A stretch of DNA of 64,000 nucleotides from Actinospica robiniae DSM 44927. Its GTDB lineage: Bacteria; Actinomycetota; Actinomycetes; Streptomycetales; Catenulisporaceae. Made by a program: the position numbers and the translations under genes. Every line of letters begins with the position of its first letter. Within the stretch, counting starts at the first letter, position 1. This document shows, in pieces, positions 1-64,000 of the stretch. The notes beneath the pieces are model-generated. The model saw only the letters and a list, made by a program, of their open reading frames with translations. It was not told where the DNA came from and made no database searches. The stretch lies in the NCBI RefSeq assembly GCF_000504285.1, contig NZ_KI632511.1, forward strand, positions 9,220,154 to 9,284,153, read 5' to 3'.

Positions 1-462
1 CTCGAGGCGGCGCTGCGCTCGCTGGCCGGGGTGAGCGTGGCGGGGGTGCGGCCCTCGGGCGAGGTGCCGGGCGCCTTTCCCGACCTCGACCTGCTCGGAC
101 GCATCGCGGCCGACCCGCGTGCGGCCGTCACCCTGCTCGCCGACGCGCTCCCGCGCATCCTCGCCGCGGACTGGGCCCTGGTGCTCGGGGCCGAGCACGG
201 CGCCGCCGTCGTGGCGCGCAGCTGGGGCGCCCCGGCGGACTTGGCCCTGCCTGACCTTCCGCCGCAGGCCAGCTCGCTCACCGTGGGCTCGGCGCACTAC
301 GCTTCGGCTCCGGTCGGGCCGTCCGGGCTGCGGGTGCTGGTGTGCCGGGCCGGCGAGCCGAGCTTCCACCGGTTCGAGGTGCTGCGGCTGACCAGGCTGG
401 CCGAGGTGACGGCGGCGGTGGCCGGCTCGCGGCTGCTGCCGAAGCCGGCCCGGACGCGCTGA
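1..462 (+). CDS. C-terminal part of a GAF-like (possibly ACT-GAF) regulatory protein, 5' end outside window
   Basis: The reading frame is open from base 1, so the gene starts upstream; the GTG at 31 is an internal codon or a late alternative start. The first visible residues (LEAALRSLAGVSVAGVRPSG) look like the closing strand of an ACT-type ligand-binding fold. The rest has an alternating helix/strand pattern (ALPRILAADWALVLG, then SVGSAHYAS-like strands, then a final helix EVLRLTRLAEVTAAVAG) as in a compact GAF domain that senses a small ligand. No catalytic residues or membrane segments are visible. It ends 119 bases before the FMN riboswitch and is probably a separate transcription unit. 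The domain assignment is inference; function is unknown. Confidence 0.5.
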   Translation, partial: LEAALRSLAGVSVAGVRPSGEVPGAFPDLDLLGRIAADPRAAVTLLADALPRILAADWALVLGAEHGAAVVARSWGAPADLALPDLPPQASSLTVGSAHYASAPVGPSGLRVLVCRAGEPSFHRFEVLRLTRLAEVTAAVAGSRLLPKPARTR

Positions 463-580
463 GCGCCCGCGCCGCCGCCGCGCCCGGTGTGCGCCGGATC
501 GCCGCGCTGTGAGGCGCATTACCCGCTCCGGGGGTGATCGGGAATGCGATTTCGTGGCACACTGTTAGCGAAGACGACAA

Positions 581-787
581 GCGTGCCCCGGGGTCGGTGA
601 AATTCCGAACCGGCGGTGACAGTCCGCGACCCGGCTGGTCCTCGGCCGGCGGTCCGCGCTCGGATGAGCGCGTGCCGCGCGAGGGGACCGAAGGTGGACC
701 CGGTGAAACTCCGGGACCGACGGTGACCGGCGCGTCCGACCGCGAGAGCGGCCGAGCGCCCGGAAGTCCGGATGGGAGGCGGCACGC
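581..787 (+). promoter_or_regulatory. FMN riboswitch (RFN element) controlling the riboflavin operon
   Basis: The conserved RFN blocks are present in order: GGGTCGGTGAAATTCC at 591, ACCGGCGGTGACAGTCCGCG near 610, GGTGAAACTCCGGGACCGAC near 703, and CGGAAGTCCGGATGGGAG near 761. Stem P1 is formed by GCGTGCC (581-587) with GGCACGC (781-787). The aptamer binds flavin mononucleotide and represses the downstream genes. Downstream, CGCCTCCC (867-874) is complementary both to the 3' side of the aptamer, GGGAGGCG (774-781), and, through CTCCC, to the ribE Shine-Dalgarno GGGAG (912-916), which suggests translational control. A promoter probably lies in the 60 bases before 581 (ACTGTTAGCG near 561), but no clear -35/-10 pair can be fixed. 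Confidence 0.95.
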
Positions 788-923
788 GGGACGTCGGGCC
801 TGCCGCGCCCGGCCGGACTCGCTGACGAGCCGGCCGTGAAGCGCCGTGCCCGGCTGCGCCCGTCCACGCCTCCCCGTCCGCCCCCGGTGCATCCCACCCG
901 CGGTGTGATGAGGGAGCAACACG

Positions 924-1577
924 GTGTTCACCGGAATCATCGAGGAACTCGGCGAGATCGTCGCCATCGAGACCCTGCCCGACGCGGCCCGCTACACCGT
1001 GCGCGGAGCCGTGGTCACCGAGGACGCCGTGCACGGCGCCTCCATCGCGGTCAACGGCGTGTGCCTGACCGTCGTCGACGAGACCGGCTCGCCGGAGCTC
1101 AAGTCCGGCCAGTTCACGGCGGACGTCATGGCCGAGTCCCTCACCCGCTCCAGCCTCGGCGACCTGCGCCCGGGCGACCGGGTCAACCTGGAGCGGCCGA
1201 TGGTGGCCAACGGCCGCTTCGGCGGCCACATCGTGCAGGGCCACGTCGACGGCACCGGCGCCGTGCTCGAGCGCACCCCGGCCGAGCACTGGGAGCTGGT
1301 GCGCATCTCGCTGCCGGCCGACCTGGCCCGCTACGTGGTGGAGAAGGGCTCGATCACGGTCGACGGCATCAGCCTGACCGTCAGTGCCCTGACGGACGGG
1401 CCGGAGCCCGACTTCACCGTCTCGCTGATCCCGGGCACCCTGGCCCAGACCACCCTCGGCATCAAGCAGCCGGGCACCCGGGTCAACCTCGAGGTGGACG
1501 TGATCGCCAAGTACACCGAGAAGCTGCTCGGCCGCTCGCAGACCGAGGCGCCCGCGCCGATCGAGGCGACCCGGTGA
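924..1577 (+). CDS. ribE: Riboflavin synthase, alpha subunit
   Basis: The enzyme dismutates two 6,7-dimethyl-8-ribityllumazine molecules to riboflavin and 5-amino-6-ribitylamino-uracil, the last step of the pathway, in the cytoplasm. The protein is 217 aa, the usual length, with the diagnostic N-terminus MFTGIIEELG and two tandem lumazine-binding domains (about residues 1-97 and 98-195), each with its own conserved block: AVNGVCLTV in the first and VDGISLTV in the second. The GTG start is chosen because it gives MFTGII and follows GAGGGAG by 8 bases. It is the first gene behind the FMN riboswitch, and its stop overlaps the next start by 4 bases (GTGA), pointing to translational coupling. Also called ribC in some species. 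Confidence 0.96.
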   Translation: MFTGIIEELGEIVAIETLPDAARYTVRGAVVTEDAVHGASIAVNGVCLTVVDETGSPELKSGQFTADVMAESLTRSSLGDLRPGDRVNLERPMVANGRFGGHIVQGHVDGTGAVLERTPAEHWELVRISLPADLARYVVEKGSITVDGISLTVSALTDGPEPDFTVSLIPGTLAQTTLGIKQPGTRVNLEVDVIAKYTEKLLGRSQTEAPAPIEATR

Positions 1578-2290
1578 ACCACCTGTTCGGCTGGGCGAAC
1601 GCGCTGGCCTTCCAGGCCGGCGGGGAGAGCGTGCGCTGGTCCGACCTGCTCGGCAACCTGCTCGGCCTGGCCACCGTCGCGCTCGCCGTCCGCCGCTCGC
1701 TGTGGGCCTGGCCGGTGCAGATCACCGGTGCGGTGCTGCTGTTCGGCGCCTCCATGTCGGTGCACCTCGGCGGGAACGCCGCCCGCCAGCTCGTGGTGAT
1801 CGCCGCCGCGTCCTACGGCTGGTGGCGCTGGAACCGGCAGCGCGGCGCACAGCACCCGGAGGGCGTGCGCATCCGCTGGGCCGCCCCGGCCGAGCGCCTG
1901 GCGCTGCTCGGGTTCCTGGCCGTGGGCACGGTCGGCTTCGCCTGGCTGCTGACGGCCACGCACGCCTCCTGGGCGCCCTGGCCGGACGCCTACATCTTCG
2001 TCGGCTCGCTCGCCGCCACCCTGTGCCAGGGCCGCGGCTGGGTCGAGTTCTGGTTCGTCTGGATCGCGGTGGACGTGGTGGGCGTGCCGCTCGCCTTCCA
2101 CAGCGGCCTGCCGGTGTCCGGGTTCACCTACGGCGTCTACTTCCTGCTGGTGCTGGCCGGAATGCGGCAGTGGATCGGGCTCGCCCGCGTCCCCGGCCCG
2201 CGCGCGGCCGGCCGGGCCGAGAACGTTGAAGCCGTCGAAGCTATCGAAGCCATCGAAGTCAGAGATCTCAGAGAAGGAGTCCGCGCATGA
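1574..2290 (+). CDS. ribM: PnuC-family transporter, probably the riboflavin transporter RibM
   Basis: A 238-aa polytopic membrane protein of the PnuC fold with about seven hydrophobic segments. Segments such as [21 protein letters not shown] and [18 protein letters not shown] carry the family's Trp-rich transmembrane pattern. PnuC proteins move nicotinamide riboside, but homologues inside actinobacterial rib operons (RibM/PnuX of Corynebacterium and Streptomyces davawensis) import riboflavin, so location behind an FMN riboswitch favours riboflavin uptake. The GTG start at 1574 overlaps the ribE stop; the frame is open further upstream, but that part is not protein-like and lies over the riboswitch leader and ribE. 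The C-terminus is acidic and ends in an ATGA overlap with ribB. Confidence 0.85.
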
Positions 2291-2931
2291 GCACCCCGAC
2301 ACTCGAGGGCACCGGTCTGGGCCTCGACTCGATCGAGACCGCCCTGCTGGAGCTCGCCGCCGGCCGTCCCGTCCTCGTCGTGGACGACGAGGACCGGGAG
2401 AACGAGGGCGACATCATCTTCGCCGCCGAGCACGCCACCCGCGAGCTGCTGGCCTTCACCATCCGCTACTCCAGCGGCGTGGTCTGCGTCGCCATGGACG
2501 ACGAGCGCGCCGACGTGCTCGAGCTGCCGCCGATGACGGCCGTGAACCAGGACCGCAAGGGCACCGCCTTCACCGTCTCGGTGGACGCGCGCGAGGGCGT
2601 GAGCACCGGGATCAGCGCGGCCGACCGGGCGCACACCATCAGGCTGCTGGCGGACCCGGTCACCCGGGCCGGTGACCTGACCCGCCCCGGCCACGTCTTC
2701 CCGCTGCGCGCCCGGCCCGGCGGCGTGCTCGAGCGCCCCGGCCACACCGAGGCCGCGGTGGATCTGTCCCGGCTGGCCGGGCTCGGCTCGGTCGGCGTGC
2801 TGGTCGAGGTCGTCAACGACGACGGCACCATGGCCCGGCTGCCCGACCTGCGCGTGTTCGCCGCGCAGCACGGCCTGGCGCTGATCTCCATCGCCGACCT
2901 GATCGCATACCGGACGGCGCATCGGCTCTGA
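2287..2931 (+). CDS. ribB: 3,4-dihydroxy-2-butanone-4-phosphate synthase (RibB only, no RibA domain)
   Basis: Converts ribulose 5-phosphate to 3,4-dihydroxy-2-butanone 4-phosphate plus formate, which supplies the four-carbon unit of the lumazine ring. The metal-binding signature [16 protein letters not shown] is near residue 36, and [22 protein letters not shown] and HTEAAVDL follow in the expected order. At 214 aa the protein is just the DHBP synthase domain. In many actinobacteria this gene encodes a fused RibBA of about 420 aa with a C-terminal GTP cyclohydrolase II; here the ORF simply stops and no GCH II motif follows, so RibA must be encoded elsewhere. The ATG overlaps the ribM stop and has AAGGAG 8-9 bases upstream. 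Confidence 0.95.
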
Positions 2932-2986
2932 GCCGGATCCGCGATACCGTCAAGACGCAACACACAAAGACGAAGGAGCACCCCCC

Positions 2987-3481
2987 GTGGCAGGCAGCGG
3001 AGCCCCCGCGCTCGGCATCGACCCGTCCGACCTCAAGCGCTGCGCGCATCTGCGCGTGGCCGTGGTCGCGGCGCAGTGGCACACCGAGGTGATGGACGCG
3101 CTCGTCGCGAACAGTGTCAAGGCGCTGTCGGAACTCGGCATCGACGAGCCCACCGTGGTGCGCGTGCCCGGCTGCTTCGAGCTCCCGGTGGCCGCGCACG
3201 CGCTGGCCCGCCAGCGCTACGACGCGATCGTCGCCCTCGGCGTGGTGATCCGCGGCGGCACCCCGCACTTCGACTACGTCTGCCAGGCCGCCACGGACGG
3301 GCTGAACCGGGTCGCGCTCGACTCGGGCATCCCGGTCGGCTTCGGCGTGCTCACCTGCGACACCGAGCAGCAGGCGATCGACCGGGCGGGCCTGCCGGGC
3401 TCGGCCGAGGACAAGGGCCGGGAGGCCGCCCTGAGCGCGGTCTCCACCGCGTTGACGCTCAAATGTCTGGGGGAGCGGTGA
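2987..3481 (+). CDS. ribH: 6,7-dimethyl-8-ribityllumazine synthase
   Basis: Condenses the DHBP from RibB with 5-amino-6-ribitylaminouracil to give the lumazine substrate of RibE; members assemble as pentamers or 60-mers. The 164-aa protein shows [24 protein letters not shown] (phosphate and substrate pocket), [17 protein letters not shown] with the catalytic His region, and [14 protein letters not shown]. The GTG start follows GAAGGAGC by about 7 bases. A 55-base gap separates it from ribB, the longest in the rib operon, but no terminator is seen there. Its stop overlaps the hisE start by 4 bases, tying riboflavin and histidine genes into one transcript. Confidence 0.96.
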
Positions 3482-3747
3482 GCAGCAAGAGCTTCGAGGA
3501 GCTGTTCGAGGAGCTGCGGGCGAAGGCCGCGGCCGGCACGCCGGGCTCGCGCACGGTGGAGCTGGTCCAGGCAGGCGTGCACACCATCGGCAAGAAGATC
3601 GTGGAAGAGGCCGCCGAGGTCTGGATGGCGGCCGAGTACGAGGGCGAAGAGCGCACCGCCGAGGAGATCAGCCAGCTGATCTACCATCTCCAGGTGCTGA
3701 TGGTCGCGCAGGGCATCTCGCCCGCCGACGTCTACCGGACCCTCTAG
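3478..3747 (+). CDS. hisE: Phosphoribosyl-ATP pyrophosphatase
   Basis: Hydrolyses phosphoribosyl-ATP to phosphoribosyl-AMP and pyrophosphate, step 2 of histidine synthesis. With the GTG at 3478 the protein is 89 aa, the usual size for free-standing actinobacterial HisE. Conserved features are [13 protein letters not shown], the MazG-like acidic helix [18 protein letters not shown] (metal-binding Glu residues) and [19 protein letters not shown]. The start is chosen because GTGA overlaps the ribH stop and GGGGGAG lies just upstream; an ATG 15 bases earlier at 3463 is also in frame. The frame is open much further upstream, but only as a shadow of ribH. hisG follows after 54 bases. Confidence 0.95.
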
Positions 3748-3801
3748 TCCACCCTCGTAGAACCACCTATCCGCACCACCGAGATGAAGGACGGGAACTT
3801 C

Positions 3802-4644
3802 ATGCTGCGCATCGCCGTGCCCAACAAGGGATCGCTCTCCGAGGCGGCCGGCGCCCTGCTGCATGAGGCCGGATACCGCCGCCGGTCGGACCGGGAGCTG
3901 CTGGTGGTCGACCCCGAGTCCGGGGTGGAGCTTTTCTACCTGCGCCCGCGCGACATCGCCGTGTACGTCGGCTCCGGCCGGCTGGACATCGGCATCACCG
4001 GCCGCGACCTGCTGCTCGACTCGCAGGCGGAGGCGGAGGAGCTGCTCGCGCTCGGCTTCGGCCGCTCCTCCTTCCGCTTCGCCGGCCGGCCGGGCTCGGG
4101 CTCGACCCTGGAGGACCTCAAGGGCAAGCGGATCGCCACCTCCTACCCGGGCATCGTCCAGTCGCACCTGGACCGGGCCGGGGTGCCGGCCGAGGTGGTC
4201 AAGCTCGACGGCGCGGTGGAGATCGCGATCCAGCTCGGGGTCGCCGACGTCATCGCGGACGTGGTCGACACCGGCGCGACGCTGCGCCAGGCCGGGCTGG
4301 AGCTGATCGGCCCGTCCATCCTCGAGTCCGAGGCCGTGGTGATCCAGCGCCGGGACGCCGAGCAGGCGCCGGGCGTGGAGCAGTTCCTGCGCCGGATGCA
4401 GGGCGTGCTGGTGGCTCGCAAGTACGTGCTGATGGACTACGACATCCGGGCCGAGCGGCTGCGCGAGGCGGTCTCGCTGACTCCGGGCCTCGAGTCGCCG
4501 ACCGTCAGCCCCCTGCATTCCGAGGGCTGGGTCGCGGTCCGGGCGATGGTGCCGCGGGAGAAGACGCAGCGCATCATGGACGACCTCTGGGCGATCGGCG
4601 CACGCGCTATCCTCGTGACCGACATCAGGGCCTGCCGACTCTAG
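3802..4644 (+). CDS. hisG: ATP phosphoribosyltransferase, long (HisGL) form
   Basis: Catalyses the first committed step of histidine synthesis: ATP plus PRPP to phosphoribosyl-ATP. The N-terminus MLRIAVPNKGSLS is the family opening, followed by DIAVYVGSGRLDIGITGRDL, the PRPP loop region ADVVDTGATLRQ (about residue 155) and a C-terminal ACT-like domain (GWVAVRAMVPREKTQRIMDDLWAIGARAILVTDI) that in long-form HisG binds histidine for feedback inhibition. At 280 aa it matches the long form, which needs no HisZ partner. An in-frame ATG at 3784 would add six residues; 3802 is preferred because it gives the conserved N-terminus and has GAAGGA about 10 bases upstream. Confidence 0.95.
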   Translation: MLRIAVPNKGSLSEAAGALLHEAGYRRRSDRELLVVDPESGVELFYLRPRDIAVYVGSGRLDIGITGRDLLLDSQAEAEELLALGFGRSSFRFAGRPGSGSTLEDLKGKRIATSYPGIVQSHLDRAGVPAEVVKLDGAVEIAIQLGVADVIADVVDTGATLRQAGLELIGPSILESEAVVIQRRDAEQAPGVEQFLRRMQGVLVARKYVLMDYDIRAERLREAVSLTPGLESPTVSPLHSEGWVAVRAMVPREKTQRIMDDLWAIGARAILVTDIRACRL

Positions 4645-4673
4645 TACGGACGGTCGGCCTCGGAGCGGAGCGG

Positions 4674-5210
4674 ATGGAGTCGATGGCGCCGAACGGTTTC
4701 CCGACCCGCGGCCCCGGTGCGGCCGCCGGGGGCGACGGTGCCGGCGGCGGCGCTCCGGCGTCGACCGCGTCCAAGCTCCCGGTGACCTGGCGGCCGCACC
4801 GCACCCGGGCGATCATCCACGCGGTGGCGGCGGTGCTGGTGGTGAGCATGACCGCCATCGCCGCGCTGCTGCCCTCCGACGGCGGCCAGCCCTGGCCGCT
4901 GCCGGACCGGATCGCGTTCGCCGGCATCGGGTTCGCCGGCGCGATCGTGCTCCTGGTGCTGGCCCGGCCCAAGGCGGTGGGCAGTGCCGAGGGACTCAAG
5001 GTCGTCAACATGCTGCGTACCCACCGGCTCGAGTGGGCGCAGATCGTCGCGGTGAACCTGCGCTCGGGCGACCCGTGGGTGCTGCTCGACCTCGACGACG
5101 GCACGACCCTGTCGGTCATGGGCATCCAGCCGGCTGACGGCCTCGACGCCGCCCGCGCCGCGGTGGCCGAACTCAGGGCTCTGGTGGACTACTACTCGTA
5201 CGGGGCCTGA
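4674..5210 (+). CDS. PH-like domain membrane protein
   Basis: A 178-aa protein with a Gly/Ala-rich disordered N-terminus (residues 1-35), two transmembrane helices (about 46-66 and 80-97) and a C-terminal cytoplasmic domain. There, LEWAQIVAVNLRSGDPWVLLDLDDGTTLSVMGIQ has the strand pattern of bacterial PH domains found downstream of hisG in many actinomycetes. No enzymatic motif is visible. It begins 29 bases after hisG and is probably the last gene of the rib-his transcript. Its TGA is immediately followed by the first end of the 1.4-kb repeat element. Membership of the bPH family is inferred from pattern and context. Confidence 0.75.
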   Translation: MESMAPNGFPTRGPGAAAGGDGAGGGAPASTASKLPVTWRPHRTRAIIHAVAAVLVVSMTAIAALLPSDGGQPWPLPDRIAFAGIGFAGAIVLLVLARPKAVGSAEGLKVVNMLRTHRLEWAQIVAVNLRSGDPWVLLDLDDGTTLSVMGIQPADGLDAARAAVAELRALVDYYSYGA

Positions 5211-5473
5211 GCTCTATTGCGATTTGATGATCGGCTGAGTGCTGGTGGGGCGTAGTGGCCTGTCAGCCGGGGTGGTCGTCGTGGCGGGGCGGCCGCTTCG
5301 CGTCGCCCTGTTTCATCTGACCACCCTCCCACCCGTTGCGTTCGCCCGCGAGCTGGGGTTTCAAGATTTCGCCTCCGGCGGGCCCTTCCTCGGAGAGAGA
5401 TGCCGGGTTCGCGTGGGTGCTGGCGTTGGTGGGGCGGCCTGGGGTTTTGGGTGGTGGGGTTGCGGGTGTGTGT

Positions 5474-5620
5474 TCTCTCCTCGGTCGGTCCCCGGAGGCA
5501 ATCAGGAACCTGCCGGGAGGTCAAGCGGCGGTGGCTTCCGCTGATGGTCGATTGTGCATGGCGCCGCTTGACCTCCCGGCAGAACCCTGATCGGGCTTCG
5601 CCTGCCCGACCGAGGAGAGA
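5474..5620. repeat. Nested hairpin in left arm of repeat copy 1
   Basis: An outer perfect 15-bp stem (TCTCTCCTCGGTCGG at 5474-5488 with its complement at 5606-5620) encloses a short ATCAGG/CCTGAT stem. Inside that is a perfect 20-bp stem, CTGCCGGGAGGTCAAGCGGC (5510-5529) with 5563-5582. The loop (5530-5562) is also conserved between copies. Such a structure could form a cruciform in DNA or a stable RNA in either orientation. Confidence 0.85.
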
Positions 5621-5979
5621 GCCCACCCCCTGAGGGTCCGGTGCGAGCTGCGCTCGGGCCGGATCCCGTCCCGGGCCCGGTCGCGCTTGATCCGGAAGAA
5701 TCCTGCATCACCGTTCTGGGCTGCTCTTGTCTTCTCTACTGGTTCAACGCCGGAGGGACCGCCCGAGTGCCCGGAAATCTCCCGTATTTTTTCTTTTCCA
5801 GTGAAAAGACTGATTCACGGTTTTTGTCGGTGGTGGCATCTAGCATGGAAGAGTACGAGGGTCGGGGCTTGTGACGGGAGGGTGGTGGACGGGGTGGCTG
5901 GGCAGGTGGGGCCGAAAGCGGTGCAGGATTTCCCCTCGGCGTGCGCCCGCGCCACACGACCCGAGCACCGCCGCCTTCA

Positions 5980-6145
5980 CACGGATCGAGGTTCGGGATG
6001 CTCGGATCAGAGGGATGCAGGATTCTTCCGCATCGAACGCGGCCGGAGCACCGACCCCATCGCACGGATCGAGGGTCGGGATGCTCGGATCAGGGCGATG
6101 CAGGATTCTTCCGGATCGAGCGTGACCGGGCCACGGGATGGGACT
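5980..6145 (+). repeat. Two direct repeat units of 83 bases in the core of copy 1
   Basis: A unit beginning CACGGATCGAGG, then TCGGGATGCTCGGATCAG and GATGCAGGATTCTTCCG, starts at 5980 and again at 6063, an offset of 83 bases with few differences. The GATGCAGGATTCTTCCGGAT block recurs in inverted orientation in the left arm near 5685-5710. Too few and too imperfect units to be CRISPR, and there are no unique spacers. Confidence 0.8.
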
Positions 6146-6185
6146 CGGGCCGAGCGCAGCTCGCACTGCTCCCCAGGGGGTGGGC

Positions 6186-6332
6186 TCTCTCCTCGGTCGG
6201 GCAGGCGAAGCCCGATCAGGGTTCTGTCGGGAGGTCAAGCGGCGCGGTGCATGATTCACCATCAGCGGAAGCTACCGCCGCTTGAGCTCCCGGCAGGTTC
6301 CTGATTGCCTCCGGGGCCCGGCCGAGGAGAGA
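6186..6332. repeat. Nested hairpin in right arm of repeat copy 1
   Basis: Inverted counterpart of the hairpin at 5474-5620. TCTCTCCTCGGTCGG (6186-6200) pairs with 6318-6332 through one G-T-type position, and inside it a GTCGGGAGGTCAAGCGGC stem pairs with GCCGCTTGAGCTCCCGGC, with one G/G mismatch. The loop has the same conserved core read on the other strand. Confidence 0.75.
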
Positions 6333-6589
6333 GCACACACCCGCAACCCCACCACCCCGAACCCCAGCCCGCCCCACCACGCCAGCACCCCACAGACCCC
6401 GGCACTCTCCGAGGAAGGGTCCCCGCCGGAGGCGAGATCTTGAAACCGCAGCCCGCCCCGCCAACGCAACGGGTGGGCGGGTGGTCAGACGAGACGGGGC
6501 GGCGCAAAGCGGCCGCCCACACCCAGACAACTACCCCGACCCGACCGGCCACCACCTCCCACCAACACTCAGTCGATCATCAAATCGCT

Positions 6590-7066
6590 CTAGAGCAGCC
6601 CGAGCACGCCGCCGACGAGTCCGCCGAGCAGGCCCGGATCAGAGGTCGTGGTCTCGGCGCTCGGGGACGGCGAGGGCGCGGGAGCGCTCGACGGGTTCCG
6701 GGTGGGGACGCGGCTCGTCGTCGGCGCGGCGGGTTCGGTCGCGGCGGTCACCTGGGCCTCGGTGGCGCCTTGGACGGTACTCGGGGCGGTGCTCGGGGCC
6801 GGCGCCGGATGCAGGGGCGAGGGGCCGATGGGCGGGGAGGCGCTGGAGCTGCCGGCCGCGGCGTTGGCCACGCCGCCGATGCCGCCCGCGCCGCCGCCGG
6901 AGCCGCCGCTGAGGGTCGGGTAGGGCAGATCGGGCGCCGTGGAGTGGCTGCCGTGGACCAGGGCCAGCACGATCACCACGACGGCGACCCCGAACAGGCC
7001 GGAGATCAGCGCCTCCACTGTCTTGCGGACCCGTCCGGGCTCGCGGCGGCGGCCTCTGCGGCTCAT
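6590..7066 (-). CDS. Single-pass membrane protein with Pro/Ser/Ala-rich extracellular tail
   Basis: With the ATG at 7066 (GGGGAGG about 6 bases upstream) the protein is 158 aa. It has a short, very basic cytoplasmic N-terminus (MSRRGRRREPGRVRK), one transmembrane helix (about residues 20-38), then a low-complexity Gly/Ala/Ser/Pro/Thr tail to the end, closing with GLLGGLVGGVLGLL. The orientation by the positive-inside rule puts the tail outside. No domain is recognised; such proteins often act as wall-spanning or substrate-presenting proteins. Its stop codon TAG lies inside the terminal CTAG motif of repeat copy 1, so the element end and the gene end coincide. Confidence 0.65.
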   Translation of the reverse strand: MSRRGRRREPGRVRKTVEALISGLFGVAVVVIVLALVHGSHSTAPDLPYPTLSGGSGGGAGGIGGVANAAAGSSSASPPIGPSPLHPAPAPSTAPSTVQGATEAQVTAATEPAAPTTSRVPTRNPSSAPAPSPSPSAETTTSDPGLLGGLVGGVLGLL

Positions 7067-7241
7067 CCGGCCTCCCCGATCGCTGTGTTCTGGTGTGCGA
7101 AATCGCCCTGCGTCCGCACTACCCGAGTCTCGCCCATCCGGGGGAGGCACGAGAGGCTTTTACCGATTCTTTCGGCGTGGAAACCTCCACCCGTACGGGG
7201 GATTGCGGTCAGGGGCGTATTCCCGGCCGCGCCCAGGACAG

Positions 7242-7281
7242 GCCGAGCCCCCGCCCGGATGCGAAGGGGCGGGGGCTCGGC
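7242..7281. terminator. Perfect 15-bp GC hairpin in the 7067-7562 intergenic region
   Basis: GCCGAGCCCCCGCCC (7242-7256) pairs perfectly with 7267-7281 around a 10-base loop. There is no T tract on either side, which is common for actinobacterial terminators. The region 7067-7562 holds no credible gene: candidate frames there lack a ribosome site and protein-like composition. It lies downstream of the minus-strand LLM gene. Confidence 0.55.
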
Positions 7282-7438
7282 TGCCCTGAACGGCGCGAGG
7301 CGCACGGTTCAGTCGGTGGGGGCGTCGCCTTCGGCGCGGCCCGGTACGGCGGCGAACGTGGTTCGACGCGGGGCAGTGCCGTGCATGTGCGGACCTCGCT
7401 CGCTCGGGGCTCTGCGGGGCGCGGCGCCGGAAACGGCG

Positions 7439-7471
7439 GCTCCCCTTCGTCAGCGCACAACGAAGGGGAGC
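7439..7471. terminator. Second hairpin, likely terminator of the LLM oxidoreductase gene
   Basis: GCTCCCCTTCGT (7439-7450) pairs perfectly with ACGAAGGGGAGC (7460-7471) around a 9-base loop. It is the first stable hairpin after the stop codon at 7563 on the minus strand, so it is the better candidate terminator of the two in this 496-base gap. Confidence 0.6.
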
Positions 7472-7562
7472 GGGGCAGGTCACGTGACCGGGCCCGGCAG
7501 AGGCCGAAGCTCACCCGGTCAGGGTATTGTTATGATGAACGACCGGTGCGCGGCTGATCCGC

Positions 7563-8564
7563 TCAGCGGCTCAGCTTCGGCAGCACCTCGCGGCCGAAGG
7601 CCTCGATCCACTCGCTCTGGTTGCGTCCCACGTTGTGCAGGTAGATCCGGTCGAAGCCGAGGTCGAGGTAGCGCTGGATCTCGGCGCGGTGCCGGTCCGG
7701 GTCGGCCGAGATCACCATCCGGCCCTCGAAGTCCTCCGGCCGCACCAGCTTCGCCATCTGCTCGAAGTGGTACGGCGAACGGATGTCGCCCTTGTCGAAC
7801 TTCATCCCGCCGTTGGGCCACTCGAGCACCGCGTTCTGCAGCGCCTCCTCGTCGGTCTCCGCCCAGGACAGGTGCAGCTGCAGGATCTTCGGCATCGTCT
7901 CCGGGTCCCGGCCCGCCTCCCGGGCGCCCTCGGCGAACTTGCCCAGCACCATCTCGATCTTCGCCGGGGCCGCGCCCGGGGTGATGATGCCGTCGGCCAG
8001 CTTGCCGGTGCGCTTGGCGTTGAGCGGCCCCGCGGTGGCGATGTAGATCTCCGGGTCCTGCTCCGGCACGGTCCACAGCCGGCAGGTCTCCAGGGTGAAG
8101 TACTTTCCGGCGTGCTTGACCTCCTTGCCCGAGTGCCCGCTGCCGAACAGCTTCTTGATGATCTCCACGGCCTCGAACATCCGGGCGCTGCGCTCCGGGC
8201 CCTCCGGCCAGTACCCGCCCACGACGTGCTCGTTCAGCGCCTCGCCGGCGCCGAGGCCGAGCCAGTGCCGGCCCGGGTACATCGCGCCGAGGGTCGCCGA
8301 GGCCTGCGCCACCAGGGCCGGGTGCATCTTGAACGAGGGGCAGGTCACGCCGGGGCCGAGGTCGCCGGCGGTGCGCGCGCCGATGGCGCTGAGCACGTTC
8401 CAGACGAACGCGGCCTGGCCCTGGCGCGGCACCCAGGGCTGGAAGTGGTCGGCGGCCATGACGCCGGTGAATCCGGCCGCCTCGGCCTGGACGCTGTAGT
8501 CGGTCACCTCGTTCGGACCGAACTGCTCGAGCATGGCGGCGTAGCCGATGTGGGCGGAAGACAT
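7563..8564 (-). CDS. LLM-class F420-dependent oxidoreductase (F420-glucose-6-phosphate dehydrogenase-like)
   Basis: A 333-aa TIM-barrel protein of the luciferase-like family, closest in pattern to the F420-dependent G6PDH-type group: AADHFQPWVPRQGQAAFVWNVLSAIG near the N-terminus, GVTCPSFKMHPALVAQASATLGAMYPGRHWLGLGAGEALNEHVVGGYWP in the middle, and DLGFDRIYLHNVGRNQSEWIEAFG at the end. Family members use reduced or oxidised cofactor F420 for hydride transfer to sugar phosphates or other substrates; the substrate here is not determined by sequence. The start at 8564 is chosen for AGGAGA 6 bases upstream; an in-frame ATG 36 bases earlier lacks support. It stands alone, with a hairpin at 7439-7471 behind it. 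Confidence 0.88.
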   Translation of the reverse strand: MSSAHIGYAAMLEQFGPNEVTDYSVQAEAAGFTGVMAADHFQPWVPRQGQAAFVWNVLSAIGARTAGDLGPGVTCPSFKMHPALVAQASATLGAMYPGRHWLGLGAGEALNEHVVGGYWPEGPERSARMFEAVEIIKKLFGSGHSGKEVKHAGKYFTLETCRLWTVPEQDPEIYIATAGPLNAKRTGKLADGIITPGAAPAKIEMVLGKFAEGAREAGRDPETMPKILQLHLSWAETDEEALQNAVLEWPNGGMKFDKGDIRSPYHFEQMAKLVRPEDFEGRMVISADPDRHRAEIQRYLDLGFDRIYLHNVGRNQSEWIEAFGREVLPKLSR

Positions 8565-8793
8565 GCGCTTCTCCTGACGTCCCGTCCGTTGATCTGTCAT
8601 CCCACTCTAGGCCGTGTCCGCGGGATCGGACCGCGGCGTCTGACGTATGCGGTCGTAAGCGTCGAGTCCGGCGAATACTCGGTCGTCTGCGGCCGTTCCG
8701 GACCGCGGACCGATGGCCGAACGGATGATCTGACTACGTGTCGTCGGACTTCGGAATTGTCATGACTCGTCCCCAGCCGGGTACTCTCGTCCC

Positions 8794-9453
8794 ATGCGGC
8801 TCGACCATGTCTCCTACGCCGTCGAACTCGACGCGTTCTCCTCCACCGTCTCCCGGATCGGCTCCCAGCTCGGTGCGTCCTTCCGGGACGGCGGCGTGCA
8901 TCCCCGCTTCGGCACTCGCAACGCGATCCTCCCGCTGCCCGACGGGGCGTACGTGGAGGTGGTCGCACCGCTGGAGCACCCGGCCACCGACTCGGCCCCG
9001 TTCGGCCGGGCGGTCAAGCGCCGGGCCGAGCTCGGCGGCGGCTGGCTCGGCTGGGTGGTCGGGGTCGAGGACCTCGGCCGTTTCGAGCAGCGGCTCGGCC
9101 GCGAGGCCGCCGAGGGCCACCGGCGCCGGCCGGACGGGCAGCTGCTGCAGTGGCACCAGATCGGCCTGCTCGACCTGATCGACGACCCGCAGCTGCCCTA
9201 CCTGATCCGCTGGGACTGCGCCGACACCCTGCACCCGTCGTCCGGCGCCGAGGACCTGCCGGAGATCGAGCAGCTCGAGATCGCCGGCGACCGGGACGCG
9301 GTACTCGCGTGGCTCGGCGATCCGGATCGGGACCCGCTGCCCGAGCTCAAGGTCAACTGGCTCGAGCCGGCCGACCTGCGCAACGCCTACGACGAGGCCG
9401 GGCTGGTCGCCGTCGACTTCCGCACGGCCGCAGGCAGCGTCCGGATCGACTGA
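8794..9453 (+). CDS. Glyoxalase-like (VOC superfamily) protein
   Basis: A 219-aa protein starting MRLDHVSYAV, the typical first strand of a vicinal-oxygen-chelate fold, followed by FGTRNAILPLPDGAYVEVVAPLEHP, the second half of a glyoxalase-like module. A second module follows (DLIDDPQLPYLIRWD...). This layout fits the Glyoxalase_3 type of actinobacterial proteins of unknown substrate. The metal ligands would be His4 and a Glu in the YVEVV strand, but no reaction can be assigned. The gene converges on the sigma-factor gene with only 3 bases between stop codons. A TTGTCA box near 8756 and TACTCT near 8780 are a weak promoter candidate. Confidence 0.8.
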   Translation: MRLDHVSYAVELDAFSSTVSRIGSQLGASFRDGGVHPRFGTRNAILPLPDGAYVEVVAPLEHPATDSAPFGRAVKRRAELGGGWLGWVVGVEDLGRFEQRLGREAAEGHRRRPDGQLLQWHQIGLLDLIDDPQLPYLIRWDCADTLHPSSGAEDLPEIEQLEIAGDRDAVLAWLGDPDRDPLPELKVNWLEPADLRNAYDEAGLVAVDFRTAAGSVRID

Positions 9454-9456
9454 GTT

Positions 9457-10818
9457 CTAGACGGCCGGGCCCGTGCTCGCGCCGGTCGGGAACGGCAGCA
9501 GCGGATGCGGCGGCCCGGCCGTGGAGCACGCGGCCGGCAGGTCCACCGCGAGGCGCAGCCGCACGACCTCCAGCCCGACGGCCAGGACGACCGCGTTCGG
9601 GCAGGAGACCCGTACCGTCGACGAAGGCGACGGCGAGGGGCTCGGGCTCGGGCTCGGCGGAGCGGGCGGCGTGATCTTCGGTGGTGGCGGCGGCGGTGGC
9701 GTCGTCGGCACGGCGCTGGTGCGCAGCGCCACCGGTGGCGGCGGCGGGCTGCTCGGTGGCGGGCTCGGCGGCGGTGGTGGCGGTGGCGCCGGATGTGATG
9801 GGGCGACAGACGCGGGCGGTGGCGTGGGTTTCGCCACCGGCTTGGCCGGGACTGCCGGGGAACCGGCGAGCGCGAAGGCGACCGCGGCCACGGCTGCTGC
9901 GACGGTCGTGCCCGCCGCGACGGCCTGCTGCCGGGGTGAGGCGTGCCGCGCCTTGGCCAGGACCCGCACCGCGAGGCCCTGATGCGCCCCTGCGCCCGCC
10001 GCGGCGGAGCCCGTCCACAGCGCGGCGCCCTGGGCCGCGGCCACTGCGCCCACGACCGCCGGTGCGACGAGCACGTGCAGGTTCCCGTTGACGTACTTGA
10101 GCATCGCGTACAGCCCGACGCAGTCGGCGCAGTGGCGCAGGTGCCCGCGCACCTTCGCCTCCTCGCGCCCGCGCAGCCTGCCACGGGTGTGGGTGCCGAG
10201 GCGTTCGGCGAACGGCCGGCACGCGGGGGAGCCGATCTCGGTGATATGAGCCTGCAGATACGCCTGCTTGAGCCCCTCGCGGGCCCGGTAGGCCAGCGCG
10301 GAGACGGCTGCCGGGTCGATCCCCAGCTGCGGGGCGAGCTGGCTCGGGCCCTCGCGCTCGACCTCCATCTGCCACAGCACCGTCTGCCACCGCTCGGGCA
10401 GGGACATGAACGCCAGTCCGGCCAGCGAGCGCTCCAGCGCGGCGATCACCGGGTCCTGATCCTCCGGCGTCGGCGCGAGCTCCACCAGGTCGGGCAGCAG
10501 CAGCGTGCGCCGGTCGCACTCGGCCCAGTCCCGGGCCACGTGGCGCATCGCGGTCAGCAGGTACGGGCGGAACGCCTCGCTCGGGCCGTTGCCGTTGCGG
10601 ATCGCGTAGAGCACCCGGGTGAAGGCCTCCGCGCTCAGGTCCTCGGCCGCGGTCTCGGACCGGGTCCAGCGCCGGGCGTGGCGCAGCGCGGCGGTGCGGT
10701 GGCGCCGGTAGAGCGGGTCGAAGGCCTCGAGGTCGCCGCCGCGCACCCGGTCGATCAGGTCCAGGTCCGGGGGGTCTTCGTCGGCGGCCGGGTCGGGCTG
10801 GGCGTGGTGCGAGTCCAT
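9457..10818 (-). CDS. ECF-type sigma factor fused to a zinc-finger anti-sigma-like domain, TM helix and Pro-rich tail
   Basis: A 453-aa protein. Residues 20-95 form a sigma-70 region 2 (DLIDRVRGGDLEAFDPLYRRH, ETAAEDLSAEAFTRVLYAI). Residues about 135-200 form region 4 with an HTH (MSLPERWQTVLWQMEVEREGPSQLAPQLGIDPAAVSALAYRAREGLKQAYL). A zinc-binding anti-sigma motif follows: His226-x3-Cys230-x2-Cys233. Then come hydrophobic segments near 255-272 and 300-320 and a long Pro/Ser/Thr-rich extracytoplasmic tail ending in a small Cys-containing domain. Sigma factor and membrane-bound regulator are thus in one chain, which implies activation by release of the sigma part or a role as a tethered regulator. 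Start at the ATG with AGGGGGAC about 12 bases upstream. Confidence 0.85.
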   Translation of the reverse strand: MDSHHAQPDPAADEDPPDLDLIDRVRGGDLEAFDPLYRRHRTAALRHARRWTRSETAAEDLSAEAFTRVLYAIRNGNGPSEAFRPYLLTAMRHVARDWAECDRRTLLLPDLVELAPTPEDQDPVIAALERSLAGLAFMSLPERWQTVLWQMEVEREGPSQLAPQLGIDPAAVSALAYRAREGLKQAYLQAHITEIGSPACRPFAERLGTHTRGRLRGREEAKVRGHLRHCADCVGLYAMLKYVNGNLHVLVAPAVVGAVAAAQGAALWTGSAAAGAGAHQGLAVRVLAKARHASPRQQAVAAGTTVAAAVAAVAFALAGSPAVPAKPVAKPTPPPASVAPSHPAPPPPPPPSPPPSSPPPPPVALRTSAVPTTPPPPPPPKITPPAPPSPSPSPSPSPSSTVRVSCPNAVVLAVGLEVVRLRLAVDLPAACSTAGPPHPLLPFPTGASTGPAV

Positions 10819-10922
10819 GGCGCGGGTGCGTCCCCCTGGGTTCCGATGAGCCGAGCCCTGTTATAGCGCCGTGGATCGCCCGCACGCGCGGGCCCGGACC
10901 TACTATCACTCGATCGGGTCGG

Positions 10923-11444
10923 TCAGGAGCTTGTGTCTTGACAGCGGCTGCGCCCGCGCTGGGCGCTGAAGGCGCGGCGCAGCGCGGAAAGCAGCGATCC
11001 GGCGTCGGTCCGGCCCGTCCCCGGCGCGCCCGGGGCGACCAGCCAGACCATCCGGGTGCTCTCCCCGATCAGCGGCGGCAGCGCCACCACGTCCCCGTCC
11101 GAGGCGGTGCGCAGCCCGTGCCGCCGGCACCACCAGGCGAAGCCCGGGGCGGCCGCCAGCGAGCCGGGCGGCAGCAGGAAGCCGATCCGATTCACCCGGG
11201 CCCGGGCGTCGGCGGCGACCGGGCCGACCTGGCCGCCCGTGCGCAGCAGCAGGTCGAGCGCGTCCAGGCCTATCGGCATCTGCACGCTGACCAGGTCGAA
11301 GGCGGGCCCGGCCGGCACCGGCTGGACCCGCGCGGGATCGAGGTAGCTCGAGCACAGTGCGAACGCCAGCGGGTCGTGCGGGCCGTGCTGTTCGGACGGT
11401 TCGGGCGGGGCGAGAAAGGCCGGATCGCTCGGTGAAGCGTGCAT
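10923..11444 (-). CDS. Conserved hypothetical protein
   Basis: A 173-aa cytoplasmic protein with the ATG at 11444 preceded by GGAG. The visible core is MPIGLDALDLLLRTGGQVGPVAADARARVNRIGFLLPPGSLAAAPGFAWWCRRHGLRTASDGDVVALPPL, an alpha/beta pattern found in actinobacterial hypothetical proteins that I recall as sometimes annotated with DNA primase/polymerase-like N-terminal domains; I cannot confirm that here. No metal-binding or catalytic triad is obvious and there is no membrane segment. The tail (SQRGRSRCQDTSS-like) is basic. It is divergent from recD2 with 166 bases between starts. Confidence 0.55.
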   Translation of the reverse strand: MHASPSDPAFLAPPEPSEQHGPHDPLAFALCSSYLDPARVQPVPAGPAFDLVSVQMPIGLDALDLLLRTGGQVGPVAADARARVNRIGFLLPPGSLAAAPGFAWWCRRHGLRTASDGDVVALPPLIGESTRMVWLVAPGAPGTGRTDAGSLLSALRRAFSAQRGRSRCQDTSS

Positions 11445-11610
11445 CGTCGTCTCCAGGGGCGAAGGGTGCTGGTGGTGGTCAGCCACGTGCCGAGGACTTC
11501 GCCGACGGAGACCATGGTTCTCGCCGGATCTGACGCGCGGTTGCGAAAGTCACCCGTTCGGGCGAGCATGCGCCGGAACGCTGTCGGTGGCGTGCAGTAG
11601 CGTGCTGCGC

Positions 11611-13890
11611 ATGGACGCCCTCGAGCAGACCGCGAGCGCCACGGCGGGCCCGGACGGTCCCGGGCCGGCGGGCCCGGCGGAGCTCGCCTGCGTCGTCGAG
11701 TTCGTCCTGTTCATCCGGGACGACGGGTTCACCGTGCTGCGCGCCCTGCCCGCGGGCGGCGGGCGCGGCGGCGAGCCCTTCGACGCGGCCGGGGTGGAGC
11801 TGGCCGGGGTGCGCCCGGGCGAGACGCTGCGGCTGTCCGGCACGTGGGAGCAGACCAGGCGGCACGGCCCGCGCCTGGCCGTGCGCAGCTGCGAGCGGCT
11901 GCGGCCGGACTCGGTCCGCTCCATCCGCCGCTACCTGGCCTCCGGCCTGGTCCGCGGCATCGGCCCGCTGCTGGCCCAGGCGCTGACCGACCGGTTCGGC
12001 GAGCACACCCTCGAGGTGATCGAGCAGGAGCCGGACCGGCTGGAGGAGGTCTACGGCATCGGCCGCCGGCGCAGCCGCTGGATCGTCGAGTCCTGGCACG
12101 CCCAGGCCGAGATCAGAGAGCTGATGACGGCGCTGCGCGGCTACGGCATCAACCCCCTGCTGGCCGAGCGGCTGCACCGGGACTACGGCGCGGCTGCCCG
12201 GGAGACCCTCACCCGCCACCCCTACCGCCTGGTCGGCGAGGTGGACGGGATCGGCTTCGCCACCGCAGACCGGATCGGCCTGGCCCAGGGCGAGCCGCCG
12301 ACCGGCGCCGAGCGGCTCGAGGCCGCGGTGTGGGAGGTGTGCGCCTCCGACGGTCCGCGCTCAGGGCACTGCCATCTCCCGGCCGCCCGGGTGGTGGCCG
12401 AGGCGGCCGAGCTGACCGAGCAGCCGCCGGAGCTGCTGCAGGAGGCGCTGGGCCGGCTCGGCGCCGGCAAGGCCTCCCCGCTGGTGCTCGGCACGCACCC
12501 GGTCAGCGGCGAGCCGATCGCCGCGGTCCGGGCCGCGGACCGGGCCGAGCGCCGGCTGGCCAACGACCTGGCCGCGCTCGCCGCCGCCCCCTCGGACCTG
12601 CCCCGGGCGGTGCGCCGGCTGGTCGAGCAGGACGAGTTCGGCCCGGACCTCGATCCCGGCCAGCGCGACGCGGTCCGGATGGCCCTGACCCATCCCGTCT
12701 CCGTGCTCACCGGCGGCCCCGGCTGCGGCAAGTCGCACACCGTGCGCGAGCTGGTGCGGCTGGTGCGGGCCGGCGGCGGCAGCGTCACCCTGGCCGCGCC
12801 GACCGGCAAGGCCGCGCGCCGGCTGGCCGAGCTGACCGGCGCGGACGCCATGACCGTGCACCGGCTCGCGGCCGACCCGCATCCCGGCGACCCGCAGCCG
12901 GAGCCGGCGGCGGGCGAGCCGGAGGAGGCCGGCGCGCTGTTCGGCGCCCGCAGCACGATGGTGCACCTGATCGTGGTCGACGAGGCCTCGATGCTCGACG
13001 TCTACCTCGCCGCCCGGCTGACCGCCCGGATCCCGCCGGGCACCCACCTGCTGCTCGTCGGCGACGTCGACCAGCTGCCCTCGGTCGGCCCGGGCGCCGT
13101 GCTGGCGGACGTGCTGGCCGTGCCGGGCATCGCCCGCACCACGCTCACCCGGGTGTTCCGGCAGGCCGAGCGCTCCACCATCGTGGCCAACGCGCACCTG
13201 ATCCGGCAGGGCCGGATGCCGCAGCTCAAGCGCTCGGACTTCTGGTTCGCCGAGCTCGACGACCCGGAGCGGATCGCAGAGCTGGTGGCCGAGATCGCCA
13301 CCGAGCGGCTGCCGCGCAAGCTCGGCGTGGACCCGGCCCGGGTCCAGGTGCTCTGCCCGGCCCGCCGCGGCCCGGCCGGCGCCGCCCAGCTGGCCCGGAT
13401 GCTGCAGGAGCGGCTCAATCCCAGGGCGGAGAACGAACCCGAGTACTGGCACGGCCCGCGCGTCTTCCGGGTCGGGGACCGGGTGATCGCCACCCGCAAC
13501 GACTACGCGCGCGGCGCGCACGGGGTGTTCAACGGCACCCTCGGCACGGTGGTGGACCTGGACCTGCGCGAGGCCGGGCTGACCATGGAGACCGAGGACG
13601 GCGAGCAGATCCGCTACGACCTCGACGATCTGGACGACCTCGCGCACAGCTACGCGCTGACCGTGCACAAGGCCCAGGGCAGCGAGTTCGCGCACGTCGT
13701 CGCCCCGCTCACGATGGACGCGCCGCGGCTGCTGACCCGCCGGCTGTTCTATACGCTGGCCACCCGGGCCCGCAGCACGGTCGTCCTGGTCGGCCAGCCG
13801 CGCGCGCTGCGGCACGCGCTGGACACCCAGGGACCGGCCCGGGCCACCCTGCTGGCCCAGCGGCTCGGCCGGGCCCTGGCAGAGCTCTGA
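11611..13890 (+). CDS. recD2: RecD2-type ATP-dependent DNA helicase
   Basis: A 5'-3' superfamily 1B helicase of 759 aa, not part of a RecBCD complex because no recB or recC is adjacent. N-terminal OB-like and HhH regions (YLASGLVRGIGPLLAQAL, YGIGRRRSRWIVESW) precede Walker A GGPGCGKSHT with Lys374, motif Ia (LAAPTGKAARRL), Walker B VVDEASMLD (Asp457-Glu458), GDVDQLPSVGPGAVLADVL (motif III), and the C-terminal motif VI stretch ALTVHKAQGSEFAHV. It acts in DNA repair and stress tolerance. No strong ribosome site is visible; ATG at 11611 is preferred over a GTG at 11587, which adds eight uninformative residues. Confidence 0.92.
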   Translation: MDALEQTASATAGPDGPGPAGPAELACVVEFVLFIRDDGFTVLRALPAGGGRGGEPFDAAGVELAGVRPGETLRLSGTWEQTRRHGPRLAVRSCERLRPDSVRSIRRYLASGLVRGIGPLLAQALTDRFGEHTLEVIEQEPDRLEEVYGIGRRRSRWIVESWHAQAEIRELMTALRGYGINPLLAERLHRDYGAAARETLTRHPYRLVGEVDGIGFATADRIGLAQGEPPTGAERLEAAVWEVCASDGPRSGHCHLPAARVVAEAAELTEQPPELLQEALGRLGAGKASPLVLGTHPVSGEPIAAVRAADRAERRLANDLAALAAAPSDLPRAVRRLVEQDEFGPDLDPGQRDAVRMALTHPVSVLTGGPGCGKSHTVRELVRLVRAGGGSVTLAAPTGKAARRLAELTGADAMTVHRLAADPHPGDPQPEPAAGEPEEAGALFGARSTMVHLIVVDEASMLDVYLAARLTARIPPGTHLLLVGDVDQLPSVGPGAVLADVLAVPGIARTTLTRVFRQAERSTIVANAHLIRQGRMPQLKRSDFWFAELDDPERIAELVAEIATERLPRKLGVDPARVQVLCPARRGPAGAAQLARMLQERLNPRAENEPEYWHGPRVFRVGDRVIATRNDYARGAHGVFNGTLGTVVDLDLREAGLTMETEDGEQIRYDLDDLDDLAHSYALTVHKAQGSEFAHVVAPLTMDAPRLLTRRLFYTLATRARSTVVLVGQPRALRHALDTQGPARATLLAQRLGRALAEL

Positions 13891-13994
13891 CGCGACCCGG
13901 GCGGGCGCGGGGGGCGGCTTCGCGGGCGGGCGGCGAGCGACGGTCCGGCGGAAAATCCCTGCCGCCCTACGGCTCCGTGCGGCACAATGATCCC

Positions 13995-14462
13995 GTGGAC
14001 GCAGCCGAGGACCGACGCAGCCCGAGCACCGAAGCGGTGACCGGGCCGCTCGCCGTCGGCCGGGGCGTGACCATCCCCGCCCGGGACCTGTCCTGGCGCT
14101 TCTCCCGCTCGTCGGGCCCCGGCGGCCAGGGCGTGAACACCACCGACAGCCGGATCGAGCTGTCGATCGACCTGACCGCCTGTGAGGGATTCACCGCGGA
14201 CCAGCGCGCCCGCGTGCTCGAGCGGCTCGGGCCGCGCCTGGTCGAGGGCGTGCTGACCATCGCGGCCTCGGAGTTCCGCTCCCAGCTGCGCAACCGCCGC
14301 GCCGCCCGCGAGCGCCTGGCCGCGCAGCTGGCCGAGGCCCTCGCGCCGCCCCCGCCGCGGCGCCGCGCCACCAAGCCCTCCCGCGGCGCGGTGGCCCGCC
14401 GGCTCGACGACAAGGCCCGCCGGGCGAAGGTCAAGCAGTTGCGAAAGGGCCACTTCGACTGA
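13995..14462 (+). CDS. arfB: Peptidyl-tRNA hydrolase ArfB (alternative ribosome-rescue factor)
   Basis: A 155-aa protein of the ICT1/YaeJ family. It frees nascent chains from ribosomes stalled without a stop codon, hydrolysing peptidyl-tRNA through the GGQ motif, seen here at residues 43-45 in SSGPGGQGVNTTDSRIEL. The basic C-terminal tail (RRRATKPSRGAVARRLDDKARRAKVKQLRKGHFD) is the segment that enters the empty mRNA channel, with the usual KxxR-type charged spacing. GTG at 13995 is selected because the open frame further upstream is a shadow of recD2. It follows recD2 by 104 bases and may have its own promoter. Confidence 0.92.
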   Translation: MDAAEDRRSPSTEAVTGPLAVGRGVTIPARDLSWRFSRSSGPGGQGVNTTDSRIELSIDLTACEGFTADQRARVLERLGPRLVEGVLTIAASEFRSQLRNRRAARERLAAQLAEALAPPPPRRRATKPSRGAVARRLDDKARRAKVKQLRKGHFD

Positions 14463-14520
14463 CGTCGCCGTGGTTCGAGTTCTGACAGGGCCGCACACTG
14501 TTACCGAATATTGACGTACT

Positions 14521-17202
14521 GTGGCCTGCGTGGGGGGTAAATGGCTTCGCGTGGAATCCGACGCACGCGCCGTGCCGCCCGAGCAGGAGCTGACTGAGGC
14601 TCTGCTCGGACTGAGCTGGCCGCTGCCGCGCACCGTGGCCGACGCCGACGCGGCGTTGACCCGGCTCGAGCAGGTCAGAGCGGTACTCACCCGGCTGGAA
14701 CGGGCCAGCGTCGGCACCGACGCGTGGTGGGCCGGGCAGGTCGACGCGCTGGCCACACAGAGCGGATTCGTGCTCGAATGGTGGCGTCCGGTGCTGCGCG
14801 ACCCGGACCTGGACTGGACGCTCAACCACCAAGCCCACCTGACCGCCGATCTGGCCACCCTGGCCTCCGCCGGCGCGCGTTTGCTCGACCAGCTCGAGCC
14901 GGACCAGGACGAGGATCCGGGCAGCCCCGCGCAGCACGCGCGGGCCGGGACCCGGGCGGCGGCGGAACGGCGCTGGGGGCCGGCCGCGGTGCCCTCCTAC
15001 GACCAGAACCAGGGCGCGGCCCAGCCCCCGGCCCGTCCGCAGCCGCCCTCGCTCGTCTTCGGCGACCCGCAGGAGCCCGCGGAGGAGCTGCCCGAGGCGC
15101 CGGCGGAGCTGCCCGAGCCCGCGGACGAGGCGGAGCGCGGTCGGGACCGCCGCGGCGGCAGCAGCAGCGATGGCGGTGGCGGCAAGGCCGGGGGAGTCAG
15201 GGGTCGGCTATCCGGCCGCAAGCGCAAGCAGCCCCCGAAGCACCAGCCCCAGCACGCGCCGCACGAGCTGCCGCCGCTGCCCGAGCCGCCGCCGCGTCCG
15301 CAGCCGCCACGACAGCAGCTCCAGCCCCGGCCCTCGCCGGCCCGGCCGTCGGCGCCGCCGCCGCCTCGGCAGCAACCGCAATCGCCTCCGCCGCGCCGTC
15401 CGGACGCGCCCCGCCCGCAGATGCCGCCGCAGCAGCCGCAGCAACAGCCGACGGCGTATCAGCAGCCTCAGTTGCCCCCGCCGCGGCAGCCGGAAGCGCC
15501 GCAGCGCCCGCAGATGCCGCCGCAGCCGCCTCCGGTGATCCCGCGCCACCTCGTCCCGCAGCAGCCGCAGTTGCCGCCGCCGCAGGCGCCGGTGGTGCCG
15601 CAGTACCTCGTGCCGCACGCGCCGCCGCGCCCCGATCCGCGGTACACCGAGCCGCAGTACGACGAGCCGCAGCACGATGACGCGCGTCACGAAGCGCCAC
15701 CGCCGGAAGGCCCGCAGACCGCGCCGCGCACGCCGCTGCCGGTCGACCCGTCCGAGCGCCGCCGACCCGCGCCCGCGCCGGACCCCGAACCAGAACCCGA
15801 ACCCGTACTCGCGCCCGAGCCGGAGCCCGAACCAGAACCCGAACCTGTACTCGCGCCCGAACCGGAACCAGCGCGCGAGCCGGAGCCCGAACCAGAGCCC
15901 GTATTCACCGCCGCCGAGCCGGCCGACGAGGTGCCGGCGTTCCCGGAGTTCCCGCCCTATCCCGGGCCGGAACCGGGGGTGACGGCCGAGCCGGAAGCAG
16001 AGCCCGCATTCACCGCCGCCGAGCCCGACACCGAGCCCGTGCCGGTCGCCCACGTCGCCCTCGACCCGACACCAGCCTTCGACCCGATACCCGCACCGGC
16101 ACCGGCCCCCGCGCCCGAGCCCGGACCAGAGCCCGTATTCGCGCCCGCGTTCCCGCCCGAGGACGTCGCGCTGCCCGGGTTCCCGCCGGAGGAGCCCGCG
16201 CCCGGCGCGCCGATCCCGCCCGCGTTCGCACGCCAGGCCGCGCCGCCGAGCCCGCCGGAGGCCGATCCGCTGGCCGGCGCCCGGCACCGTCGGCCCGCCT
16301 ACGACTTCGACGGCGGCAGCCACCTGATCGCGCCCGCGCCGCCGCCGGCGGTCTTCCCCCAGGCCGGCGTCCCGCAGGCCGCAGTCCCGCAGATCGGAGC
16401 CCCGCCGCGGCCGGCGCCTGCCGGGTCGACGGCTCCGCCGCGCCGCCTACCGCCCGGCTACGTGCCCCGCCTGCCGCAGGATCCTTATTCGCTGCCGGCG
16501 CCGGGTCCGGCTCCGGCCGGCCCTCGCCCGCCCGGTCCGGGCCCTGGTCGCGGACCGTTCCCCGTGCCCGTCCCCGTGTACGACGAGGACGACGACCGCT
16601 CCTCCGACCGGCTCGTTCCGCTCCGCCTGGGCCGGCACCAGCGTCGGCTGCTGATGCAGACCGCTGCGATCGTCGTGGCGGCCGGGGCGCTGTGCTGGTG
16701 GGCGCTCTACACCTTCGGCGGCAGCGGGCATTCCGCCGGCACGGCGGCCGGGGCCAGCCACACCCCGGCCGCGTCCACCGACGCCGCCCCCGGGGCGTCC
16801 GCCTCCGCGAGCGCGGCCGCGTCCTCAGCGCCGGCGACGCATCAGAGTTCTGCGCCGCCGAGCTCCGCCCCGCCGACTGCGACCGGCCACCCGGTCAACG
16901 CCGCGGGGGTCGAGTCCGTCCATGTCACGCTGCTCGGCGGGAGCGCCTCGGTGCCGCAGATCGCGGTGCTGATCTCGGTCACCACCGACGGCACCGGGCA
17001 GATCACGGTGACCGGCAGCTACTACGGCGCGGCCGGGTCGGAGCACCGCACGCCGGAGACGCAGTCGTGGAAACTGTCCGGGCAGAAGTCCTACTCGTTC
17101 AGCGTGCCCATCGCGAACGCGGCCTACTGCGGCACGCTGTTCACCTTCACCGCCGACTCGGGCGGGCATTCGAGCACGGACACCACCGCGCCCGGCTGCT
17201 GA
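14521..17202 (+). CDS. Giant Pro/Glu-rich single-pass membrane protein
   Basis: An 893-aa protein of four parts. Residues 1-130 form a folded helical domain ([45 protein letters not shown]). Residues 150-700 are a very long low-complexity stretch: first Pro/Gln (QQPQ and PPRP runs), then EP repeats (near residues 420-480) and Pro/Ala. One transmembrane helix lies at about 714-733 ([21 protein letters not shown]). The rest is an Ala/Ser/Thr-rich linker and an extracellular beta-type domain of about 100 aa with two Cys residues near its end (YCGTLF and APGC). The topology puts the proline-rich part in the cytoplasm and the C-terminal domain outside. No family is recognised. GTG at 14521 is uncertain; another in-frame GTG at 14551 is possible. 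Confidence 0.7.
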
Positions 17203-17247
17203 GCGGCGCCGGCGCGGCGCGGTGCCCGCAGAGCCGGCGGCGTCCGG

Positions 17248-18174
17248 TCAGCGCTTGACGATCACGCCGCCGACGATGTGGCAGCGTTCGTGCATGTCCT
17301 CGCCCGGACCCTCGCCGTCGGGGTTCCAGTCGGTCAGCCGCACCAGGCCGGGGTCGAGGAACTCGTAGCCCGCCAGCAGCCGGTCGATCCGCTCCGGCGG
17401 ACGCGGGGTGAACTCGGCCAGGTTCTCCCCGAGCAGCGACTGCACCAGGTCGCCGACCTCCTCGTTCGGGAAGTCGAGGTAGTGCATCACCGCGATCAGG
17501 CTGCCCGGGGCGAGCGCGGCCATGACGGCCTGCAGGGCGTGGCGCAGCCGGCTGTCGTCCCGGGTGTAGTCCAGCATGCCGAACAGCAGCACCCCGAGCG
17601 GGCGGCCGAAGTCGAGCTTCTCGTGCAGCCAGGGGTGGCCCAGTACGCGCTCGGGGTCGCGGAACTCCCCGCGCATCACGTGCAGGCTGCGCGAGGGGGC
17701 GCGGGCGGTGAGCACCGCCCGGGCGTGCGCGGCGGTGATCGGGTCGTCGGTGACGTAGACGAAGCGGGCCTGCGGCACCTGCTCCCGTACGTACCCGTCC
17801 ATGCTGTTCATGATCGGGATCGCGGTGCCCAGCTGCAGGAACTGGTCGAGGCCGTGGCCGTCGGCGATCCAGGAGCTGGCCCGGTGCGCGAAGGCCTCGG
17901 CGGCGCGGGAGTTGACCATCACGTCCGGCCACACCGAGACCAGATGGCGTACCGCGGCGCGGTCGGACTCGTAGTTGTCCTTGCCGCCGATCATGTAGTC
18001 CCACATCCGGATCGGATGCGGGATGTCCGGGTCCACCTCGACCGGGTTCCACGGCTCGTTCGACTCGCCGAGCACGGCGTCCCAGGGCGCGGCCGCGCCG
18101 GCGGCGGACTCCTCGCCGCTCGCCGAGACCCGTTCCCGCGGCCCCGGGGCGGGAGCGGACGGTGCTGTGGCCAT
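17248..18174 (-). CDS. SAM-dependent methyltransferase, DUF574 / Methyltransf_19 family
   Basis: A 308-aa protein of the actinobacterial family typified by IPHPIRMWDYMIGGKDNYESDR near the N-terminus, followed by NSRAAEAFAHRASSWIADGHGLDQFLQLGTAIPIM (the SAM-binding glycine region is replaced here by LQLGTAIP), VYVTDDPITAAHARAVL, and GVLLFGMLDYTRDD. Family members are abundant in Streptomyces and mostly of unknown substrate. The start is the ATG at 18174 with GGGAGG about 6 bases upstream. It is divergent from the hydrolase gene with 247 bases between, and converges with the giant Pro-rich gene. Confidence 0.88.
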   Translation of the reverse strand: MATAPSAPAPGPRERVSASGEESAAGAAAPWDAVLGESNEPWNPVEVDPDIPHPIRMWDYMIGGKDNYESDRAAVRHLVSVWPDVMVNSRAAEAFAHRASSWIADGHGLDQFLQLGTAIPIMNSMDGYVREQVPQARFVYVTDDPITAAHARAVLTARAPSRSLHVMRGEFRDPERVLGHPWLHEKLDFGRPLGVLLFGMLDYTRDDSRLRHALQAVMAALAPGSLIAVMHYLDFPNEEVGDLVQSLLGENLAEFTPRPPERIDRLLAGYEFLDPGLVRLTDWNPDGEGPGEDMHERCHIVGGVIVKR

Positions 18175-18421
18175 GGTCACCTCCCACATCGGTGGAGCGG
18201 CCGCTGCCTCCGGGCGCTCCCGCGTCGCATGGTATTGCAGCCTACCCGCCGCCGGAACCGTTTCGCTCCGGTTCGTGACGGCCCATCAGGTGACGGCCGT
18301 CCCGGTGAAACCGCCGCTCGCACGCGTGTGCGTACGGGTGAGCCCTCGTTGATCAGCGCGGGACCGGATCCGCCGCAGGGAATCATGCCTTGAAAGAAAC
18401 CATTTGAGATATGGAGGTTGT

Positions 18422-19309
18422 ATGGTGTCCGGCGAGCGGGTATTCGAGGTCGTGCACCGCGGTTTCCGGGCGCTGGGCCGGGTGCAGGCGCACCCGTCGC
18501 CCAGTGCCGGGCCGGTCCTGCTGGTGGGCGGGGCGATGCAGCGCAAGGAGGGCTGGGGCCGGTTCGAGGGCGTGCTGCGCCGCGAGTCCACCGTGGTCAC
18601 GGTCGATCTGCCGGGCTGGGGCGGGGCCGAGGTGCTCCCGGCCCGCTACGGGATCGGCTTCCTCGCCGACTGCCTCGCCGCGGTGCTGCGCGCGGCCGAG
18701 GTGGGCGCGGTGGACGCGTTCGGCGGCTCCTACGGCAGCGCCGTGGCCTACCGGCTGGCCCAGCGCCACCCGCAGCTGCTGCGCCGGATCGCGCTGTTCG
18801 GCGCGCTCGGGCGGATCCCGCACGGCATGCACGGCCGGATGGCCGAGACGATCGGCCATCTGCGGGCCGGCCGGCGCGACCGCTTCGCCGGCGAGGTGCT
18901 GGCCGCCATGCTCAATCAGGACCCTTCGATCCGGCTGGCCCGGCGCGGCGCGGTGGAGCGGATCCTGTACACGGTCTTCCACGGCATCGGCCCGACCGAG
19001 GCGGAGCAGTACGAGCAGAACACCCTGCGCCTGCTCGCCCCCGGCCCGTTCGACCCGTTCCCGCCGCCGGCCGGACCCGTGCTGTTCGGCGTGGGCGAGC
19101 ACGACTCGTTCACCACGGTCCGGCACTGCCGCGAGTTCGCAGCCTCCTGTCCCGGGGCCCCGTTCGTCCGGCTGCGCGACGCCGACCATCCCGTGCATCT
19201 GCGCTGTCCGGACGAATTGGCCGGTCTGCTGCAACGCTTCTTCCGCGGCGAGACCCTCGAATCAGTACCCGGCTGCCACCCGGTGGAGTATCCGGCCCTC
19301 ACCCGTTAG
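18422..19309 (+). CDS. Alpha/beta hydrolase
   Basis: A 295-aa cytoplasmic alpha/beta-hydrolase-fold protein. The nucleophile elbow is Gly101-Gly-Ser103-Tyr-Gly-Ser. An oxyanion-type strand, PVLLVGGAMQRKEGW, precedes it; the acid is likely the Asp in VGEHDSF near residue 223, and the base His in the RLRDADHPVHL block near 256-259. There is no signal peptide. The substrate is not evident. The start at 18422 is chosen for GGAGG 5 bases upstream; an ATG 18 bases earlier lacks a ribosome site. The 18175-18421 gap upstream contains an AT-richer patch (TTGAAAGAAACCATTTGAGA) that may be promoter. Confidence 0.85.
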   Translation: MVSGERVFEVVHRGFRALGRVQAHPSPSAGPVLLVGGAMQRKEGWGRFEGVLRRESTVVTVDLPGWGGAEVLPARYGIGFLADCLAAVLRAAEVGAVDAFGGSYGSAVAYRLAQRHPQLLRRIALFGALGRIPHGMHGRMAETIGHLRAGRRDRFAGEVLAAMLNQDPSIRLARRGAVERILYTVFHGIGPTEAEQYEQNTLRLLAPGPFDPFPPPAGPVLFGVGEHDSFTTVRHCREFAASCPGAPFVRLRDADHPVHLRCPDELAGLLQRFFRGETLESVPGCHPVEYPALTR

Positions 19310-19540
19310 GGTGAGCCGACACGAAGGTCGGACCTCTGTCGGCGGCGCGGCGCGCCGACGGCTGCGCCGACCGGGCGAGACCGGCGTGCGCCCCGGCGAG
19401 CCGTGCCGCGCGGCGGCCCGGCATCGCCCAACCTGGTGCGCACGGCCGTGGCCCGCTCCGCGCGAGGGCGCGGTGCGGCCGGGGTCCCGGCCCGGACGTG
19501 CGCGGAGACGGACCACGAACGGAAGGGCCAGGGACCAGCC

Positions 19541-21406
19541 ATGCGACGCTACCCCCCGATCGCCGAGCACGGGATGATCGGTGACCTGCAGAGTTGCGCT
19601 CTGGTCTCCTCGGACGGGGTACTCGACTTCTTCTGCGCCCCGCGCTTCGACTCCCCGTCCCTGTTCGCCTCGCTGGTGGACCACGACAAGGGCGGTTACG
19701 TCCGGCTGGCCGCGGACGACTCGGAGCTGAGCGGCGAGTCCTCGGCCAAGGTGCGCCAGCTCTACCTACCCGACACCGCCATCCTGGTCACCCGGTTCCT
19801 CTCGCACCACGGCGTCGGCGAGGTCGTCGACTTCATGCCGCTGGGCCGGCCGGAGCAGGCCTCGGCCAACCGCCGCATCATCAGGATCCTGCGAGTGGTG
19901 CGCGGCAGCGTGAAGTTCGTGCTCGAATGCCGGCCCCGGTTCGACTACGCCCGGGCCGGACACGAGCTGACCATGCGCGGGGAGCGGGCCGCGGTCTTCC
20001 GCGGGCCGGAGCTTGACCTGCACCTGCAGGCCACCTTCCCGTTCCACCGCGAGGGCGACGACGTCGTCGGCACGGTCACCCTCGGCCTCGGCGAGACCGC
20101 CGCGGTCGTGCTCGACACCACCGACCCCGGCTGGATGCCGGCGCCGATCGACCTCGAGCAGCTCGAGGAGGAGCACGAGCGCACCACCCGGTTCTGGCAG
20201 GACTGGCTGCGCGGCTGCGCCTTCCGCGGCCGCTGGCAGACCATGGTGCACCGCTCCGCGATCACCCTCAAACTCCTGACATACGCGCCGACCGGCGCGC
20301 CGATCGCCTCGGCCACCTTCGGCCTGCCGGAGCAGATCGGCGGCGAGCGCAACTGGGACTACCGCTACTGCTGGGTGCGCGACGGCGCGCTGAGCTCGCG
20401 GGCCATGGCGGAGCTCGGCTTCGTCGAGGAGGCCGACGCGTTCCGGCACTGGCTCAGCGAGCGGCTGCGCGAGCAGGCCCACCCGGGCGCCGAGCCGCTG
20501 CAGATCATGTACCGGGTGGACGGCGAGCCGCTGCTGCTGGAGGAGGAGCTCGGCCACCTCGAGGGCTACGAGAAGTCCGCGCCGGTGCGGATCGGCAACG
20601 CCGCGGCCGACCAGCTCCAGCTGGACGTCTACGGCGAGGCCATCTGGGCCCTGACACAGTCGCGGGAGCTGGCCGAGGTCTCCGGATATCAGGGCTGGCA
20701 GACGCTCGCCCAGGTGGTGGACTGGCTCAGCGAGAACTGGGACCGGCCGGACGAGGGGATCTGGGAGACCCGCGGCGGCCGCAAGGACTTCACCTTCAGC
20801 CGGCTGATGTGCTGGGTGGCGCTGGACCGCGGCATCCGGCTGGCGCACACCTACGCCCGCCCGGCCAACCTGGCCGGCTGGACCGCCGCCCGCGACGCGA
20901 TCCTGCAGCAGGTGATGGAGCGCGGCTGGTCCGCGCGCCGCTCGGCGTTCGTGCAGCACTACAACGGCGACGTGCTGGACGCCTCGCTGCTGTTCATGCC
21001 GATCGTCGGCTTCATTTCCCCGCGCGACCCGCTCTGGCTCTCCACCCTCGAGGCGATCGAGCAGGACCTGGTCACCGACTCGCTGGTGCACCGCTACGAC
21101 CCGTCCGCCTCGCCGGACGGGCTGCGCGGAAGCGAGGGCACCTTCAACCTGTGCACCTTCCTCTACGTCGACGCCCTGGCCCGGGCCGGGCGGCTGGACC
21201 AGGCCCGCTACGCCTTCGACAAGATGATGACCTACGCCAACCACGTCGGCCTGTTCGGCGAGGAGATCGGCCCGACCGGCGAGCAGCTGGGAAACTTCCC
21301 GCAGGCCTTCACCCACCTCGCGCTGATCTTCGCCGCGACCACGCTCGGCGACCGGCTCGAGCGGCGCACCCAGCGCGGCACCAGCCCGCACGGCCGCGGC
21401 TGGTAG
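19541..21406 (+). CDS. Glycoside hydrolase family 15 protein (glucoamylase/trehalase-like)
   Basis: A 621-aa protein of the two-domain GH15 type: an N-terminal beta-sandwich (residues 1-250; IAEHGMIGDLQSCALVSSDGVLDFFCAPRFDSPS) and a C-terminal (alpha/alpha)6 barrel with NWDYRYCWVRDGALSSRAM, PDEGIWETRGGRKDFTFSRLMCW (the general acid Glu region), RGSEGTFNLCTFLYVDALARAGR and GLFGEEIGPTGEQLGNFPQAFTHLALI (the general base Glu region). In mycobacteria and Streptomyces such proteins hydrolyse trehalose or alpha-1,4-glucan. There is no signal peptide, so the substrate is probably internal trehalose or glycogen-derived. ATG with GGAAGGG upstream. Confidence 0.9.
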   Translation: MRRYPPIAEHGMIGDLQSCALVSSDGVLDFFCAPRFDSPSLFASLVDHDKGGYVRLAADDSELSGESSAKVRQLYLPDTAILVTRFLSHHGVGEVVDFMPLGRPEQASANRRIIRILRVVRGSVKFVLECRPRFDYARAGHELTMRGERAAVFRGPELDLHLQATFPFHREGDDVVGTVTLGLGETAAVVLDTTDPGWMPAPIDLEQLEEEHERTTRFWQDWLRGCAFRGRWQTMVHRSAITLKLLTYAPTGAPIASATFGLPEQIGGERNWDYRYCWVRDGALSSRAMAELGFVEEADAFRHWLSERLREQAHPGAEPLQIMYRVDGEPLLLEEELGHLEGYEKSAPVRIGNAAADQLQLDVYGEAIWALTQSRELAEVSGYQGWQTLAQVVDWLSENWDRPDEGIWETRGGRKDFTFSRLMCWVALDRGIRLAHTYARPANLAGWTAARDAILQQVMERGWSARRSAFVQHYNGDVLDASLLFMPIVGFISPRDPLWLSTLEAIEQDLVTDSLVHRYDPSASPDGLRGSEGTFNLCTFLYVDALARAGRLDQARYAFDKMMTYANHVGLFGEEIGPTGEQLGNFPQAFTHLALIFAATTLGDRLERRTQRGTSPHGRGW

Positions 21407-21458
21407 CGCGCGGGGAAATCCCGTTGCGTGGCGGGCGGGCGCGATTGACCATGGCCGG

Positions 21459-22493
21459 ATGGAGATCCGCCACGTTGACCTGCACCGCACTGACGAGACA
21501 GAGGCCTGGTACGCCGCCCTGCGCGAGGCGGCGAGCGCGGACCGGGTGGCCCCCGTGGTCGAGGAGCGCGACGCGCTGTTCAACTCGTTGCGGAACAACG
21601 ACGCCAATCCCACCTACGACCGCCGCGCGTACGGGGCCTGGCGTGGCACGGAGTGCGTCGGCACCGCGTTGATCGACCTGCCGCGCCGCGACAACGTGCA
21701 CCTCGCCGAGATCGAGATCGGCGTTCCGCCGCACGCGCGGCATCGAGGCGTCGGCCGGGCGCTGTTCGGGCGGCTGACCGAGACGGCCCTGGACGAGGGC
21801 CGGACGGTGCTCGCCACCGAGGTCAACGCGGCCGGCGTCGGCGCGCACACCCTCACGGCCAGTCCGGGCGGGCGGTTCGCGCTCGCGTGCGGATTCGCCA
21901 GCAGGCACACCGAGCTCAGGCTGATGCTCGACGTGCCGGTGCTGGAAGTCCGGCTCAAGGAACTCGAGGCGGACGCCGGGCTCCGCGCGGGGGAGTACAG
22001 CCTCCGCGGCTGGATCGGCATACCGCCGTTGGACGTGCTCGAACCGTTCGCGCTGATACACACCCTCATGGACGCAGACGTCCCCGGCGGCGAGTCCGGC
22101 CGCGGCCCGGCCGTCTACGACGCCGCGCGCGTGCTGCGCATCCAGCAACGGCTGATCGAGCAGGGCTACGGCCTGGTGACGACGCTGATCAGTGACGAGC
22201 ACGGCGATCCGGTCGGCTACACCAGCTTGTTCGTGATGGGCGGCACGAGGCGGGAAGTGTTGCAGGACAACACCTTCGTGCTCGCGGCATACCGCGGCCG
22301 CGGTCTCGGCACCCTGATGAAGCTGGCCAACCTCCGCCTGCTTGCCGAGCACTTCCCGCAGGCCGCCCACGTCCACACCTGGACCGCCGAGGGCAACGAC
22401 GCGATGCGCGCCGTCAACGAGCGCATCGGCTTCCGCGCCGTGGAGACGCTGCACGAACTGGAGTTGGCCCTCGTCACGTCAGGTCGAGGCTGA
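21459..22493 (+). CDS. Double-domain GNAT acetyltransferase
   Basis: A 344-aa protein with two GNAT modules. The first has the acetyl-CoA loop HARHRGVGRALFGRL (about residues 89-103) and the second YRGRGLGTLMKLANLRLL (about 276-293), followed by TWTAEGNDAMRAVNERIGFR, the classic C-terminal motif. Tandem GNAT proteins of this type occur in actinomycetes, including mycothiol synthase, but the MshD-specific residues are not apparent, and the acceptor is unknown. Its last 20 bases overlap the end of the convergent gntR gene. It starts 52 bases after GH15 and may be independently expressed. Confidence 0.85.
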   Translation: MEIRHVDLHRTDETEAWYAALREAASADRVAPVVEERDALFNSLRNNDANPTYDRRAYGAWRGTECVGTALIDLPRRDNVHLAEIEIGVPPHARHRGVGRALFGRLTETALDEGRTVLATEVNAAGVGAHTLTASPGGRFALACGFASRHTELRLMLDVPVLEVRLKELEADAGLRAGEYSLRGWIGIPPLDVLEPFALIHTLMDADVPGGESGRGPAVYDAARVLRIQQRLIEQGYGLVTTLISDEHGDPVGYTSLFVMGGTRREVLQDNTFVLAAYRGRGLGTLMKLANLRLLAEHFPQAAHVHTWTAEGNDAMRAVNERIGFRAVETLHELELALVTSGRG

Positions 22494-23202
22494 CGGTGTA
22501 CCGGAATCGGTCCGCGCGGTAGTGGATCACGGCCGCGTCCACGACGTCGCCGTCGGTGTCGTAGACGAGGTTGGTCGAACGCAGAACAGGGCTGGCCAGG
22601 GGTATTTCGAGCAGCGCGGCGATCCGGGGCGACGCGGCGCAGGCTTCGAGGGTGTTGTCGATCCGCGCGATGGGGACCTCGGCGAGGTCGCGCAGGAGCT
22701 TCGTCATGGGCGCGGTGCGCAGGTCCGCCTCGGTGATGTGGCGGGCGTGCTCGGTGCGCAGATGGTTCTCGGCGTGGCTGAGGGGTTCGCCGCGATGCCG
22801 GCGCAGTCGCTCGTAGACGACCAGCGTCTGCGTGCCGGGGAAGCTCGGTGCGAGCAGGGCCGGGGCGGCGATCTCTTCGTGGCGCAGCACTTCGACGTCG
22901 TCGCCGGCCTGCTGGGACAGGATCGTGTCGACGGTGCCGAGGACGTGGATCGGCGGGTGGGCCGGGGCGTCGTCGGCGATGAACGTGCCGTGCCGGCGCC
23001 GCCTCGTGATCAGTCCTTCCGCCTCCAAGGTCGTCAGCGCCTGCCGGATGGTGCTGACGGCGACGCCGAACTCCTCGGCGAGCCGGGCCTCGGTGGGCAG
23101 CCGCAGCGGATCCTGCGGCGTGCGGGTCAGGATGCGGGCGCGCAAAGCCTCGGTCACCTGGTACCAGAGCGGAAGCTGCGCTTGGCGCGGCACGGCGGAC
23201 AT
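22474..23202 (-). CDS. GntR-family (HutC subfamily) transcriptional regulator, likely regulator of hmgA
   Basis: A 242-aa protein with a GntR winged helix at residues about 12-78 (LRLPTEARLAEEFGVAVSTIRQALTTLEAEGLITRRRRHGTFI, recognition helix near 48-58) and a UTRA ligand-binding domain (about 95-238; VVYERLRRHRGEPLSHAENHL, SPVLRSTNLVYDTDGDVVDAAVIHYRADRFRYTVSLDL). The ligand would be a small aromatic or carboxylic acid. It is encoded 28 bases downstream of hmgA on the same strand, so the two are probably one transcript, and a near-palindrome lies upstream of hmgA at 24586. ATG start; the ribosome site CGGTAGCG is weak. Confidence 0.88.
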   Translation of the reverse strand: MSAVPRQAQLPLWYQVTEALRARILTRTPQDPLRLPTEARLAEEFGVAVSTIRQALTTLEAEGLITRRRRHGTFIADDAPAHPPIHVLGTVDTILSQQAGDDVEVLRHEEIAAPALLAPSFPGTQTLVVYERLRRHRGEPLSHAENHLRTEHARHITEADLRTAPMTKLLRDLAEVPIARIDNTLEACAASPRIAALLEIPLASPVLRSTNLVYDTDGDVVDAAVIHYRADRFRYTVSLDLT

Positions 23203-23230
23203 GACCGGAACGCTACCGGGACCGCGCGGC

Positions 23231-24577
23231 TCAGTCCGCGTCGCCGTCGGAGGCGGGGAACCGCGAGGTGAGGCCGTTCCAGACGGCGTCGTAGTCGGTC
23301 TGGCGGTGCGGGGCGTCGAGGGCGTGCCGGGTCAGCGTGACCGGCCAGCGCGTCTCGAACATGAAAGCCAGGGTGTTGTCGACCTTCTGCGGGGCCAGCG
23401 GCACCGTGGAGGCCTTGGCGTACGTGTCGGCGTCCGGGCCGTGGCTGGTGAAGCTGTTGTGCAGGCTGGCGCCGCCGGGCAGGAAGCCCTCCGCCTTGGC
23501 GTCGTAGACCCCGTGGATCAGGCCCATGTACTCGCTCATGATGTTGCGGTGGAACCACGGCGGCCGGAAGGTGTTCTCGGCCACGAGCCAGCGCGGCGGG
23601 AAGATCACGAAGTCGGCGTTGGCCAGCCCGGGGGTGTCGCTCGGCGAGGTCAGGACCGTGAAGATGGACGGATCCGGGTGGTCGTGGCTGATCGTGCCGA
23701 TGGTGGTGAAGTCGGCGAGGTTGTAGCGGTATGGCGCGTAGTTGCCGTGCCAGGCCACGACGTCGAGCGGCGAGTGGTCGTACTCCGAGGCCCACAGGTT
23801 GCCGCCGAACTTCTGCACCAGCTGGACGGTCGCGGGCACCTCCGCCGGGTCTTCGAACGCTGCGGCGGGCGCCTGGAAGTGGCGCTCGTCGGCGAGGCAG
23901 TTGGCCCCGATCGGGCCGCGCTCGGGCAGGGTGAACGAGGGTCCGTAGTTCTCGCAGACGTACCCGGCCGCGGCCGGATCCGGCAGATCGACCCGGAAGC
24001 GGATGCCGCGCGGGATCAACGCGATGTGGCCCGGCGCGACGTGCAGCCGGCCGAGCTCGGTGAAGATGTGCAGCCGGCCGGTCTGCGGGACGATCAGCAG
24101 CTCCCCGTCGGCGTCGACGAAGTAACGGCGCGTCATGGACCGGGTGGCGTGGTACGTGTGCACCGCGATGCCCGCGTGCTCGAGCGCGTTGCCGTTGCCG
24201 CCGACGGTGTAGAGGCCGTCGACGAAGTCGGTCGGGTTCTCCGCCGCCGGCTGCGGGTTCCAGCGCAGCCGGTTGGGCGTCGGCTCGGTATCGGTGAACG
24301 GCGCCGAGTGCAGGTTGCCGTTGGGGATCCGGTGGTACGCGCTGTGCCGGGCCGACGGGGTGATCCGGTAGACCCAGGTGCGCCGGTTGGCCTGGCGCGG
24401 CTGGGTGAAGGCGGTCCCGCTGAGCTGTTCGGCGTACAGGCCGAGCGGCGCCCGCTGCGGTGAGTTCTGGCTCCCGGGCAGGGCGCCCGGGACTGCTTCG
24501 GTCTGGTGGTGGTTGCCGAAGCCGTGGAGGTAGCCGGGCCCGCTCTCGTGCTTGCCGCCTTCATTCATGTGATTCAT
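23231..24577 (-). CDS. hmgA: Homogentisate 1,2-dioxygenase
   Basis: An Fe(II) enzyme that opens the ring of homogentisate to maleylacetoacetate, central to phenylalanine and tyrosine breakdown. The 448-aa length fits the family (about 440). Visible signatures are [19 protein letters not shown] near the N-terminus, NGNLHSAPF, and the iron-binding region [16 protein letters not shown] (His and Glu) with [16 protein letters not shown] (second His). The start is the ATG at 24577 ([10 protein letters not shown]); the alternative at 24568 removes three residues. The frame stays open upstream through repeat copy 2 and would give a 600-aa protein, but that extension is repeat sequence and is not counted. 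gntR follows. Confidence 0.93.
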
Positions 24578-24585
24578 CGAATCAT

Positions 24586-24603
24586 TGGCAGGTATGCCTG
24601 TCA
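24586..24603. promoter_or_regulatory. Candidate operator upstream of hmgA
   Basis: TGGCAGG (24586-24592), four bases TATG, then CCTGTCA (24597-24603) is a near-perfect palindrome with one mismatch, starting 9 bases before the hmgA ATG. Its size and symmetry suit a HutC-type GntR dimer, and gntR is the next gene of the same transcript. The 21 bases between it and the end of repeat copy 2 are otherwise plain. Confidence 0.45.
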
Positions 24604-24880
24604 ACGCGAGCGCCGGACAGGTCCTACTGCGAATGTCGATCGGCTGAGCATTGGGGCGTGGGGTCCTGTCGGGTCGGGGTGGTCGTCGTGGCGGGGCGGC
24701 CGCTTCGCGTCGCCCTGTTTCATCTGACCACCCTCCCACCCGTTGCGTTCGCCCGCGAGCTGGGGTTTCAAGATTTCGCCTCCGGCGGGCCCTTCCTCGG
24801 AGAGAGATGCCGGGTTCGCGTGGGTGCTGGCGTTGGTGGGGCGGCCTGGGGTTTTGGGTGGTGGGGTTGCGGGTGTGTGT

Positions 24881-25027
24881 TCTCTCCTCGGTCGGTCCCC
24901 GGAGGCAATCAGGGACCTGTCGGGAGGTCAAGCGGCGGTGGTTTCCGCTGATGGTCGATTGTGCATGGCGCCGCTTGACCTCCCGGCAGAACCCTGATCG
25001 GGCTTCGCCTGCCCGACCGAGGAGAGA
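24881..25027. repeat. Nested hairpin in left arm of repeat copy 2
   Basis: TCTCTCCTCGGTCGG (24881-24895) pairs perfectly with 25013-25027, and the inner GTCGGGAGGTCAAGCGGC stem pairs with the complement around 24970-24987 with one G-T-type position. The length, 147 bases, and loop sequence are the same as in copy 1. Confidence 0.8.
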
Positions 25028-25673
25028 ACCCACCCCCTGGGGGAGTGGTGCGAGCTGCGCTCAGGCCGAGTCCCGTCCCGTGGCCCGGTCGCGCTCGATC
25101 CGGAAGAATCCTGCATCGCCGTTCTGGGCCGCTGTCTTCTCCTCTACTCCTTCAACGCCGGGGAGCACGCCCGAGTTCCGGCAAATCTCCACAATTTTTA
25201 CTTATCCGGTGAAAGCTAGATACGCGGTTTTTGTCGGTGGTGGCATCTAGCATGGAAGAGTACGAGGGTCGGGACGTGCGACGGGAGGGTGGTGGACGGG
25301 GTGGCTGGGCAGGTGGGGCCGAAAGCGGTGCAGGATTTCCCCTCGGCGCGCGACCGAGCCACACGATCCGAGCACCGGCGCCTTCACGCGAATCGAGGGT
25401 TGGGATGCTCGGATCAGGGCGTTGCAGAATCCTTCCGCGTCGAACGGGGCCGGCCTGCGGGATTCTGCAGCGAGGTCTGGGATCAAGGTCGATCGCAGCA
25501 AGGCGATGCACGATTCAGCAGCAAGCGCGACCGGACGACCGACCCTTCACACGGATCAAGGATCCGGATGGCGGGACCACGGCGGTGCAGGATTCTTCCG
25601 GATCGAGCGTGACCGGGCCACGGGATGGGACTCGGGCCGAGCGCCGCTCGCACCGGACCCTCAGGGGGTGTGC

Positions 25674-25820
25674 TCTCTCCTCGGTCGGGCAGGCGAAGCC
25701 CCATCAGGGTTCTGCCGGGAGGTCAAGCGGCGCCATGCACAATCGAGCATGAGCGGAAACCACCGCCGCTTGACCTCCCGGCAGGTCCCTGATTGCCTCC
25801 GGGGACCGACCGAGGAGAGA
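25674..25820. repeat. Nested hairpin in right arm of repeat copy 2
   Basis: TCTCTCCTCGGTCGG (25674-25688) pairs perfectly with 25806-25820. The inner stem CTGCCGGGAGGTCAAGCGGC is perfect. All four hairpins of the two elements are 147 bases, the same length to the base. Confidence 0.8.
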
Positions 25821-26082
25821 GCACACACCCGCAACCCCACCACCCCGAACCCCAGCCCGCCCCACCAACGTCAGCACCCCACAGACCCCGGCATCTCTCT
25901 CCGAGGGAAGGGCCCGCGCCGGAGGCGAGATCTTGAAACCGCAGGCCGCCCCGCCAACGCAACGGGTGGGCGGGTGGTCACACGAAACGGGGCGGAGCGA
26001 AGCGGCCGCCCACACCCCGACGACCACCCCAACCCGACGAGAAACCCCACCCCACCAACACTCAGCCGATCATCAAATCGCC

Positions 26083-26937
26083 CTAGACCACGAACGTGCC
26101 CGGCGGCGGCTCCGGTGAATCGGCGGCGGTGGCGTCGGTGACCGGCACGGCCCCGCCGATCCAGGTCGTGAGTTCGTCCCCGGTGAGCACCCGCGCGGTG
26201 AAGGGGTCCGCGGCCGTGGCGCGCACGAGGGCGGGCACCGGCAGCGGGTGGCGGGAGCCGGCGAGGACGATGTTGCCGTAGCGGCGGCCGCGCAGCACGG
26301 CGGGCTCGGCTATCAGGACCACGTGCGGGTAGACGGCCTGCACGGTGGCGGCCTGGGCGCGGGCGAAGCGCAGCGGCGCGCCGTCGGCGAGGTTCGCCGC
26401 GTAGACGCCGGGCTCGCGCAGCGCGTGCGCGGTGAGCTGCACGTATTCGAGGCTGGTCAGATGGGCGGGGGTGCGGGCGCCGGCGAAGACGTCGCTGATG
26501 ACCAGGTCCCAGCTGTCCGGCTTCATCCCCGCCAGCGCCTCCCGGGCGTCGGCCGCGCGCACGCGCAGCCGGGCCCGCTTGTCCAGCGGCAGGTGGGTGC
26601 GCACGAACTCGGTGAGCTCCGGGTCGATCTCGACCGCGAGCTGGCGCGAGCCCGGCCGGGTGTGAGCCAGATAACGCGGCAGCGTCAGCGCGCCGCCGCC
26701 GAGATGCAGCGCGTCGACGGCCGCGGACTCCGGCGCCAGCGCGAGATCGGCGAGGTGGGCGAGCCGGCGCACGTACTCGAACTCGAGGTGCGTCGGGTCG
26801 TCGAGGTCGACGTACGACTGGGGCGTGCCGTCGAGAGTCAGCAGGTGGGCGTCGGGGCGGTCGGTGTCCGGCAGCAGGCGGACCTCGCCGGTGCGGGTGG
26901 TCGCGGACGCGGGGGCGGCGGGAGTACGGCGTGGCAT
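26083..26937 (-). CDS. Spermidine-synthase-like methyltransferase-fold protein
   Basis: A 284-aa protein with the Rossmann core of the spermidine synthase/SpeE-like family: YVDLDDPTHLEFEYVRRLAHLADL near the N-terminus, VDALHLGGGALTLPRYLAHTRPGSRQLAVEIDPELTEFVRTHL (the nucleotide loop and acidic residue), AADAREALAGM and WDLVISDVFAG. Free-standing members in actinobacteria often lack proven polyamine synthase activity. The start is taken at the ATG at 26937 because it gives a clean MPRRTPAAP opening; there is no Shine-Dalgarno but GATAAT lies 9-14 bases upstream, so translation may be leaderless. The TAG stop is within the terminal CTAG of repeat copy 2. Confidence 0.8.
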   Translation of the reverse strand: MPRRTPAAPASATTRTGEVRLLPDTDRPDAHLLTLDGTPQSYVDLDDPTHLEFEYVRRLAHLADLALAPESAAVDALHLGGGALTLPRYLAHTRPGSRQLAVEIDPELTEFVRTHLPLDKRARLRVRAADAREALAGMKPDSWDLVISDVFAGARTPAHLTSLEYVQLTAHALREPGVYAANLADGAPLRFARAQAATVQAVYPHVVLIAEPAVLRGRRYGNIVLAGSRHPLPVPALVRATAADPFTARVLTGDELTTWIGGAVPVTDATAADSPEPPPGTFVV

Positions 26938-27091
26938 GGTGGGGCCATTATCGCCGCGGGCCGGGCGCGGGCGGAGCCCCCGGGAGGGTGGCGCGGGGCG
27001 GGCGCGGACGCGGCGGGAGGGGTGGCGTTCGGGGCGTACTCGTCGCCGGGAGGCCCCGGTCGTTGATACCGTAAGGGGTAGCTGTTCACCC

Positions 27092-27336
27092 CGGACGGGA
27101 GAGTCCCCGCCGCGGCGGCGGCCGAGCGCACGCGCTCGGCCGGGCCACGAGTGGGGCGCCGAAGGAGCAAATCCTCCCCGGAATCTCTCAGGCCCCTGGA
27201 CCGTCCGGGTCAGGCGACTCTGGAAAGCGAAGATCGGCACGCGCCGTGGACGTGGCGCGGGCGGGCCTTCCACCGAAGGAGAAAACCGGCGTGCCCGCAC
27301 GCCGGTGAAGCTCTCAGGTTTCCCGACAGAGGGGGA
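27092..27336 (+). promoter_or_regulatory. Tandem glycine riboswitch upstream of gcvP
   Basis: Aptamer 1 (about 27092-27227) shows GGACGGGAGAG, GCGCCGAAGGAGCAAATCC, GGAATCTCTCAGGCCCCTGG and ACTCTGGAAAGCG. Aptamer 2 (about 27228-27336) shows CACCGAAGGAGAAAACC, GAAGCTCTCAGGTTTCCC and GACAGAGGGGGA. This is the classic paired glycine aptamer. In other bacteria it is mostly an on-switch that raises expression of glycine cleavage genes when glycine is plentiful. The 54 bases between 27337 and the start at 27391 are the expression platform, GC-rich and able to form hairpins, but I did not resolve which helix controls it. Confidence 0.93.
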
Positions 27337-27390
27337 GTGGCCGGTGCGCGGCGGTCGCGTGCCGGGTGGGACCCTTCAGGGAGTTGCACC

Positions 27391-30318
<2,928 letters not shown>

Positions 30319-30342
30319 CAGAGCCCTTACTCAGACGTGACG

Positions 30343-30372
30343 ACGCGGCGGCCGGGCGAACGGCCGTCGCGT
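30343..30372. terminator. Terminator between gcvP and the DUF5999 gene
   Basis: A 12-bp stem, ACGCGGCGGCCG (30343-30354) with CGGCCGTCGCGT (30361-30372), one G-T pair, loop GGCGAA, is followed by TTCGCGTT. It lies 25 bases after the gcvP stop and can end transcription from both converging genes. Confidence 0.7.
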
Positions 30373-30412
30373 TTCGCGTTCCGGTGGAGAGTGAGGGTTC
30401 TGAGGCCCGGTC

Positions 30413-30616
30413 TCAGGCGGCCTGGCGCGCCGGCACCAGCGCGGCGCCCCCGGGCAGCAGCGCGCCGAGGTCGTCGAAGGCGATCACGCCGTTGCACAGC
30501 AGGGACCAGCCCTGCTCGGGGTGCGCGGCCAGCACGTGGGCGCGGTAGAGGTCCGGAGCCTGCGCCGGAGGGCACGGCGGCTTGTGCGGACAGGGCGTGC
30601 GCGTCGGTTCGAGCAT
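30413..30616 (-). CDS. DUF5999 family small protein
   Basis: A 67-aa protein of the actinobacterial DUF5999 type: CPHKPPCPPAQAPDLYRAHVLAAHPEQGWSLLCNGVIAFDDLGALLPGG. Three Cys and several His residues near the N-terminus (PCPHKPPCPP) could bind metal. The family is found broadly in Streptomyces and its role is unknown. ATG at 30616 with GGAGGGAAG upstream. It converges with gcvP. Upstream, 30617-31032 is a 416-base divergent intergenic region with no gene that I can support. Confidence 0.85.
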   Translation of the reverse strand: MLEPTRTPCPHKPPCPPAQAPDLYRAHVLAAHPEQGWSLLCNGVIAFDDLGALLPGGAALVPARQAA

Positions 30617-31032
30617 GGTGGCTTCCCTCCCGGTCGGTCGATCGGCGGTGCGCCCGCCGTCCTGTATCCCTTTGTACGCGCCGCCGCCCGGCTCGGTTCG
30701 AGGACCGGCCGACAGTGCCCCGGATGCGCCGGGGAAACCACCCGGGCGCGCCCCCGCCATGGCCCGCCGGGACTACCCGCGCGCCGTGCGATCCCGGTCC
30801 CGCATCACGCTGATATCTCGCCGAGGTTGCGATTGCGCGGCGTATCGCGGATCTTCGCAACCTGGCGGCGAAGTGACGGCCCGTCAGGGCTTGAGGTCTT
30901 TTAGTGACCTTCGCGGCGGGTAGGGGACCGGTCTCGGAGGCCGTGGGCCCCGGGCGAGGACGAGACGACGAGGCGGGGACCGGGCTGCGGAGCCCCGCGC
31001 GATGCAGGCAGCGGTGAGGGGATGACGGCGGC
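30617..31032. other. Intergenic region without a gene
   Basis: Divergent spacer between DUF5999 (minus) and the GCS2 ligase gene (plus). The open frames across it have no ribosome site and no protein-like composition. It must hold two promoters; TTTTAGTGACC near 30899 and TTTGTACGCG near 30671 are the least GC-rich patches, but I cannot fix -35/-10 pairs. Confidence 0.5.
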
Positions 31033-32532
31033 GTGGGCGAGCGATTGGCCGCGGCGGAGATCGGCTTCGACGGGCGGGACCGGGAACGTTTCCGGAACCG
31101 GCTGACGGCGTGTCAGGACGTGTTCGAGCAGATGCTCGCGCAGGACCTGTTCGAAAAGGGCCGCAAGCTGTGCGGGATCGAACTGGAGTTGCACCTGATC
31201 GACGGTCAGGGACGGCCGGCGATGGTCAACCGGCAGGTGCTGGAACGGATCGCGTCGCCGGATTTCCAGACCGAGATCGGCTCGTTCAACCTGGAGGTGA
31301 ACATCGCGCCGCACAAGCTGGTGGGCACGATGCTCTCCGAGCTCAAGGAGGAGATGGACACCGCCCTGCACTACGCCGACCGGGTGGCGGCGGCGTGCGG
31401 CGCGGGCGTGGCGATGATCGGGGTGCTGCCCACCCTGGGCGAGGCGCACCTGGTCCGGGAGAACTTCTCCCAGGAGGACCGCTACGTCCTGCTCAACGAC
31501 CAGATCGCGCTGGTGCGGGGCGAGGACTTCCGGGTCCGGATCGAGGGTGACGACGAGATCCTCGACACCGCCTTCCCGACCATCATGGCCGAGGCGTGCT
31601 GCACCTCGGTCCAGTTCCACCTGCAGGTCACCCCGGACGGCTTCGCCCGGGCCTGGAACGCCGCGCAGGCGATCGCCGGGGTGCAGGTGGCGCTCGGCGC
31701 CAACTCCCCGTTCCTGCTCGGCAAGCGGCTGTGGCACGAGACCCGGATCGCCCTGTTCGAGCAGGCGACGGATTTCCGCACGGTCGAGCTCGCGGCGCAG
31801 GGCGTGCGCCCGCGGGTGTGGTTCGGCGAGCGCTGGGTGCGCGGCCCGGCCGAGCTGTTCCGGGAGAACGTCATGTACTTCACCTCGCTGCTGCCCAAGG
31901 TGGGGCGCGAGGACTCGGCGGCCGTGCTTGCCGCCGGCGGCATACCGCACCTGCCCGAGCTGCGGCTGCACAACGGCACGGTCTACCGGTGGAACCGCCC
32001 CGTCTACGACGTGGCGCGGGGCAAGCCGCACCTGCGGGTGGAGAACCGGGTGTTGCCGGCCGGCCCCACCGTGATCGACGTGCTGGCCAACGCGGCGCTC
32101 TTCTACGGCCTCGTGCGCGCGCTGTCCGACCAGGACTCCCCGGTCTGGCGGCGGCTCTCGTTCGCCGCGGCCCGGGAGAACCTGCACCGCGGCGCCCGCG
32201 ACGGCATCGGCGCGCTGCAGCTGTGGCCCGGCTTCGGCATGGTCTCGGCCCGCCGGCTCGTGCTCGAGCACCTGCTGCCGCTGGCCGCCGAGGGCCTGGA
32301 CCGCTGGCGGATCGACCCGCGCGAGCGGGACCTGTACCTCGGCGTGATCGAGGGTCGGGCCCGCACCGGGCGCAACGGCGCGGTCTGGCAGCTCGAGCAG
32401 GTGCGCTACCTGCAGGAGGAGCTCGGGCTCGGCCGGCATGAGGCGATCGCCTCGATGCTGCGGCGCTACGCGCACCTGGGCAGGGAGGGCCAGCCGGTGC
32501 ACACCTGGCCGGTGGGGCCGGGCGGCGAGTAG
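31033..32532 (+). CDS. Glutamate-cysteine ligase-like (GCS2 family) carboxylate-amine ligase
   Basis: A 499-aa ATP-dependent ligase of the GCS2 group. It has LFEKGRKLCGIELELHLID (the Glu-rich metal strand) near residues 40-60, FQTEIGSFNLEVNIAPHKLVG, CCTSVQFHLQVTP, VQVALGANSPFLLGKRLWHETRIALFEQATD and LHNGTVYRWNRPVYD with VENRVLPAGPT. Members in actinomycetes are annotated as glutamate-cysteine ligase; because these bacteria use mycothiol and ergothioneine rather than glutathione, the true product may be gamma-glutamyl-cysteine for another purpose or a different amide. GTG at 31033 is a plausible start, although the Shine-Dalgarno (GAGGGGATGACGGC) is unclear. Confidence 0.85.
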   Translation: MGERLAAAEIGFDGRDRERFRNRLTACQDVFEQMLAQDLFEKGRKLCGIELELHLIDGQGRPAMVNRQVLERIASPDFQTEIGSFNLEVNIAPHKLVGTMLSELKEEMDTALHYADRVAAACGAGVAMIGVLPTLGEAHLVRENFSQEDRYVLLNDQIALVRGEDFRVRIEGDDEILDTAFPTIMAEACCTSVQFHLQVTPDGFARAWNAAQAIAGVQVALGANSPFLLGKRLWHETRIALFEQATDFRTVELAAQGVRPRVWFGERWVRGPAELFRENVMYFTSLLPKVGREDSAAVLAAGGIPHLPELRLHNGTVYRWNRPVYDVARGKPHLRVENRVLPAGPTVIDVLANAALFYGLVRALSDQDSPVWRRLSFAAARENLHRGARDGIGALQLWPGFGMVSARRLVLEHLLPLAAEGLDRWRIDPRERDLYLGVIEGRARTGRNGAVWQLEQVRYLQEELGLGRHEAIASMLRRYAHLGREGQPVHTWPVGPGGE

Positions 32533-32596
32533 CGCCCGGCGCCGCCGCGGGCGGACTCACGGCGTGCTTTCAGCCTCGCCCTCTAGGATCACGCTC

Positions 32597-33445
32597 GTGA
32601 CGGAGCAGGTGAGCGGAACGCGCGGCGGCGCCGCGGGTACGGGCGCGGGCGGAGCGGTCCTCGGCCCGACGTCCGGGGCGTGGACGTGGACGAAGCGGCT
32701 GTTGTGGTTCGAGGTCGCGGCGGTGCTCGCGGTCGGCCTCGGGCGCTCGGCGGTCGACTCGGTCATCTCGCTGATCGGCTCGCTCACCCAGGTGCACTCG
32801 GTCACCAAGCTCAACACCCAGTCGGTGGCGCTCAACGCCTCCGCCGCCCCCGGGCGGCCCTGGCTGGACCTGACCTGGCAGACCTACGGCATCGCGTTCG
32901 GGCTCGCGCCCGCGCTGCTGGTGGCCTACCTGCTCACCCGCGAGGGCGTCGGGCTGCGCGGCATCGGCGTCGACGGCACCCGTCCCCGGCGCGATCTCGG
33001 CTACGGCGCCGCGGTCGCGGCCTGCATCGGCGGTAGCGGACTGGCGCTCTACCTCGCCGCGCACGCCGCCGGTCTGGCGGTCACCGTCGTGCCCACGACG
33101 CTGCCCGCGGTCTGGTGGCGCATCCCGGTGCTGGTGGGCTCGGCCTGGCAGAACGCGATCGTGGAAGAGGTGACCTGGAACGGATATCTGCTGCGGCGCT
33201 TCGACCAGGCCGGCCTGCGCCCGCAGCGCTCCGACGCGCTCAGCGCCCTGATCCGCGGCTGCTACCACCTGTACCAGGGCTTCGGCGGCTTCGCCGGGAA
33301 CCTCGTGATGGGGCTGATCTTCGCCAAGCTCTACCGGCGCTGGGGCCGGGTGATGCCGCTGCTGGTGGCGCACGCGCTGATCGACACCACCGCGTTCGTC
33401 GGCTACGTGCTGCTGGCCGGCCACGTCAGCTGGCTGCCGACGTGA
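32597..33445 (+). CDS. CPBP-family intramembrane metalloprotease-like protein
   Basis: A 282-aa protein with about seven transmembrane helices. The Abi/CPBP core has motif 1 EEVTWNGYLLRRF (Glu-Glu present, but Asn where the third-motif Arg of EExxxR stands), motif 2 RGCYHLYQGFGGF with the His, and motif 3 LLVAHALIDTTAF with the second His. Related proteins cleave CAAX-type peptides or act as scaffolds. The loss of Arg is seen in an actinobacterial subgroup, so activity is not certain. GTG at 32597 is taken as start. The gene converges with the GNAT gene over a strong terminator. Confidence 0.82.
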   Translation: MTEQVSGTRGGAAGTGAGGAVLGPTSGAWTWTKRLLWFEVAAVLAVGLGRSAVDSVISLIGSLTQVHSVTKLNTQSVALNASAAPGRPWLDLTWQTYGIAFGLAPALLVAYLLTREGVGLRGIGVDGTRPRRDLGYGAAVAACIGGSGLALYLAAHAAGLAVTVVPTTLPAVWWRIPVLVGSAWQNAIVEEVTWNGYLLRRFDQAGLRPQRSDALSALIRGCYHLYQGFGGFAGNLVMGLIFAKLYRRWGRVMPLLVAHALIDTTAFVGYVLLAGHVSWLPT

Positions 33446-33472
33446 TCGGTCTGACCGGTCTCGCCGGACGGG

Positions 33473-33529
33473 CCGGCCCGCCGCGGCCGGGTGCCCCGCG
33501 GTAGCTGCGGGGCGGCCGCGGCGGGCCGG
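33473..33529. terminator. Bidirectional terminator
   Basis: CCGGCCCGCCGCGGCC (33473-33488) pairs perfectly over 16 bases with 33514-33529. Inside it is a second stem, CCCCGC/GCGGGG (33494-33499 and 33507-33512). It lies between the convergent stops at 33445 and 33561. Confidence 0.8.
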
Positions 33530-33560
33530 TGCGTGGGAATTGCAGGCTGGCGACCGGCGC

Positions 33561-34223
33561 TCAGGCCGCCTGGAGGGTCAGGGCCGGGGAGCGGCGCTCC
33601 AACCGGGCGATCAGGGCCTCCTTCGCGCCCTGCCACTCGTGCGCGAGCATCGAGTAGAGGTTCGAGTCGCGCACGCCGCCCTCGGACGCTGGGAAATGCG
33701 CCCGGCGGGTGCCCTCGTACGTGGCGCCGAGGGCCAGGATCGCGTTGTGCGAGCGGACGTTGCGGGTGTCCGCCTTGAGCGAGACGCGGTGCACCTGCCA
33801 GGTCTCGAAGGCGTGCGTGAGCATCAGCAGCTTGCCCTCGAGATTGATCCCGGTGCGCTGCGCCCGCGGCGCCAGCCAGGTGGAGCCGATCTCCACCGCG
33901 TCGGGGATGCCCGACGGGTTGGTCCGCCCGTGCCGGGGCGGCCACACCCCCGCATTCCAGTATTCGAGCTCGCGGAAGCGGGTGGAACCCACGACCCGAC
34001 CGTCCCGCCGGTCGATGATCGTGAAGGTGACGGCGACGTGCGTATCGAGGTCCTCGACCGCGACGTCGTAGTAGCGGCGTACGGCCGCCTCGTCCTTGGG
34101 CACATAGGTGTACCCGAACGACGCGCGATCCTCGGTGGCCGCTTCCAGCAGCGGGCCGAGGTGTTCCTCGCGCATCGGTTCCAGCCGCACGAGGCGGCCG
34201 GTCAGCGTGATGGGTGCTGGCAT
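33561..34223 (-). CDS. GNAT family acetyltransferase (RimJ/RimL type)
   Basis: A 220-aa protein with the RimJ/L pattern: GRLVRLEPMREEHLGPLLEA, FTIIDRRDGRVVGSTRFRELEYWNAG, WLAPRAQRTGINLEGKLLMLTHAFETWQVHRVSLKADTRNVRSHNAILALGATYEGTRRAHFPA. The acetyl-CoA loop is QRTGIN, and the C-terminal NVRSHNAI helix is typical. It probably acetylates an amino group of a small molecule or a protein N-terminus. The target is unknown. It is a single gene between a terminator and the zinc dehydrogenase. Confidence 0.87.
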   Translation of the reverse strand: MPAPITLTGRLVRLEPMREEHLGPLLEAATEDRASFGYTYVPKDEAAVRRYYDVAVEDLDTHVAVTFTIIDRRDGRVVGSTRFRELEYWNAGVWPPRHGRTNPSGIPDAVEIGSTWLAPRAQRTGINLEGKLLMLTHAFETWQVHRVSLKADTRNVRSHNAILALGATYEGTRRAHFPASEGGVRDSNLYSMLAHEWQGAKEALIARLERRSPALTLQAA

Positions 34224-34433
34224 GGGCGCAATGATGCATGTTCTTCGGGCGCTAGGGAATGGGGGCGGGCGATTTCCACCCGGGAGAATGAGGGTCCGTG
34301 CTCAGACCGTGACCTTCGGTTACGAAAAGCCCAGGTCAGCGCGGGAATATCGGGTGAACCCGGGACGGCCGCCGGGTGGCGGGAAGGTGGCGCGGCCCGC
34401 CGCGGGTACGGGCGCGGGCGCGTCCCGCGGCCG

Positions 34434-35498
34434 TCACGGCGTCAGCAGCACCTTGACGGCGGTGCGCTCGGCCATCGCCCGGTAGCCGTCGGCGGCGCTC
34501 GCCAGCGGAAGGGTGAGGTCGAAGACCGGGCCCGGGTCGAGGCTGCCGGCGAGCACGTCGGGGAGCAGGTCCGGCAGGTACGCCCGGGCGGGCGCGAGGC
34601 CGCCGGAGAGGGTGAGGTTGCGCTCGAACATCGCCCGCAGCGGCACCGAGGCGCGCAGTTCCACCAGGTCCTGCGGCGCCCCGACGTAGCCGATCGCGCC
34701 GCCCGGGCGGGCGACGGCGATGGCGGTCTCGAGGGCCTGCCGGGAGCCGACGCACTCGAGCGCGCTGTCCACCCCGATCCCGGCGGTCAGATCGCGCACC
34801 TGGGCCGCGGCCTCGGCCGAGTCGCGCACCTCGACCCGGTCGGTGGCGCCGAACTGCTCGGCCAGCCGCCAGCGGTCGTCGTGCGGGGAGAGCGCGATGA
34901 TCCGGGCCGCGCCGAGCCGGTGGGCGGCGAGCACGCCGCACAGCCCGACCGCGCCGTCGCCGACCACGGCGACCGTCGCGCCGGGCCGGACCCGGGCCAT
35001 CACCGCCGCGTGGTGGCCGGTGCCCATCACGTCGGACAGGGCCAGCAGCGCCGGCGCGAGCTCGGGGCCGGTCTCCTGCGGCACCCGCACCAGCGTGCCG
35101 TCGGCCAACGGGGCCCGCACGTACTCGCCCTGGCCGCCGTCGACCAGCCGTCCGAACTTGTCGTCCCCGCCCCAGAACCCGCCGGCGATGCACGAGGTGG
35201 GCCAGCCGTTGCGGCAGTGCGTGCAGGTGCCGTCGGAGTACATGAACGGCGCGATCACCCGGTCGCCCGGGGCGATCTTGGCCACCTCCGAGCCGACCGC
35301 CTCGACGACGCCGAGGAACTCGTGCCCGATCCGCCGGCCCTCGGCCGCCTCGGGCGCCGACTTGTAGGGCCACAGGTCCGAGCCGCAGATGCAGGAGTGG
35401 GTGACGCGCACCAGCGCGTCGGTCGGATCGCGCAGCGTGGGGTCGGGGACGGTGGACACGCGGATGTCTCCGGCGCCGTGCAGCAGCGTCGCGCGCAT
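34434..35498 (-). CDS. Zinc-dependent alcohol dehydrogenase (MDR superfamily)
   Basis: A 354-aa MDR protein. Catalytic zinc ligands are Cys (HSCICGSDLWPYK) and His-Glu (GRRIGHEFLGVVEAVG). The structural-zinc loop is partly present, with GTCTHCRNGWPTSC giving three Cys. The NAD(P)-binding loop is VAVVGDGAVGLCGVLAAHRLGA. The GGAIGYVGAPQDLVELR region resembles threonine or sorbitol dehydrogenase types. Start at 35498 (AAGGAG 8 bases upstream). It is divergent from the aldolase operon with 267 bases between starts, so the two may share regulation and act on a related carbon source. Confidence 0.88.
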   Translation of the reverse strand: MRATLLHGAGDIRVSTVPDPTLRDPTDALVRVTHSCICGSDLWPYKSAPEAAEGRRIGHEFLGVVEAVGSEVAKIAPGDRVIAPFMYSDGTCTHCRNGWPTSCIAGGFWGGDDKFGRLVDGGQGEYVRAPLADGTLVRVPQETGPELAPALLALSDVMGTGHHAAVMARVRPGATVAVVGDGAVGLCGVLAAHRLGAARIIALSPHDDRWRLAEQFGATDRVEVRDSAEAAAQVRDLTAGIGVDSALECVGSRQALETAIAVARPGGAIGYVGAPQDLVELRASVPLRAMFERNLTLSGGLAPARAYLPDLLPDVLAGSLDPGPVFDLTLPLASAADGYRAMAERTAVKVLLTP

Positions 35499-35765
35499 CG
35501 CGGGCTCCTTCCGGCTGGGGCCGGGCCGCACGGCCGGGCCGGGCGTGATCAGCTTCGTCACCTCATCGTAGGCGGGTGCGGGCGGTGCCGCCGGGTGAGC
35601 GGGGGACCGGCCCGACGCCGGGTGGACGGGCGGGCGGCAGCGGGGGCGGCGTGCGAGGCTTGAGGCGGCCGCCGACGTCTTGACGCGCGCTGCGGCGGCG
35701 GGGATGATGAGCCCGAGAACATGAACCGGTGCTCACATTTGTGGGCCGCGCACGAGGAGGAACCC

Positions 35766-36464
35766 GTGCTCCTGTCCGAGGAACGCCACGCGCTGGCCGA
35801 GGCGGGCGCCCGCCTGGCCGAGCGCGGGCTGGTGATCGGCACCAGCGGCAACCTCTCCGTCCGCCGGGACGACCTGGTCGCGGTGACCCCGACCGGCGGC
35901 GTCATCAGCGAACTGACGGCGGAGCAGATGACCGTCATCCGGCTCGAGGACGGCGCCGTCGTGGACGGCGACCTGGCCCCCACCAGCGAAGTGCCGATGC
36001 ACCTCGCGGTCTACCGGGCCACCGGCACCGGCGCCATCACGCACACCCACGCCACCACCTCCACCGCGATCGGCCTCGTAGCCGACGAGATCCCGCTGGT
36101 GCACTACGCGATGCTCTCGCTCGGCGGTTCCGTCCGGGTGGCCGACTACGCCTGCTACGGCACCGACGCGCTGGCCGCGCTGGTGGTCAAGGCGCTGGAG
36201 TTCAAGCAGGCCGCGCTGATGCGCAACCACGGCTCCATCGCCATCGGTTCGAAGCTCGCCAAGGCCGTGGACAACCTCGAACTCGTCGAGTGGTCCGCGC
36301 AGACCTACCACCAGGCGCTGCTTGCCTCCGCCGTCACCGGCCGCGCCCCGCGCGAGCTGAACCAGGCCGAGCAGGAGGAGGTCATCATGGTCGCCCTCTC
36401 CACGAACTACGGCAGCACCAAGAAGATCAGCGACGGCGACTCCGCCGAGACGACCGAGCAGTAA
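35766..36464 (+). CDS. Class II aldolase (fuculose-1-phosphate aldolase type)
   Basis: A 232-aa zinc aldolase. Conserved: GLVIGTSGNLSVRRDD (phosphate-binding loop), VTPTGG, TSEVPMHLAVYRA (catalytic Glu), ITHTHATTSTAIGL (His-x-His metal ligands) and MRNHGSIAIGS with the third His. It cleaves a ketose phosphate to DHAP and an aldehyde. First of three co-directional genes, 19 bases before the PLP enzyme. GTG at 35766 is chosen because GAGGAGGAA lies 4 bases upstream; an ATG at 35721 adds 15 residues that do not look conserved. Substrate unknown; the operon partners suggest an amino or acidic sugar. Confidence 0.87.
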   Translation: MLLSEERHALAEAGARLAERGLVIGTSGNLSVRRDDLVAVTPTGGVISELTAEQMTVIRLEDGAVVDGDLAPTSEVPMHLAVYRATGTGAITHTHATTSTAIGLVADEIPLVHYAMLSLGGSVRVADYACYGTDALAALVVKALEFKQAALMRNHGSIAIGSKLAKAVDNLELVEWSAQTYHQALLASAVTGRAPRELNQAEQEEVIMVALSTNYGSTKKISDGDSAETTEQ

Positions 36465-36483
36465 GGGACGTGAGGACCACCCG

Positions 36484-37926
36484 ATGAGCACGTACGGCAT
36501 CAGCGCCTACCCCGACGTCCCGGCCATCGAGGCCAAGATCGCCGGCCTGACCGGCACTCCGATCAGGACCCTGACGCCTGAGCAGCTGGCCTCCTACCAC
36601 GAGTGGTACGAGAAGAACACGCCCGGCTCGAAGCAGGGCGCGGCCGAGGCCGAGGCCTACATCCCCGGCGGCGTGCAGCACAACCTCGCGCTCAACGACC
36701 CGTGGCCGCTCTCGATCACCCGGGCCGAGGGCGCCTACCTCTACGACGTAGACGACAACCGGTACATCGACTTCCTGCAGGCCGGCGGCCCGACCGTGCT
36801 CGGCTCCAACAACCCGGTCGTGCGCGAGGCAGTGCTCGAACTCCTCGGCCACTGCGGCCCGGTCACCGGCATGCTCCACCCCGCCGAGACCGCGCTGGCC
36901 AAGCTGATCCACGACTTCATGCCCGCCGTGCACAAGTTCCGCATGCTCGGCTCCGGCACCGAGGCCGTCATGGCGGCCATCCGGGCGGCGCGCGCCCACA
37001 CCGGCAAGCAGAACATCATCAAGGTCGGCGGCGCCTACCACGGCTGGAGCGACCAGGTCGTCTTCGGCCTGCGCATCCCCGGCTCCGGCCCGCTGGAAGC
37101 CGCCGGCATCCCCGCGCCCGCCTACTCCGGCACCTCCGAGACCGCCCCCGGCGACCTCGGGGCGCTGCGCGCCCGGCTGACCGCGAACGCCGAGAACGGT
37201 GGCACCGCGGCCGTCCTGCTCGAGCCGGTCGGCCCGGAGTCCGGCACCCACCCGGCCCCGCTGGACTTCAACGCCGCCGTGCGCGAACTGTGCGACGAGT
37301 TCGGCGCCCTGCTCGTCTTCGACGAGGTGGTCACCGGATTCCGCCTCGGCATGGGCGGGGCCCAGGGCTACTACGGGGTCACCCCCGACCTGACCGTCTT
37401 CGGCAAGTGCGTGGCCGGCGGCTACCCGGCCGCGGGCGGCGTCGGCGGCCGCGAGGAGGTCATGGGCGCCTTCACCGGCGGCCTGACCGCGGCCGGCCAG
37501 CGCGCGCTCACCGGCGGAACGCTCTCGGCCAACCCGCTCTCCTGCACGGCCGGCTACCACACCCTGCTCGAGATGGACCGGCTCGACGCGCCCGCCAAGG
37601 CGGGTGCGGCCGGCGACCGGCTGCGCGCGGGCCTGGACGGGCTGATCGCCAAGTACGCACTGCCGTACGTCACCTACAACTTCGGCTCGATCGTCCACCT
37701 GCACACCTCCGGCGTGCTGCACCTGCGCCTGGACGACCCGGAGTTCTTCGACAAGCTCGGCCCGCGGCTGAAGATGCTCGGCCACATGTCGATGGCCTTC
37801 GCCGCCGAGGGCGTGGTCACCCTGGCCGGCTCGCGCATCTACACCTCGATGGCCGACACCGACGAAGTGATCGACGACGCCGTGGCCGCCTTCGACCGCG
37901 TCTTCGCACAGATCCCCGCCGCCTGA
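36484..37926 (+). CDS. Class III aminotransferase, glutamate-1-semialdehyde aminomutase-like
   Basis: A 480-aa fold-type I PLP protein. PLP binds Lys308 in VFGKCVAGGYPAAGGVGG; the pyridine-N Asp is in LLVFDEVVTGFRLGMGGAQGYYG; other marks are LNDPWPLSITRAEGAYLYDVDDNRYIDFLQAGGPTVLGSNNP and RMLGSGTEAVMAAIRAARAHTGKQNIIKVGGAYHGW. The pattern is that of GSA aminomutase relatives, but a heme-type hemL is usually in a tetrapyrrole locus, so here a different alpha-amino or amino-sugar substrate is likely. It overlaps the kinase start by 1 base. ATG start, with GGGACG and GAGG upstream. Confidence 0.85.
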   Translation: MSTYGISAYPDVPAIEAKIAGLTGTPIRTLTPEQLASYHEWYEKNTPGSKQGAAEAEAYIPGGVQHNLALNDPWPLSITRAEGAYLYDVDDNRYIDFLQAGGPTVLGSNNPVVREAVLELLGHCGPVTGMLHPAETALAKLIHDFMPAVHKFRMLGSGTEAVMAAIRAARAHTGKQNIIKVGGAYHGWSDQVVFGLRIPGSGPLEAAGIPAPAYSGTSETAPGDLGALRARLTANAENGGTAAVLLEPVGPESGTHPAPLDFNAAVRELCDEFGALLVFDEVVTGFRLGMGGAQGYYGVTPDLTVFGKCVAGGYPAAGGVGGREEVMGAFTGGLTAAGQRALTGGTLSANPLSCTAGYHTLLEMDRLDAPAKAGAAGDRLRAGLDGLIAKYALPYVTYNFGSIVHLHTSGVLHLRLDDPEFFDKLGPRLKMLGHMSMAFAAEGVVTLAGSRIYTSMADTDEVIDDAVAAFDRVFAQIPAA

Positions 37927-39563
37927 TGCCCCCTCATCCAGAGCAGGTCGACGCCGACTCCGGCCCGCTGGTGCTCGGCGTCGACCTGGGCACCGGCGGG
38001 CTGCGCACCGCCCTGGCCACCGCGCGCGGCGCGATCCTCGCCGTCGCGCGGCGCGACCTGACCACCCGGCTGCTGCCCGGCGGCGGCGCGGAACAGGATC
38101 CGGACGACTGGTGGCGGGCCACCGCCGAGACCGTCAGGGAACTGATCAAGGCGCATCCGGAGGCCGCCGGGCGGATCAAGGCACTGTGCTTCTCCACCCA
38201 GTGGGGCGGCACCGTGCCCGCGGCGGAGGACGGCACCCCGGTCCACCCCGCCCTGATCTGGATGGACGCCCGCGGCGCCCGCTACGCCCAGGCCGCGACC
38301 GGTGCCGCCGTCACCGTCCCCGGCACCGGCTACGGCGCGCGGAAGCTGCGCACCTGGCTGGTCAAGACCGGCGGCGTGCCCACCCGCAGCGGAAAGGACC
38401 CGGTCGGCCAGACCCTCTGGCTGCGCCGCGAGCGCCCCGAGGCGTTCCAGGCCGCCCGCTACCTGCTCGACGTCCCCGAGTACCTCACCCTGCGCGCCAG
38501 CGGCCGGGCCGCCGCGGCCCGCGACACCGCCGTGCTGCGCTGGGCCACCGACACCCGCGACCCGGCCACGCTGGCCTGGGACGGGCAGCTCGCCCGGATG
38601 GGCGGCCTCGATACGGCGAAGCTGCCCGAGCAGGTCCCCGCGGCCACCGTCGTCGGCACCCTCACCGCGCAAGCCGCGGAGGACCTGGGCCTGCCGACGA
38701 GCGTGCAGGTCGTCGCCGGCACCGGCGACACGACCGCGGCCGCCCTCGGCGCCGGCGCCGTCCGGGACTACCAGCCGCACCTGTACGTCGGGACCAGCGC
38801 GTGGCTCTCCTGCCACGTCCCGAGTAAGAAGACCGACGTCCGGCGCAACATCGCCTCGCTCCCGGCCGCCGTCCCGGGACGCTACTGGGTCGCCACGGTC
38901 CAGGACGTCGCCGGCCGCGCCGTCGACTGGCTGATCGAGAACGTGCTCGACGACCCCGACCACCCCCGCTCGCCGGAAGCGCTCGACCGCCTCACCCGGC
39001 TCGCCGCCACGGCGCCCGCCGGCGCGAACGGCGTCGTGTTCGCCCCCTGGCTCAACGGCGAGCGCACCCCCGTCGACGACCCGTCGCTGCGCGGCGCCTG
39101 GTTCAACCTGTCCCTCTCGACCAGCCGGGCGGACCTGGCCCGAGCCGTGTTCGAAGGCATCGCGCTCAACACGAAGTGGATGCTCGACGCCGTCGAGCAC
39201 TTCACCGGCCACACCGGTCCGGGCGGCCTCGGCCCGATCCGGTTCATCGGCGGCGGCGCGTCCTCGACTCTGTGGTGCCAGGCGATGGCCGACATCCTCG
39301 ACCGCCCCATCGACCAGGTCGCCGAGCCGCAGCTGGCCAACGTCCGCGGTGCCGCCCTGCTCGCCGGCGTCGCCCTCGGCGAGGTGACGTGGGATCAGAT
39401 CCCCGGCCTCGTCGAGATCGCCGCGCGCTACGAGCCGAACCCGGCCCACCGCGAGCGTTACGACGAGGCCTACGCCGCCCTGCTCGCCCACCACAAGGCG
39501 CACCGGAAGCTGTACGCACGGCTGAACCCGCCGTTCGAGTCCCCGGCCACCCGGGCCGACTGA
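37926..39563 (+). CDS. FGGY-family carbohydrate kinase (xylulokinase-like)
   Basis: A 545-aa sugar kinase of the FGGY type: VLGVDLGTGGLRTALATARGAILA (ATP phosphate 1), STQWGGTVPAAEDGTPVHPALIWMDARG, LWLRRERPEAFQAARYLLDVPEYLTLRASGR, VVAGTGDTTAAALGAGA (phosphate 2) and RFIGGGASSTLWCQAMADILDRPI (adenosine). It is about 40-60 residues longer than the shortest xylulokinases. It would phosphorylate a ketose or polyol and feed the aldolase. Coupled to the PLP gene through overlapping TGATG. The stop converges with the next gene after 6 bases. Confidence 0.88.
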   Translation: MPPHPEQVDADSGPLVLGVDLGTGGLRTALATARGAILAVARRDLTTRLLPGGGAEQDPDDWWRATAETVRELIKAHPEAAGRIKALCFSTQWGGTVPAAEDGTPVHPALIWMDARGARYAQAATGAAVTVPGTGYGARKLRTWLVKTGGVPTRSGKDPVGQTLWLRRERPEAFQAARYLLDVPEYLTLRASGRAAAARDTAVLRWATDTRDPATLAWDGQLARMGGLDTAKLPEQVPAATVVGTLTAQAAEDLGLPTSVQVVAGTGDTTAAALGAGAVRDYQPHLYVGTSAWLSCHVPSKKTDVRRNIASLPAAVPGRYWVATVQDVAGRAVDWLIENVLDDPDHPRSPEALDRLTRLAATAPAGANGVVFAPWLNGERTPVDDPSLRGAWFNLSLSTSRADLARAVFEGIALNTKWMLDAVEHFTGHTGPGGLGPIRFIGGGASSTLWCQAMADILDRPIDQVAEPQLANVRGAALLAGVALGEVTWDQIPGLVEIAARYEPNPAHRERYDEAYAALLAHHKAHRKLYARLNPPFESPATRAD

Positions 39564-39569
39564 GAACGA

Positions 39570-40064
39570 TCAGGTGACGACCAGGTCCAGGCTGCCGCCG
39601 TTGAACTCGACTCGGCACTGCAGGCTGCCGGTGCCGCTGCACCTGAGGTCCTGCGGATCGGTCGCGTCGATGTGCACGGTCCCCGGGGCCCCGGCGGACT
39701 GGTAGTCGGCGGTCGACGGATCAGTGGTCTGCACGAACGCGAGCGACCCGGCGAGTAGGAAGCGCGGGTATTCGGCGCCTTGCTGGCTTGTCCGCTCCAA
39801 CGCGAAGGGCGACCTGTTCGAGAGCCGGAACTGCACGAAAGGCGCACCCGCGCCGGGCAGGCCGTCGACGATGCCGTCGTCGTCCGCGTTGTAGACGTTT
39901 CCATCGATGTGCTGGTACGTCTGGTTGATGATGATGCCGTTGTTGAAGCCCGGGCCGGCGTCGTGCCCCGCCGCGGAGGCGTCGGCGAAGGCAGTGCCGG
40001 GGATGCTCACGAGCGCGGCTGCGGCGAGGAGGGCGAAGGCGGCGCTGCGAGGTGTGCGGATCAC
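39570..40064 (-). CDS. Secreted hypothetical protein
   Basis: A 164-aa protein with a clear Sec signal peptide: basic MIRTPRSAA, hydrophobic FALLAAAALVSIPGT, cleavage probably after AFA near residue 27. The mature part is small, polar and beta-rich: GFNNGIIINQTYQHIDGNVYNADDDGIVDG, FVQFRLSNRSPFALERTSQ and CSGTGSLQCRVEFNGGSLDLVVT, with two Cys near the end that may form a disulphide. No domain is recognised. ATG at 40064 with GGAAGGAAA upstream. Its promoter lies in the 185-base divergent gap with the next gene. Confidence 0.8.
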   Translation of the reverse strand: MIRTPRSAAFALLAAAALVSIPGTAFADASAAGHDAGPGFNNGIIINQTYQHIDGNVYNADDDGIVDGLPGAGAPFVQFRLSNRSPFALERTSQQGAEYPRFLLAGSLAFVQTTDPSTADYQSAGAPGTVHIDATDPQDLRCSGTGSLQCRVEFNGGSLDLVVT

Positions 40065-40249
40065 GGGTTTTCCTTCCGTCGGAAGTAAGGCATGAGCCCG
40101 CTCGGAGACTGGGAGCCGGCGTCCGGCCGCCTGCGGAGCCTCACCCCCGTGAGTGGTGTCATTGCGCCGAACGCACCAGCAACCGGGCCGTCGATGCCGG
40201 CCCGGTTCAACTCAGGGCTTTAACCGCGTGCTCGCAGTAGAGTGTTGCG

Positions 40250-40933
40250 ATGGAGATACCGGGCTATTGGCTGCGCGGACCTGAGCTGCGCCGGGACGAC
40301 GCGACGGTTTCGGCGGTCGATCGGTTCTTGGACCAGGCGCTCGAACAGGGCCCGGACCGTCCGATCGACTACACGCTCGACCTGCCGAAGTGGCAGTTCC
40401 TCTGCCACGCGATCGAGCGGGCGAACGTGGTCTTGCACGGCTCGGGGGATCCCGGCATCGACCTGTTCGAGCCCCGTCAGGCGGCCGACTCTCTGGAATT
40501 CAGCAATCGCTGCGCCGTCTACGCCGCGGCCGACGGCATCTGGCCGGTGTATTTCGCGATCCTGGACCGCGCGCGTCATCCGATGCTGCTGTGCAACGCC
40601 GCCGTCCGGCTGGGTTCGGGGGACGAGGAGCTCAGCGGCCCGTACTACTTCTTCTCCATCACGGACACGGCCCTGCAACGCCGGCCGTGGCGGACCGGGA
40701 CGGTGTATCTGCTGTCTGCGGACGGGTTCGAGCACCAGCCGCCGTTCGCCGTCGGCGACGCCTACGCGCACGTCGCCCAAGCGGCCTGTCCCGTGCCCGT
40801 CAAACCGCTGGCCAAGCTCGCGGTCGGCCCGGAGGATTTCCCGTTCCTGGCCGAGATCCGCGGTCATCGAGACGAGCAGCTGCAGGCGCGCATCGCCGCG
40901 GACCCCGGCGGCTTTCCGTGGGTGGAGGAGTGA
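40250..40933 (+). CDS. Conserved hypothetical protein
   Basis: A 227-aa cytoplasmic protein. The conserved-looking segment is LPKWQFLCHAIERANVVLHGSGDPGIDLFEPRQAADSLEFSNRCAVYAAADGIWPVYFAILDRARHPMLL, followed by SGPYYFFSITDTALQRRPWRTGTVYLLSADGFEHQPPF. I know this pattern from unnamed bacterial proteins of similar length; it may be a small-molecule or nucleotide-binding fold, but no catalytic motif is evident. Start ATG; GAGTGTTGCG upstream is a poor ribosome site. It is a single gene, followed by a convergent DUF6204 gene. Confidence 0.65.
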   Translation: MEIPGYWLRGPELRRDDATVSAVDRFLDQALEQGPDRPIDYTLDLPKWQFLCHAIERANVVLHGSGDPGIDLFEPRQAADSLEFSNRCAVYAAADGIWPVYFAILDRARHPMLLCNAAVRLGSGDEELSGPYYFFSITDTALQRRPWRTGTVYLLSADGFEHQPPFAVGDAYAHVAQAACPVPVKPLAKLAVGPEDFPFLAEIRGHRDEQLQARIAADPGGFPWVEE

Positions 40934-40972
40934 CGCGGACGCGTCATCCCCTCCCGTGGTTTTGAGGCCGCG

Positions 40973-41326
40973 TCAGGAGTTGCGGGCGTCGCGCTTCTGA
41001 CGCTTGCTGAGAGCGGCCTGCGAGAGGTCTTCGGCCTGCGACTTGAGGTCCTTGTAGGCGTACCCGCGGGAGTCCAGCCACGCGCGGGCGGCGGTCTCGG
41101 CCCGCTCGGCGGCGGCGAGGATGTCCTCTTCGTCGACGCCTGAGTCCTGGAACCGGAAGGTGAACGCCGGGCGGGCGGCGATGTCGTAGCTCAGGTGGCC
41201 TTCGGCGGTGTACGCGGCGCTGAAGATGTCGTGGTCGGCGGCTTCGGCCAGCAGTTCGGCACGCTGCTCGGGGGTCAGCGCCTGGAACGAGCCGCGGACG
41301 GTGATGCGGAAGGTGCGAGTGGTCAC
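40973..41326 (-). CDS. DUF6204 family protein
   Basis: A 117-aa protein matching the actinobacterial DUF6204 pattern: TRTFRITVRGSFQALTPEQRAELLAEAADHDIFSAAYTAEGHLSYDIAARPAFTFRFQDSGVDEEDILAAAERAETAARAWLDSRGYAYKDLKSQAEDLSQAALSKRQKR. It is an acidic cytoplasmic alpha/beta protein with a basic C-terminus and no known role. Start at the ATG, GTG further upstream absent; no strong ribosome site. It converges with the hypothetical gene at 40250. Confidence 0.85.
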   Translation of the reverse strand: MTTRTFRITVRGSFQALTPEQRAELLAEAADHDIFSAAYTAEGHLSYDIAARPAFTFRFQDSGVDEEDILAAAERAETAARAWLDSRGYAYKDLKSQAEDLSQAALSKRQKRDARNS

Positions 41327-41443
41327 CGCGTGATCGTAGCCGGGTTCGGCGCCCCGCTCACCGGGTTTTGCGCCCGGTCGGCTGGCTGGCTGATCGGTCT
41401 ACCGGCCCGCCGGCGGTCCTCGGAGCTCCGCTGCTTGTTCCCG

Positions 41444-42175
41444 TCAGCGCGCGGCGAGGTTGGCGAGGTAGAGCCGCAGCAGGGTTTTGAGCTCGGCCAG
41501 CACCGCCTCGTCGCCGCCGGGCGCGCGGCCGAAGGCGAACTGGAGCAGGACGTCTGCGACCCGGACCGCCACCTGCGCGTCGAGGTCGAGTTCGGGGCCG
41601 TCGGCGAGTATCCCGCGCGCCACCAGGATGCGCCGGACGCCGGCGGCGATGGCGAGGTTGTTCGCCTCGTCGGCGCGGGCGAGTTCGGGGGACAGGTGCC
41701 GGCCGGACCACAGTGCGACGTAGCCGGGGCGGGAGCGGTAGAGGTCGGCGAACTCGTCCACCAGCCTGCCGACCGGGTCGGCCCAGCCGCCGCCCTTGGT
41801 GCTGCCGCCGTCGCCGCTCTCCACGACCGCGTCGACGCCGTGCTCGGCGGCGTACGCCTCGGCGTCGGCCACCAGCGCTTCGATCGCGACGTCGAACTCG
41901 CCGATGTACCCGCGCGCGAGCGCGTCGACCACGGCCGCCTTGTCCGGGAAGAACTGGTAGATCGAGCCGACCGGGACGGCCGCCTCCTGCGCGATCCGGC
42001 GGACCGTGAGCGCCTCGAAGCCCTCGGTCGAGAGGATCTCGTCCGCCGCCGCGAGGATCTGCGCCACCCGCGCCCGCGAACGGGCCTGGCGCGGTTCGCG
42101 CCGCACCCGCGGTTCGGCACCCCCGCTGCCGGCGCCCGGCGCCTTGACCGTCCGCGTTCCCGTGGCCGTCACCAC
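41444..42175 (-). CDS. TetR-family transcriptional regulator
   Basis: A 243-aa regulator. The N-terminal HTH is [50 protein letters not shown] (about residues 37-86). The C-terminal helical ligand domain includes [33 protein letters not shown] and [34 protein letters not shown]. It is divergent from the peptide deformylase with the start codons about 90 bases apart. The GTG GTG pair at 42175/42172 is the likely start (GGAAGGCG upstream); the frame is open to 42250 but that would overlap the promoter area. Confidence 0.87.
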
Positions 42176-42264
42176 CCCACCGCCTTCCGGCCCGTTTTCC
42201 CAATACACCGCACCGTGAACGATACTGGGTAGCGGCACCCACGGAAGCACAAGGCACTACACCC

Positions 42265-42945
42265 GTGCCCGAAAGGCAGGCGACGCACCTCATGGCCGGC
42301 GAGACTCCCACCCAGCAGCTGCGCGTGCGCGTGCAGGGTCAGAGCGTCGAGGACTACCCCGCCCGGGCCCCCGAGGCCGCGACGGGCGAGGTCCTGCGCG
42401 TGACCGAGGCGGGCGAGGAGATCCTGCACCGCGGGCTCGCGCCGGTGACCGAGGCGATGTACGGCACCGAGCCGCTCCGGCAGCTGATCGCCGACATGTT
42501 CGCCACGATGTACGTGGCCGAGGGCGTGGGCCTGGCCGCCAACCAGGTCGACGTCGACCTGCGGGTGTTCGTCTACGACTGCCCGGACGGCGACGGCGAG
42601 CGGCACGTCGGCCACATCTGCAACCCGGTGGTGGACGAGCTGCCGGCCGGCTCCCGGGTGCTGGACGAGGACGACGAGGGCTGCCTGTCGGTCCCCGGCC
42701 CGTACAAGACCGTCGCCCGGCCGGACCACGCGGTCGTGCGCGGCACCGACTGGGAGGGCAGGGAGCTCGTGATCGAGGGCCACGGCTACTTCGCCCGCTG
42801 CCTGCAGCACGAGACCGACCACCTCAACGGCTACCTCTACATCGACCGGCTGCCCACCCGGGCCCGCAAGGACGCGCTCAAGCAGATGCAGAAGATGCGC
42901 GACGAGGTCATGGCCAAGCGGGCGGCGAACGCCTCCGCCCGCTGA
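42265..42945 (+). CDS. def: Peptide deformylase
   Basis: Removes the N-formyl group from new proteins. All three metal-enzyme motifs are present: [11 protein letters not shown] (about residue 92), [14 protein letters not shown] (Cys ligand) and [17 protein letters not shown] (two His ligands and catalytic Glu). At 226 aa it is longer than E. coli Def owing to an N-terminal tail of about 40 residues, a feature of some actinobacterial paralogues. The GTG at 42265 is used; an ATG at 42292 would shorten the tail by 9 residues and is also possible. Confidence 0.93.
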
Positions 42946-42954
42946 GGAGTCGAG

Positions 42955-43050
42955 CACGGGGGCATCGGGCACGAGGCGAAGAGCCCGGGCCGCCGAGCCC
43001 GGAGGTTTCAAGCCCTGAGCACGCCGGACGTCGAACTCTGAGCCCCCGTG
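42955..43050. terminator. Nested inverted repeats between def and a polysaccharide deacetylase
   Basis: CACGGGGGC (42955-42963) is complementary to GCCCCCGTG (43042-43050), closing a 96-base segment that includes a small hairpin, CCGGGC/GCCCGG at 42985-43002. It lies between converging genes and may act as a weak bidirectional terminator. Confidence 0.4.
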
Positions 43051-43070
43051 AACCCTCCCCGCCGCGCGGG

Positions 43071-44168
43071 TCACATCGCGACGAAGTGGTAGCCCTTCTC
43101 CAGCAGCGCCGGTATGAAGATCTTCAGCGCGGCCACGGTGTTGGTGCGGACGCCGCCGCCGTCGTGCTCGAGGATGATCGAGTGGGCCCGGGTGTGGCTC
43201 ATGACGTTCTGCACGATCTGCTGCGTGTCCACGTGCTCGGTGTCCCAGTCGCGCGGGTCTACCGACCAGCCCACCGGGCGCAGGCTGCGGGCGGCGCAGG
43301 CCTGGAAGACGGCTTTGGACCAGTTGCCGTAGGGCGCGCGGAAGATCGTCGGGTGCTGATTCGCGTTCGCGAGCGCGTCGTTGCAGCGGTCGATCTCCGA
43401 GCACACCCGGGAGAACGTGTAGTGCGACAGATCGGCGTGGTCCCAGGTGTGGTTGGTCACCGTGTGGCCGGCCGCGGAGACCTCGCGCACCAAGGAGAGA
43501 TTCGCGCCGACCTGACGGCCGATCATGTTGAAGGTCGCCTTCACGCCGTGCTTCGCGAGCACCTCGAGCACCTGCGGCGTGTACGTCGGGTGCGGGCCGT
43601 CGTCCATGGTCAGGGCTATGCCCATGGGGCCGGCGTCGTCGACGTACCACTGCGGCGCGGTCGGCACCTTCACCCCGGGCGGCAGCCCGGGCGAGTGCGA
43701 GGGCGAGCCGGTGGACGACGGCGGCTGCGAGGCGGACGTGCTGCCCGCCTGCGAGGGCGAGCCGGCGTTGCCGGTCGGGGCGCCGGACGGGTGCGCGGGA
43801 CGGCTCTGCCCGGGCACGGCGGCCGTCGAACGGCCGGACCCGGGCGCGCTGGACCCGCCCGTGCCGGCGGCCGACGGCTTCAGCCAGTTGGGGCCGGGCC
43901 CGTCCACGGCGTACGCGCTGGCGACCCCGCCCGCTCCGAGCAGCGTGATCCCGCCCGCCGCGAACAGCACCCGGCGGCGGGTCGCCCGGCTTCGGCCCGG
44001 CTCCGCGCCCGGCCCGGCCGGGCCCGGGACGTACAGCGCGGTCTGGGCCAGCGGGTCCTCCGCCTCGAAGGGCTCGGAGGTCTCGGCTTGGCGCGGGACG
44101 CGCGGGGTCACCGCCTGGGTCTCGGCCTCGGGGTCGGCGTCCGGACGCCAGTCTCGTTCGTCTCTCAC
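43071..44168 (-). CDS. Membrane-anchored polysaccharide deacetylase (CE4)
   Basis: A 365-aa protein: cytoplasmic Asp/Glu-rich N-terminus (1-60), basic RATRRR, TM helix about 67-87, a Ser/Pro/Gly-rich linker (90-165) and an extracellular NodB domain. Motifs: TMDDGPHP (1), NHTWDHADL (2, His pair), RAPYGNWS (3), WSVDPRDWD (4) and IILEHDGGG (5, His). It would deacetylate N-acetylglucosamine in peptidoglycan or a wall polymer. All five catalytic motifs look intact. The stop is GC-hairpin-flanked at 42955-43050. The start at 44168 has GGTGTGAGAG upstream. Confidence 0.9.
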   Translation of the reverse strand: MRDERDWRPDADPEAETQAVTPRVPRQAETSEPFEAEDPLAQTALYVPGPAGPGAEPGRSRATRRRVLFAAGGITLLGAGGVASAYAVDGPGPNWLKPSAAGTGGSSAPGSGRSTAAVPGQSRPAHPSGAPTGNAGSPSQAGSTSASQPPSSTGSPSHSPGLPPGVKVPTAPQWYVDDAGPMGIALTMDDGPHPTYTPQVLEVLAKHGVKATFNMIGRQVGANLSLVREVSAAGHTVTNHTWDHADLSHYTFSRVCSEIDRCNDALANANQHPTIFRAPYGNWSKAVFQACAARSLRPVGWSVDPRDWDTEHVDTQQIVQNVMSHTRAHSIILEHDGGGVRTNTVAALKIFIPALLEKGYHFVAM

Positions 44169-44270
44169 ACCCGTTATGACGCCTGAACCGGCGGCCGGGT
44201 TGAGGAAACTTCAGAAGATTTTCACCTGAGGGTGACTCAGTAATATCTCGGCGTCGCCGCGTTCCCTCAT

Positions 44271-45176
44271 TCAGTCCAGTGATGCCCGCACGACGGCCGC
44301 GGCGGCGAGGTCGAGCGAGGCGTGGCCGGTCGACTTGTACGCGGTGATCTCCCGCTCGTCGCGCCGGCCCGGGTGCGAGCCGTCGAGGACCGCGCCGATC
44401 AGCGTGACCCGCTCGGGATCGACTCCCTGCAGCTCGTAGGCGCCGGCGGGCGGGGCGCTGGTGGCCACGCCCGGCCACTCGGCGAACAGCGACGCCGCCG
44501 CGATGGTCTCCGCATCCAGTTCAGGGCCCTGCGACCCGCCGACGGAGCCGACGTGCGTGCCGGGGGCGAGCCACGCCGCGCGCACGACCGGCTGCTGCGC
44601 GCCGGTGCAGCACAGCACCGCCTCGGCCGCCCGCGCGCCCGCCTCGATCGACGGCGCCACGGCCACTCCGTACTGCTCGGCCAGCGCCGCGGCCCGGTCC
44701 TGGTCGCGTCCGGCCACGGCCACCTCCCAGCGCTCGTCCCCGGCCAGCAACTCCAGCTGTGCCCGCGCCTGCGCGCCGTTGCCGACCACCAGCACGCGGC
44801 GGGCGTCCGGGCGGGCCAGCGCGCGCAGCGCCACCGTGGCCGACGCGGCGGTGCGCGCGGCGGTGAGCGGCTCGGCGTCGAGGATGGCGAGGGGCCGGCC
44901 GTCATGCTCGTCGAAGATCGCCACCAGGCCCTGGTGGCTGCTGCGCCCCGGGCGGGACGGGTCGTCGAACACGGCGATGAGCTTCGCGCCGAGTCCCACG
45001 CCCGGCACGTACCCGGGCATCGCGCCGAGCAGTCCGTGCTCGGCGAACGCGGCGATCCGCGCAGGCACCGAGGACCGGCCGGCGGCCACCGCTATCAGGG
45101 CCTTGGCCACCATCGCGGTCAGGGCCTCGCCGTCGGCGAGCGCCGCGCGCATCTCCTCGTGGCCCAGCACCGTCAT
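44271..45176 (-). CDS. Ornithine cyclodeaminase / mu-crystallin family protein
   Basis: A 301-aa NAD-binding protein: LGAMPGYVPGVGLGAKLIAVFDDPSRPGRSSHQGLVAIFDEHDGRPLAILDAEPLTAARTAASATVALRALAR, the Rossmann loop VLVVGNGAQARAQLELLAG, and GTHVGSVGGSQGPELDAETIAAAS. Family members cyclise ornithine to proline or reduce ketimines and pyrroline carboxylates. The Lys of AKLIAVF and the Asp in ELDAETI match the family. ATG at 45176 is preferred (GGAG 7-8 bases upstream); a GTG at 45239 lies near the stop of iclR, only 9 bases after it. It is the second gene of a minus-strand iclR unit. Confidence 0.85.
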   Translation of the reverse strand: MTVLGHEEMRAALADGEALTAMVAKALIAVAAGRSSVPARIAAFAEHGLLGAMPGYVPGVGLGAKLIAVFDDPSRPGRSSHQGLVAIFDEHDGRPLAILDAEPLTAARTAASATVALRALARPDARRVLVVGNGAQARAQLELLAGDERWEVAVAGRDQDRAAALAEQYGVAVAPSIEAGARAAEAVLCCTGAQQPVVRAAWLAPGTHVGSVGGSQGPELDAETIAAASLFAEWPGVATSAPPAGAYELQGVDPERVTLIGAVLDGSHPGRRDEREITAYKSTGHASLDLAAAAVVRASLD

Positions 45177-45248
45177 CCGCTCCACACTTGCCTCCAGGTT
45201 GATCTTCGGTTCATCCGGCGGGTCGGGCCCGCCGCTCACTTCCGGCGC

Positions 45249-46016
45249 TCAGCGCGCCGTCGCCCGGGCCAGTTCGGCGCCGAGCCGCTCGGCCGCGGCG
45301 CGCAGCACCCGCTCGAGCTCGGGCAGGTGCGCGTCGTCGAACTCGGCGATGGGTCCCACGAGTGTCAGGGCACAGACGCCGGGGCCGCCCGGCTCCGTGC
45401 GCACCACGCAGCCGACCGAGGCCACCAGCCGCTGCGTGCTGCCGCGCCGCACGGCGAAGCCCTCCGCGGCCGCTCGCTCCAGCTCCGAGGTCAGGCTCTC
45501 CAGCCCGCCGGGCTCCTCGCGCGCGGGCCGCAGGTACGGTTCGCGCTCCTCCGGGCCCAGGGCGGCCACCAGCGCGAGCGGTCCGGCGAAGCGGTGCGCC
45601 GGGAGCAGTTCGTCGCGCAGGTCGCTGATCATCTCCAGCCGGTCCGGGCGCACCACGTCCACCACCCGGGACCGGTCCGACTCGAGCACCTGGAGGTTGA
45701 CCATCAGGCCAGTGCCTCGTGCCAGCTCCTCGAGCACCGGCCGGGCCAGGCCGCCGAGGGTGGCCGAGCCGGCCGCGGCCGAGCGGGACAGGCGCAGCAC
45801 CGCGGGCCCGGGCAGGTACGTCTCGCCCACCTTGGTCACCCAGCCGCGTTCCACCAGCCCGGCCAGCACCCGGTACGCGGTGGCGCGCAGCAGGCCGGAG
45901 CGCTCGGCCAGCTCGGTCAGCCGGAGCGGCCGCGGGGCGGCGGCCACGGCTTCGATCAGGTCGAGCGCCTTGTCGACGGCGGAGTTCGCGGAAGCGGGCA
46001 CGGGGGTCCTCGTCAT
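45249..46016 (-). CDS. IclR-family transcriptional regulator
   Basis: A 255-aa protein with an N-terminal winged HTH (LRLTELAERSGLLRATAYRVLAGLVERGWVTKVGETYLPG, about residues 33-72) and the C-terminal effector domain (about 90-250; LARPVLEELARGTGLMVNLQVLESDRSRVVDVVRPDR, RGSTQRLVASVGCVVRTEPGGPGVCALTLVGP). It is divergent from the amidohydrolase gene with 102 bases between, containing a 9-bp inverted repeat, and so probably represses or activates that operon. ATG at 46016; no Shine-Dalgarno is apparent and translation may be leaderless. Confidence 0.9.
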   Translation of the reverse strand: MTRTPVPASANSAVDKALDLIEAVAAAPRPLRLTELAERSGLLRATAYRVLAGLVERGWVTKVGETYLPGPAVLRLSRSAAAGSATLGGLARPVLEELARGTGLMVNLQVLESDRSRVVDVVRPDRLEMISDLRDELLPAHRFAGPLALVAALGPEEREPYLRPAREEPGGLESLTSELERAAAEGFAVRRGSTQRLVASVGCVVRTEPGGPGVCALTLVGPIAEFDDAHLPELERVLRAAAERLGAELARATAR

Positions 46017-46052
46017 CGGGGCGGGCGATGGGTTAGGGTGTGCGGCACAGAA

Positions 46053-46096
46053 GGTGTTGCGCACATTGAACCAGATGTTACCTGTCACGCAACACC
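46053..46096. promoter_or_regulatory. Inverted repeat, candidate IclR operator
   Basis: GGTGTTGCG (46053-46061) is complementary without mismatch to CGCAACACC (46088-46096), 26 bases apart, in the divergent promoter region of iclR and the amidohydrolase gene. The arms are wider apart than a single-dimer site, which fits two IclR dimers or a looped arrangement. The TTGAACCAGATGTTACC stretch between may contain the promoter of the plus gene. Confidence 0.6.
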
Positions 46097-46118
46097 CGGC
46101 TAGGAAGGAACAATCGCG

Positions 46119-47399
46119 ATGGACGTGGCCTACCGCGGCGCCACGGTGCACGACGGCACCGGCGCCCCCGCCCGCCCCGGCACTACGATCCTGGTCTCCG
46201 GCGAGCGGATCCGGCTGATCGCGCCGGACCACGAGGTCCCGGCCGACGCGCTCGCCGACGCCGTGAGCGTCGACCTGGCCGGGCGGCACGTCATCCCCGG
46301 CCTCATCGACGCGCACCAGCACATCGCCACCCCGCCGAACCGGCCGCTGGCCGAGGCGGCGCTGCGGCGCGACCTGTACGGCGGGATCACCGCGACCCGC
46401 GACATGGCCGACGACCTGCGCCAGGTCGGCGACATCACCCGGGCCGCGCTGGTCGGGGAGCTCGAGGCCCCGGACATCCACTACGCCGCCCTGATGGCCG
46501 GCCCCAGCTTCTTCGACGACCCGCGCACCGCGGAGGTCAGCCAGGGCGCCACCCCGGGCAAGACCCCGTGGATGCAGGCGATCACGGACGAGACCGACCT
46601 GCCGCTCGCGGTCGCCATGGCCCGCGGCACCTTCGCCACCGCGATCAAGGTCTACGCCGACCTGCCCGGCCACACCGTCGCGGCGATCACCGCCGAGGCC
46701 CGCCGCCAGAACATCCCGGTCTGGGCGCACGCCGCCGTCTTCCCGGCCAGCCCGGCCGAGGTGATCGACGCCGGCGTCGCCTCCGTCTCGCACGCGCACC
46801 TGCTCTCCTACCAGAGCGCCGCGCCGCTGACGACGTACAAGGACAAGCCGAAGCTCGACTACGCGCGCTACACCGACGGCGACGACGAGACCATGGCCGC
46901 GCTCTTCGCCCGCATGCGCGAGAACGGCACCGTCCTGGACGCCACCGCGAGCCTGTGGGCGCACATCGGCCAGGAGCTCGGCGAGGACGCCGACGCCGAG
47001 ATCCGCGAGCGGGCCCGCGCCAACGACGCGATCTCGGCCGCCCTGACCGCGCAGGCCTGGCGCGCCGGCGTCGTGCTGTGCGCCGGCACCGACCGCGACC
47101 CGGCGCTGGAGGACCCGTGGCCGGCGCTGATCGACGAGCTCGTCTACTTCGTCGAGCGCTGCGGCCTGACGCCGGCTCAGGCGCTCGAGGCCTCGAGTCG
47201 CAACGGCGCCGTCGCCATCGGCGCCGAGGCGGACATGGGCACGCTCGAGCCGGGCAAGCTGGCCAACTTCGTCGCGCTGACCGAGGACCCGACCGCCGAC
47301 CTCGCCGCCCTGCGCACCGTGACCGACGTCGTCAAGCGCGGCCGCCGGTACGAGCGCGCCGGCTACGTCCACCCCGCCCAGGAAGCGAGCCACGCATGA
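46119..47399 (+). CDS. Amidohydrolase family protein
   Basis: A 426-aa metal-dependent hydrolase of the amidohydrolase superfamily: composite domain opening MDVAYRGATVHDGTGAPARPGTTILVSGERIRLIAPD, then the metal site HVIPGLIDAHQHIATPP (His-x-His), AIKVYADLPG (likely bridging Lys), PVWAHAAVF (third His), SVSHAHLLSY (fourth His), and the metal-binding Asp in CAGTDRDPALEDP; the EAD-type LGTLEPGKLANFVAL closes the domain. Substrate likely a cyclic or linear amide or peptide, given the partner peptidase. It has AGGAAGGA upstream and its stop overlaps the next start by 4 bases (ATGA). Confidence 0.9.
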   Translation: MDVAYRGATVHDGTGAPARPGTTILVSGERIRLIAPDHEVPADALADAVSVDLAGRHVIPGLIDAHQHIATPPNRPLAEAALRRDLYGGITATRDMADDLRQVGDITRAALVGELEAPDIHYAALMAGPSFFDDPRTAEVSQGATPGKTPWMQAITDETDLPLAVAMARGTFATAIKVYADLPGHTVAAITAEARRQNIPVWAHAAVFPASPAEVIDAGVASVSHAHLLSYQSAAPLTTYKDKPKLDYARYTDGDDETMAALFARMRENGTVLDATASLWAHIGQELGEDADAEIRERARANDAISAALTAQAWRAGVVLCAGTDRDPALEDPWPALIDELVYFVERCGLTPAQALEASSRNGAVAIGAEADMGTLEPGKLANFVALTEDPTADLAALRTVTDVVKRGRRYERAGYVHPAQEASHA

Positions 47400-48475
47400 C
47401 CAGCCTCGGCTACCCCGTCGTCAACGCCCTCGGCGAGCTCGTCAACCCGAACGCCGAGGCCGCCCAGGACACCGCGGGCGGCCTGCAGCAGACCAGCGAG
47501 CAGATGGTGGTCGACCAGCGGGCCGTCGACGACGCGCTGGCCTCGGGCGTGACCGCGGTGAACATCACCCTCGGCTACACCCTCGGCGACCACCCGCCCT
47601 ACGAGCACACTGTGCGCGAGCTCGACGTGTGGGACGGCATCATCGAGGCCCACCCGGAGCTGGTCCAGATCCGCACGGCCGCGGACATCCGCGCCGCGCA
47701 CGAGCAGGACCGGGTCGGGGTGATCTACGGCTTCCAGAACGCGGTGGCCGTCGGCGAGGACCCGGCCCGCATCGACGAGCGGGTCAAGCAGTTCGCCGAC
47801 CGCGGCGTCCGGGTGATCCAGCTGACCTACAACCCGGCCAACCACCTCGGCGACGGCTCGATGGCCCCGGAGAACCGCGGGCTGACCGCGTTCGGCCGGC
47901 AGGTCGTGGAGAGCCTCAACGAGCACCGCGTGATGGTCGACCTCTCCCACAGCGGCGAGAGCACCTGCCTAGACGCGATCCGCCACTCCGCGCAGCCGAT
48001 CTCGATCAACCACACCGGCTGCCGCGCCCTGACGGACCTGCCGCGCAACAAGACCGACGAGGAGCTGCGCCTGGTCGCCGAGAGCGGCGGCTTCGTCGGC
48101 ATCTACTCCATGCCGTTCCTCACCCTCAGCGGCCACGCCAAGGCCGTCGACGTGGTCGAGCACATCGTGCACGCGGTGAACGTCTGCGGCGAGGACTCCG
48201 TCGGCATCGGCACCGACGGCTCGATCACCGGCATCGACGACCTCGACGCCTACCGGGCCCACCTCGCGGACCACGTCGCCCAGCGCGCCGCCGCCGGGGT
48301 CGGCGCGGCCGGCGAGCGCGCGGACACGCTGCCGTTCGTCATCGACCTGACCGGCGTCGACCAGTTCCGCAAGCTCGTGCGGATGCTGTCCGAGCGCGGA
48401 TACGGCGACGAGCGGATCGCCAAGATCATGGGCGGGAACTTCCTCGCCTACGCGGAGCGGATCTGGGGCGAATAA
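47396..48475 (+). CDS. M19 (membrane dipeptidase)-like protein of the GFQN subgroup
   Basis: A 359-aa TIM-barrel protein related to renal dipeptidase: IRAAHEQDRVGVIYGFQNAVAVGEDPARIDERVKQFADRGVRVIQLTYNPANHLGDG, VMVDLSHSGESTCLDAIRHSAQPISINHTGCRALTDLPRNKTDEELRLVAESGGFVGIYSMPF and a DSVGIGTDG block. Two metal His are present (His185, His206), but the N-terminal His-x-Asp of classic M19 enzymes is not seen, and the bridging Glu is replaced by Gln114 in GFQN. So it is a divergent relative whose activity cannot be assumed to be Zn2 dipeptidase. Coupled to the amidohydrolase gene; the pair probably processes one substrate. Confidence 0.85.
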   Translation: MTSLGYPVVNALGELVNPNAEAAQDTAGGLQQTSEQMVVDQRAVDDALASGVTAVNITLGYTLGDHPPYEHTVRELDVWDGIIEAHPELVQIRTAADIRAAHEQDRVGVIYGFQNAVAVGEDPARIDERVKQFADRGVRVIQLTYNPANHLGDGSMAPENRGLTAFGRQVVESLNEHRVMVDLSHSGESTCLDAIRHSAQPISINHTGCRALTDLPRNKTDEELRLVAESGGFVGIYSMPFLTLSGHAKAVDVVEHIVHAVNVCGEDSVGIGTDGSITGIDDLDAYRAHLADHVAQRAAAGVGAAGERADTLPFVIDLTGVDQFRKLVRMLSERGYGDERIAKIMGGNFLAYAERIWGE

Positions 48476-48504
48476 AGGCACGGCGACAGCGTGGTCGCCT
48501 GGCG

Positions 48505-48532
48505 GGCCGCGGGGCTTTCGAGCCCCGCGGCC
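48505..48532. terminator. Bidirectional terminator with UUCG-type loop
   Basis: A perfect 12-bp stem, GGCCGCGGGGCT (48505-48516) with AGCCCCGCGGCC (48521-48532), is closed by a TTCG tetraloop and followed by TTCGTCGT. It lies between the convergent stops at 48475 and 48543. Confidence 0.85.
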
Positions 48533-48542
48533 TTCGTCGTCC

Positions 48543-49640
48543 CTACGCCCTGGACCGGTCCAGGTGCTCTTTCACCATCGCTTCGAGCGGGGCGACCACG
48601 TCCGCCTCCATCAGCGCGTGCCCCGCGGCCACGCGTTCGTCCCGATGCGGTCCGGCCGGCACGAGCCGGTCCAGCGCCCGCAGCAGCTCGTCCTCGTCCT
48701 GCGCGTACTCGCTCAATCCCAGTTCACTCATACGCCGGACACCGGCGATGCCGTGACCCGGGATCGGCCGCCAGCCGACCACCGGCACGCCGACGGCCAG
48801 CGCCTGCAGCGCCGTCTGCCCCGCGGCGTTGTCGAGCAGCGCGGCGGATGCCCCGAGCAGGCCCGGCATGTCGTGCACCCAGCCCAACGCGGTGACGCCC
48901 GCCACCTTCGCGAGCCTGCCGCGCAGACGCTCGTCGCGGCCGCACAGCACGACGGGGTGGAAGCCCGCGTCGCGCAAGGCCGCCGCCGTCCGGGTGAAGC
49001 CGGTGCCCGCCCCCCACGCGCCCGCGGACAGCAGGACCGGCGGGTCCCCGCCCTCGAAGCGCTCGCGCCAGTCCGCCTCGCCGGGCGGGTGCGGCCGGAA
49101 GGCCTCGGGCACCAGCGGGCCGTACACCGCGCACGGTCGGCGCAGGGCGTGGCGCGCCTGCAGGGCTTCCGGGCCGGTCAGGCATAAGTTGAGGTCATTG
49201 CCCTGGTTCAGCCACTGCCGGTGCACCGCGAAGTCCGTGATCAGCGCCGCGCACGGCACCGCGAGCCGTCCGCGCGCCCGCGCCCGCCCGGTGAGCTGGG
49301 CGGCGAGGTGGAAGAGCGAGACGACCGCGTCGGCCCGGGTGCGCGCGACCGCGTCGAGCAGCCGGCCCTCGGCGAGCGCGGCCAGCGGCGTGCTGCCCGG
49401 CCGTGGCCCGCCGCCGGGCTGGAAGAAGGCCGAGTAGATGCCGGAGTAGACGATCGGGGCGCGCCGGATGATCAGATGGTAGAAGCCGCGCACGCCCCCG
49501 CCGACCGGCCCGGGCAGCAGGCCGAGCACGTCCTCCCGGGTGCAATCGTGCCCGTTCGCGCGCAGCCGGCGGGAGAGCTCCGCGCAGGCCGCGTCGTGCC
49601 CCGCGCCCATGGCCGCGCTCAGCAGCAGGTACCGGCTCAC
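48543..49640 (-). CDS. Glycosyltransferase of the MGDG synthase / GT28 type
   Basis: A 365-aa GT-B protein: LLLSAAMGAGHDAACAELSRRLRANGHDC (the GxGH acceptor-domain signature), PGPVGGGVRGFYHLIIRRAPIVYSGIYSAFF, VVSLFHLAAQLTGRARARGRLAVPCAALITDFAVHRQWLNQGND, PPVLLSAGAWGAGTGFTRTAAAL (donor domain), and LDNAAGQTALQALAVGVPVVGWRPIPGHGIAGVRRM. Homologues transfer a sugar from UDP- or similar donors to diacylglycerol or to another lipid at the inner membrane. It is divergent from a DMT transporter with 143 bases between starts. Confidence 0.85.
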   Translation of the reverse strand: MSRYLLLSAAMGAGHDAACAELSRRLRANGHDCTREDVLGLLPGPVGGGVRGFYHLIIRRAPIVYSGIYSAFFQPGGGPRPGSTPLAALAEGRLLDAVARTRADAVVSLFHLAAQLTGRARARGRLAVPCAALITDFAVHRQWLNQGNDLNLCLTGPEALQARHALRRPCAVYGPLVPEAFRPHPPGEADWRERFEGGDPPVLLSAGAWGAGTGFTRTAAALRDAGFHPVVLCGRDERLRGRLAKVAGVTALGWVHDMPGLLGASAALLDNAAGQTALQALAVGVPVVGWRPIPGHGIAGVRRMSELGLSEYAQDEDELLRALDRLVPAGPHRDERVAAGHALMEADVVAPLEAMVKEHLDRSRA

Positions 49641-49783
49641 GCGGACGCGCCCCTCGGGCCACGGCCCTCGGCTCGCGGCATGGTGACCACCACCTCGTGC
49701 GTCGCTCGGCGTCTGGATGCCCCGGCCCGGCCCCGGCGGACCGCCGGTGACCAGCTTCGCACGATCGTCACGACAGGTCAGGG

Positions 49784-50689
49784 ATGAACGCGCTCACGGT
49801 GCTGATGGCCTTGCTCTCGGCGATGTCGAACGCCGCGGCCACGGTGCTGCAGCGGCGCGCCTCGGTCGGCCTCGCGCCGCTGGCCGGGACGGGCGCGCGG
49901 GTGTGGACGGCACGGCTGCTCCAGCCGCTGCGCCGGGTGGGCTGGTGGATCGGGGTCTCGGCCATCGGCGTGTCGGCGATCTGCCAGGTGGTCGCGCTCG
50001 ACAGCGGCCGGCTCTCGGTGGTGCAGCCGCTGCTGGCCACCGAGCTGCTCTTCACCCTGCTGCTCGGCGCGCTGGTGTTCCGCTGCTGGCCGAGCCCGGC
50101 GCTGTGGCGGGCGTTCCTCATGCTGGCGGTGGGCCTGGCCCTGTTCCTGCTCGCGGCCTCGCCCTCGGGCGGGGGTAACGAGGCGTCAGGTGCGCGCTGG
50201 CTGGCCGTCGGGGGAGGGCTGGCCGGCCTGGTGGTGGTCCTGGTGCTGGTTGCGCTGCACCTGCACGGCCTCGCTCGCGCCGCCGTCCTCGGCACCGCGA
50301 CGGCCGCCTGTTTCTCGGCCACCGCCGGGCTGATCAAGGAGGTCACCGGCCGCTTCCCGGACGGCGCCGGCGCGGTGCTCACGACCTGGTTCACCTACGC
50401 CGCCGCGCTGGCCGGTCTGATCAGCCTGCTGCTGTTGCAGTGGACGCTGCGGGCGGGCAGCCTGACCGGATCGCAGCCCGCGTTGACCCTCGGCGACGCG
50501 CTGATCAGCGTCGCGCTGGGCTCGCTGCTGTTCGGCGAGCGGATCGCGCTGGGCTGGCACGTGACGGTCGAGGTGCTCGGCGTGGCGCTGATGGCCGTCG
50601 GCGTGCTCGGCCTGACCGGCGTGCACCACACCCTGGCCGGCTCGGCCGAATGGGACGAGAACACGCCGGTCCCGGACGGGAACGCCTGA
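49784..50689 (+). CDS. DMT-superfamily (EamA-like) membrane transporter
   Basis: A 301-aa protein with nine or ten TM helices, in two halves: the first has VQPLLATELLFTLLLGALVFRCWP; the second has SQPALTLGDALISVALGSLLFGERIALGWHVTVEVLGVALMAVGVLGLTGVHHTL. The tail is acidic and cytoplasmic. The substrate is unknown; DMT members export amino acids, metabolites or drugs. The start ATG follows AGGTCAGGG. It converges with the phosphatase gene; the 168 bases between hold no clear terminator. Confidence 0.87.
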   Translation: MNALTVLMALLSAMSNAAATVLQRRASVGLAPLAGTGARVWTARLLQPLRRVGWWIGVSAIGVSAICQVVALDSGRLSVVQPLLATELLFTLLLGALVFRCWPSPALWRAFLMLAVGLALFLLAASPSGGGNEASGARWLAVGGGLAGLVVVLVLVALHLHGLARAAVLGTATAACFSATAGLIKEVTGRFPDGAGAVLTTWFTYAAALAGLISLLLLQWTLRAGSLTGSQPALTLGDALISVALGSLLFGERIALGWHVTVEVLGVALMAVGVLGLTGVHHTLAGSAEWDENTPVPDGNA

Positions 50690-50857
50690 ACCTGGCCTGT
50701 GTCCCGATCCGGAGATTCACTGCATGAGAAATCGGTTCCAGCGTTCGTCTGGCAAGGCGCCGGGATGCCCTCATACTTGGTCGTCTGTGGGCATTTCGGC
50801 AACGCAGCCAGGCGGGCGCCGGGGCCGATTTCTGCAGCGAATTTGCGGTGAGGGACA

Positions 50858-52156
50858 CTAGCTCAGCCGGATCACCAGCAGTGCGACGTCGTCGCCGGTG
50901 GTGGCGGTGTCAGGGGCCTGCGCCGTCAGCAGCCGGTCGCAGACCTCTTCGGGGGACGCGTCGGTGAGCGCTGCGGCGTTGCGGCGCAGGCGGGTCAGGC
51001 CGTGATCGAGCGGCTCGCCGCGCCGCTCCACCAAGCCGTCGGTGTAGAGCAGCAACGTCGATCCGGCCGGCAGGAACGCCGCGGCGCCGGTGCGCGGCAG
51101 CGCCGGGTCGACGCCGAGCAGCGGGCCGTGGCCGGAGGTCAGGAACCGCGCGCGTCCGTTGCGCGGGACGAGCAGCGGCGGAGGGTGCCCGGCGGAGGTG
51201 TAGTCGAGCTCCCCGGCGCCGCCTTCCGGTTCGGTGCGCAGCACGCCGTACACGCAGGTCGCGGAGATCTCCGGATACAGCATGCCCATGGCGGTGTCGA
51301 GCCGGTGGACGATGGATTCGGGCGGCTCCTGGCGGTCGCAGGCGATACCGCGCAGCATGTTGCGGATCTGACTCATCGTCACCGCGGCGCGCAGGTCGTG
51401 GCCGACGACGTCGCCGACGATCAACGCGGTGCCCGCCCCTTCCGGCAGCGAGAACATGTCGTACCAGTCGCCGCCCACCTGCGCGGCCGTGCCCGAGGGG
51501 GCGTAGCGCGCGGCCGTCGTGAAGCCGTCGATCCGCGGGAGCTCCGGCAGCATCGAACGCTGTAAGCGCTCGGAGATGTTCTCGGACCCGGCATAGAGCC
51601 GCGCGTTGTCGAGCGCGAGCCCGACCCGGTGGGCGAGGTCCTGCACCAGGGCGAGTTCCGGATCGCCGAACGACGGATGCGACCGGAAGCGCCCCAGGAC
51701 GATCGCCCCCAGCACCTCGTGCCTGGTGCGCAGCGGAGCCACGATGACGCTGGCGACGTCGCGGCGCTCCGCCTCGGCGGCGAACGCGCGCTCCCACGGG
51801 GCCTCGCGGGGCAGCGATCGCAGCCCGCTCGGATCCAGCAGCACCGGCCGGACGCCGCGCCGGGCCGGCGTGAGCGCGCTGCCCGGATCCGTTGCGGGCC
51901 AGGCGATCCGCTCGTCGCCCCGGGAGGCTTCGAGCCCGGCGTTGCGCGTGCCCGCGCACACCCGCTCGACCTGGTCGTCGTCGCGCAGCAGATCGATCGC
52001 GCACCAGTCCACGAGCCGCTGCGTCAGCAGCCGCCACACCCGCTCGAGCCCTTCGCGCTCGTCGAGCGTGCCGGCGAGCGCCTCGCTGACGTCGGCCAGC
52101 AGGGCCAGCCGATCCAGCGCGCTCCGCAGCGCCTCGTCGAGCTCGTAGTCGTCCAC
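50858..52156 (-). CDS. GAF domain PP2C-type (SpoIIE/RsbU) serine phosphatase
   Basis: A 432-aa protein: short coiled N-terminus, a GAF domain (about 15-185; VDWCAIDLLRDDDQVERVCAGTRNA, SVIVAPLRTRHEVLGAIVLGRF), and the SpoIIE phosphatase domain (about 195-432; GGDWYDMFSLPEGAGTALIVGDVVGHDLRAAVTMSQIRNMLRG, YTSAGHPPPLLVPRN, STLLLYTDGLVERRGEPLDHGL, TGDDVALLV). It would dephosphorylate an anti-anti-sigma factor after a signal. No kinase domain is attached, so its switch partner is encoded elsewhere. Divergent from mscS with 112 bases between. Confidence 0.92.
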   Translation of the reverse strand: MDDYELDEALRSALDRLALLADVSEALAGTLDEREGLERVWRLLTQRLVDWCAIDLLRDDDQVERVCAGTRNAGLEASRGDERIAWPATDPGSALTPARRGVRPVLLDPSGLRSLPREAPWERAFAAEAERRDVASVIVAPLRTRHEVLGAIVLGRFRSHPSFGDPELALVQDLAHRVGLALDNARLYAGSENISERLQRSMLPELPRIDGFTTAARYAPSGTAAQVGGDWYDMFSLPEGAGTALIVGDVVGHDLRAAVTMSQIRNMLRGIACDRQEPPESIVHRLDTAMGMLYPEISATCVYGVLRTEPEGGAGELDYTSAGHPPPLLVPRNGRARFLTSGHGPLLGVDPALPRTGAAAFLPAGSTLLLYTDGLVERRGEPLDHGLTRLRRNAAALTDASPEEVCDRLLTAQAPDTATTGDDVALLVIRLS

Positions 52157-52268
52157 GCACTGGCTGTACCCGTTCCGTTCGCGGTTGATCGAAAAGCGCC
52201 GCGATTCGGGTTCCGCGCCCGGTGCCGGGGGCCGTTTGAGGACCGAGCGCCAGGGTTAACCGAGTCCG

Positions 52269-53030
52269 ATGGAGAAGGAGAACGAGGTCGCCACCGCGCG
52301 TCCGGACGTGCACGGGGGATTGATCATCCCCGCCGGTCTGAGCCCGAACCGGGATCCCGGGGAACCCGAGGCGCCGCCGCCGCTGCCGAGCTTCCGGATC
52401 CGGGCGCGCACCTCGGTGCGGCGCATCCTGCTGCGCCGGGCGGTGTTCGCCACCGTCCTCGCCATCGCGGCGCTCATCGTCTCGTACCACTACGGCGGCC
52501 TGCTGGAGAGCGAGGAGCACCAGCACCTGCACCAGATCCTGGCGATCAGCAGCGCGGTGGTGTTCCTGGCCTCCGCGGTCTCGGCGGTGCGCTCCACCAC
52601 CAACGACGTGGTCGGCCTGGTGCACGTCCCGGGTCGGCTCGGCGACGCCCGGGCGAGCACGCTGCGCCTGGTGTGCCTGCTCAGCGGGTACATCGTGGTG
52701 ATCCTGTGCGCGCTCGCGCTGGTCCACGTGCCGGTCCAGCACCTGCTGCTCGGCGGCGTGCTCACCGGCGTGATCCTCGGCATCGCGGCCCAGCAGGTGC
52801 TGGCGAACCTGTTCGCCGGGATCATGCTGCTCTTCGCCCGCCCGTTCACCATCGGCGACGAGCTGACCGTGCGCTCCGGCGCGCTGGGCGGGCCGGTCAT
52901 CGGGCGGGTGACCGGGATGACGCTCACCTACGTCACGGTCGTGACCGGCGCCGGGCCGGTCCTGCTGCCGAACAGCGCCGTGCTCGCCGCGGCCGTCGGA
53001 CCGGCCACCGAGTGGCCCATGGTGCCGTGA
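52269..53030 (+). CDS. MscS-type mechanosensitive channel, short
   Basis: A 253-aa protein: a Pro/Glu-rich N-terminus, TM helices near 62-80, 90-108 and 140-158, and the pore helix plus beta domain, VQHLLLGGVLTGVILGIAAQQVLANLFAGIMLLFARPFTIGDELTVRSGALGGPVIGRVTGMTLTYVTVVTGAGPVLLPNSAVLAAAV. The C-terminal alpha/beta domain of longer MscS is missing, as in many actinobacterial members. It relieves turgor on osmotic downshock. It ends 10 bases before the DUF4235 stop on the other strand. Confidence 0.88.
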   Translation: MEKENEVATARPDVHGGLIIPAGLSPNRDPGEPEAPPPLPSFRIRARTSVRRILLRRAVFATVLAIAALIVSYHYGGLLESEEHQHLHQILAISSAVVFLASAVSAVRSTTNDVVGLVHVPGRLGDARASTLRLVCLLSGYIVVILCALALVHVPVQHLLLGGVLTGVILGIAAQQVLANLFAGIMLLFARPFTIGDELTVRSGALGGPVIGRVTGMTLTYVTVVTGAGPVLLPNSAVLAAAVGPATEWPMVP

Positions 53031-53040
53031 GCGCCCGGAC

Positions 53041-53322
53041 TCAGGAGCGCTTGCGCGCCTTCGTCTGCTCCGCGGCCGCCAGATCGGCTTCGGCGGGGTG
53101 CGGCGTGGTCGCGCGCTCCACGACCGCGTGGATGACGGCGAAGACCGCGCCCTGCAGGGCCGCCGCGATCAGCACCGCCCGCCAGGACCGGCCCCCGTCC
53201 TGCGCCCTGGGCACGTCCCGGCCCGCGTCGACGCGGCGCCAGATGGTCTTGAAGGCCGCGCCGCCGGCTGCGCCGGCCGCCATCCCGATCGGTTTCGCGA
53301 TCAGTAGCTTCCGTCCGTCCAC
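53041..53322 (-). CDS. DUF4235 family small membrane protein
   Basis: A 93-aa protein with the family pattern: KLLIAKPIGMAAGAAGGAAFKTIWRRVDAGRDVPRAQDGGRSWRAVLIAAALQGAVFAVIHAVVERA. There are two short hydrophobic segments (about 7-22 and 45-63) and a basic C-terminal tail. The role is unknown. GTG at 53322 has GGAGGAGG 4 bases upstream, so the longer frame upstream is rejected. Divergent from the next gene. Confidence 0.85.
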   Translation of the reverse strand: MDGRKLLIAKPIGMAAGAAGGAAFKTIWRRVDAGRDVPRAQDGGRSWRAVLIAAALQGAVFAVIHAVVERATTPHPAEADLAAAEQTKARKRS

Positions 53323-53569
53323 GCTGCCTCCTCCGCGCCGAACCCCCTGCAACCGACGGTGGCCGCTCGGGTGCTCCACCGCAACTCCCGCCACCTCTGC
53401 CCGCCTCGCCACTGCGACAAACGGGTGGGTACGGGACGTTTGGGGAAGGGCGGCGGGGGCAACCCGGGCGCCGTTCGGCCGACCGGGGCGCGCGAGAGCG
53501 CCGGGAGGCCGCCGGTTTGGGGACCGAGACAGGCCGAAGCAGGCCCACGATGTGGAGTTGAGTCACGAC

Positions 53570-54022
53570 ATGCAGCTGGTCCCCACAGCGGACGGCACGG
53601 TTAAGACCGAGCCCTCCGCCCCGAGCCGACGCTTCTTCAGCCCGGACGAGCACGCGACCGCCAACGCCCTGTGCGAGCGGCTGCTCGCGCTCGAGCCGGA
53701 CTGCCCGGTCCCGGTGGTGGCCCGGATCGACGCCCGGCTGGCCGGGCAGGAATCGGTCCGCCGGCCCGCGGCGCCGGACGGCGAGGCCTGGCGGCACTCG
53801 CTCGCCGCGCTCAAGGCAGACGCGGTCGACCGGTTCCAGAGCCCGTTCGCGGTCCTCGACGGCGACCGCCGCGACCGGCTGATCCTGCGGGTGCGCGACC
53901 TCGGCCCGCAGGCGTGGCACGAGATGCGCGCCGAGCAGGTCTGGGGCCTGTGGACCGGCTACGCCTGCACCGCGTTCTACTCCCATCCCTTCGCCTGGAA
54001 CGGCGCCGGCTTCCGGGCCTGA
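53570..54022 (+). CDS. Gluconate 2-dehydrogenase subunit 3-like protein
   Basis: A 150-aa protein with the subunit-3 pattern: RRFFSPDEHATANALCERLLALEPDCPVPVVARIDARLAGQESVRRP, then SLAALKADAVDRFQSPFAVLDGDRRDRLILRVRDLGPQAWHEMRAEQVWGLWTGYACTAFYSHPFAWNGAGFRA. In gluconate dehydrogenase this small subunit accompanies a GMC flavoprotein and a cytochrome; neither is next to it here, and there is no Tat signal (which the family usually has), so it is an orphan relative. ATG at 53570 has GTGGAG about 13 bases upstream; a GTG at 53552 adds six residues. Confidence 0.75.
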   Translation: MQLVPTADGTVKTEPSAPSRRFFSPDEHATANALCERLLALEPDCPVPVVARIDARLAGQESVRRPAAPDGEAWRHSLAALKADAVDRFQSPFAVLDGDRRDRLILRVRDLGPQAWHEMRAEQVWGLWTGYACTAFYSHPFAWNGAGFRA

Positions 54023-54097
54023 GATTGCCCGCGCCTGACGGCGCATCACTCCGGGCGGGCGGGGCACTCGTGCCAGGAGTCGAAAGGAGACGAGAGC

Positions 54098-54424
54098 ATG
54101 TCTATCGGTGCGAACGTCTCAGTCATCACCGTCGGCGCCATCCTCGCCTTCGCGGTACGGGTGCGCATGCAGGTGCTCAGCGTGCACACGGTCGGCGCGG
54201 TGCTGATGGCCGTGGGCGTGGTCGGGCTCATCCTGCAGATCCGGGCCCTGTCGAGGCAGCGCGAGCTGACCTCGGCGCAGATCGCCCAGCCGGCCGAGGC
54301 CGTGCTGGTGCGGCCGGCCGGCTCGGCGCGTCCCCCCGGCTTCGCCGGCTCCACCACCGACCCGGTGGCGCCCGCGCAGTCCCCGTACCGGTCGGTCGAG
54401 GAGTACGAAGGAAACGAGTGGTGA
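54098..54424 (+). CDS. DUF6458 family small membrane protein
   Basis: A 108-aa protein with the DUF6458 opening MSIGANVSVITVGAILAFAVRVRMQVLSVHTVGAVLMAVGVVGLILQIRAL, i.e. two short hydrophobic helices (6-20 and 29-47), followed by a disordered acidic tail with AEAVLVRPAGSARPPGFAGS. The role is unknown. GAAAGGAGACGAG upstream is a strong ribosome site. It overlaps the next gene by 4 bases (GTGA), so the two are co-translated. Confidence 0.85.
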   Translation: MSIGANVSVITVGAILAFAVRVRMQVLSVHTVGAVLMAVGVVGLILQIRALSRQRELTSAQIAQPAEAVLVRPAGSARPPGFAGSTTDPVAPAQSPYRSVEEYEGNEW

Positions 54425-54975
54425 CCGTGACGCATCGAACGAGTTTCGCCGGCGCCCTGCTGGTCATGGCGATAGGCGCGGTCCTGGCCTTCGCCGTGCA
54501 GGGTTCGCCGAGGTATCTGGACATCCACGCCACCGGGCTGATCCTGGCGCTCGGCGCGGCCGCCGACCTGGCCATCAGAGCGCTGATCGCGGACAGCCCG
54601 CTGCTGAGCCCGGAGAGCGCGGACGTGGCCGCCGTGGTCGAACCGCTCGGCGAGCCGGTGCTGGACGCGGCCGGCAACCCGGTCGTCGTGCCCAACCCCG
54701 GCTCCCCGATGGCGCGGCCCCCGCTGATCGCCCCGCCGCCCGGCACCCTGCCGCCCGGTTCTCCGGTCGAGACGCTGGTGATCACCGACGAGCCGTACTA
54801 CCCGGCCGAAACCCCCGGCGCGACGGCGGCGGCAGCCGCGTCGCCGCACGTCCCGGGCGCCGTGACCGCCCCCGCGAGCCCCGAATCCCCGGTCGCGGTG
54901 ACCACCATCACCGGCCGTCCGGTCCGTCCGCGCCGCAACGTGGCCGGCTCCCGCCGTTGGGGCCGCCGCGGCTGA
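54421..54975 (+). CDS. DUF6458-like membrane protein with Pro-rich tail
   Basis: A 184-aa protein. Residues 8-55 repeat the two-helix DUF6458 pattern (FAGALLVMAIGAVLAFAVQGSPRYLDIHATGLILALGAAADLAIRAL), and the rest is a low-complexity Pro/Ala/Thr/Val segment ending in basic PVRPRRNVAGSRRWGRRG. It looks like a tandem duplicate of the upstream gene with a longer tail. GTG at 54421 overlaps the previous stop. A hairpin terminator follows at 54989. Confidence 0.75.
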   Translation: MTVTHRTSFAGALLVMAIGAVLAFAVQGSPRYLDIHATGLILALGAAADLAIRALIADSPLLSPESADVAAVVEPLGEPVLDAAGNPVVVPNPGSPMARPPLIAPPPGTLPPGSPVETLVITDEPYYPAETPGATAAAAASPHVPGAVTAPASPESPVAVTTITGRPVRPRRNVAGSRRWGRRG

Positions 54976-54988
54976 CGGCGCGACGATC

Positions 54989-55022
54989 AGGGGCCGGACG
55001 GCGTGCGGGCTGTCCGGCCCCT
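54989..55022. terminator. Bidirectional terminator
   Basis: AGGGGCCGGAC (54989-54999) pairs perfectly with GTCCGGCCCCT (55012-55022), followed by TTACACG on the plus strand. It separates the plus-strand DUF6458 pair from the minus-strand HAD genes. Confidence 0.8.
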
Positions 55023-55052
55023 TACACGTCATCGGACCCGCCGCGGCGCCGG

Positions 55053-55673
55053 TCAGGCCGCGATGAAGCTTCGGATGTCGTCGCCGGCGGTCCGCAGACT
55101 CGGGTAGTGCCGGTGTGCGTCCGCGCAGGGGACTGCGGCGTTGACCTGCCACACCGTCAGGCCGGCTTGCCGCCCTGAACGGACGCCGGAGTCCGAGTCC
55201 TCCACGACGAGGCATCGTTCCGGCCGGGCGCCGAGCTCGCGGACGGCGAGGAGGTATGGGTCCGGTGCGGGCTTGCCACGCGTCACCGCGTCCGCATCGA
55301 TGATCAGTTCGGGCAGTGGCAGACCGATGCGGTCGAACCGGCCGCGAACCCGATGCGCGTAGTTCGAGGTCACCAGGGCCCACGCTTCTGGCGGGAGGGA
55401 CTCCAGCAGCTCGGCGGCGCCGTCGATGGCGTCATATCCGCGCTGTTCCTCCGCGTCCTCGAGCCGATGCAGGAGCGCGAGGCACTCATCAGGGTCTTGC
55501 TGCGCGGCGACCGCGGCGAAGGTCTCGGCCGGGCGGCCGCGGGTGGCGATCTCGAGCACCTTCTCCGGGTCGAGCCCGTATTGCCGGGCCCAGGCGGTCC
55601 AGGTTCGCCGCTGGCTTTCGACGGCATCGATCAACGTGCCGTCGACGTCGAAGAGGATGTAGCGCTCGATCAC
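55053..55673 (-). CDS. HAD-superfamily phosphatase (phosphoglycolate phosphatase-like)
   Basis: A 206-aa HAD hydrolase: YILFDVDGTLIDAVESQRRTW (motif I with nucleophile Asp and acid Asp), LVTSNYAHRVRGRFDRIGL (motif II), DADAVTRGKPAPDPYLLAV (motif III Lys), and CLVVEDSDSGVRSGRQAGLTVWQV (motif IV). The cap is helical, so it is a subfamily I enzyme acting on small phosphate esters. GTG at 55673 gives a short opening before motif I; a TTG at 55697 overlapping the previous gene is possible. It follows the other HAD gene by about 10 bases. Confidence 0.85.
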   Translation of the reverse strand: MIERYILFDVDGTLIDAVESQRRTWTAWARQYGLDPEKVLEIATRGRPAETFAAVAAQQDPDECLALLHRLEDAEEQRGYDAIDGAAELLESLPPEAWALVTSNYAHRVRGRFDRIGLPLPELIIDADAVTRGKPAPDPYLLAVRELGARPERCLVVEDSDSGVRSGRQAGLTVWQVNAAVPCADAHRHYPSLRTAGDDIRSFIAA

Positions 55674-55683
55674 GCCCCGCAGT

Positions 55684-56313
55684 CTAGAGCCGGCCAACGG
55701 AACCGAGCCGGGTGAAGTCGTCGAAGTGCTCTTCCACCTGGGCCTTGAGCGCCGAGTTCGGGTTGACCGCGATGAACTCGACGCCTGCTTTCAGAGCCGC
55801 GTCCTGGTCCGCCGGTGCGTCGCCGAAGTACACGACGCGGACGTCGTGATGGCGTGCGCGGATCTCGGCCAACGCCTGTGCCTTGGTCGACCGGGCGCCG
55901 TAGATCCCGTGGAAGGCCGCGTCGAGCCCGTGCCCGGCGAGCATCTTGGTGATCTCCGCCTCAGGCGCGCTGCTGACCACGTAGCGGATCGCGGAGGCGG
56001 CCGCGACGAACTCCTCCACGCCCGCGATCGGCCGGCACCGGCCCAACCCGTCCTCCAGCAGGCGCGCGTACCGTTCGGCGACTTCGTCCTGCCGCGACTG
56101 AGGCTGTTTCAGGATGGCGGCGAGCACGTGCCGGAACTTTTCTGCGCGAGGAATCCCTCGATGCGCCGCGTTGTACGCCTTGACTTCCCGCAGCTCGGCC
56201 TCGTTCGCGCACAATGGTGCGAAAGCATCCCGGAAGGAAGCCAGCTTCACAGCTTCGGTGTCGAACAACGTCCCGTCCATGTCGAACGCCAGCACGCATC
56301 CGAGCCCGCCCAC
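55684..56313 (-). CDS. HAD-superfamily phosphatase
   Basis: A 209-aa HAD protein: CVLAFDMDGTLFDTEAVKLASFRDAF (motif I), YVVSSAPEAEITKML (motif II), GARSTKAQALAEIRARHHDVRVVYFGDAPADQDAALKAGVEFIAVNP (motifs III and IV). It differs in sequence from its downstream neighbour (motif II SSAP instead of TSN), so it is not a recent duplicate, but both are small alpha/beta phosphatases in one transcript. Substrates unknown. Confidence 0.85.
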   Translation of the reverse strand: MGGLGCVLAFDMDGTLFDTEAVKLASFRDAFAPLCANEAELREVKAYNAAHRGIPRAEKFRHVLAAILKQPQSRQDEVAERYARLLEDGLGRCRPIAGVEEFVAAASAIRYVVSSAPEAEITKMLAGHGLDAAFHGIYGARSTKAQALAEIRARHHDVRVVYFGDAPADQDAALKAGVEFIAVNPNSALKAQVEEHFDDFTRLGSVGRL

Positions 56314-56384
56314 CCGTCACCCTTCCCTAGGCCTTGCACCCCGCCGGCCGCGATTCGGGCCTGCGCAAAGCTAGCGCATCCGGG

Positions 56385-56711
56385 TCAGGCCACGAGCCCG
56401 CCGCCGCGCCGGCGTCGGCGGGCCCGGGTTCTGGCGACGGTCAGGGCGACGGCCACGACGGTCGCGCCGAGCGCGGCCCACAGCCACGCGCCCGGTCCAC
56501 GCGAGGCGTCGGCGCAGACCAGGGCGATCCAGGCGGCGAACGCGGCGGTCAGCGAGAGCCGCCGCCGGACCAGGCCGGGCAGCGGGCTGCGCTCGAGGCG
56601 GTCGAAGCGCCGGGTCCGGCGCGCGCAGCGCCGCGTCCAGCGCGGGTCGGTCCGCGTCAGGTCCCGCTCGATGGCGCTGAAGATCCGCATGTCCCGAGCC
56701 GAAAGCCCCAT
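56385..56711 (-). CDS. DUF3040 family protein
   Basis: A 108-aa protein: MGLSARDMRIFSAIERDLTRTDPRWTRRCARRTRRFDRLERS (the amphipathic N-terminal helix and DP-rich turn of DUF3040), then two TM helices, LSLTAAFAAWIALVCA and WLWAALGATVVAVALTVA, with a very basic tail (RTRARRRRRGGGLVA). Typical small actinobacterial membrane protein of unknown role. GGGAGGCGG lies about 5 bases before the ATG at 56711, which decides the start over the longer frame. Confidence 0.87.
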   Translation of the reverse strand: MGLSARDMRIFSAIERDLTRTDPRWTRRCARRTRRFDRLERSPLPGLVRRRLSLTAAFAAWIALVCADASRGPGAWLWAALGATVVAVALTVARTRARRRRRGGGLVA

Positions 56712-56864
56712 GGCCCGCCTCCCTGGTCGTCCGCGACGGCAAATCAGGCTGCGCAGGTACCCAGCCGCCCCCCGGGCCATGCACCGGGTTCCGGTGGCGC
56801 GCGCCGCGGGAACCCGGCGCACGCGCCGGTCCCCGCGCCGCGGTCCGCGCCGGCTCGGCTCAAT

Positions 56865-57761
56865 TCACACCAGCAGCAGGCTGTCCACCCTCGTGCGCGC
56901 CGAACCGAGCGAGGTCATCGGCTCCGGCATGACGGCCCACGGGTCGGCTTCGGCGAGCCGGTCGGCCATCGTGCGCAAGGTGAACCGGTCCGGGTCCAGC
57001 CCGCCTTCCTCGAGCTCGTCCCACTCCAACGGGGTGGCCACTCGGGCGTTCGGCGTCGCGCGGACCGTGTACGGCGCGACCGCGAGCTGCGCGTACGCGT
57101 TGCGAGAGACGTCCAGGAAGAGCCGTCCGCCGCGCTTGGCCTTGCGCACCTCGCCGGTGTAGCGGTCCGGCTCCCGGCTCTCCAGGATCGCGCAGACGTC
57201 CCGGGCGAATTCCCGCAGGTCGTCGGCCTCGTAGCGGCGTTCGATCGGCACGCTCACGTGCAGCCCGCGCCCGCCGGTGGTCTTGACCACGCAGGTGAGC
57301 CCGAGCTCGGTGAGCAGCTCCCGCAGCGCCAGCGCGGCGTGCCGGGCCTCCTCGAAGTCGTGCGGCGGATCGAGGTCGAACAGCAGCTGGTCCGGCCGCT
57401 CCGGCCGGTCGGCGCGGGAGAGCCAGGTGTGCAGCGTGACGGCCGCCTGGTTGGCCAGGAACGCGAGCGTCTGCTCGTCCTGGCACAGGATGTGCGCGAT
57501 CTCCCCGCCCTCCTTGGGCACGGTGACCTGCTTGATCCAGGACGGCAGGTGGTCCGGCGCGGCCTGCTGGAAGAAGGACGGCTTCTCGATCCCGTTGGGG
57601 TAGCGCGCGACGGCGAGGGGCCGATCCTGCAGGTGCGGCAGGATCCGCTCGGCCACGGCCCGGTAGTAGTCGATCAGCTCGCCCTTGGTGATCGAGTCCT
57701 CGGGGAAGAGCACTTTGTCCAGATGGGAGAACTTGATCGCGCTGGTGCTCGCGCTCGGCAT
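56865..57761 (-). CDS. Stand-alone LigD polymerase (PrimPol) domain protein
   Basis: A 298-aa protein of the NHEJ polymerase type: KFSHLDKVLFPEDSITKGELIDYYRAVAERILPHLQDRPLAVARYPNGIEKPSFFQQAAPDHLPSW, then the catalytic DxD, LLFDLDPPHDFEEARHAAL, VVKTTGGRGLHVSVPI and FARDVCAILESREPDRYTGEVRKAKRGGRLFLDVSRNAYAQLAVAPYTVRATPNARVATPLEWDEL. It fills gaps or adds nucleotides at double-strand breaks. The ligase and phosphoesterase domains found in fused LigD are absent, and no ku gene is nearby. ATG at 57761 (GGAAGGGGC upstream). Confidence 0.92.
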   Translation of the reverse strand: MPSASTSAIKFSHLDKVLFPEDSITKGELIDYYRAVAERILPHLQDRPLAVARYPNGIEKPSFFQQAAPDHLPSWIKQVTVPKEGGEIAHILCQDEQTLAFLANQAAVTLHTWLSRADRPERPDQLLFDLDPPHDFEEARHAALALRELLTELGLTCVVKTTGGRGLHVSVPIERRYEADDLREFARDVCAILESREPDRYTGEVRKAKRGGRLFLDVSRNAYAQLAVAPYTVRATPNARVATPLEWDELEEGGLDPDRFTLRTMADRLAEADPWAVMPEPMTSLGSARTRVDSLLLV

Positions 57762-57877
57762 GGTCGTCGGGCCCCTTCCTGCGCCGAGCGCACCCGGCGC
57801 CCGGCTTCACCACTGTGCCCGCTCTCCGTGCCCGTTTTGCCGCGCTCTATGCGCTCTCGACGGTCATGCGGGTTCCG

Positions 57878-58333
57878 TCAAGACTCGTGAGCCGGCGGCG
57901 GCGAGCCGAGAGCCGCGTGCCGTGCGGCCTCCACACAGGCGGCGTTGACCCGGCGGCGCACCTCGCGGGCGCAGCGGGCGCGCGTCAGCTCTTCCAGCTG
58001 CTCCTGCGCGAACGCCAGGATCTCGCGGCACAGCTCCCGGTTGCGCACGCACGAGCTCTCGACCTGTTCGAGCACCTGCAGAGCCCGCAGCACCGATTCG
58101 GGCTCGGCCGAGGCGCTCGCCTCCCGCACCTGCGCCCGGGCCGCCTCGTGCGCCTCCCGCGAGTTGACCATCAGCTGAGCGGCGTTCGCGCCCAGCGACT
58201 CCAGGCGCTCGAGCCACGCGTCGCACACGACGAGTTCGGCGGCGTCGACCACCTCGTGCTCGGCATTCGCCCGCACGATCCGCTCGTACTGCGCGGCGAA
58301 CGCGCGGCGTTGATCGATTCCGTCCAAGACCAC
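57878..58333 (-). CDS. Hypothetical helical protein
   Basis: A 151-aa, almost entirely helical protein (RRAFAAQYERIVRANAEHEVVDAAELVVCDAWLERL, QVREASASAEPESVLRALQVLEQVESSCVRNRELCREILAFAQEQLEELTRARCAREVRRRVNAACVEAARHAAL). Six Cys residues, some spaced VRNRELCRE and RCARE, could have a redox or metal role, but no signature is recognised. GTG start at 58333 (GGGAATGGGACG upstream). It is divergent from the small protein at 58534, with 200 bases between. Confidence 0.55.
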   Translation of the reverse strand: MVLDGIDQRRAFAAQYERIVRANAEHEVVDAAELVVCDAWLERLESLGANAAQLMVNSREAHEAARAQVREASASAEPESVLRALQVLEQVESSCVRNRELCREILAFAQEQLEELTRARCAREVRRRVNAACVEAARHAALGSPPPAHES

Positions 58334-58533
58334 CGTCCCATTCCCGGGCGCGGTCTATGCCGCGCGAGGTCGGTTCGGTACCCGCCGGGCCCGGCGGGTA
58401 ACCGCGCGCGGCCGCGACTGACTCCGTTCGGCTGATCCGGCGCGTGCGCCGACCCGGTATTTTGCGCCGAATCGGGTAATAGGTTGATCTCGTCAAGCTG
58501 ACGAATCGAGGCACGAGGACGGGGAGGTGCGCG

Positions 58534-58947
58534 ATGGGACACGGCATCGACTTCGGCGAGGAGCTCGCCGTCAACCACCGGCACATCCGCCAGGCGGCCG
58601 CCGCCGCGCCCGGGCACCCCGGCCGGCTGTGCGCCGAGCTGCGCCAGCACACCGAGCTCATGCGCCGCCACGTGCTGCCCGCGCTGGCCGCGAACGTCGA
58701 CGGCGGCACCCAGATCGCCGCGGCGGACGAGTCGCTGATCGACCGGATCCAGGCCGAGGTCGGCGGCGCGGGCCCGTGCGAGATCCCGCGGCTCGCGCCG
58801 CTGCTCGACGAGATCGAGGTCCAGCTGCGCTGGGAGGACCGGGTGCTGCTTCCGCTGCTCGAGGCGGCCACGACGTGGCTCGTACTGGAAGACCTCGCGG
58901 ACCACGCGCGGCTCGCACGTCAACGGGTGACGTGCGAGCCGGCGTGA
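58534..58947 (+). CDS. Small helical protein, hemerythrin-like pattern
   Basis: A 137-aa protein: MGHGIDFGEELAVNHRHIRQAA, LCAELRQHTELMRRHVLPALAAN, LLDEIEVQLRWEDRVLLPLLEA and TWLVLEDLADHARLARQR. The His-x-His, HTELMRRHVLP and WEDRVLLP spacing recalls a HHE hemerythrin bundle, but one or two ligand positions are uncertain, so iron binding is only a suggestion. GGGGAGG lies before the ATG. Upstream, GGTATTTTG followed by GGGTAATAG near 58457-58482 resembles a SigB-type stress promoter (GNNT, spacer of 13, GGGTA), but the spacer is short. Confidence 0.55.
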   Translation: MGHGIDFGEELAVNHRHIRQAAAAAPGHPGRLCAELRQHTELMRRHVLPALAANVDGGTQIAAADESLIDRIQAEVGGAGPCEIPRLAPLLDEIEVQLRWEDRVLLPLLEAATTWLVLEDLADHARLARQRVTCEPA

Positions 58948-58965
58948 TCCTCGGGGCTGGAGCCG

Positions 58966-61503
58966 CTAGTCCGTGGCGATCGCCTGCAGCACCTTCATCC
59001 GCGAGGCGCGCAGGGCCGGGAGCAGCGCGGCGAGCAGTCCGACGACGCCGGCCCCGATGAACACGGCCATGATCGTCGGCCACGGGATGGAGAGCTGGTC
59101 GAGCCCGGCGGAGGCCAGCAGCCGCTGCGCGCTGATGCCCCAGCCCATGCCGAGCCCGAGCCCGAGCACCGCGCCGAACAGCGCGATCAGCACCGACTCC
59201 AGCCGGATCATCCGGCGCAGCGAGCGGCGGCTGAGCCCGATCGCGCGCAGCAGCCCGATCTCCCGGGTGCGCTCGACCACGGAGAGCGCCAGGGTGTTGA
59301 TGACGCCGAGGATCGCCACCACGATCGCCAGGCCGAGCAGTCCGTAGACCAGGTCGAGCAGCTGGCCGACCTGGCTGTGCAGCTCGGCCTTGTAGTCGGC
59401 CTGGTTCTTCACGTCCAGCTGCGGGTAGGCGCCGAGCCGGTGCTGCAGCTGCTTGTACGCGGGGTCGGCCTGGCCGGAGTCCGCCTTGGCGAAGAGCATG
59501 ATGTCCATCGGCTGTGCGCTCGCCGGCACGGTCTTGCCGAGCGTCCCAAGGCTGACATACGACTCGTTCTTGTTGAACACCGTGTTCTCGCTGGTGATCG
59601 CGACCACCGGCAGCCGAGTCGCAGCGCCGCCGCCGGTGAAGGTCACCGGGACCGTCTCGCCGAGGCTGATGTGCTGCGCGGTGGCGAGGTCCTGCGGGAT
59701 GGCGATGCCGTCGCCGCTGAAGACCTGCGCCATGTCGCCCGAGACGGTCTTCACCGTGAAGTCCTGCAGCAGAGTGTCGCTGGAGGCGAAGAAGTCCGCG
59801 CTTGCCGCGCCGGTGCCGATCGTGCCGGTGACGTCCTTGTTCTCGGTGACGTGCGCCACGCCCGGCGTCGTCCGGGTCGCGTTGACCGCCTGCGAGGTCA
59901 CGCCGAGCCCGCCGTTCGCCTGGATGACGAAGTCCGCGCCGACCGAGCCGTCGAGCTGGGCCGAGGCCGAGGCGAGCAGCGAGGAGCTGACCACCGACAG
60001 GCCCGCGACCAGCGACAGGCCGATCATCAGTGCTGCGGCCGTGGCGCCGGTGCGGCGCGGGTTGCGCAGCGCGTTGCGCTTGGCCAGCCGGGCGACCGGC
60101 CGGCGCGGCAGCGCGACGCTGAGCACCCGGATCACCCCGGACGCCAGCAGCGGCCCGACCAGCACCGCGCCGACGAGCGTGGCCAGCACGCCGAGTCCCA
60201 GCAGGGAGCCGCCGGTGCCGCCGGACGAGTGTGCCGCCGCGATCAGCGCAGCCGCGCCGCCGCCCGCGAAGACGAGGCCGATCGCGCTGCGGATCCGCGA
60301 GGCGCGCCGGTCTTCCGGCATACCGGCGTCGCGCAGCGCCGCCATCGGAGAGATCCGGGCCGCACGGCGGGCCGGCCCCCAGGCCGCGATCAGCGTGACG
60401 ATGACACCTACCGCGTAGCCGGCGATCGGCGTGCCGGCGTGGAACGCCAGGTGGCCGGCGGGCATGTTCAGCCCCGCGCTGCGCATCAGCACGATGAGAC
60501 CCGCGGCGAGCCCGTAGCCCGCGGCGATCCCGAGCGTCGAGCCGATCACCCCGAGCAGCAGGGCCTCGGTGCGCACCGAGCGGTTGACCTGCTTGCGGCT
60601 GGCCCCCAGGGCACGCAGCAGACCGAGCTCCCGGGTGCGCTGGGCCACCAGCATCTGGAAGGTGTTGACGATCAGGAAGGCCCCGACCAGCAGCGCGATT
60701 CCGGCGAAGCCGAGCAGCGCGGTGCGCAGCACCGAGACGAAGCCGAGCGAGTCGAGGTTCGAGGACGTCTCCTCGGCGGCGGTCTTCGCGTCGTAGTGGC
60801 CGCCGATGGCCGAGAGCACGTTCGCCTTGAGCTTGTCGTCACTCGTGCCGTGCGCCGCGGTGACGTCGATGCTCGTGAAGACGCCCGACTTGCCCAGCAG
60901 GTCCGCCTGCGCGGTCGGAGTGTCGAAGAACACGAATGCCGCACCCGGGTTGACCGTCTTGAACCCGGCCAGACCCACGATCTTGTCCGTGTACGTGCCC
61001 GTGGCCGTGATGACCTTGAGCTGGTCGCCGATGGCCAGGTGCTGCTGAGACGCGGTGTCGCTGTCGAGCACGACCTCGCCCGGCCCGCTCGGGACCCGGC
61101 CGGAGGAGAGCGTGACGGCCTTGCCGTCGCCGTTCCAGTTCGTGCCGATGGTCGGCGCGCCGCTGGACGAGGTGAGCTTGTCGCCGTGCGCGTCGGTGAC
61201 CACGAGCTGCTCGGTGGTGACGTCGCCGCGCGCCGAGGCCACGCCCGGCACCGAGGAGATCCGATCGACCAGGGCGGCCGGCACGGTCGGGTCCGCCGCG
61301 CCCTCCTCCTGATTCGCCGGCGTGGGCTGACTGACCGTCACGTCCGCCGAGGTGGTGGCGAACAGCTGGTCGAAGGTGCGGTTGATGGTGTCGGTGAACA
61401 GCAGCGTCCCGGCCACGAAGCCGACCGAGAGCACGACCACCAGCAGGGTCAGGGCCAGGCGGCCCTTGTGCGCGAAGAAGTTGCGCCACGTCGCCTTGAA
61501 CAT
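58966..61503 (-). CDS. ABC transporter permease, FtsX/MacB type with two FtsX units
   Basis: An 845-aa membrane protein: N-terminal TM (about 15-35, LALTLLVVVLSVGFVAGTLLF), a large extracytoplasmic MacB-type domain (about 40-250), an FtsX unit with 3 TM helices (about 265-385), a further TM pair near 415-460, a second extracytoplasmic domain (about 515-705) and a C-terminal FtsX unit (about 715-840; LGVINTLALSVVERTREIGLLRAIGLSRRSLRRMIRLESVLIALFGAVLGLGLG). It is the partner of the ATPase 9 bases upstream. Such exporters move lipids, peptides or drugs, or signal to a histidine kinase. Confidence 0.93.
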   Translation of the reverse strand: MFKATWRNFFAHKGRLALTLLVVVLSVGFVAGTLLFTDTINRTFDQLFATTSADVTVSQPTPANQEEGAADPTVPAALVDRISSVPGVASARGDVTTEQLVVTDAHGDKLTSSSGAPTIGTNWNGDGKAVTLSSGRVPSGPGEVVLDSDTASQQHLAIGDQLKVITATGTYTDKIVGLAGFKTVNPGAAFVFFDTPTAQADLLGKSGVFTSIDVTAAHGTSDDKLKANVLSAIGGHYDAKTAAEETSSNLDSLGFVSVLRTALLGFAGIALLVGAFLIVNTFQMLVAQRTRELGLLRALGASRKQVNRSVRTEALLLGVIGSTLGIAAGYGLAAGLIVLMRSAGLNMPAGHLAFHAGTPIAGYAVGVIVTLIAAWGPARRAARISPMAALRDAGMPEDRRASRIRSAIGLVFAGGGAAALIAAAHSSGGTGGSLLGLGVLATLVGAVLVGPLLASGVIRVLSVALPRRPVARLAKRNALRNPRRTGATAAALMIGLSLVAGLSVVSSSLLASASAQLDGSVGADFVIQANGGLGVTSQAVNATRTTPGVAHVTENKDVTGTIGTGAASADFFASSDTLLQDFTVKTVSGDMAQVFSGDGIAIPQDLATAQHISLGETVPVTFTGGGAATRLPVVAITSENTVFNKNESYVSLGTLGKTVPASAQPMDIMLFAKADSGQADPAYKQLQHRLGAYPQLDVKNQADYKAELHSQVGQLLDLVYGLLGLAIVVAILGVINTLALSVVERTREIGLLRAIGLSRRSLRRMIRLESVLIALFGAVLGLGLGMGWGISAQRLLASAGLDQLSIPWPTIMAVFIGAGVVGLLAALLPALRASRMKVLQAIATD

Positions 61504-61512
61504 CGCCCCGCC

Positions 61513-62283
61513 TCAGCTCTCGCGCCGGCCGTCGAAACGGCGCATCCGGTCCAGTACGGCCTCGGCCGTCGGCGCCTGCATCTCCTCGACGATGCGCCCG
61601 TCCGCGAGGAAGAGCACCCGGTCGGCGTACCCGGCGGCGACCGGGTCGTGGGTGACCATCACCATCGTCTGCCCTAGTTCGTCCACCGAGCGCCGCAGGA
61701 AGCCGAGCACCTCCGCCCCCGCCCGCGAGTCGAGGTTGCCGGTCGGCTCGTCGCCGAAGATGATCTCCGGGCGCGACGCCAGCGCCCGGGCCACCGCGAC
61801 CCGCTGCTGCTGGCCGCCGGACAGCTGGGTGGGCCGGTGCTTGAGCCGGCCGGAGAGCCCCACCGTCTCGATCACCCGGTCCAGCCACTCGCGCTCCGGG
61901 CGCCGCCCGGCGATGTCCATCGGCAGGGTGATGTTCTCCAGCGCGTTGAGCGTGGGCAGCAGGTTGAAGGACTGGAAGATGAAGCCGACCCGGTCCCGCC
62001 GCAGCCGGGTGAGCGCCTTGTCCTTCATCGCGCTCAGCTCGGCGTCGCCGATGAAGATCTTGCCCGAGGTGACCTGGTCCAGCCCGGCCAGGCAGTGCAT
62101 CAGCGTCGACTTGCCCGACCCCGAGGGGCCCATGATCGCGGTGAAGCGGGAGCGCTCGATGTCGACGTACACCTCGTCGAGGGCGGTGACCTGGGTCTCT
62201 CCCGAACCGTAGGCCTTCACCACCCGCTCGGCCCGCGCGGCGACGGCGGTCCGGGTGTCTTGCGTGGGCATGGACATGGACAT
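61513..62283 (-). CDS. ABC transporter ATP-binding protein (LolD/MacB type)
   Basis: A 256-aa ATPase: Walker A GPSGSGKST (residues 52-60), Q-loop FIFQSFNLLPTLNALENITLPM, signature LSGGQQQR, Walker B IIFGDEPTGNLDS, H-loop VMVTHDPVAAGYADRVLFLADGRIVEE. It drives the FtsX-type permease just downstream. The N-terminus MSMSMPTQDT has three alternative Met starts; the first, 62283, is used, but GTTCCGGC gives no decisive ribosome site. Its upstream region shares a divergent promoter area with GH127, where a perfect 9-bp inverted repeat lies at 62377. Confidence 0.93.
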   Translation of the reverse strand: MSMSMPTQDTRTAVAARAERVVKAYGSGETQVTALDEVYVDIERSRFTAIMGPSGSGKSTLMHCLAGLDQVTSGKIFIGDAELSAMKDKALTRLRRDRVGFIFQSFNLLPTLNALENITLPMDIAGRRPEREWLDRVIETVGLSGRLKHRPTQLSGGQQQRVAVARALASRPEIIFGDEPTGNLDSRAGAEVLGFLRRSVDELGQTMVMVTHDPVAAGYADRVLFLADGRIVEEMQAPTAEAVLDRMRRFDGRRES

Positions 62284-62376
62284 GGCGTTTCTCGTCTCGT
62301 CGTTAGCCGGAACTGTGACTGCATCCGAGCCTTCCAGCCGGAGCGGCCCGGGTCATTGGTGCGGCCCGGCCACTGT

Positions 62377-62398
62377 GGGGTGGGGCTAACCCCACCCC
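62377..62398. promoter_or_regulatory. Perfect inverted repeat in the ABC/GH127 divergent region
   Basis: GGGGTGGGG (62377-62385), loop CTAA, then CCCCACCCC (62390-62398). It lies 94 bases before the ABC ATPase start on the minus strand and 100 bases before the GH127 start, so it may be an operator or a small hairpin of the ABC operon leader. Confidence 0.5.
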
Positions 62399-62468
62399 CA
62401 CGGGTGCGTGCGGTGACCGCGCGCGGGGGCGTCTGGCGCTGGGCACGGCGGGCACGCTACTGTGTGGG

Positions 62469-62480
62469 GCAAACGTTTGC
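62469..62480. promoter_or_regulatory. LacI-family operator (GCAAACGTTTGC)
   Basis: A perfect 12-base palindrome GCAAACGTTTGC 17 bases before the GH127 start codon, overlapping the expected transcription start. It has the AACGTT centre typical of LacI-family operators in actinomycete sugar-utilisation genes. The repressor gene is not in the window and may lie further to the right. Confidence 0.7.
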
Positions 62481-62497
62481 GTCCTGGAAGGAAAGCC

Positions 62498-64000
62498 ATG
62501 ACGGCTGATAGGGGCAGTATGGTGCCGAGCATCCGACAATGCTCGGGTACAGGTTTGCTCGATGGTCCCGGCGGTAGATCGAACCGGCCGGTCGTGGCGC
62601 TCGGGCAGGGCGCGCGGGCGGTGCTGCGGCCGCTGCCCGTTGGCGGCGTACGGTTCGAGGACTCAGGGTTCTGGGCCTCGCGGGTCGCGGTGAACGCGCA
62701 CACGTCGCTGGCCGCGGGCTACGAGCAGCTGCACGCCTCCGGGGTGCTCGAGAACCTGCGGCTGGCCGCCGGAACGGCGCAGGGCGCTTACCACGGGAAG
62801 CTGCCGTTCCTGGACACCGACGTGTTCAAGTGGCTGGAGGCCGTCGCCTGGCATCTGCAGACCGCGGGCGACGCCGCTCCGGAGCTCGCCCGGCAGGCGG
62901 ACGAGGTCATCGCGCTGGTCGCGGCGGCTCAGGACCCTGACGGCTACCTCAACAGCTACGTCAACGTGGTGCGCAACGGCGAGCGCTGGGCGGATCTGCC
63001 CTCCGGCCACGAGCTGTACTGCGCGGGCCACCTGATCCAGGCCGGCGTCGCGCATCGGCGGGCCACCGGGCTGCACACGCTCTTCGACGTCGCGCGCCGC
63101 TTCGCCGACCTGCTCGTCGACGAGTTCGGCGAGGACGGCCGCCGCGTCGGGTACTGCGGGCACCCCGAGGTGGAGACCGCGCTGGTCGAGCTCTACCGCG
63201 AGACCGACGAGCGCAAGTACCTCGACCTGGCCGGACGGTTCGTCGACCTGCGCGGCAGCGGGCTCCTCGGCGACCGGCCGTTCGGGCGCCGCTACTTCCA
63301 GGACCTCCAGACCGTCCGCGAGACCCGCGCCCTGCACGGCCACGCGGTGCGCGCGCTGTACCTGAGCGCCGGTGTGGCAGACCTCTACCTCGAGACCGGC
63401 GAGAGCGACCTCATCGAGGTGCTGCGCGCGCAATGGGACGATCTGTTGCGCGGCAAGATGTACGTGACCGGCGGAACCGGATCGCGCCACCGCGACGAAG
63501 CGCTCGGCGACGCCTTCGAACTGCCGGCGGACCGCGCGTACACCGAGACGTGCGCCGCCATCGCCGTGATGCAGTGGGCCTGGCGGATGCAGCTGGCGAC
63601 CGGCGACGCCACCTACGCCGACGTCTTCGAACGCGTCCTGTACAACGGGTTCCTGGCCGGCACGGCCCTCGACGGCGAGCACTTCTTCTACGTCAACCCC
63701 CTGCAGGTGCGGCCGGACTCGACCCTCGGCCCGCAGGGCCGCCAGCGCTGGTTCAGCTGCGCCTGCTGCCCGCCGAACGTCATGCGCACGATGGCGAGCC
63801 TGACGCACTACTTCGCCACCTTCGACGCCGACGGCCTGCAGATTCACCAGTACGCGTCCGCATCGATCCGCGCCGACGTGCCCGCCCGCATGGGCGTCGA
63901 CATCCAGACCGACTATCCCTTCGACGCCACCGTGCGCATCGAGATCCCGGCGGAGTGCGCGGGGGAGTGGACCATCAGCCTCCGTATCCCGGACTGGGCG
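62498..64000 (+). CDS. GH127-type beta-L-arabinofuranosidase, 3' end outside window
   Basis: An open frame of 501 codons runs to the last base. Conserved: FWASRVAVNAHTSLAAGYEQLHASG, FKWLEAVAWHLQ, DPDGYLNSYV, ELYCAGHLIQAGVAHRRATG, YVTGGTGSRHRDEALGDAFELPADRAYTETCAAI (Zn ligands Glu350 and Cys352), then CACCPPN with the two adjacent Cys423-424, one the likely nucleophile. GH127 (DUF1680) removes beta-L-arabinofuranosyl residues from plant glycans. The last part begins the C-terminal beta-sandwich. ATG at 62498 has GGAAGGA 5 bases upstream; an in-frame ATG at 62519 exists. No signal peptide, so action on imported sugars is likely. Confidence 0.9.
   Translation, partial: MTADRGSMVPSIRQCSGTGLLDGPGGRSNRPVVALGQGARAVLRPLPVGGVRFEDSGFWASRVAVNAHTSLAAGYEQLHASGVLENLRLAAGTAQGAYHGKLPFLDTDVFKWLEAVAWHLQTAGDAAPELARQADEVIALVAAAQDPDGYLNSYVNVVRNGERWADLPSGHELYCAGHLIQAGVAHRRATGLHTLFDVARRFADLLVDEFGEDGRRVGYCGHPEVETALVELYRETDERKYLDLAGRFVDLRGSGLLGDRPFGRRYFQDLQTVRETRALHGHAVRALYLSAGVADLYLETGESDLIEVLRAQWDDLLRGKMYVTGGTGSRHRDEALGDAFELPADRAYTETCAAIAVMQWAWRMQLATGDATYADVFERVLYNGFLAGTALDGEHFFYVNPLQVRPDSTLGPQGRQRWFSCACCPPNVMRTMASLTHYFATFDADGLQIHQYASASIRADVPARMGVDIQTDYPFDATVRIEIPAECAGEWTISLRIPDWA

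Follow-up and report, generated by a model that had tools for sequence, protein, structure and literature searches.

A candidate sphingoid-base catabolic module of aldolase, class III PLP enzyme and FGGY kinase in Actinospica robiniae and other bacteria

What could a class II aldolase, a PLP enzyme and an FGGY kinase accomplish when they are encoded together? The question is raised by a locus of Actinospica robiniae DSM 44927, lying in an analysed stretch of 64,000 nucleotides (hereafter the window), for which an earlier note had proposed transamination, phosphorylation and aldol cleavage of an amino-polyol or amino-sugar, knowing no named pathway with this gene set. Neither such a named pathway nor sphingoid-base breakdown by this route was found in the literature searched. 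Sphingoid bases are antimicrobial lipids that occur in abundance in hosts, plants, fungi and some bacteria. From the sequence comparisons described here, the operon is probably a module for sphingoid-base catabolism independent of S1P lyase, and a route with three soluble enzymes would be directly testable.

The three genes lie on the plus strand in a tight operon: a class II (FucA-like) aldolase (35766..36464; Aldolase_II, 5e-45), a GSA-like class III PLP enzyme of 480 aa (36484..37926; Aminotran_3, 1e-50) and an FGGY carbohydrate kinase of 545 aa (37926..39563), the Pfam matches bearing out the families that had been assigned from the letters. Their close linkage was also described correctly, as 19 bases separate the aldolase from the PLP enzyme, and the latter shares a one-base stop/start overlap (TGATG) with the kinase. 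The aldolase starts at the GTG at 35766, with GAGGAGGA just 5' of it, and stops at 36464; an alternative in-frame ATG is found upstream, at 35721. Sigma-70-like promoter hexamers, TTGACG-17-GATGAT, precede the operon (35680..35708, plus strand); they are a consensus match, the single one in a scan of 35450-40300 compared with 0.1 expected in shuffles. A TetR regulator on the minus strand (41444..42250; TetR_N, 1.9e-13) is a candidate repressor of the operon. Its homologue lies directly 3' of the kinase in two other actinomycetes (L015 and L016), and related TetRs (28-32%) are divergent from the module in three Pseudomonas loci (L035, L042 and L050).

The divergent Zn-dehydrogenase that had been pointed out next to the aldolase does exist (34434..35498, minus strand; ADH_zinc_N, 2e-22), but the idea that it supplies an oxidation step was not borne out. 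Four genomes of the host family possess the module, and the dehydrogenase adjoins it only in that of A. robiniae itself and in G003. The Actinocrinis locus (L016) has no match to it, and in G002 just about 290 bases lie between the aldolase match and the next conserved gene. Since it is not conserved beside the module, it was rejected as a pathway step and left outside the conserved set.

The PLP enzyme belongs to the class III aminotransferase fold, as indicated by its Aminotran_3 profile match (1.2e-50) and by the PLP lysine, Lys308, within PDLTVFGKCVAGG; the codon of this residue (37405..37407, plus strand) aligns with the lysine of GSAM chains, confirming the position proposed earlier. The closest models and structures are those of GSAM, as would be expected of a second HemL, or of some aminomutase related to porphyrins, encoded beside an unrelated kinase and aldolase. 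However, the score against the hemL equivalog (TIGR00713) is 269.7 bits, below the cut-off of 527.3, and the substrate-arginine motif is absent from all 83 family members (the window and 82 loci, of which two are plasmids and 80 are the highest-ranking among at least 576 matches), where the invariant PGGVQHNL takes its place, with Q65, H66, N67 and L68 in 83/83. The arginine of PGGVNSPVRAF is the holder of the substrate carboxylate in GSAM and HemL. Precisely PGGVNSPVRAF is read in a separate HemL-like gene of the same genome (L002, at G000:C1:6379380), a contrast based on direct reading of that gene and on HMMER alignments to GSAM chains. In 3 of the same 82 loci, moreover, the PLP enzyme is fused to the aldolase as one gene. 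On score, motif and the separate HemL-like gene, a second HemL was rejected as extremely improbable, in agreement with the earlier note. The 83 sequences form a single clade that excludes the 8 other class III paralogues of the host, and 171 of the 480 positions are at least 95% conserved among them. We propose the enzyme as a candidate sphingoid-base transaminase. A phospho-lyase role of the ethanolamine-phosphate type is a further conceivable reading of it.

The window aldolase possesses the FucA-type catalytic Glu and three Zn His (Glu75, His93, His95 and His155), corresponding to E73, H92, H94 and H155 of E. coli FucA. Of 63 Zn-type relatives, 62 retain Glu75 and His155; this class was chosen by its HxH motif, so that retention of His93 and His95 is true by construction. 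The phosphate-site serine of FucA (position 74) is Ser in the window and V or I in 52 of the 63 Zn-type aldolases, which counts against the proposed route. The equivalog cut-offs for FucA and for sugar kinases were missed by the window proteins: the aldolase reaches 133.6 bits with the L-fuculose-phosphate aldolase model (cut-off 264) and 170.5 bits with its best NCBIfam model, ribulose-1-phosphate aldolase (cut-off 300), and the kinase, which carries both FGGY_N (3.5e-30) and FGGY_C (1e-32), obtains 253.1 bits with XylB, below 380.25. Xylulokinase was rejected because the XylB cut-off was missed, and the protein is proposed as a candidate for the C1-hydroxyl kinase of the pathway.

The same trio is grouped in L015 and L016, which match the window at 69-70% (aldolase), 76-79% (PLP enzyme) and 62-67% (kinase), as well as in records of many other phyla, so that the arrangement is not due to chance. 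The wider set of loci is not a random sample: it comprises two plasmid records and the 80 highest-ranking of at least 576 matches, giving 82 loci (83 when the window is counted), once three loci of 4.4 kb (L010-L012) were excluded from the neighbourhood tables. A kinase was found by BLAST in 72 of these 82 loci, an aldolase in 72 and both in 66; BLAST counts were used because codon-based gene calls missed some aldolases (61/83 loci). For the proteins of the two plasmid records, annotation goes no further than aminotransferase, carbohydrate kinase and aldolase. Recurrent neighbours are TetR and AraC regulators, MFS carriers (near 47 of the 83 loci, window included), outer-membrane porin-like proteins and aldehyde dehydrogenases (near 21 of the 83). 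Four clostridial loci in which an aldolase was not found have a RuBisCO-like protein at that position; the one of these that was scanned (L074) is nearest the MtnW-type enolase (341 bits, cut-off 409). The RuBisCO-like neighbour led us to consider a conversion of a beta-amino-acid to a beta-oxo-acid with decarboxylation (OtnC/RuBisCO-like), which was rejected, as the carboxylate arginine is missing and L074 is nearer MtnW than OiaX (221 bits).

Enzymes of sphingolipid metabolism accompany the module in some lineages. Five markers were considered (neutral ceramidase, SphC, SphD, S1P lyase and PlcH-type phospholipase C), and at least one is present in 10 of the 82 loci, the same selection of top-ranking matches and plasmids as before; the other 72 have none, and neither does the window. 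The ceramidase linkage had been fixed as a test ahead of its first sighting in the loci. Neutral ceramidase occurs in 5/82 loci, with that of L050 matching the P. aeruginosa enzyme (2zws) at 6e-175, and homologues of SphC and SphD in 5/82, three of which also have an SphB-like cytochrome c in the order B-C-D; the Pfam matches agree with the published description of sphBCD (PMC5150637). In L065 an S1P lyase (3mad, 1.6e-186) is directly 3' of the module, and L025 has a PlcH-type phospholipase C (859 bits against a cut-off of 580) that is separated from the module, on its upstream side, by 1.9 kb and two intervening genes. The AraC regulators that were called SphR-like in four Pseudomonas loci match at 34-43%, no closer than AraC genes 8 kb away (39-41%).

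To what extent does this association hold for whole genomes? In 199 genomes of Pseudomonas (the genus of G031), 4 have a strong ceramidase, 13 the module and 3 both (p=8.5e-4), which means that the module is found in 3/4 genomes with the enzyme versus 10/195 without; sphC is present in 45 of the 199 and coincides with the module in 6 (p=0.046). For the 30 genomes of the order of G053, ceramidase is found in 10, the module in 5 and both in 4 (p=0.031), and all these Fisher p-values are optimistic because the genomes are related. Across 50 module genomes, hand-picked from the 80 loci in favour of named isolates and phylum spread, a strong ceramidase (E below 1e-60) is present in only 8 and missing in 42, and the ceramidase family cut-off is passed at all in 12. 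No ceramidase was found in the genome of A. robiniae or in G001, and G002 and G003 gave weak matches only; in one genus of the host family (g3) the link is reversed, with a strong ceramidase in 9 of 10 genomes and the module in none. The A. robiniae genome also has an S1P-lyase-like gene 37 kb away (35%, 2.9e-63), whose ten best PDB matches are all S1P lyases, from 4e-77 (3mad) to 7e-50. A comparable match is present in G003 and in G008, which is devoid of the module, and the module genomes G001 and G002 give only 1e-21 and 1e-23.

Taken with the regulators, MFS carriers, porin-like proteins and aldehyde dehydrogenases, the sphingolipid enzymes of some lineages point to sphingoid bases. The substrate would be a long-chain 2-amino-1,3-diol, R-CHOH-CHNH2-CH2OH (sphinganine, sphingosine or phytosphingosine). 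On the class III PLP enzyme an oxo-acid would accept the amino group, leaving a 1,3-dihydroxy-2-ketone that resembles a ketose head; the FGGY kinase would phosphorylate C1 of this ketone, and the FucA-type aldolase would then cut beside the ketone, as in FucA, presumably between C3 and its partner in the three-carbon head, giving DHAP from the head carbons and a fatty aldehyde from the tail. A cellular aldehyde dehydrogenase may finally oxidise the aldehyde. The gene set, its conservation, the fusion of aldolase with PLP enzyme and the neighbours are observed, and from them we infer the substrate, the order of reactions, the exact bond that is cut, the products and the equivalence of the window copy to its relatives. 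The general logic of transamination, phosphorylation and aldol cleavage put forward earlier appears right, even if the reactions are inferred; the water-soluble amino-sugar is unsupported, and the amino-polyol was chemically near the mark, as sphingoid bases are long-chain amino-diols.

Other readings of the same genes should be weighed. The substrate could be the same and the order different, an alternative that partly overlaps with the preferred one: the kinase may act first, giving a base 1-phosphate followed by C2 deamination and cleavage, as is plausible in L065 because of the S1P lyase beside the module, or the aldolase may act first, releasing dihydroxyacetone that the kinase would convert to DHAP, which would fit the altered phosphate-site residue of most relatives' aldolases. 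However, FGGY kinases prefer polyols or ketoses as substrates, FucA-type aldolases prefer DHAP adducts, and the resemblance of L074 to the 2,3-diketo-5-methylthiopentyl-1-phosphate enolase fits a 2-keto-1-phosphate, so that we consider a different order rather unlikely. It is somewhat easier, but still unlikely, to imagine a broader module for 2-amino-1,3-diols or long-chain amines, serving sphingoid bases in some lineages and another amino-alcohol elsewhere, including the window. This would account for the scarcity of markers and of strong ceramidases in host-family module genomes, and for aldolases that diverge far more than the PLP enzymes (34% and 27% versus 59% and 56% between the window and Burkholderia or Butyrivibrio); against it, the great uniformity of the PLP enzyme favours one substrate class.

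More doubtful than either is a role in breaking down a water-soluble amino-polyol or amino-sugar, in which case the sphingolipid neighbours would be coincidental. The kinase and the aldolase do come from sugar families, with a ribulose-1-phosphate aldolase as best aldolase model, and L047 and L054 have glycoside hydrolases next to the module, L088 has an MFS_2 'sugar transport' carrier there, and an oligopeptide-type ABC ATPase is present in L019. The recurrent neighbours are nevertheless of the kinds listed above, with sphingolipid enzymes in several lineages, and no LacI, ROK, DeoR or PTS protein was seen among the recurrent clusters scanned, which were all but about seven small ones.

If sphingoid bases are indeed the substrate, this would make sense of the loci of bacteria from soil, sludge, rumen and gut, assign a function to proteins like those of the two plasmids, and give a role in lipid breakdown to GSA-like PLP enzymes, FGGY kinases and possibly RuBisCO-like proteins. 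We see an even chance that the module represents a widespread, undescribed S1P-lyase-independent route to DHAP and fatty aldehydes in many phyla; on this reading, Proteobacteria, Spirochaetes and Bacteroidota would have a helper subunit descended from a dead aldolase, and in clostridia a RuBisCO-like protein would take the place of the aldolase.

Several known systems resemble parts of this scheme. In Pseudomonas aeruginosa the sphingosine-responsive SphR/SphBCD system (PMC3900636, PMC5150637, PMC11893366), whose SphC and SphD homologues lie in the five loci mentioned above, differs from the module: it employs a periplasmic cytochrome and oxidase, SphB and SphC, and its PLP protein, SphD, has the alanine-racemase fold and is unrelated to the class III enzyme. 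A 2025 paper states that P. aeruginosa converts sphingosine to an unknown product (PMC11893366). In PMC8151288 the FGGY kinase belongs to a glycerolipid operon, as a putative glycerol kinase. The S1P lyase route, from sphingosine kinase to S1P lyase, likewise uses a kinase and a PLP enzyme to give a long-chain aldehyde and a small phosphorylated fragment, but in the module both come from other families, a metal aldolase would cut the C-C bond, and DHAP would be released as the small product in place of phosphoethanolamine. FumI (6hbs), the aminopentol aminotransferase that deaminates C2 of a sphingoid-like amino-polyol, is also a class III PLP enzyme, although distant from that of the module (profile E 4e-32, far behind GSAM). 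HemL shares with the latter the fold, the PLP lysine and the closest sequence family, but not the loss of the arginine motif. The L-fucose and L-rhamnose pathways also pass from an FGGY kinase and a ketose-1-phosphate to a class II aldolase yielding DHAP and an aldehyde, starting from an isomerase where the module would start from a transaminase, and the best aldolase model, the haloarchaeal ribulose-1-phosphate aldolase (NF053831), cleaves a ketose-1-phosphate too, even if its cut-off is missed. Finally, the RuBisCO-like MtnW enolase, with a relative in the four clostridial loci and none in the window operon, acts on an alkyl 2-keto-1-phosphate.

The class II aldolase (35766-36464), class III PLP enzyme (36484-37926) and FGGY kinase (37926-39563) of the window are consecutive and all on the + strand, with a sigma-70-like promoter match at 35680-35708; the three-gene set described in the earlier note was thus borne out, and the PLP lysine is Lys308, at the position claimed there. 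The window occupies G000:C1:9220154-9284153 in its own genome of 9.92 Mb. A TetR gene (41444-42250) is the single conserved extra beside the operon, its homologue lying directly after the kinase in the actinomycete loci L015 and L016 and just past the kinase in L138. Among the module-linked TetRs compared with it, the L015 protein is the closest (54-55%), and the next-best matches (28-32%) are those divergent from Pseudomonas modules. Two proteins without Pfam match (39570-40064, - strand; 40250-40933, + strand) stand between the kinase and the TetR gene, and they are probably a recent insertion, because tblastn found no match to either in L138, L015, L016 or L011. Other window neighbours are ordinary by Pfam: a glycine decarboxylase (27454-30318), a GCS2-type ligase (31033-32532), a polysaccharide deacetylase (43071-44168) and an ornithine cyclodeaminase-like protein (44271-45239).

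It had also been proposed that the PLP enzyme is distinct from HemL, the glutamate-1-semialdehyde aminomutase (GSAM), and score, motif and tree agree that, as far as its sequence tells, it is not HemL. With the hemL model it reaches 269.7 bits (cut-off 527.3), and where GSAM chains carry PGGVN.PVRAF this family has PGGVQHNL at the same aligned place, with Q65, H66, N67 and L68 invariant in 83/83 members (the best 80 of at least 576 relatives, two plasmid loci and the window). The closest class III paralogue in the same genome (41% identity) carries PGGVNSPVRAF. In a FastTree phylogeny all 83 members form one clade (support 0.974), and the eight remaining class III enzymes of the host fall outside it. 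R451, kept in 82 of the same 83, falls one position after the place of Glu406 of GSAM, and would suit a transaminase binding an oxo-acid acceptor. A putative function is assigned to the window copy because the PLP enzyme is tightly conserved: it shares 76-79% identity with its counterparts in L016 and L015, and 56-59% with those of the plasmid loci, L014 and L013.

The genome-neighbourhood check suggested earlier revealed that the module recurs. FGGY kinase and class II aldolase adjoin the PLP enzyme on plasmids of Burkholderia ambifaria (59% identity) and Butyrivibrio fibrisolvens (55%), and a scan of genome contigs gave at least 576 PLP enzyme relatives, of which the best 80 were kept. Searched by BLAST with the window proteins, the reading frames of these 80 and of the two plasmid loci yielded a kinase in 72/82, an aldolase in 72/82 and both in 66/82, each at most 7 kb from the PLP gene except one kinase at 7.3 kb; several loci missing one of them end at a contig edge. 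The zinc-site HxH motif is present in 70 of the 72 aldolases. Aldolase and PLP enzyme form a single reading frame, with both domains well matched, in three loci (L017:9212-11440, L031:9179-11449, L084:9110-11338), and such a fusion strongly suggests that the two act in one pathway. A PLP enzyme relative (55%) was also seen on a Sigynarchaeota (Asgard) MAG contig, L046:7139-8590, with no kinase or aldolase found near it; the assignment could be a binning error.

Codon usage served to call genes in the window as well as in the 82 loci (n=83), and those up to 7 kb from the PLP gene were counted, family names being taken from one representative per cluster. The recurrent neighbours are TetR (50), MFS (47), a second, degenerate aldolase (38), ALDH (21), DUF2147 (18), porin-like Gcw_chp (14), AraC (13), SDR (10) and RuBisCO-like proteins (4). 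LacI, ROK and DeoR regulators and PTS were absent from the recurrent families scanned. Glu75 and His155 are kept in 62/63 HxH aldolases; among the 38 paralogues without HxH, Glu75 is kept in 6 and His155 in 4. These degenerate proteins (e.g. L050:11443-12054), mostly directly 3' of the PLP gene, may be structural or pseudo-enzyme partners. Position 74, in FucA a phosphate-site serine, is V or I in 52/63 HxH aldolases, so phosphate binding may differ in the relatives. In four clostridial loci (L074, at 11470-12786, L075, L081 and L092) a RuBisCO-like protein neighbours the PLP enzyme; 3/4 of these loci also have a kinase, and no aldolase was found near the PLP gene. The one scanned, from L074, scores highest against MtnW (341 bits, cut-off 409). 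MtnW is known to act on an alkyl 2-keto-1-phosphate, which agrees with phosphorylation at C1.

Were a sphingoid base, R-CHOH-CHNH2-CH2OH, transaminated, its head would come to resemble a ketose and could then serve as substrate for an FGGY kinase and a DHAP aldolase. Ceramidase was set beforehand as a test of this idea, and a recurrent neighbour then proved to be neutral ceramidase (PF04734, 4e-110), found inside 5/82 loci (two Pseudomonas, one Myxococcales, two Spirochaetes; the Myxococcales order is kinase-TetR-ceramidase, same strand). A recurrent trio of cytochrome c, ALO and Ala_racemase_N matches sphBCD of P. aeruginosa as given in PMC5150637. SphC and SphD homologues occur in 5/82 loci. 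L035, L042 and L050 carry all three genes, ordered B-C-D, and in them an AraC gene, here called SphR-like by position and domains, separates the trio from the module. At 34-43% identity, the AraC genes beside other modules resemble this SphR-like protein no more than do AraC genes 8 kb off in four Pseudomonas loci (39-41%). L125, whose stretch read holds no module, has the order SphB-SphC-SphD, AraC, DUF1302, ceramidase. In L128-L131 the module lies between the DUF1302/TetR genes and this AraC, beyond which SphBCD is present in L129 and L131 and absent in L128 and L130. Neither SphBCD nor ceramidase was found in six further Pseudomonas module stretches (L132-L137), five of which have TetR4/DUF2147/TorF/MFS surroundings instead. 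An S1P lyase is immediately 3' of the module in L065 (3mad, 1.6e-186), and a PlcH-type phospholipase C lies 1.9 kb upstream of it in L025 (859 bits, cut-off 580). Altogether, at least one of these five markers (ceramidase, SphC, SphD, S1P lyase, PlcH-type phospholipase C) accompanies 10 of the 82 loci (best 80 of at least 576, plus two plasmids).

At the genome level, among 199 Pseudomonas genomes 13 have the module, 4 a strong ceramidase and 3 both (Fisher 8.5e-4, optimistic, as are the Fisher values below, because the genomes are related), the ceramidase being about 7 kb from the PLP gene in all three; sphC is present in 45 (one copy broken) and in 6/13 with the module (Fisher 0.046). In the order of G053, 30 genomes, the module is in 5, ceramidase in 10 and both in 4 (Fisher 0.031), 3 to 4 kb apart in G049, G053 and G270 and on separate contigs in G268. 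Of 50 module genomes hand-picked from the contig loci, 12 pass the family cut-off and 8 have a strong ceramidase, in 5 cases within the module locus against about 0.03 expected by chance (8 x 20 kb / 5 Mb). Against the sphingoid-base reading, however, strong ceramidase is absent from 42 of these 50, none of the five markers stands at 72 of the 82 loci, glycoside hydrolases adjoin the module in L047 and L054 and an MFS_2 carrier in L088, and in the host family 9/10 genomes of genus g3, which is without the module, have a strong ceramidase. No marker was found in the window, and ceramidase gave no match in its own genome or G001 and only weak ones in G002 and G003. An S1P-lyase-like protein (L139:6891-8588, G000:C1:9296890-9298587), whose best PDB matches are all S1P lyases (4e-77), does lie about 37 kb downstream of the operon beside an MFS_2 carrier; a similar match occurs in G003 and in the module-less G008, with weak ones only in G001 and G002. 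PF04185 phospholipase-type proteins are in 14/14 host-family genomes, hence uninformative.

No published description of the aldolase, PLP enzyme and kinase set was found in the openly available papers searched, and prior work may exist. P. aeruginosa is described as turning sphingosine into an unknown product, and what SphB and SphC do directly as open (PMC11893366); S1P lyase is regarded as the way out of sphingolipid metabolism for every organism studied (PMC6148460).
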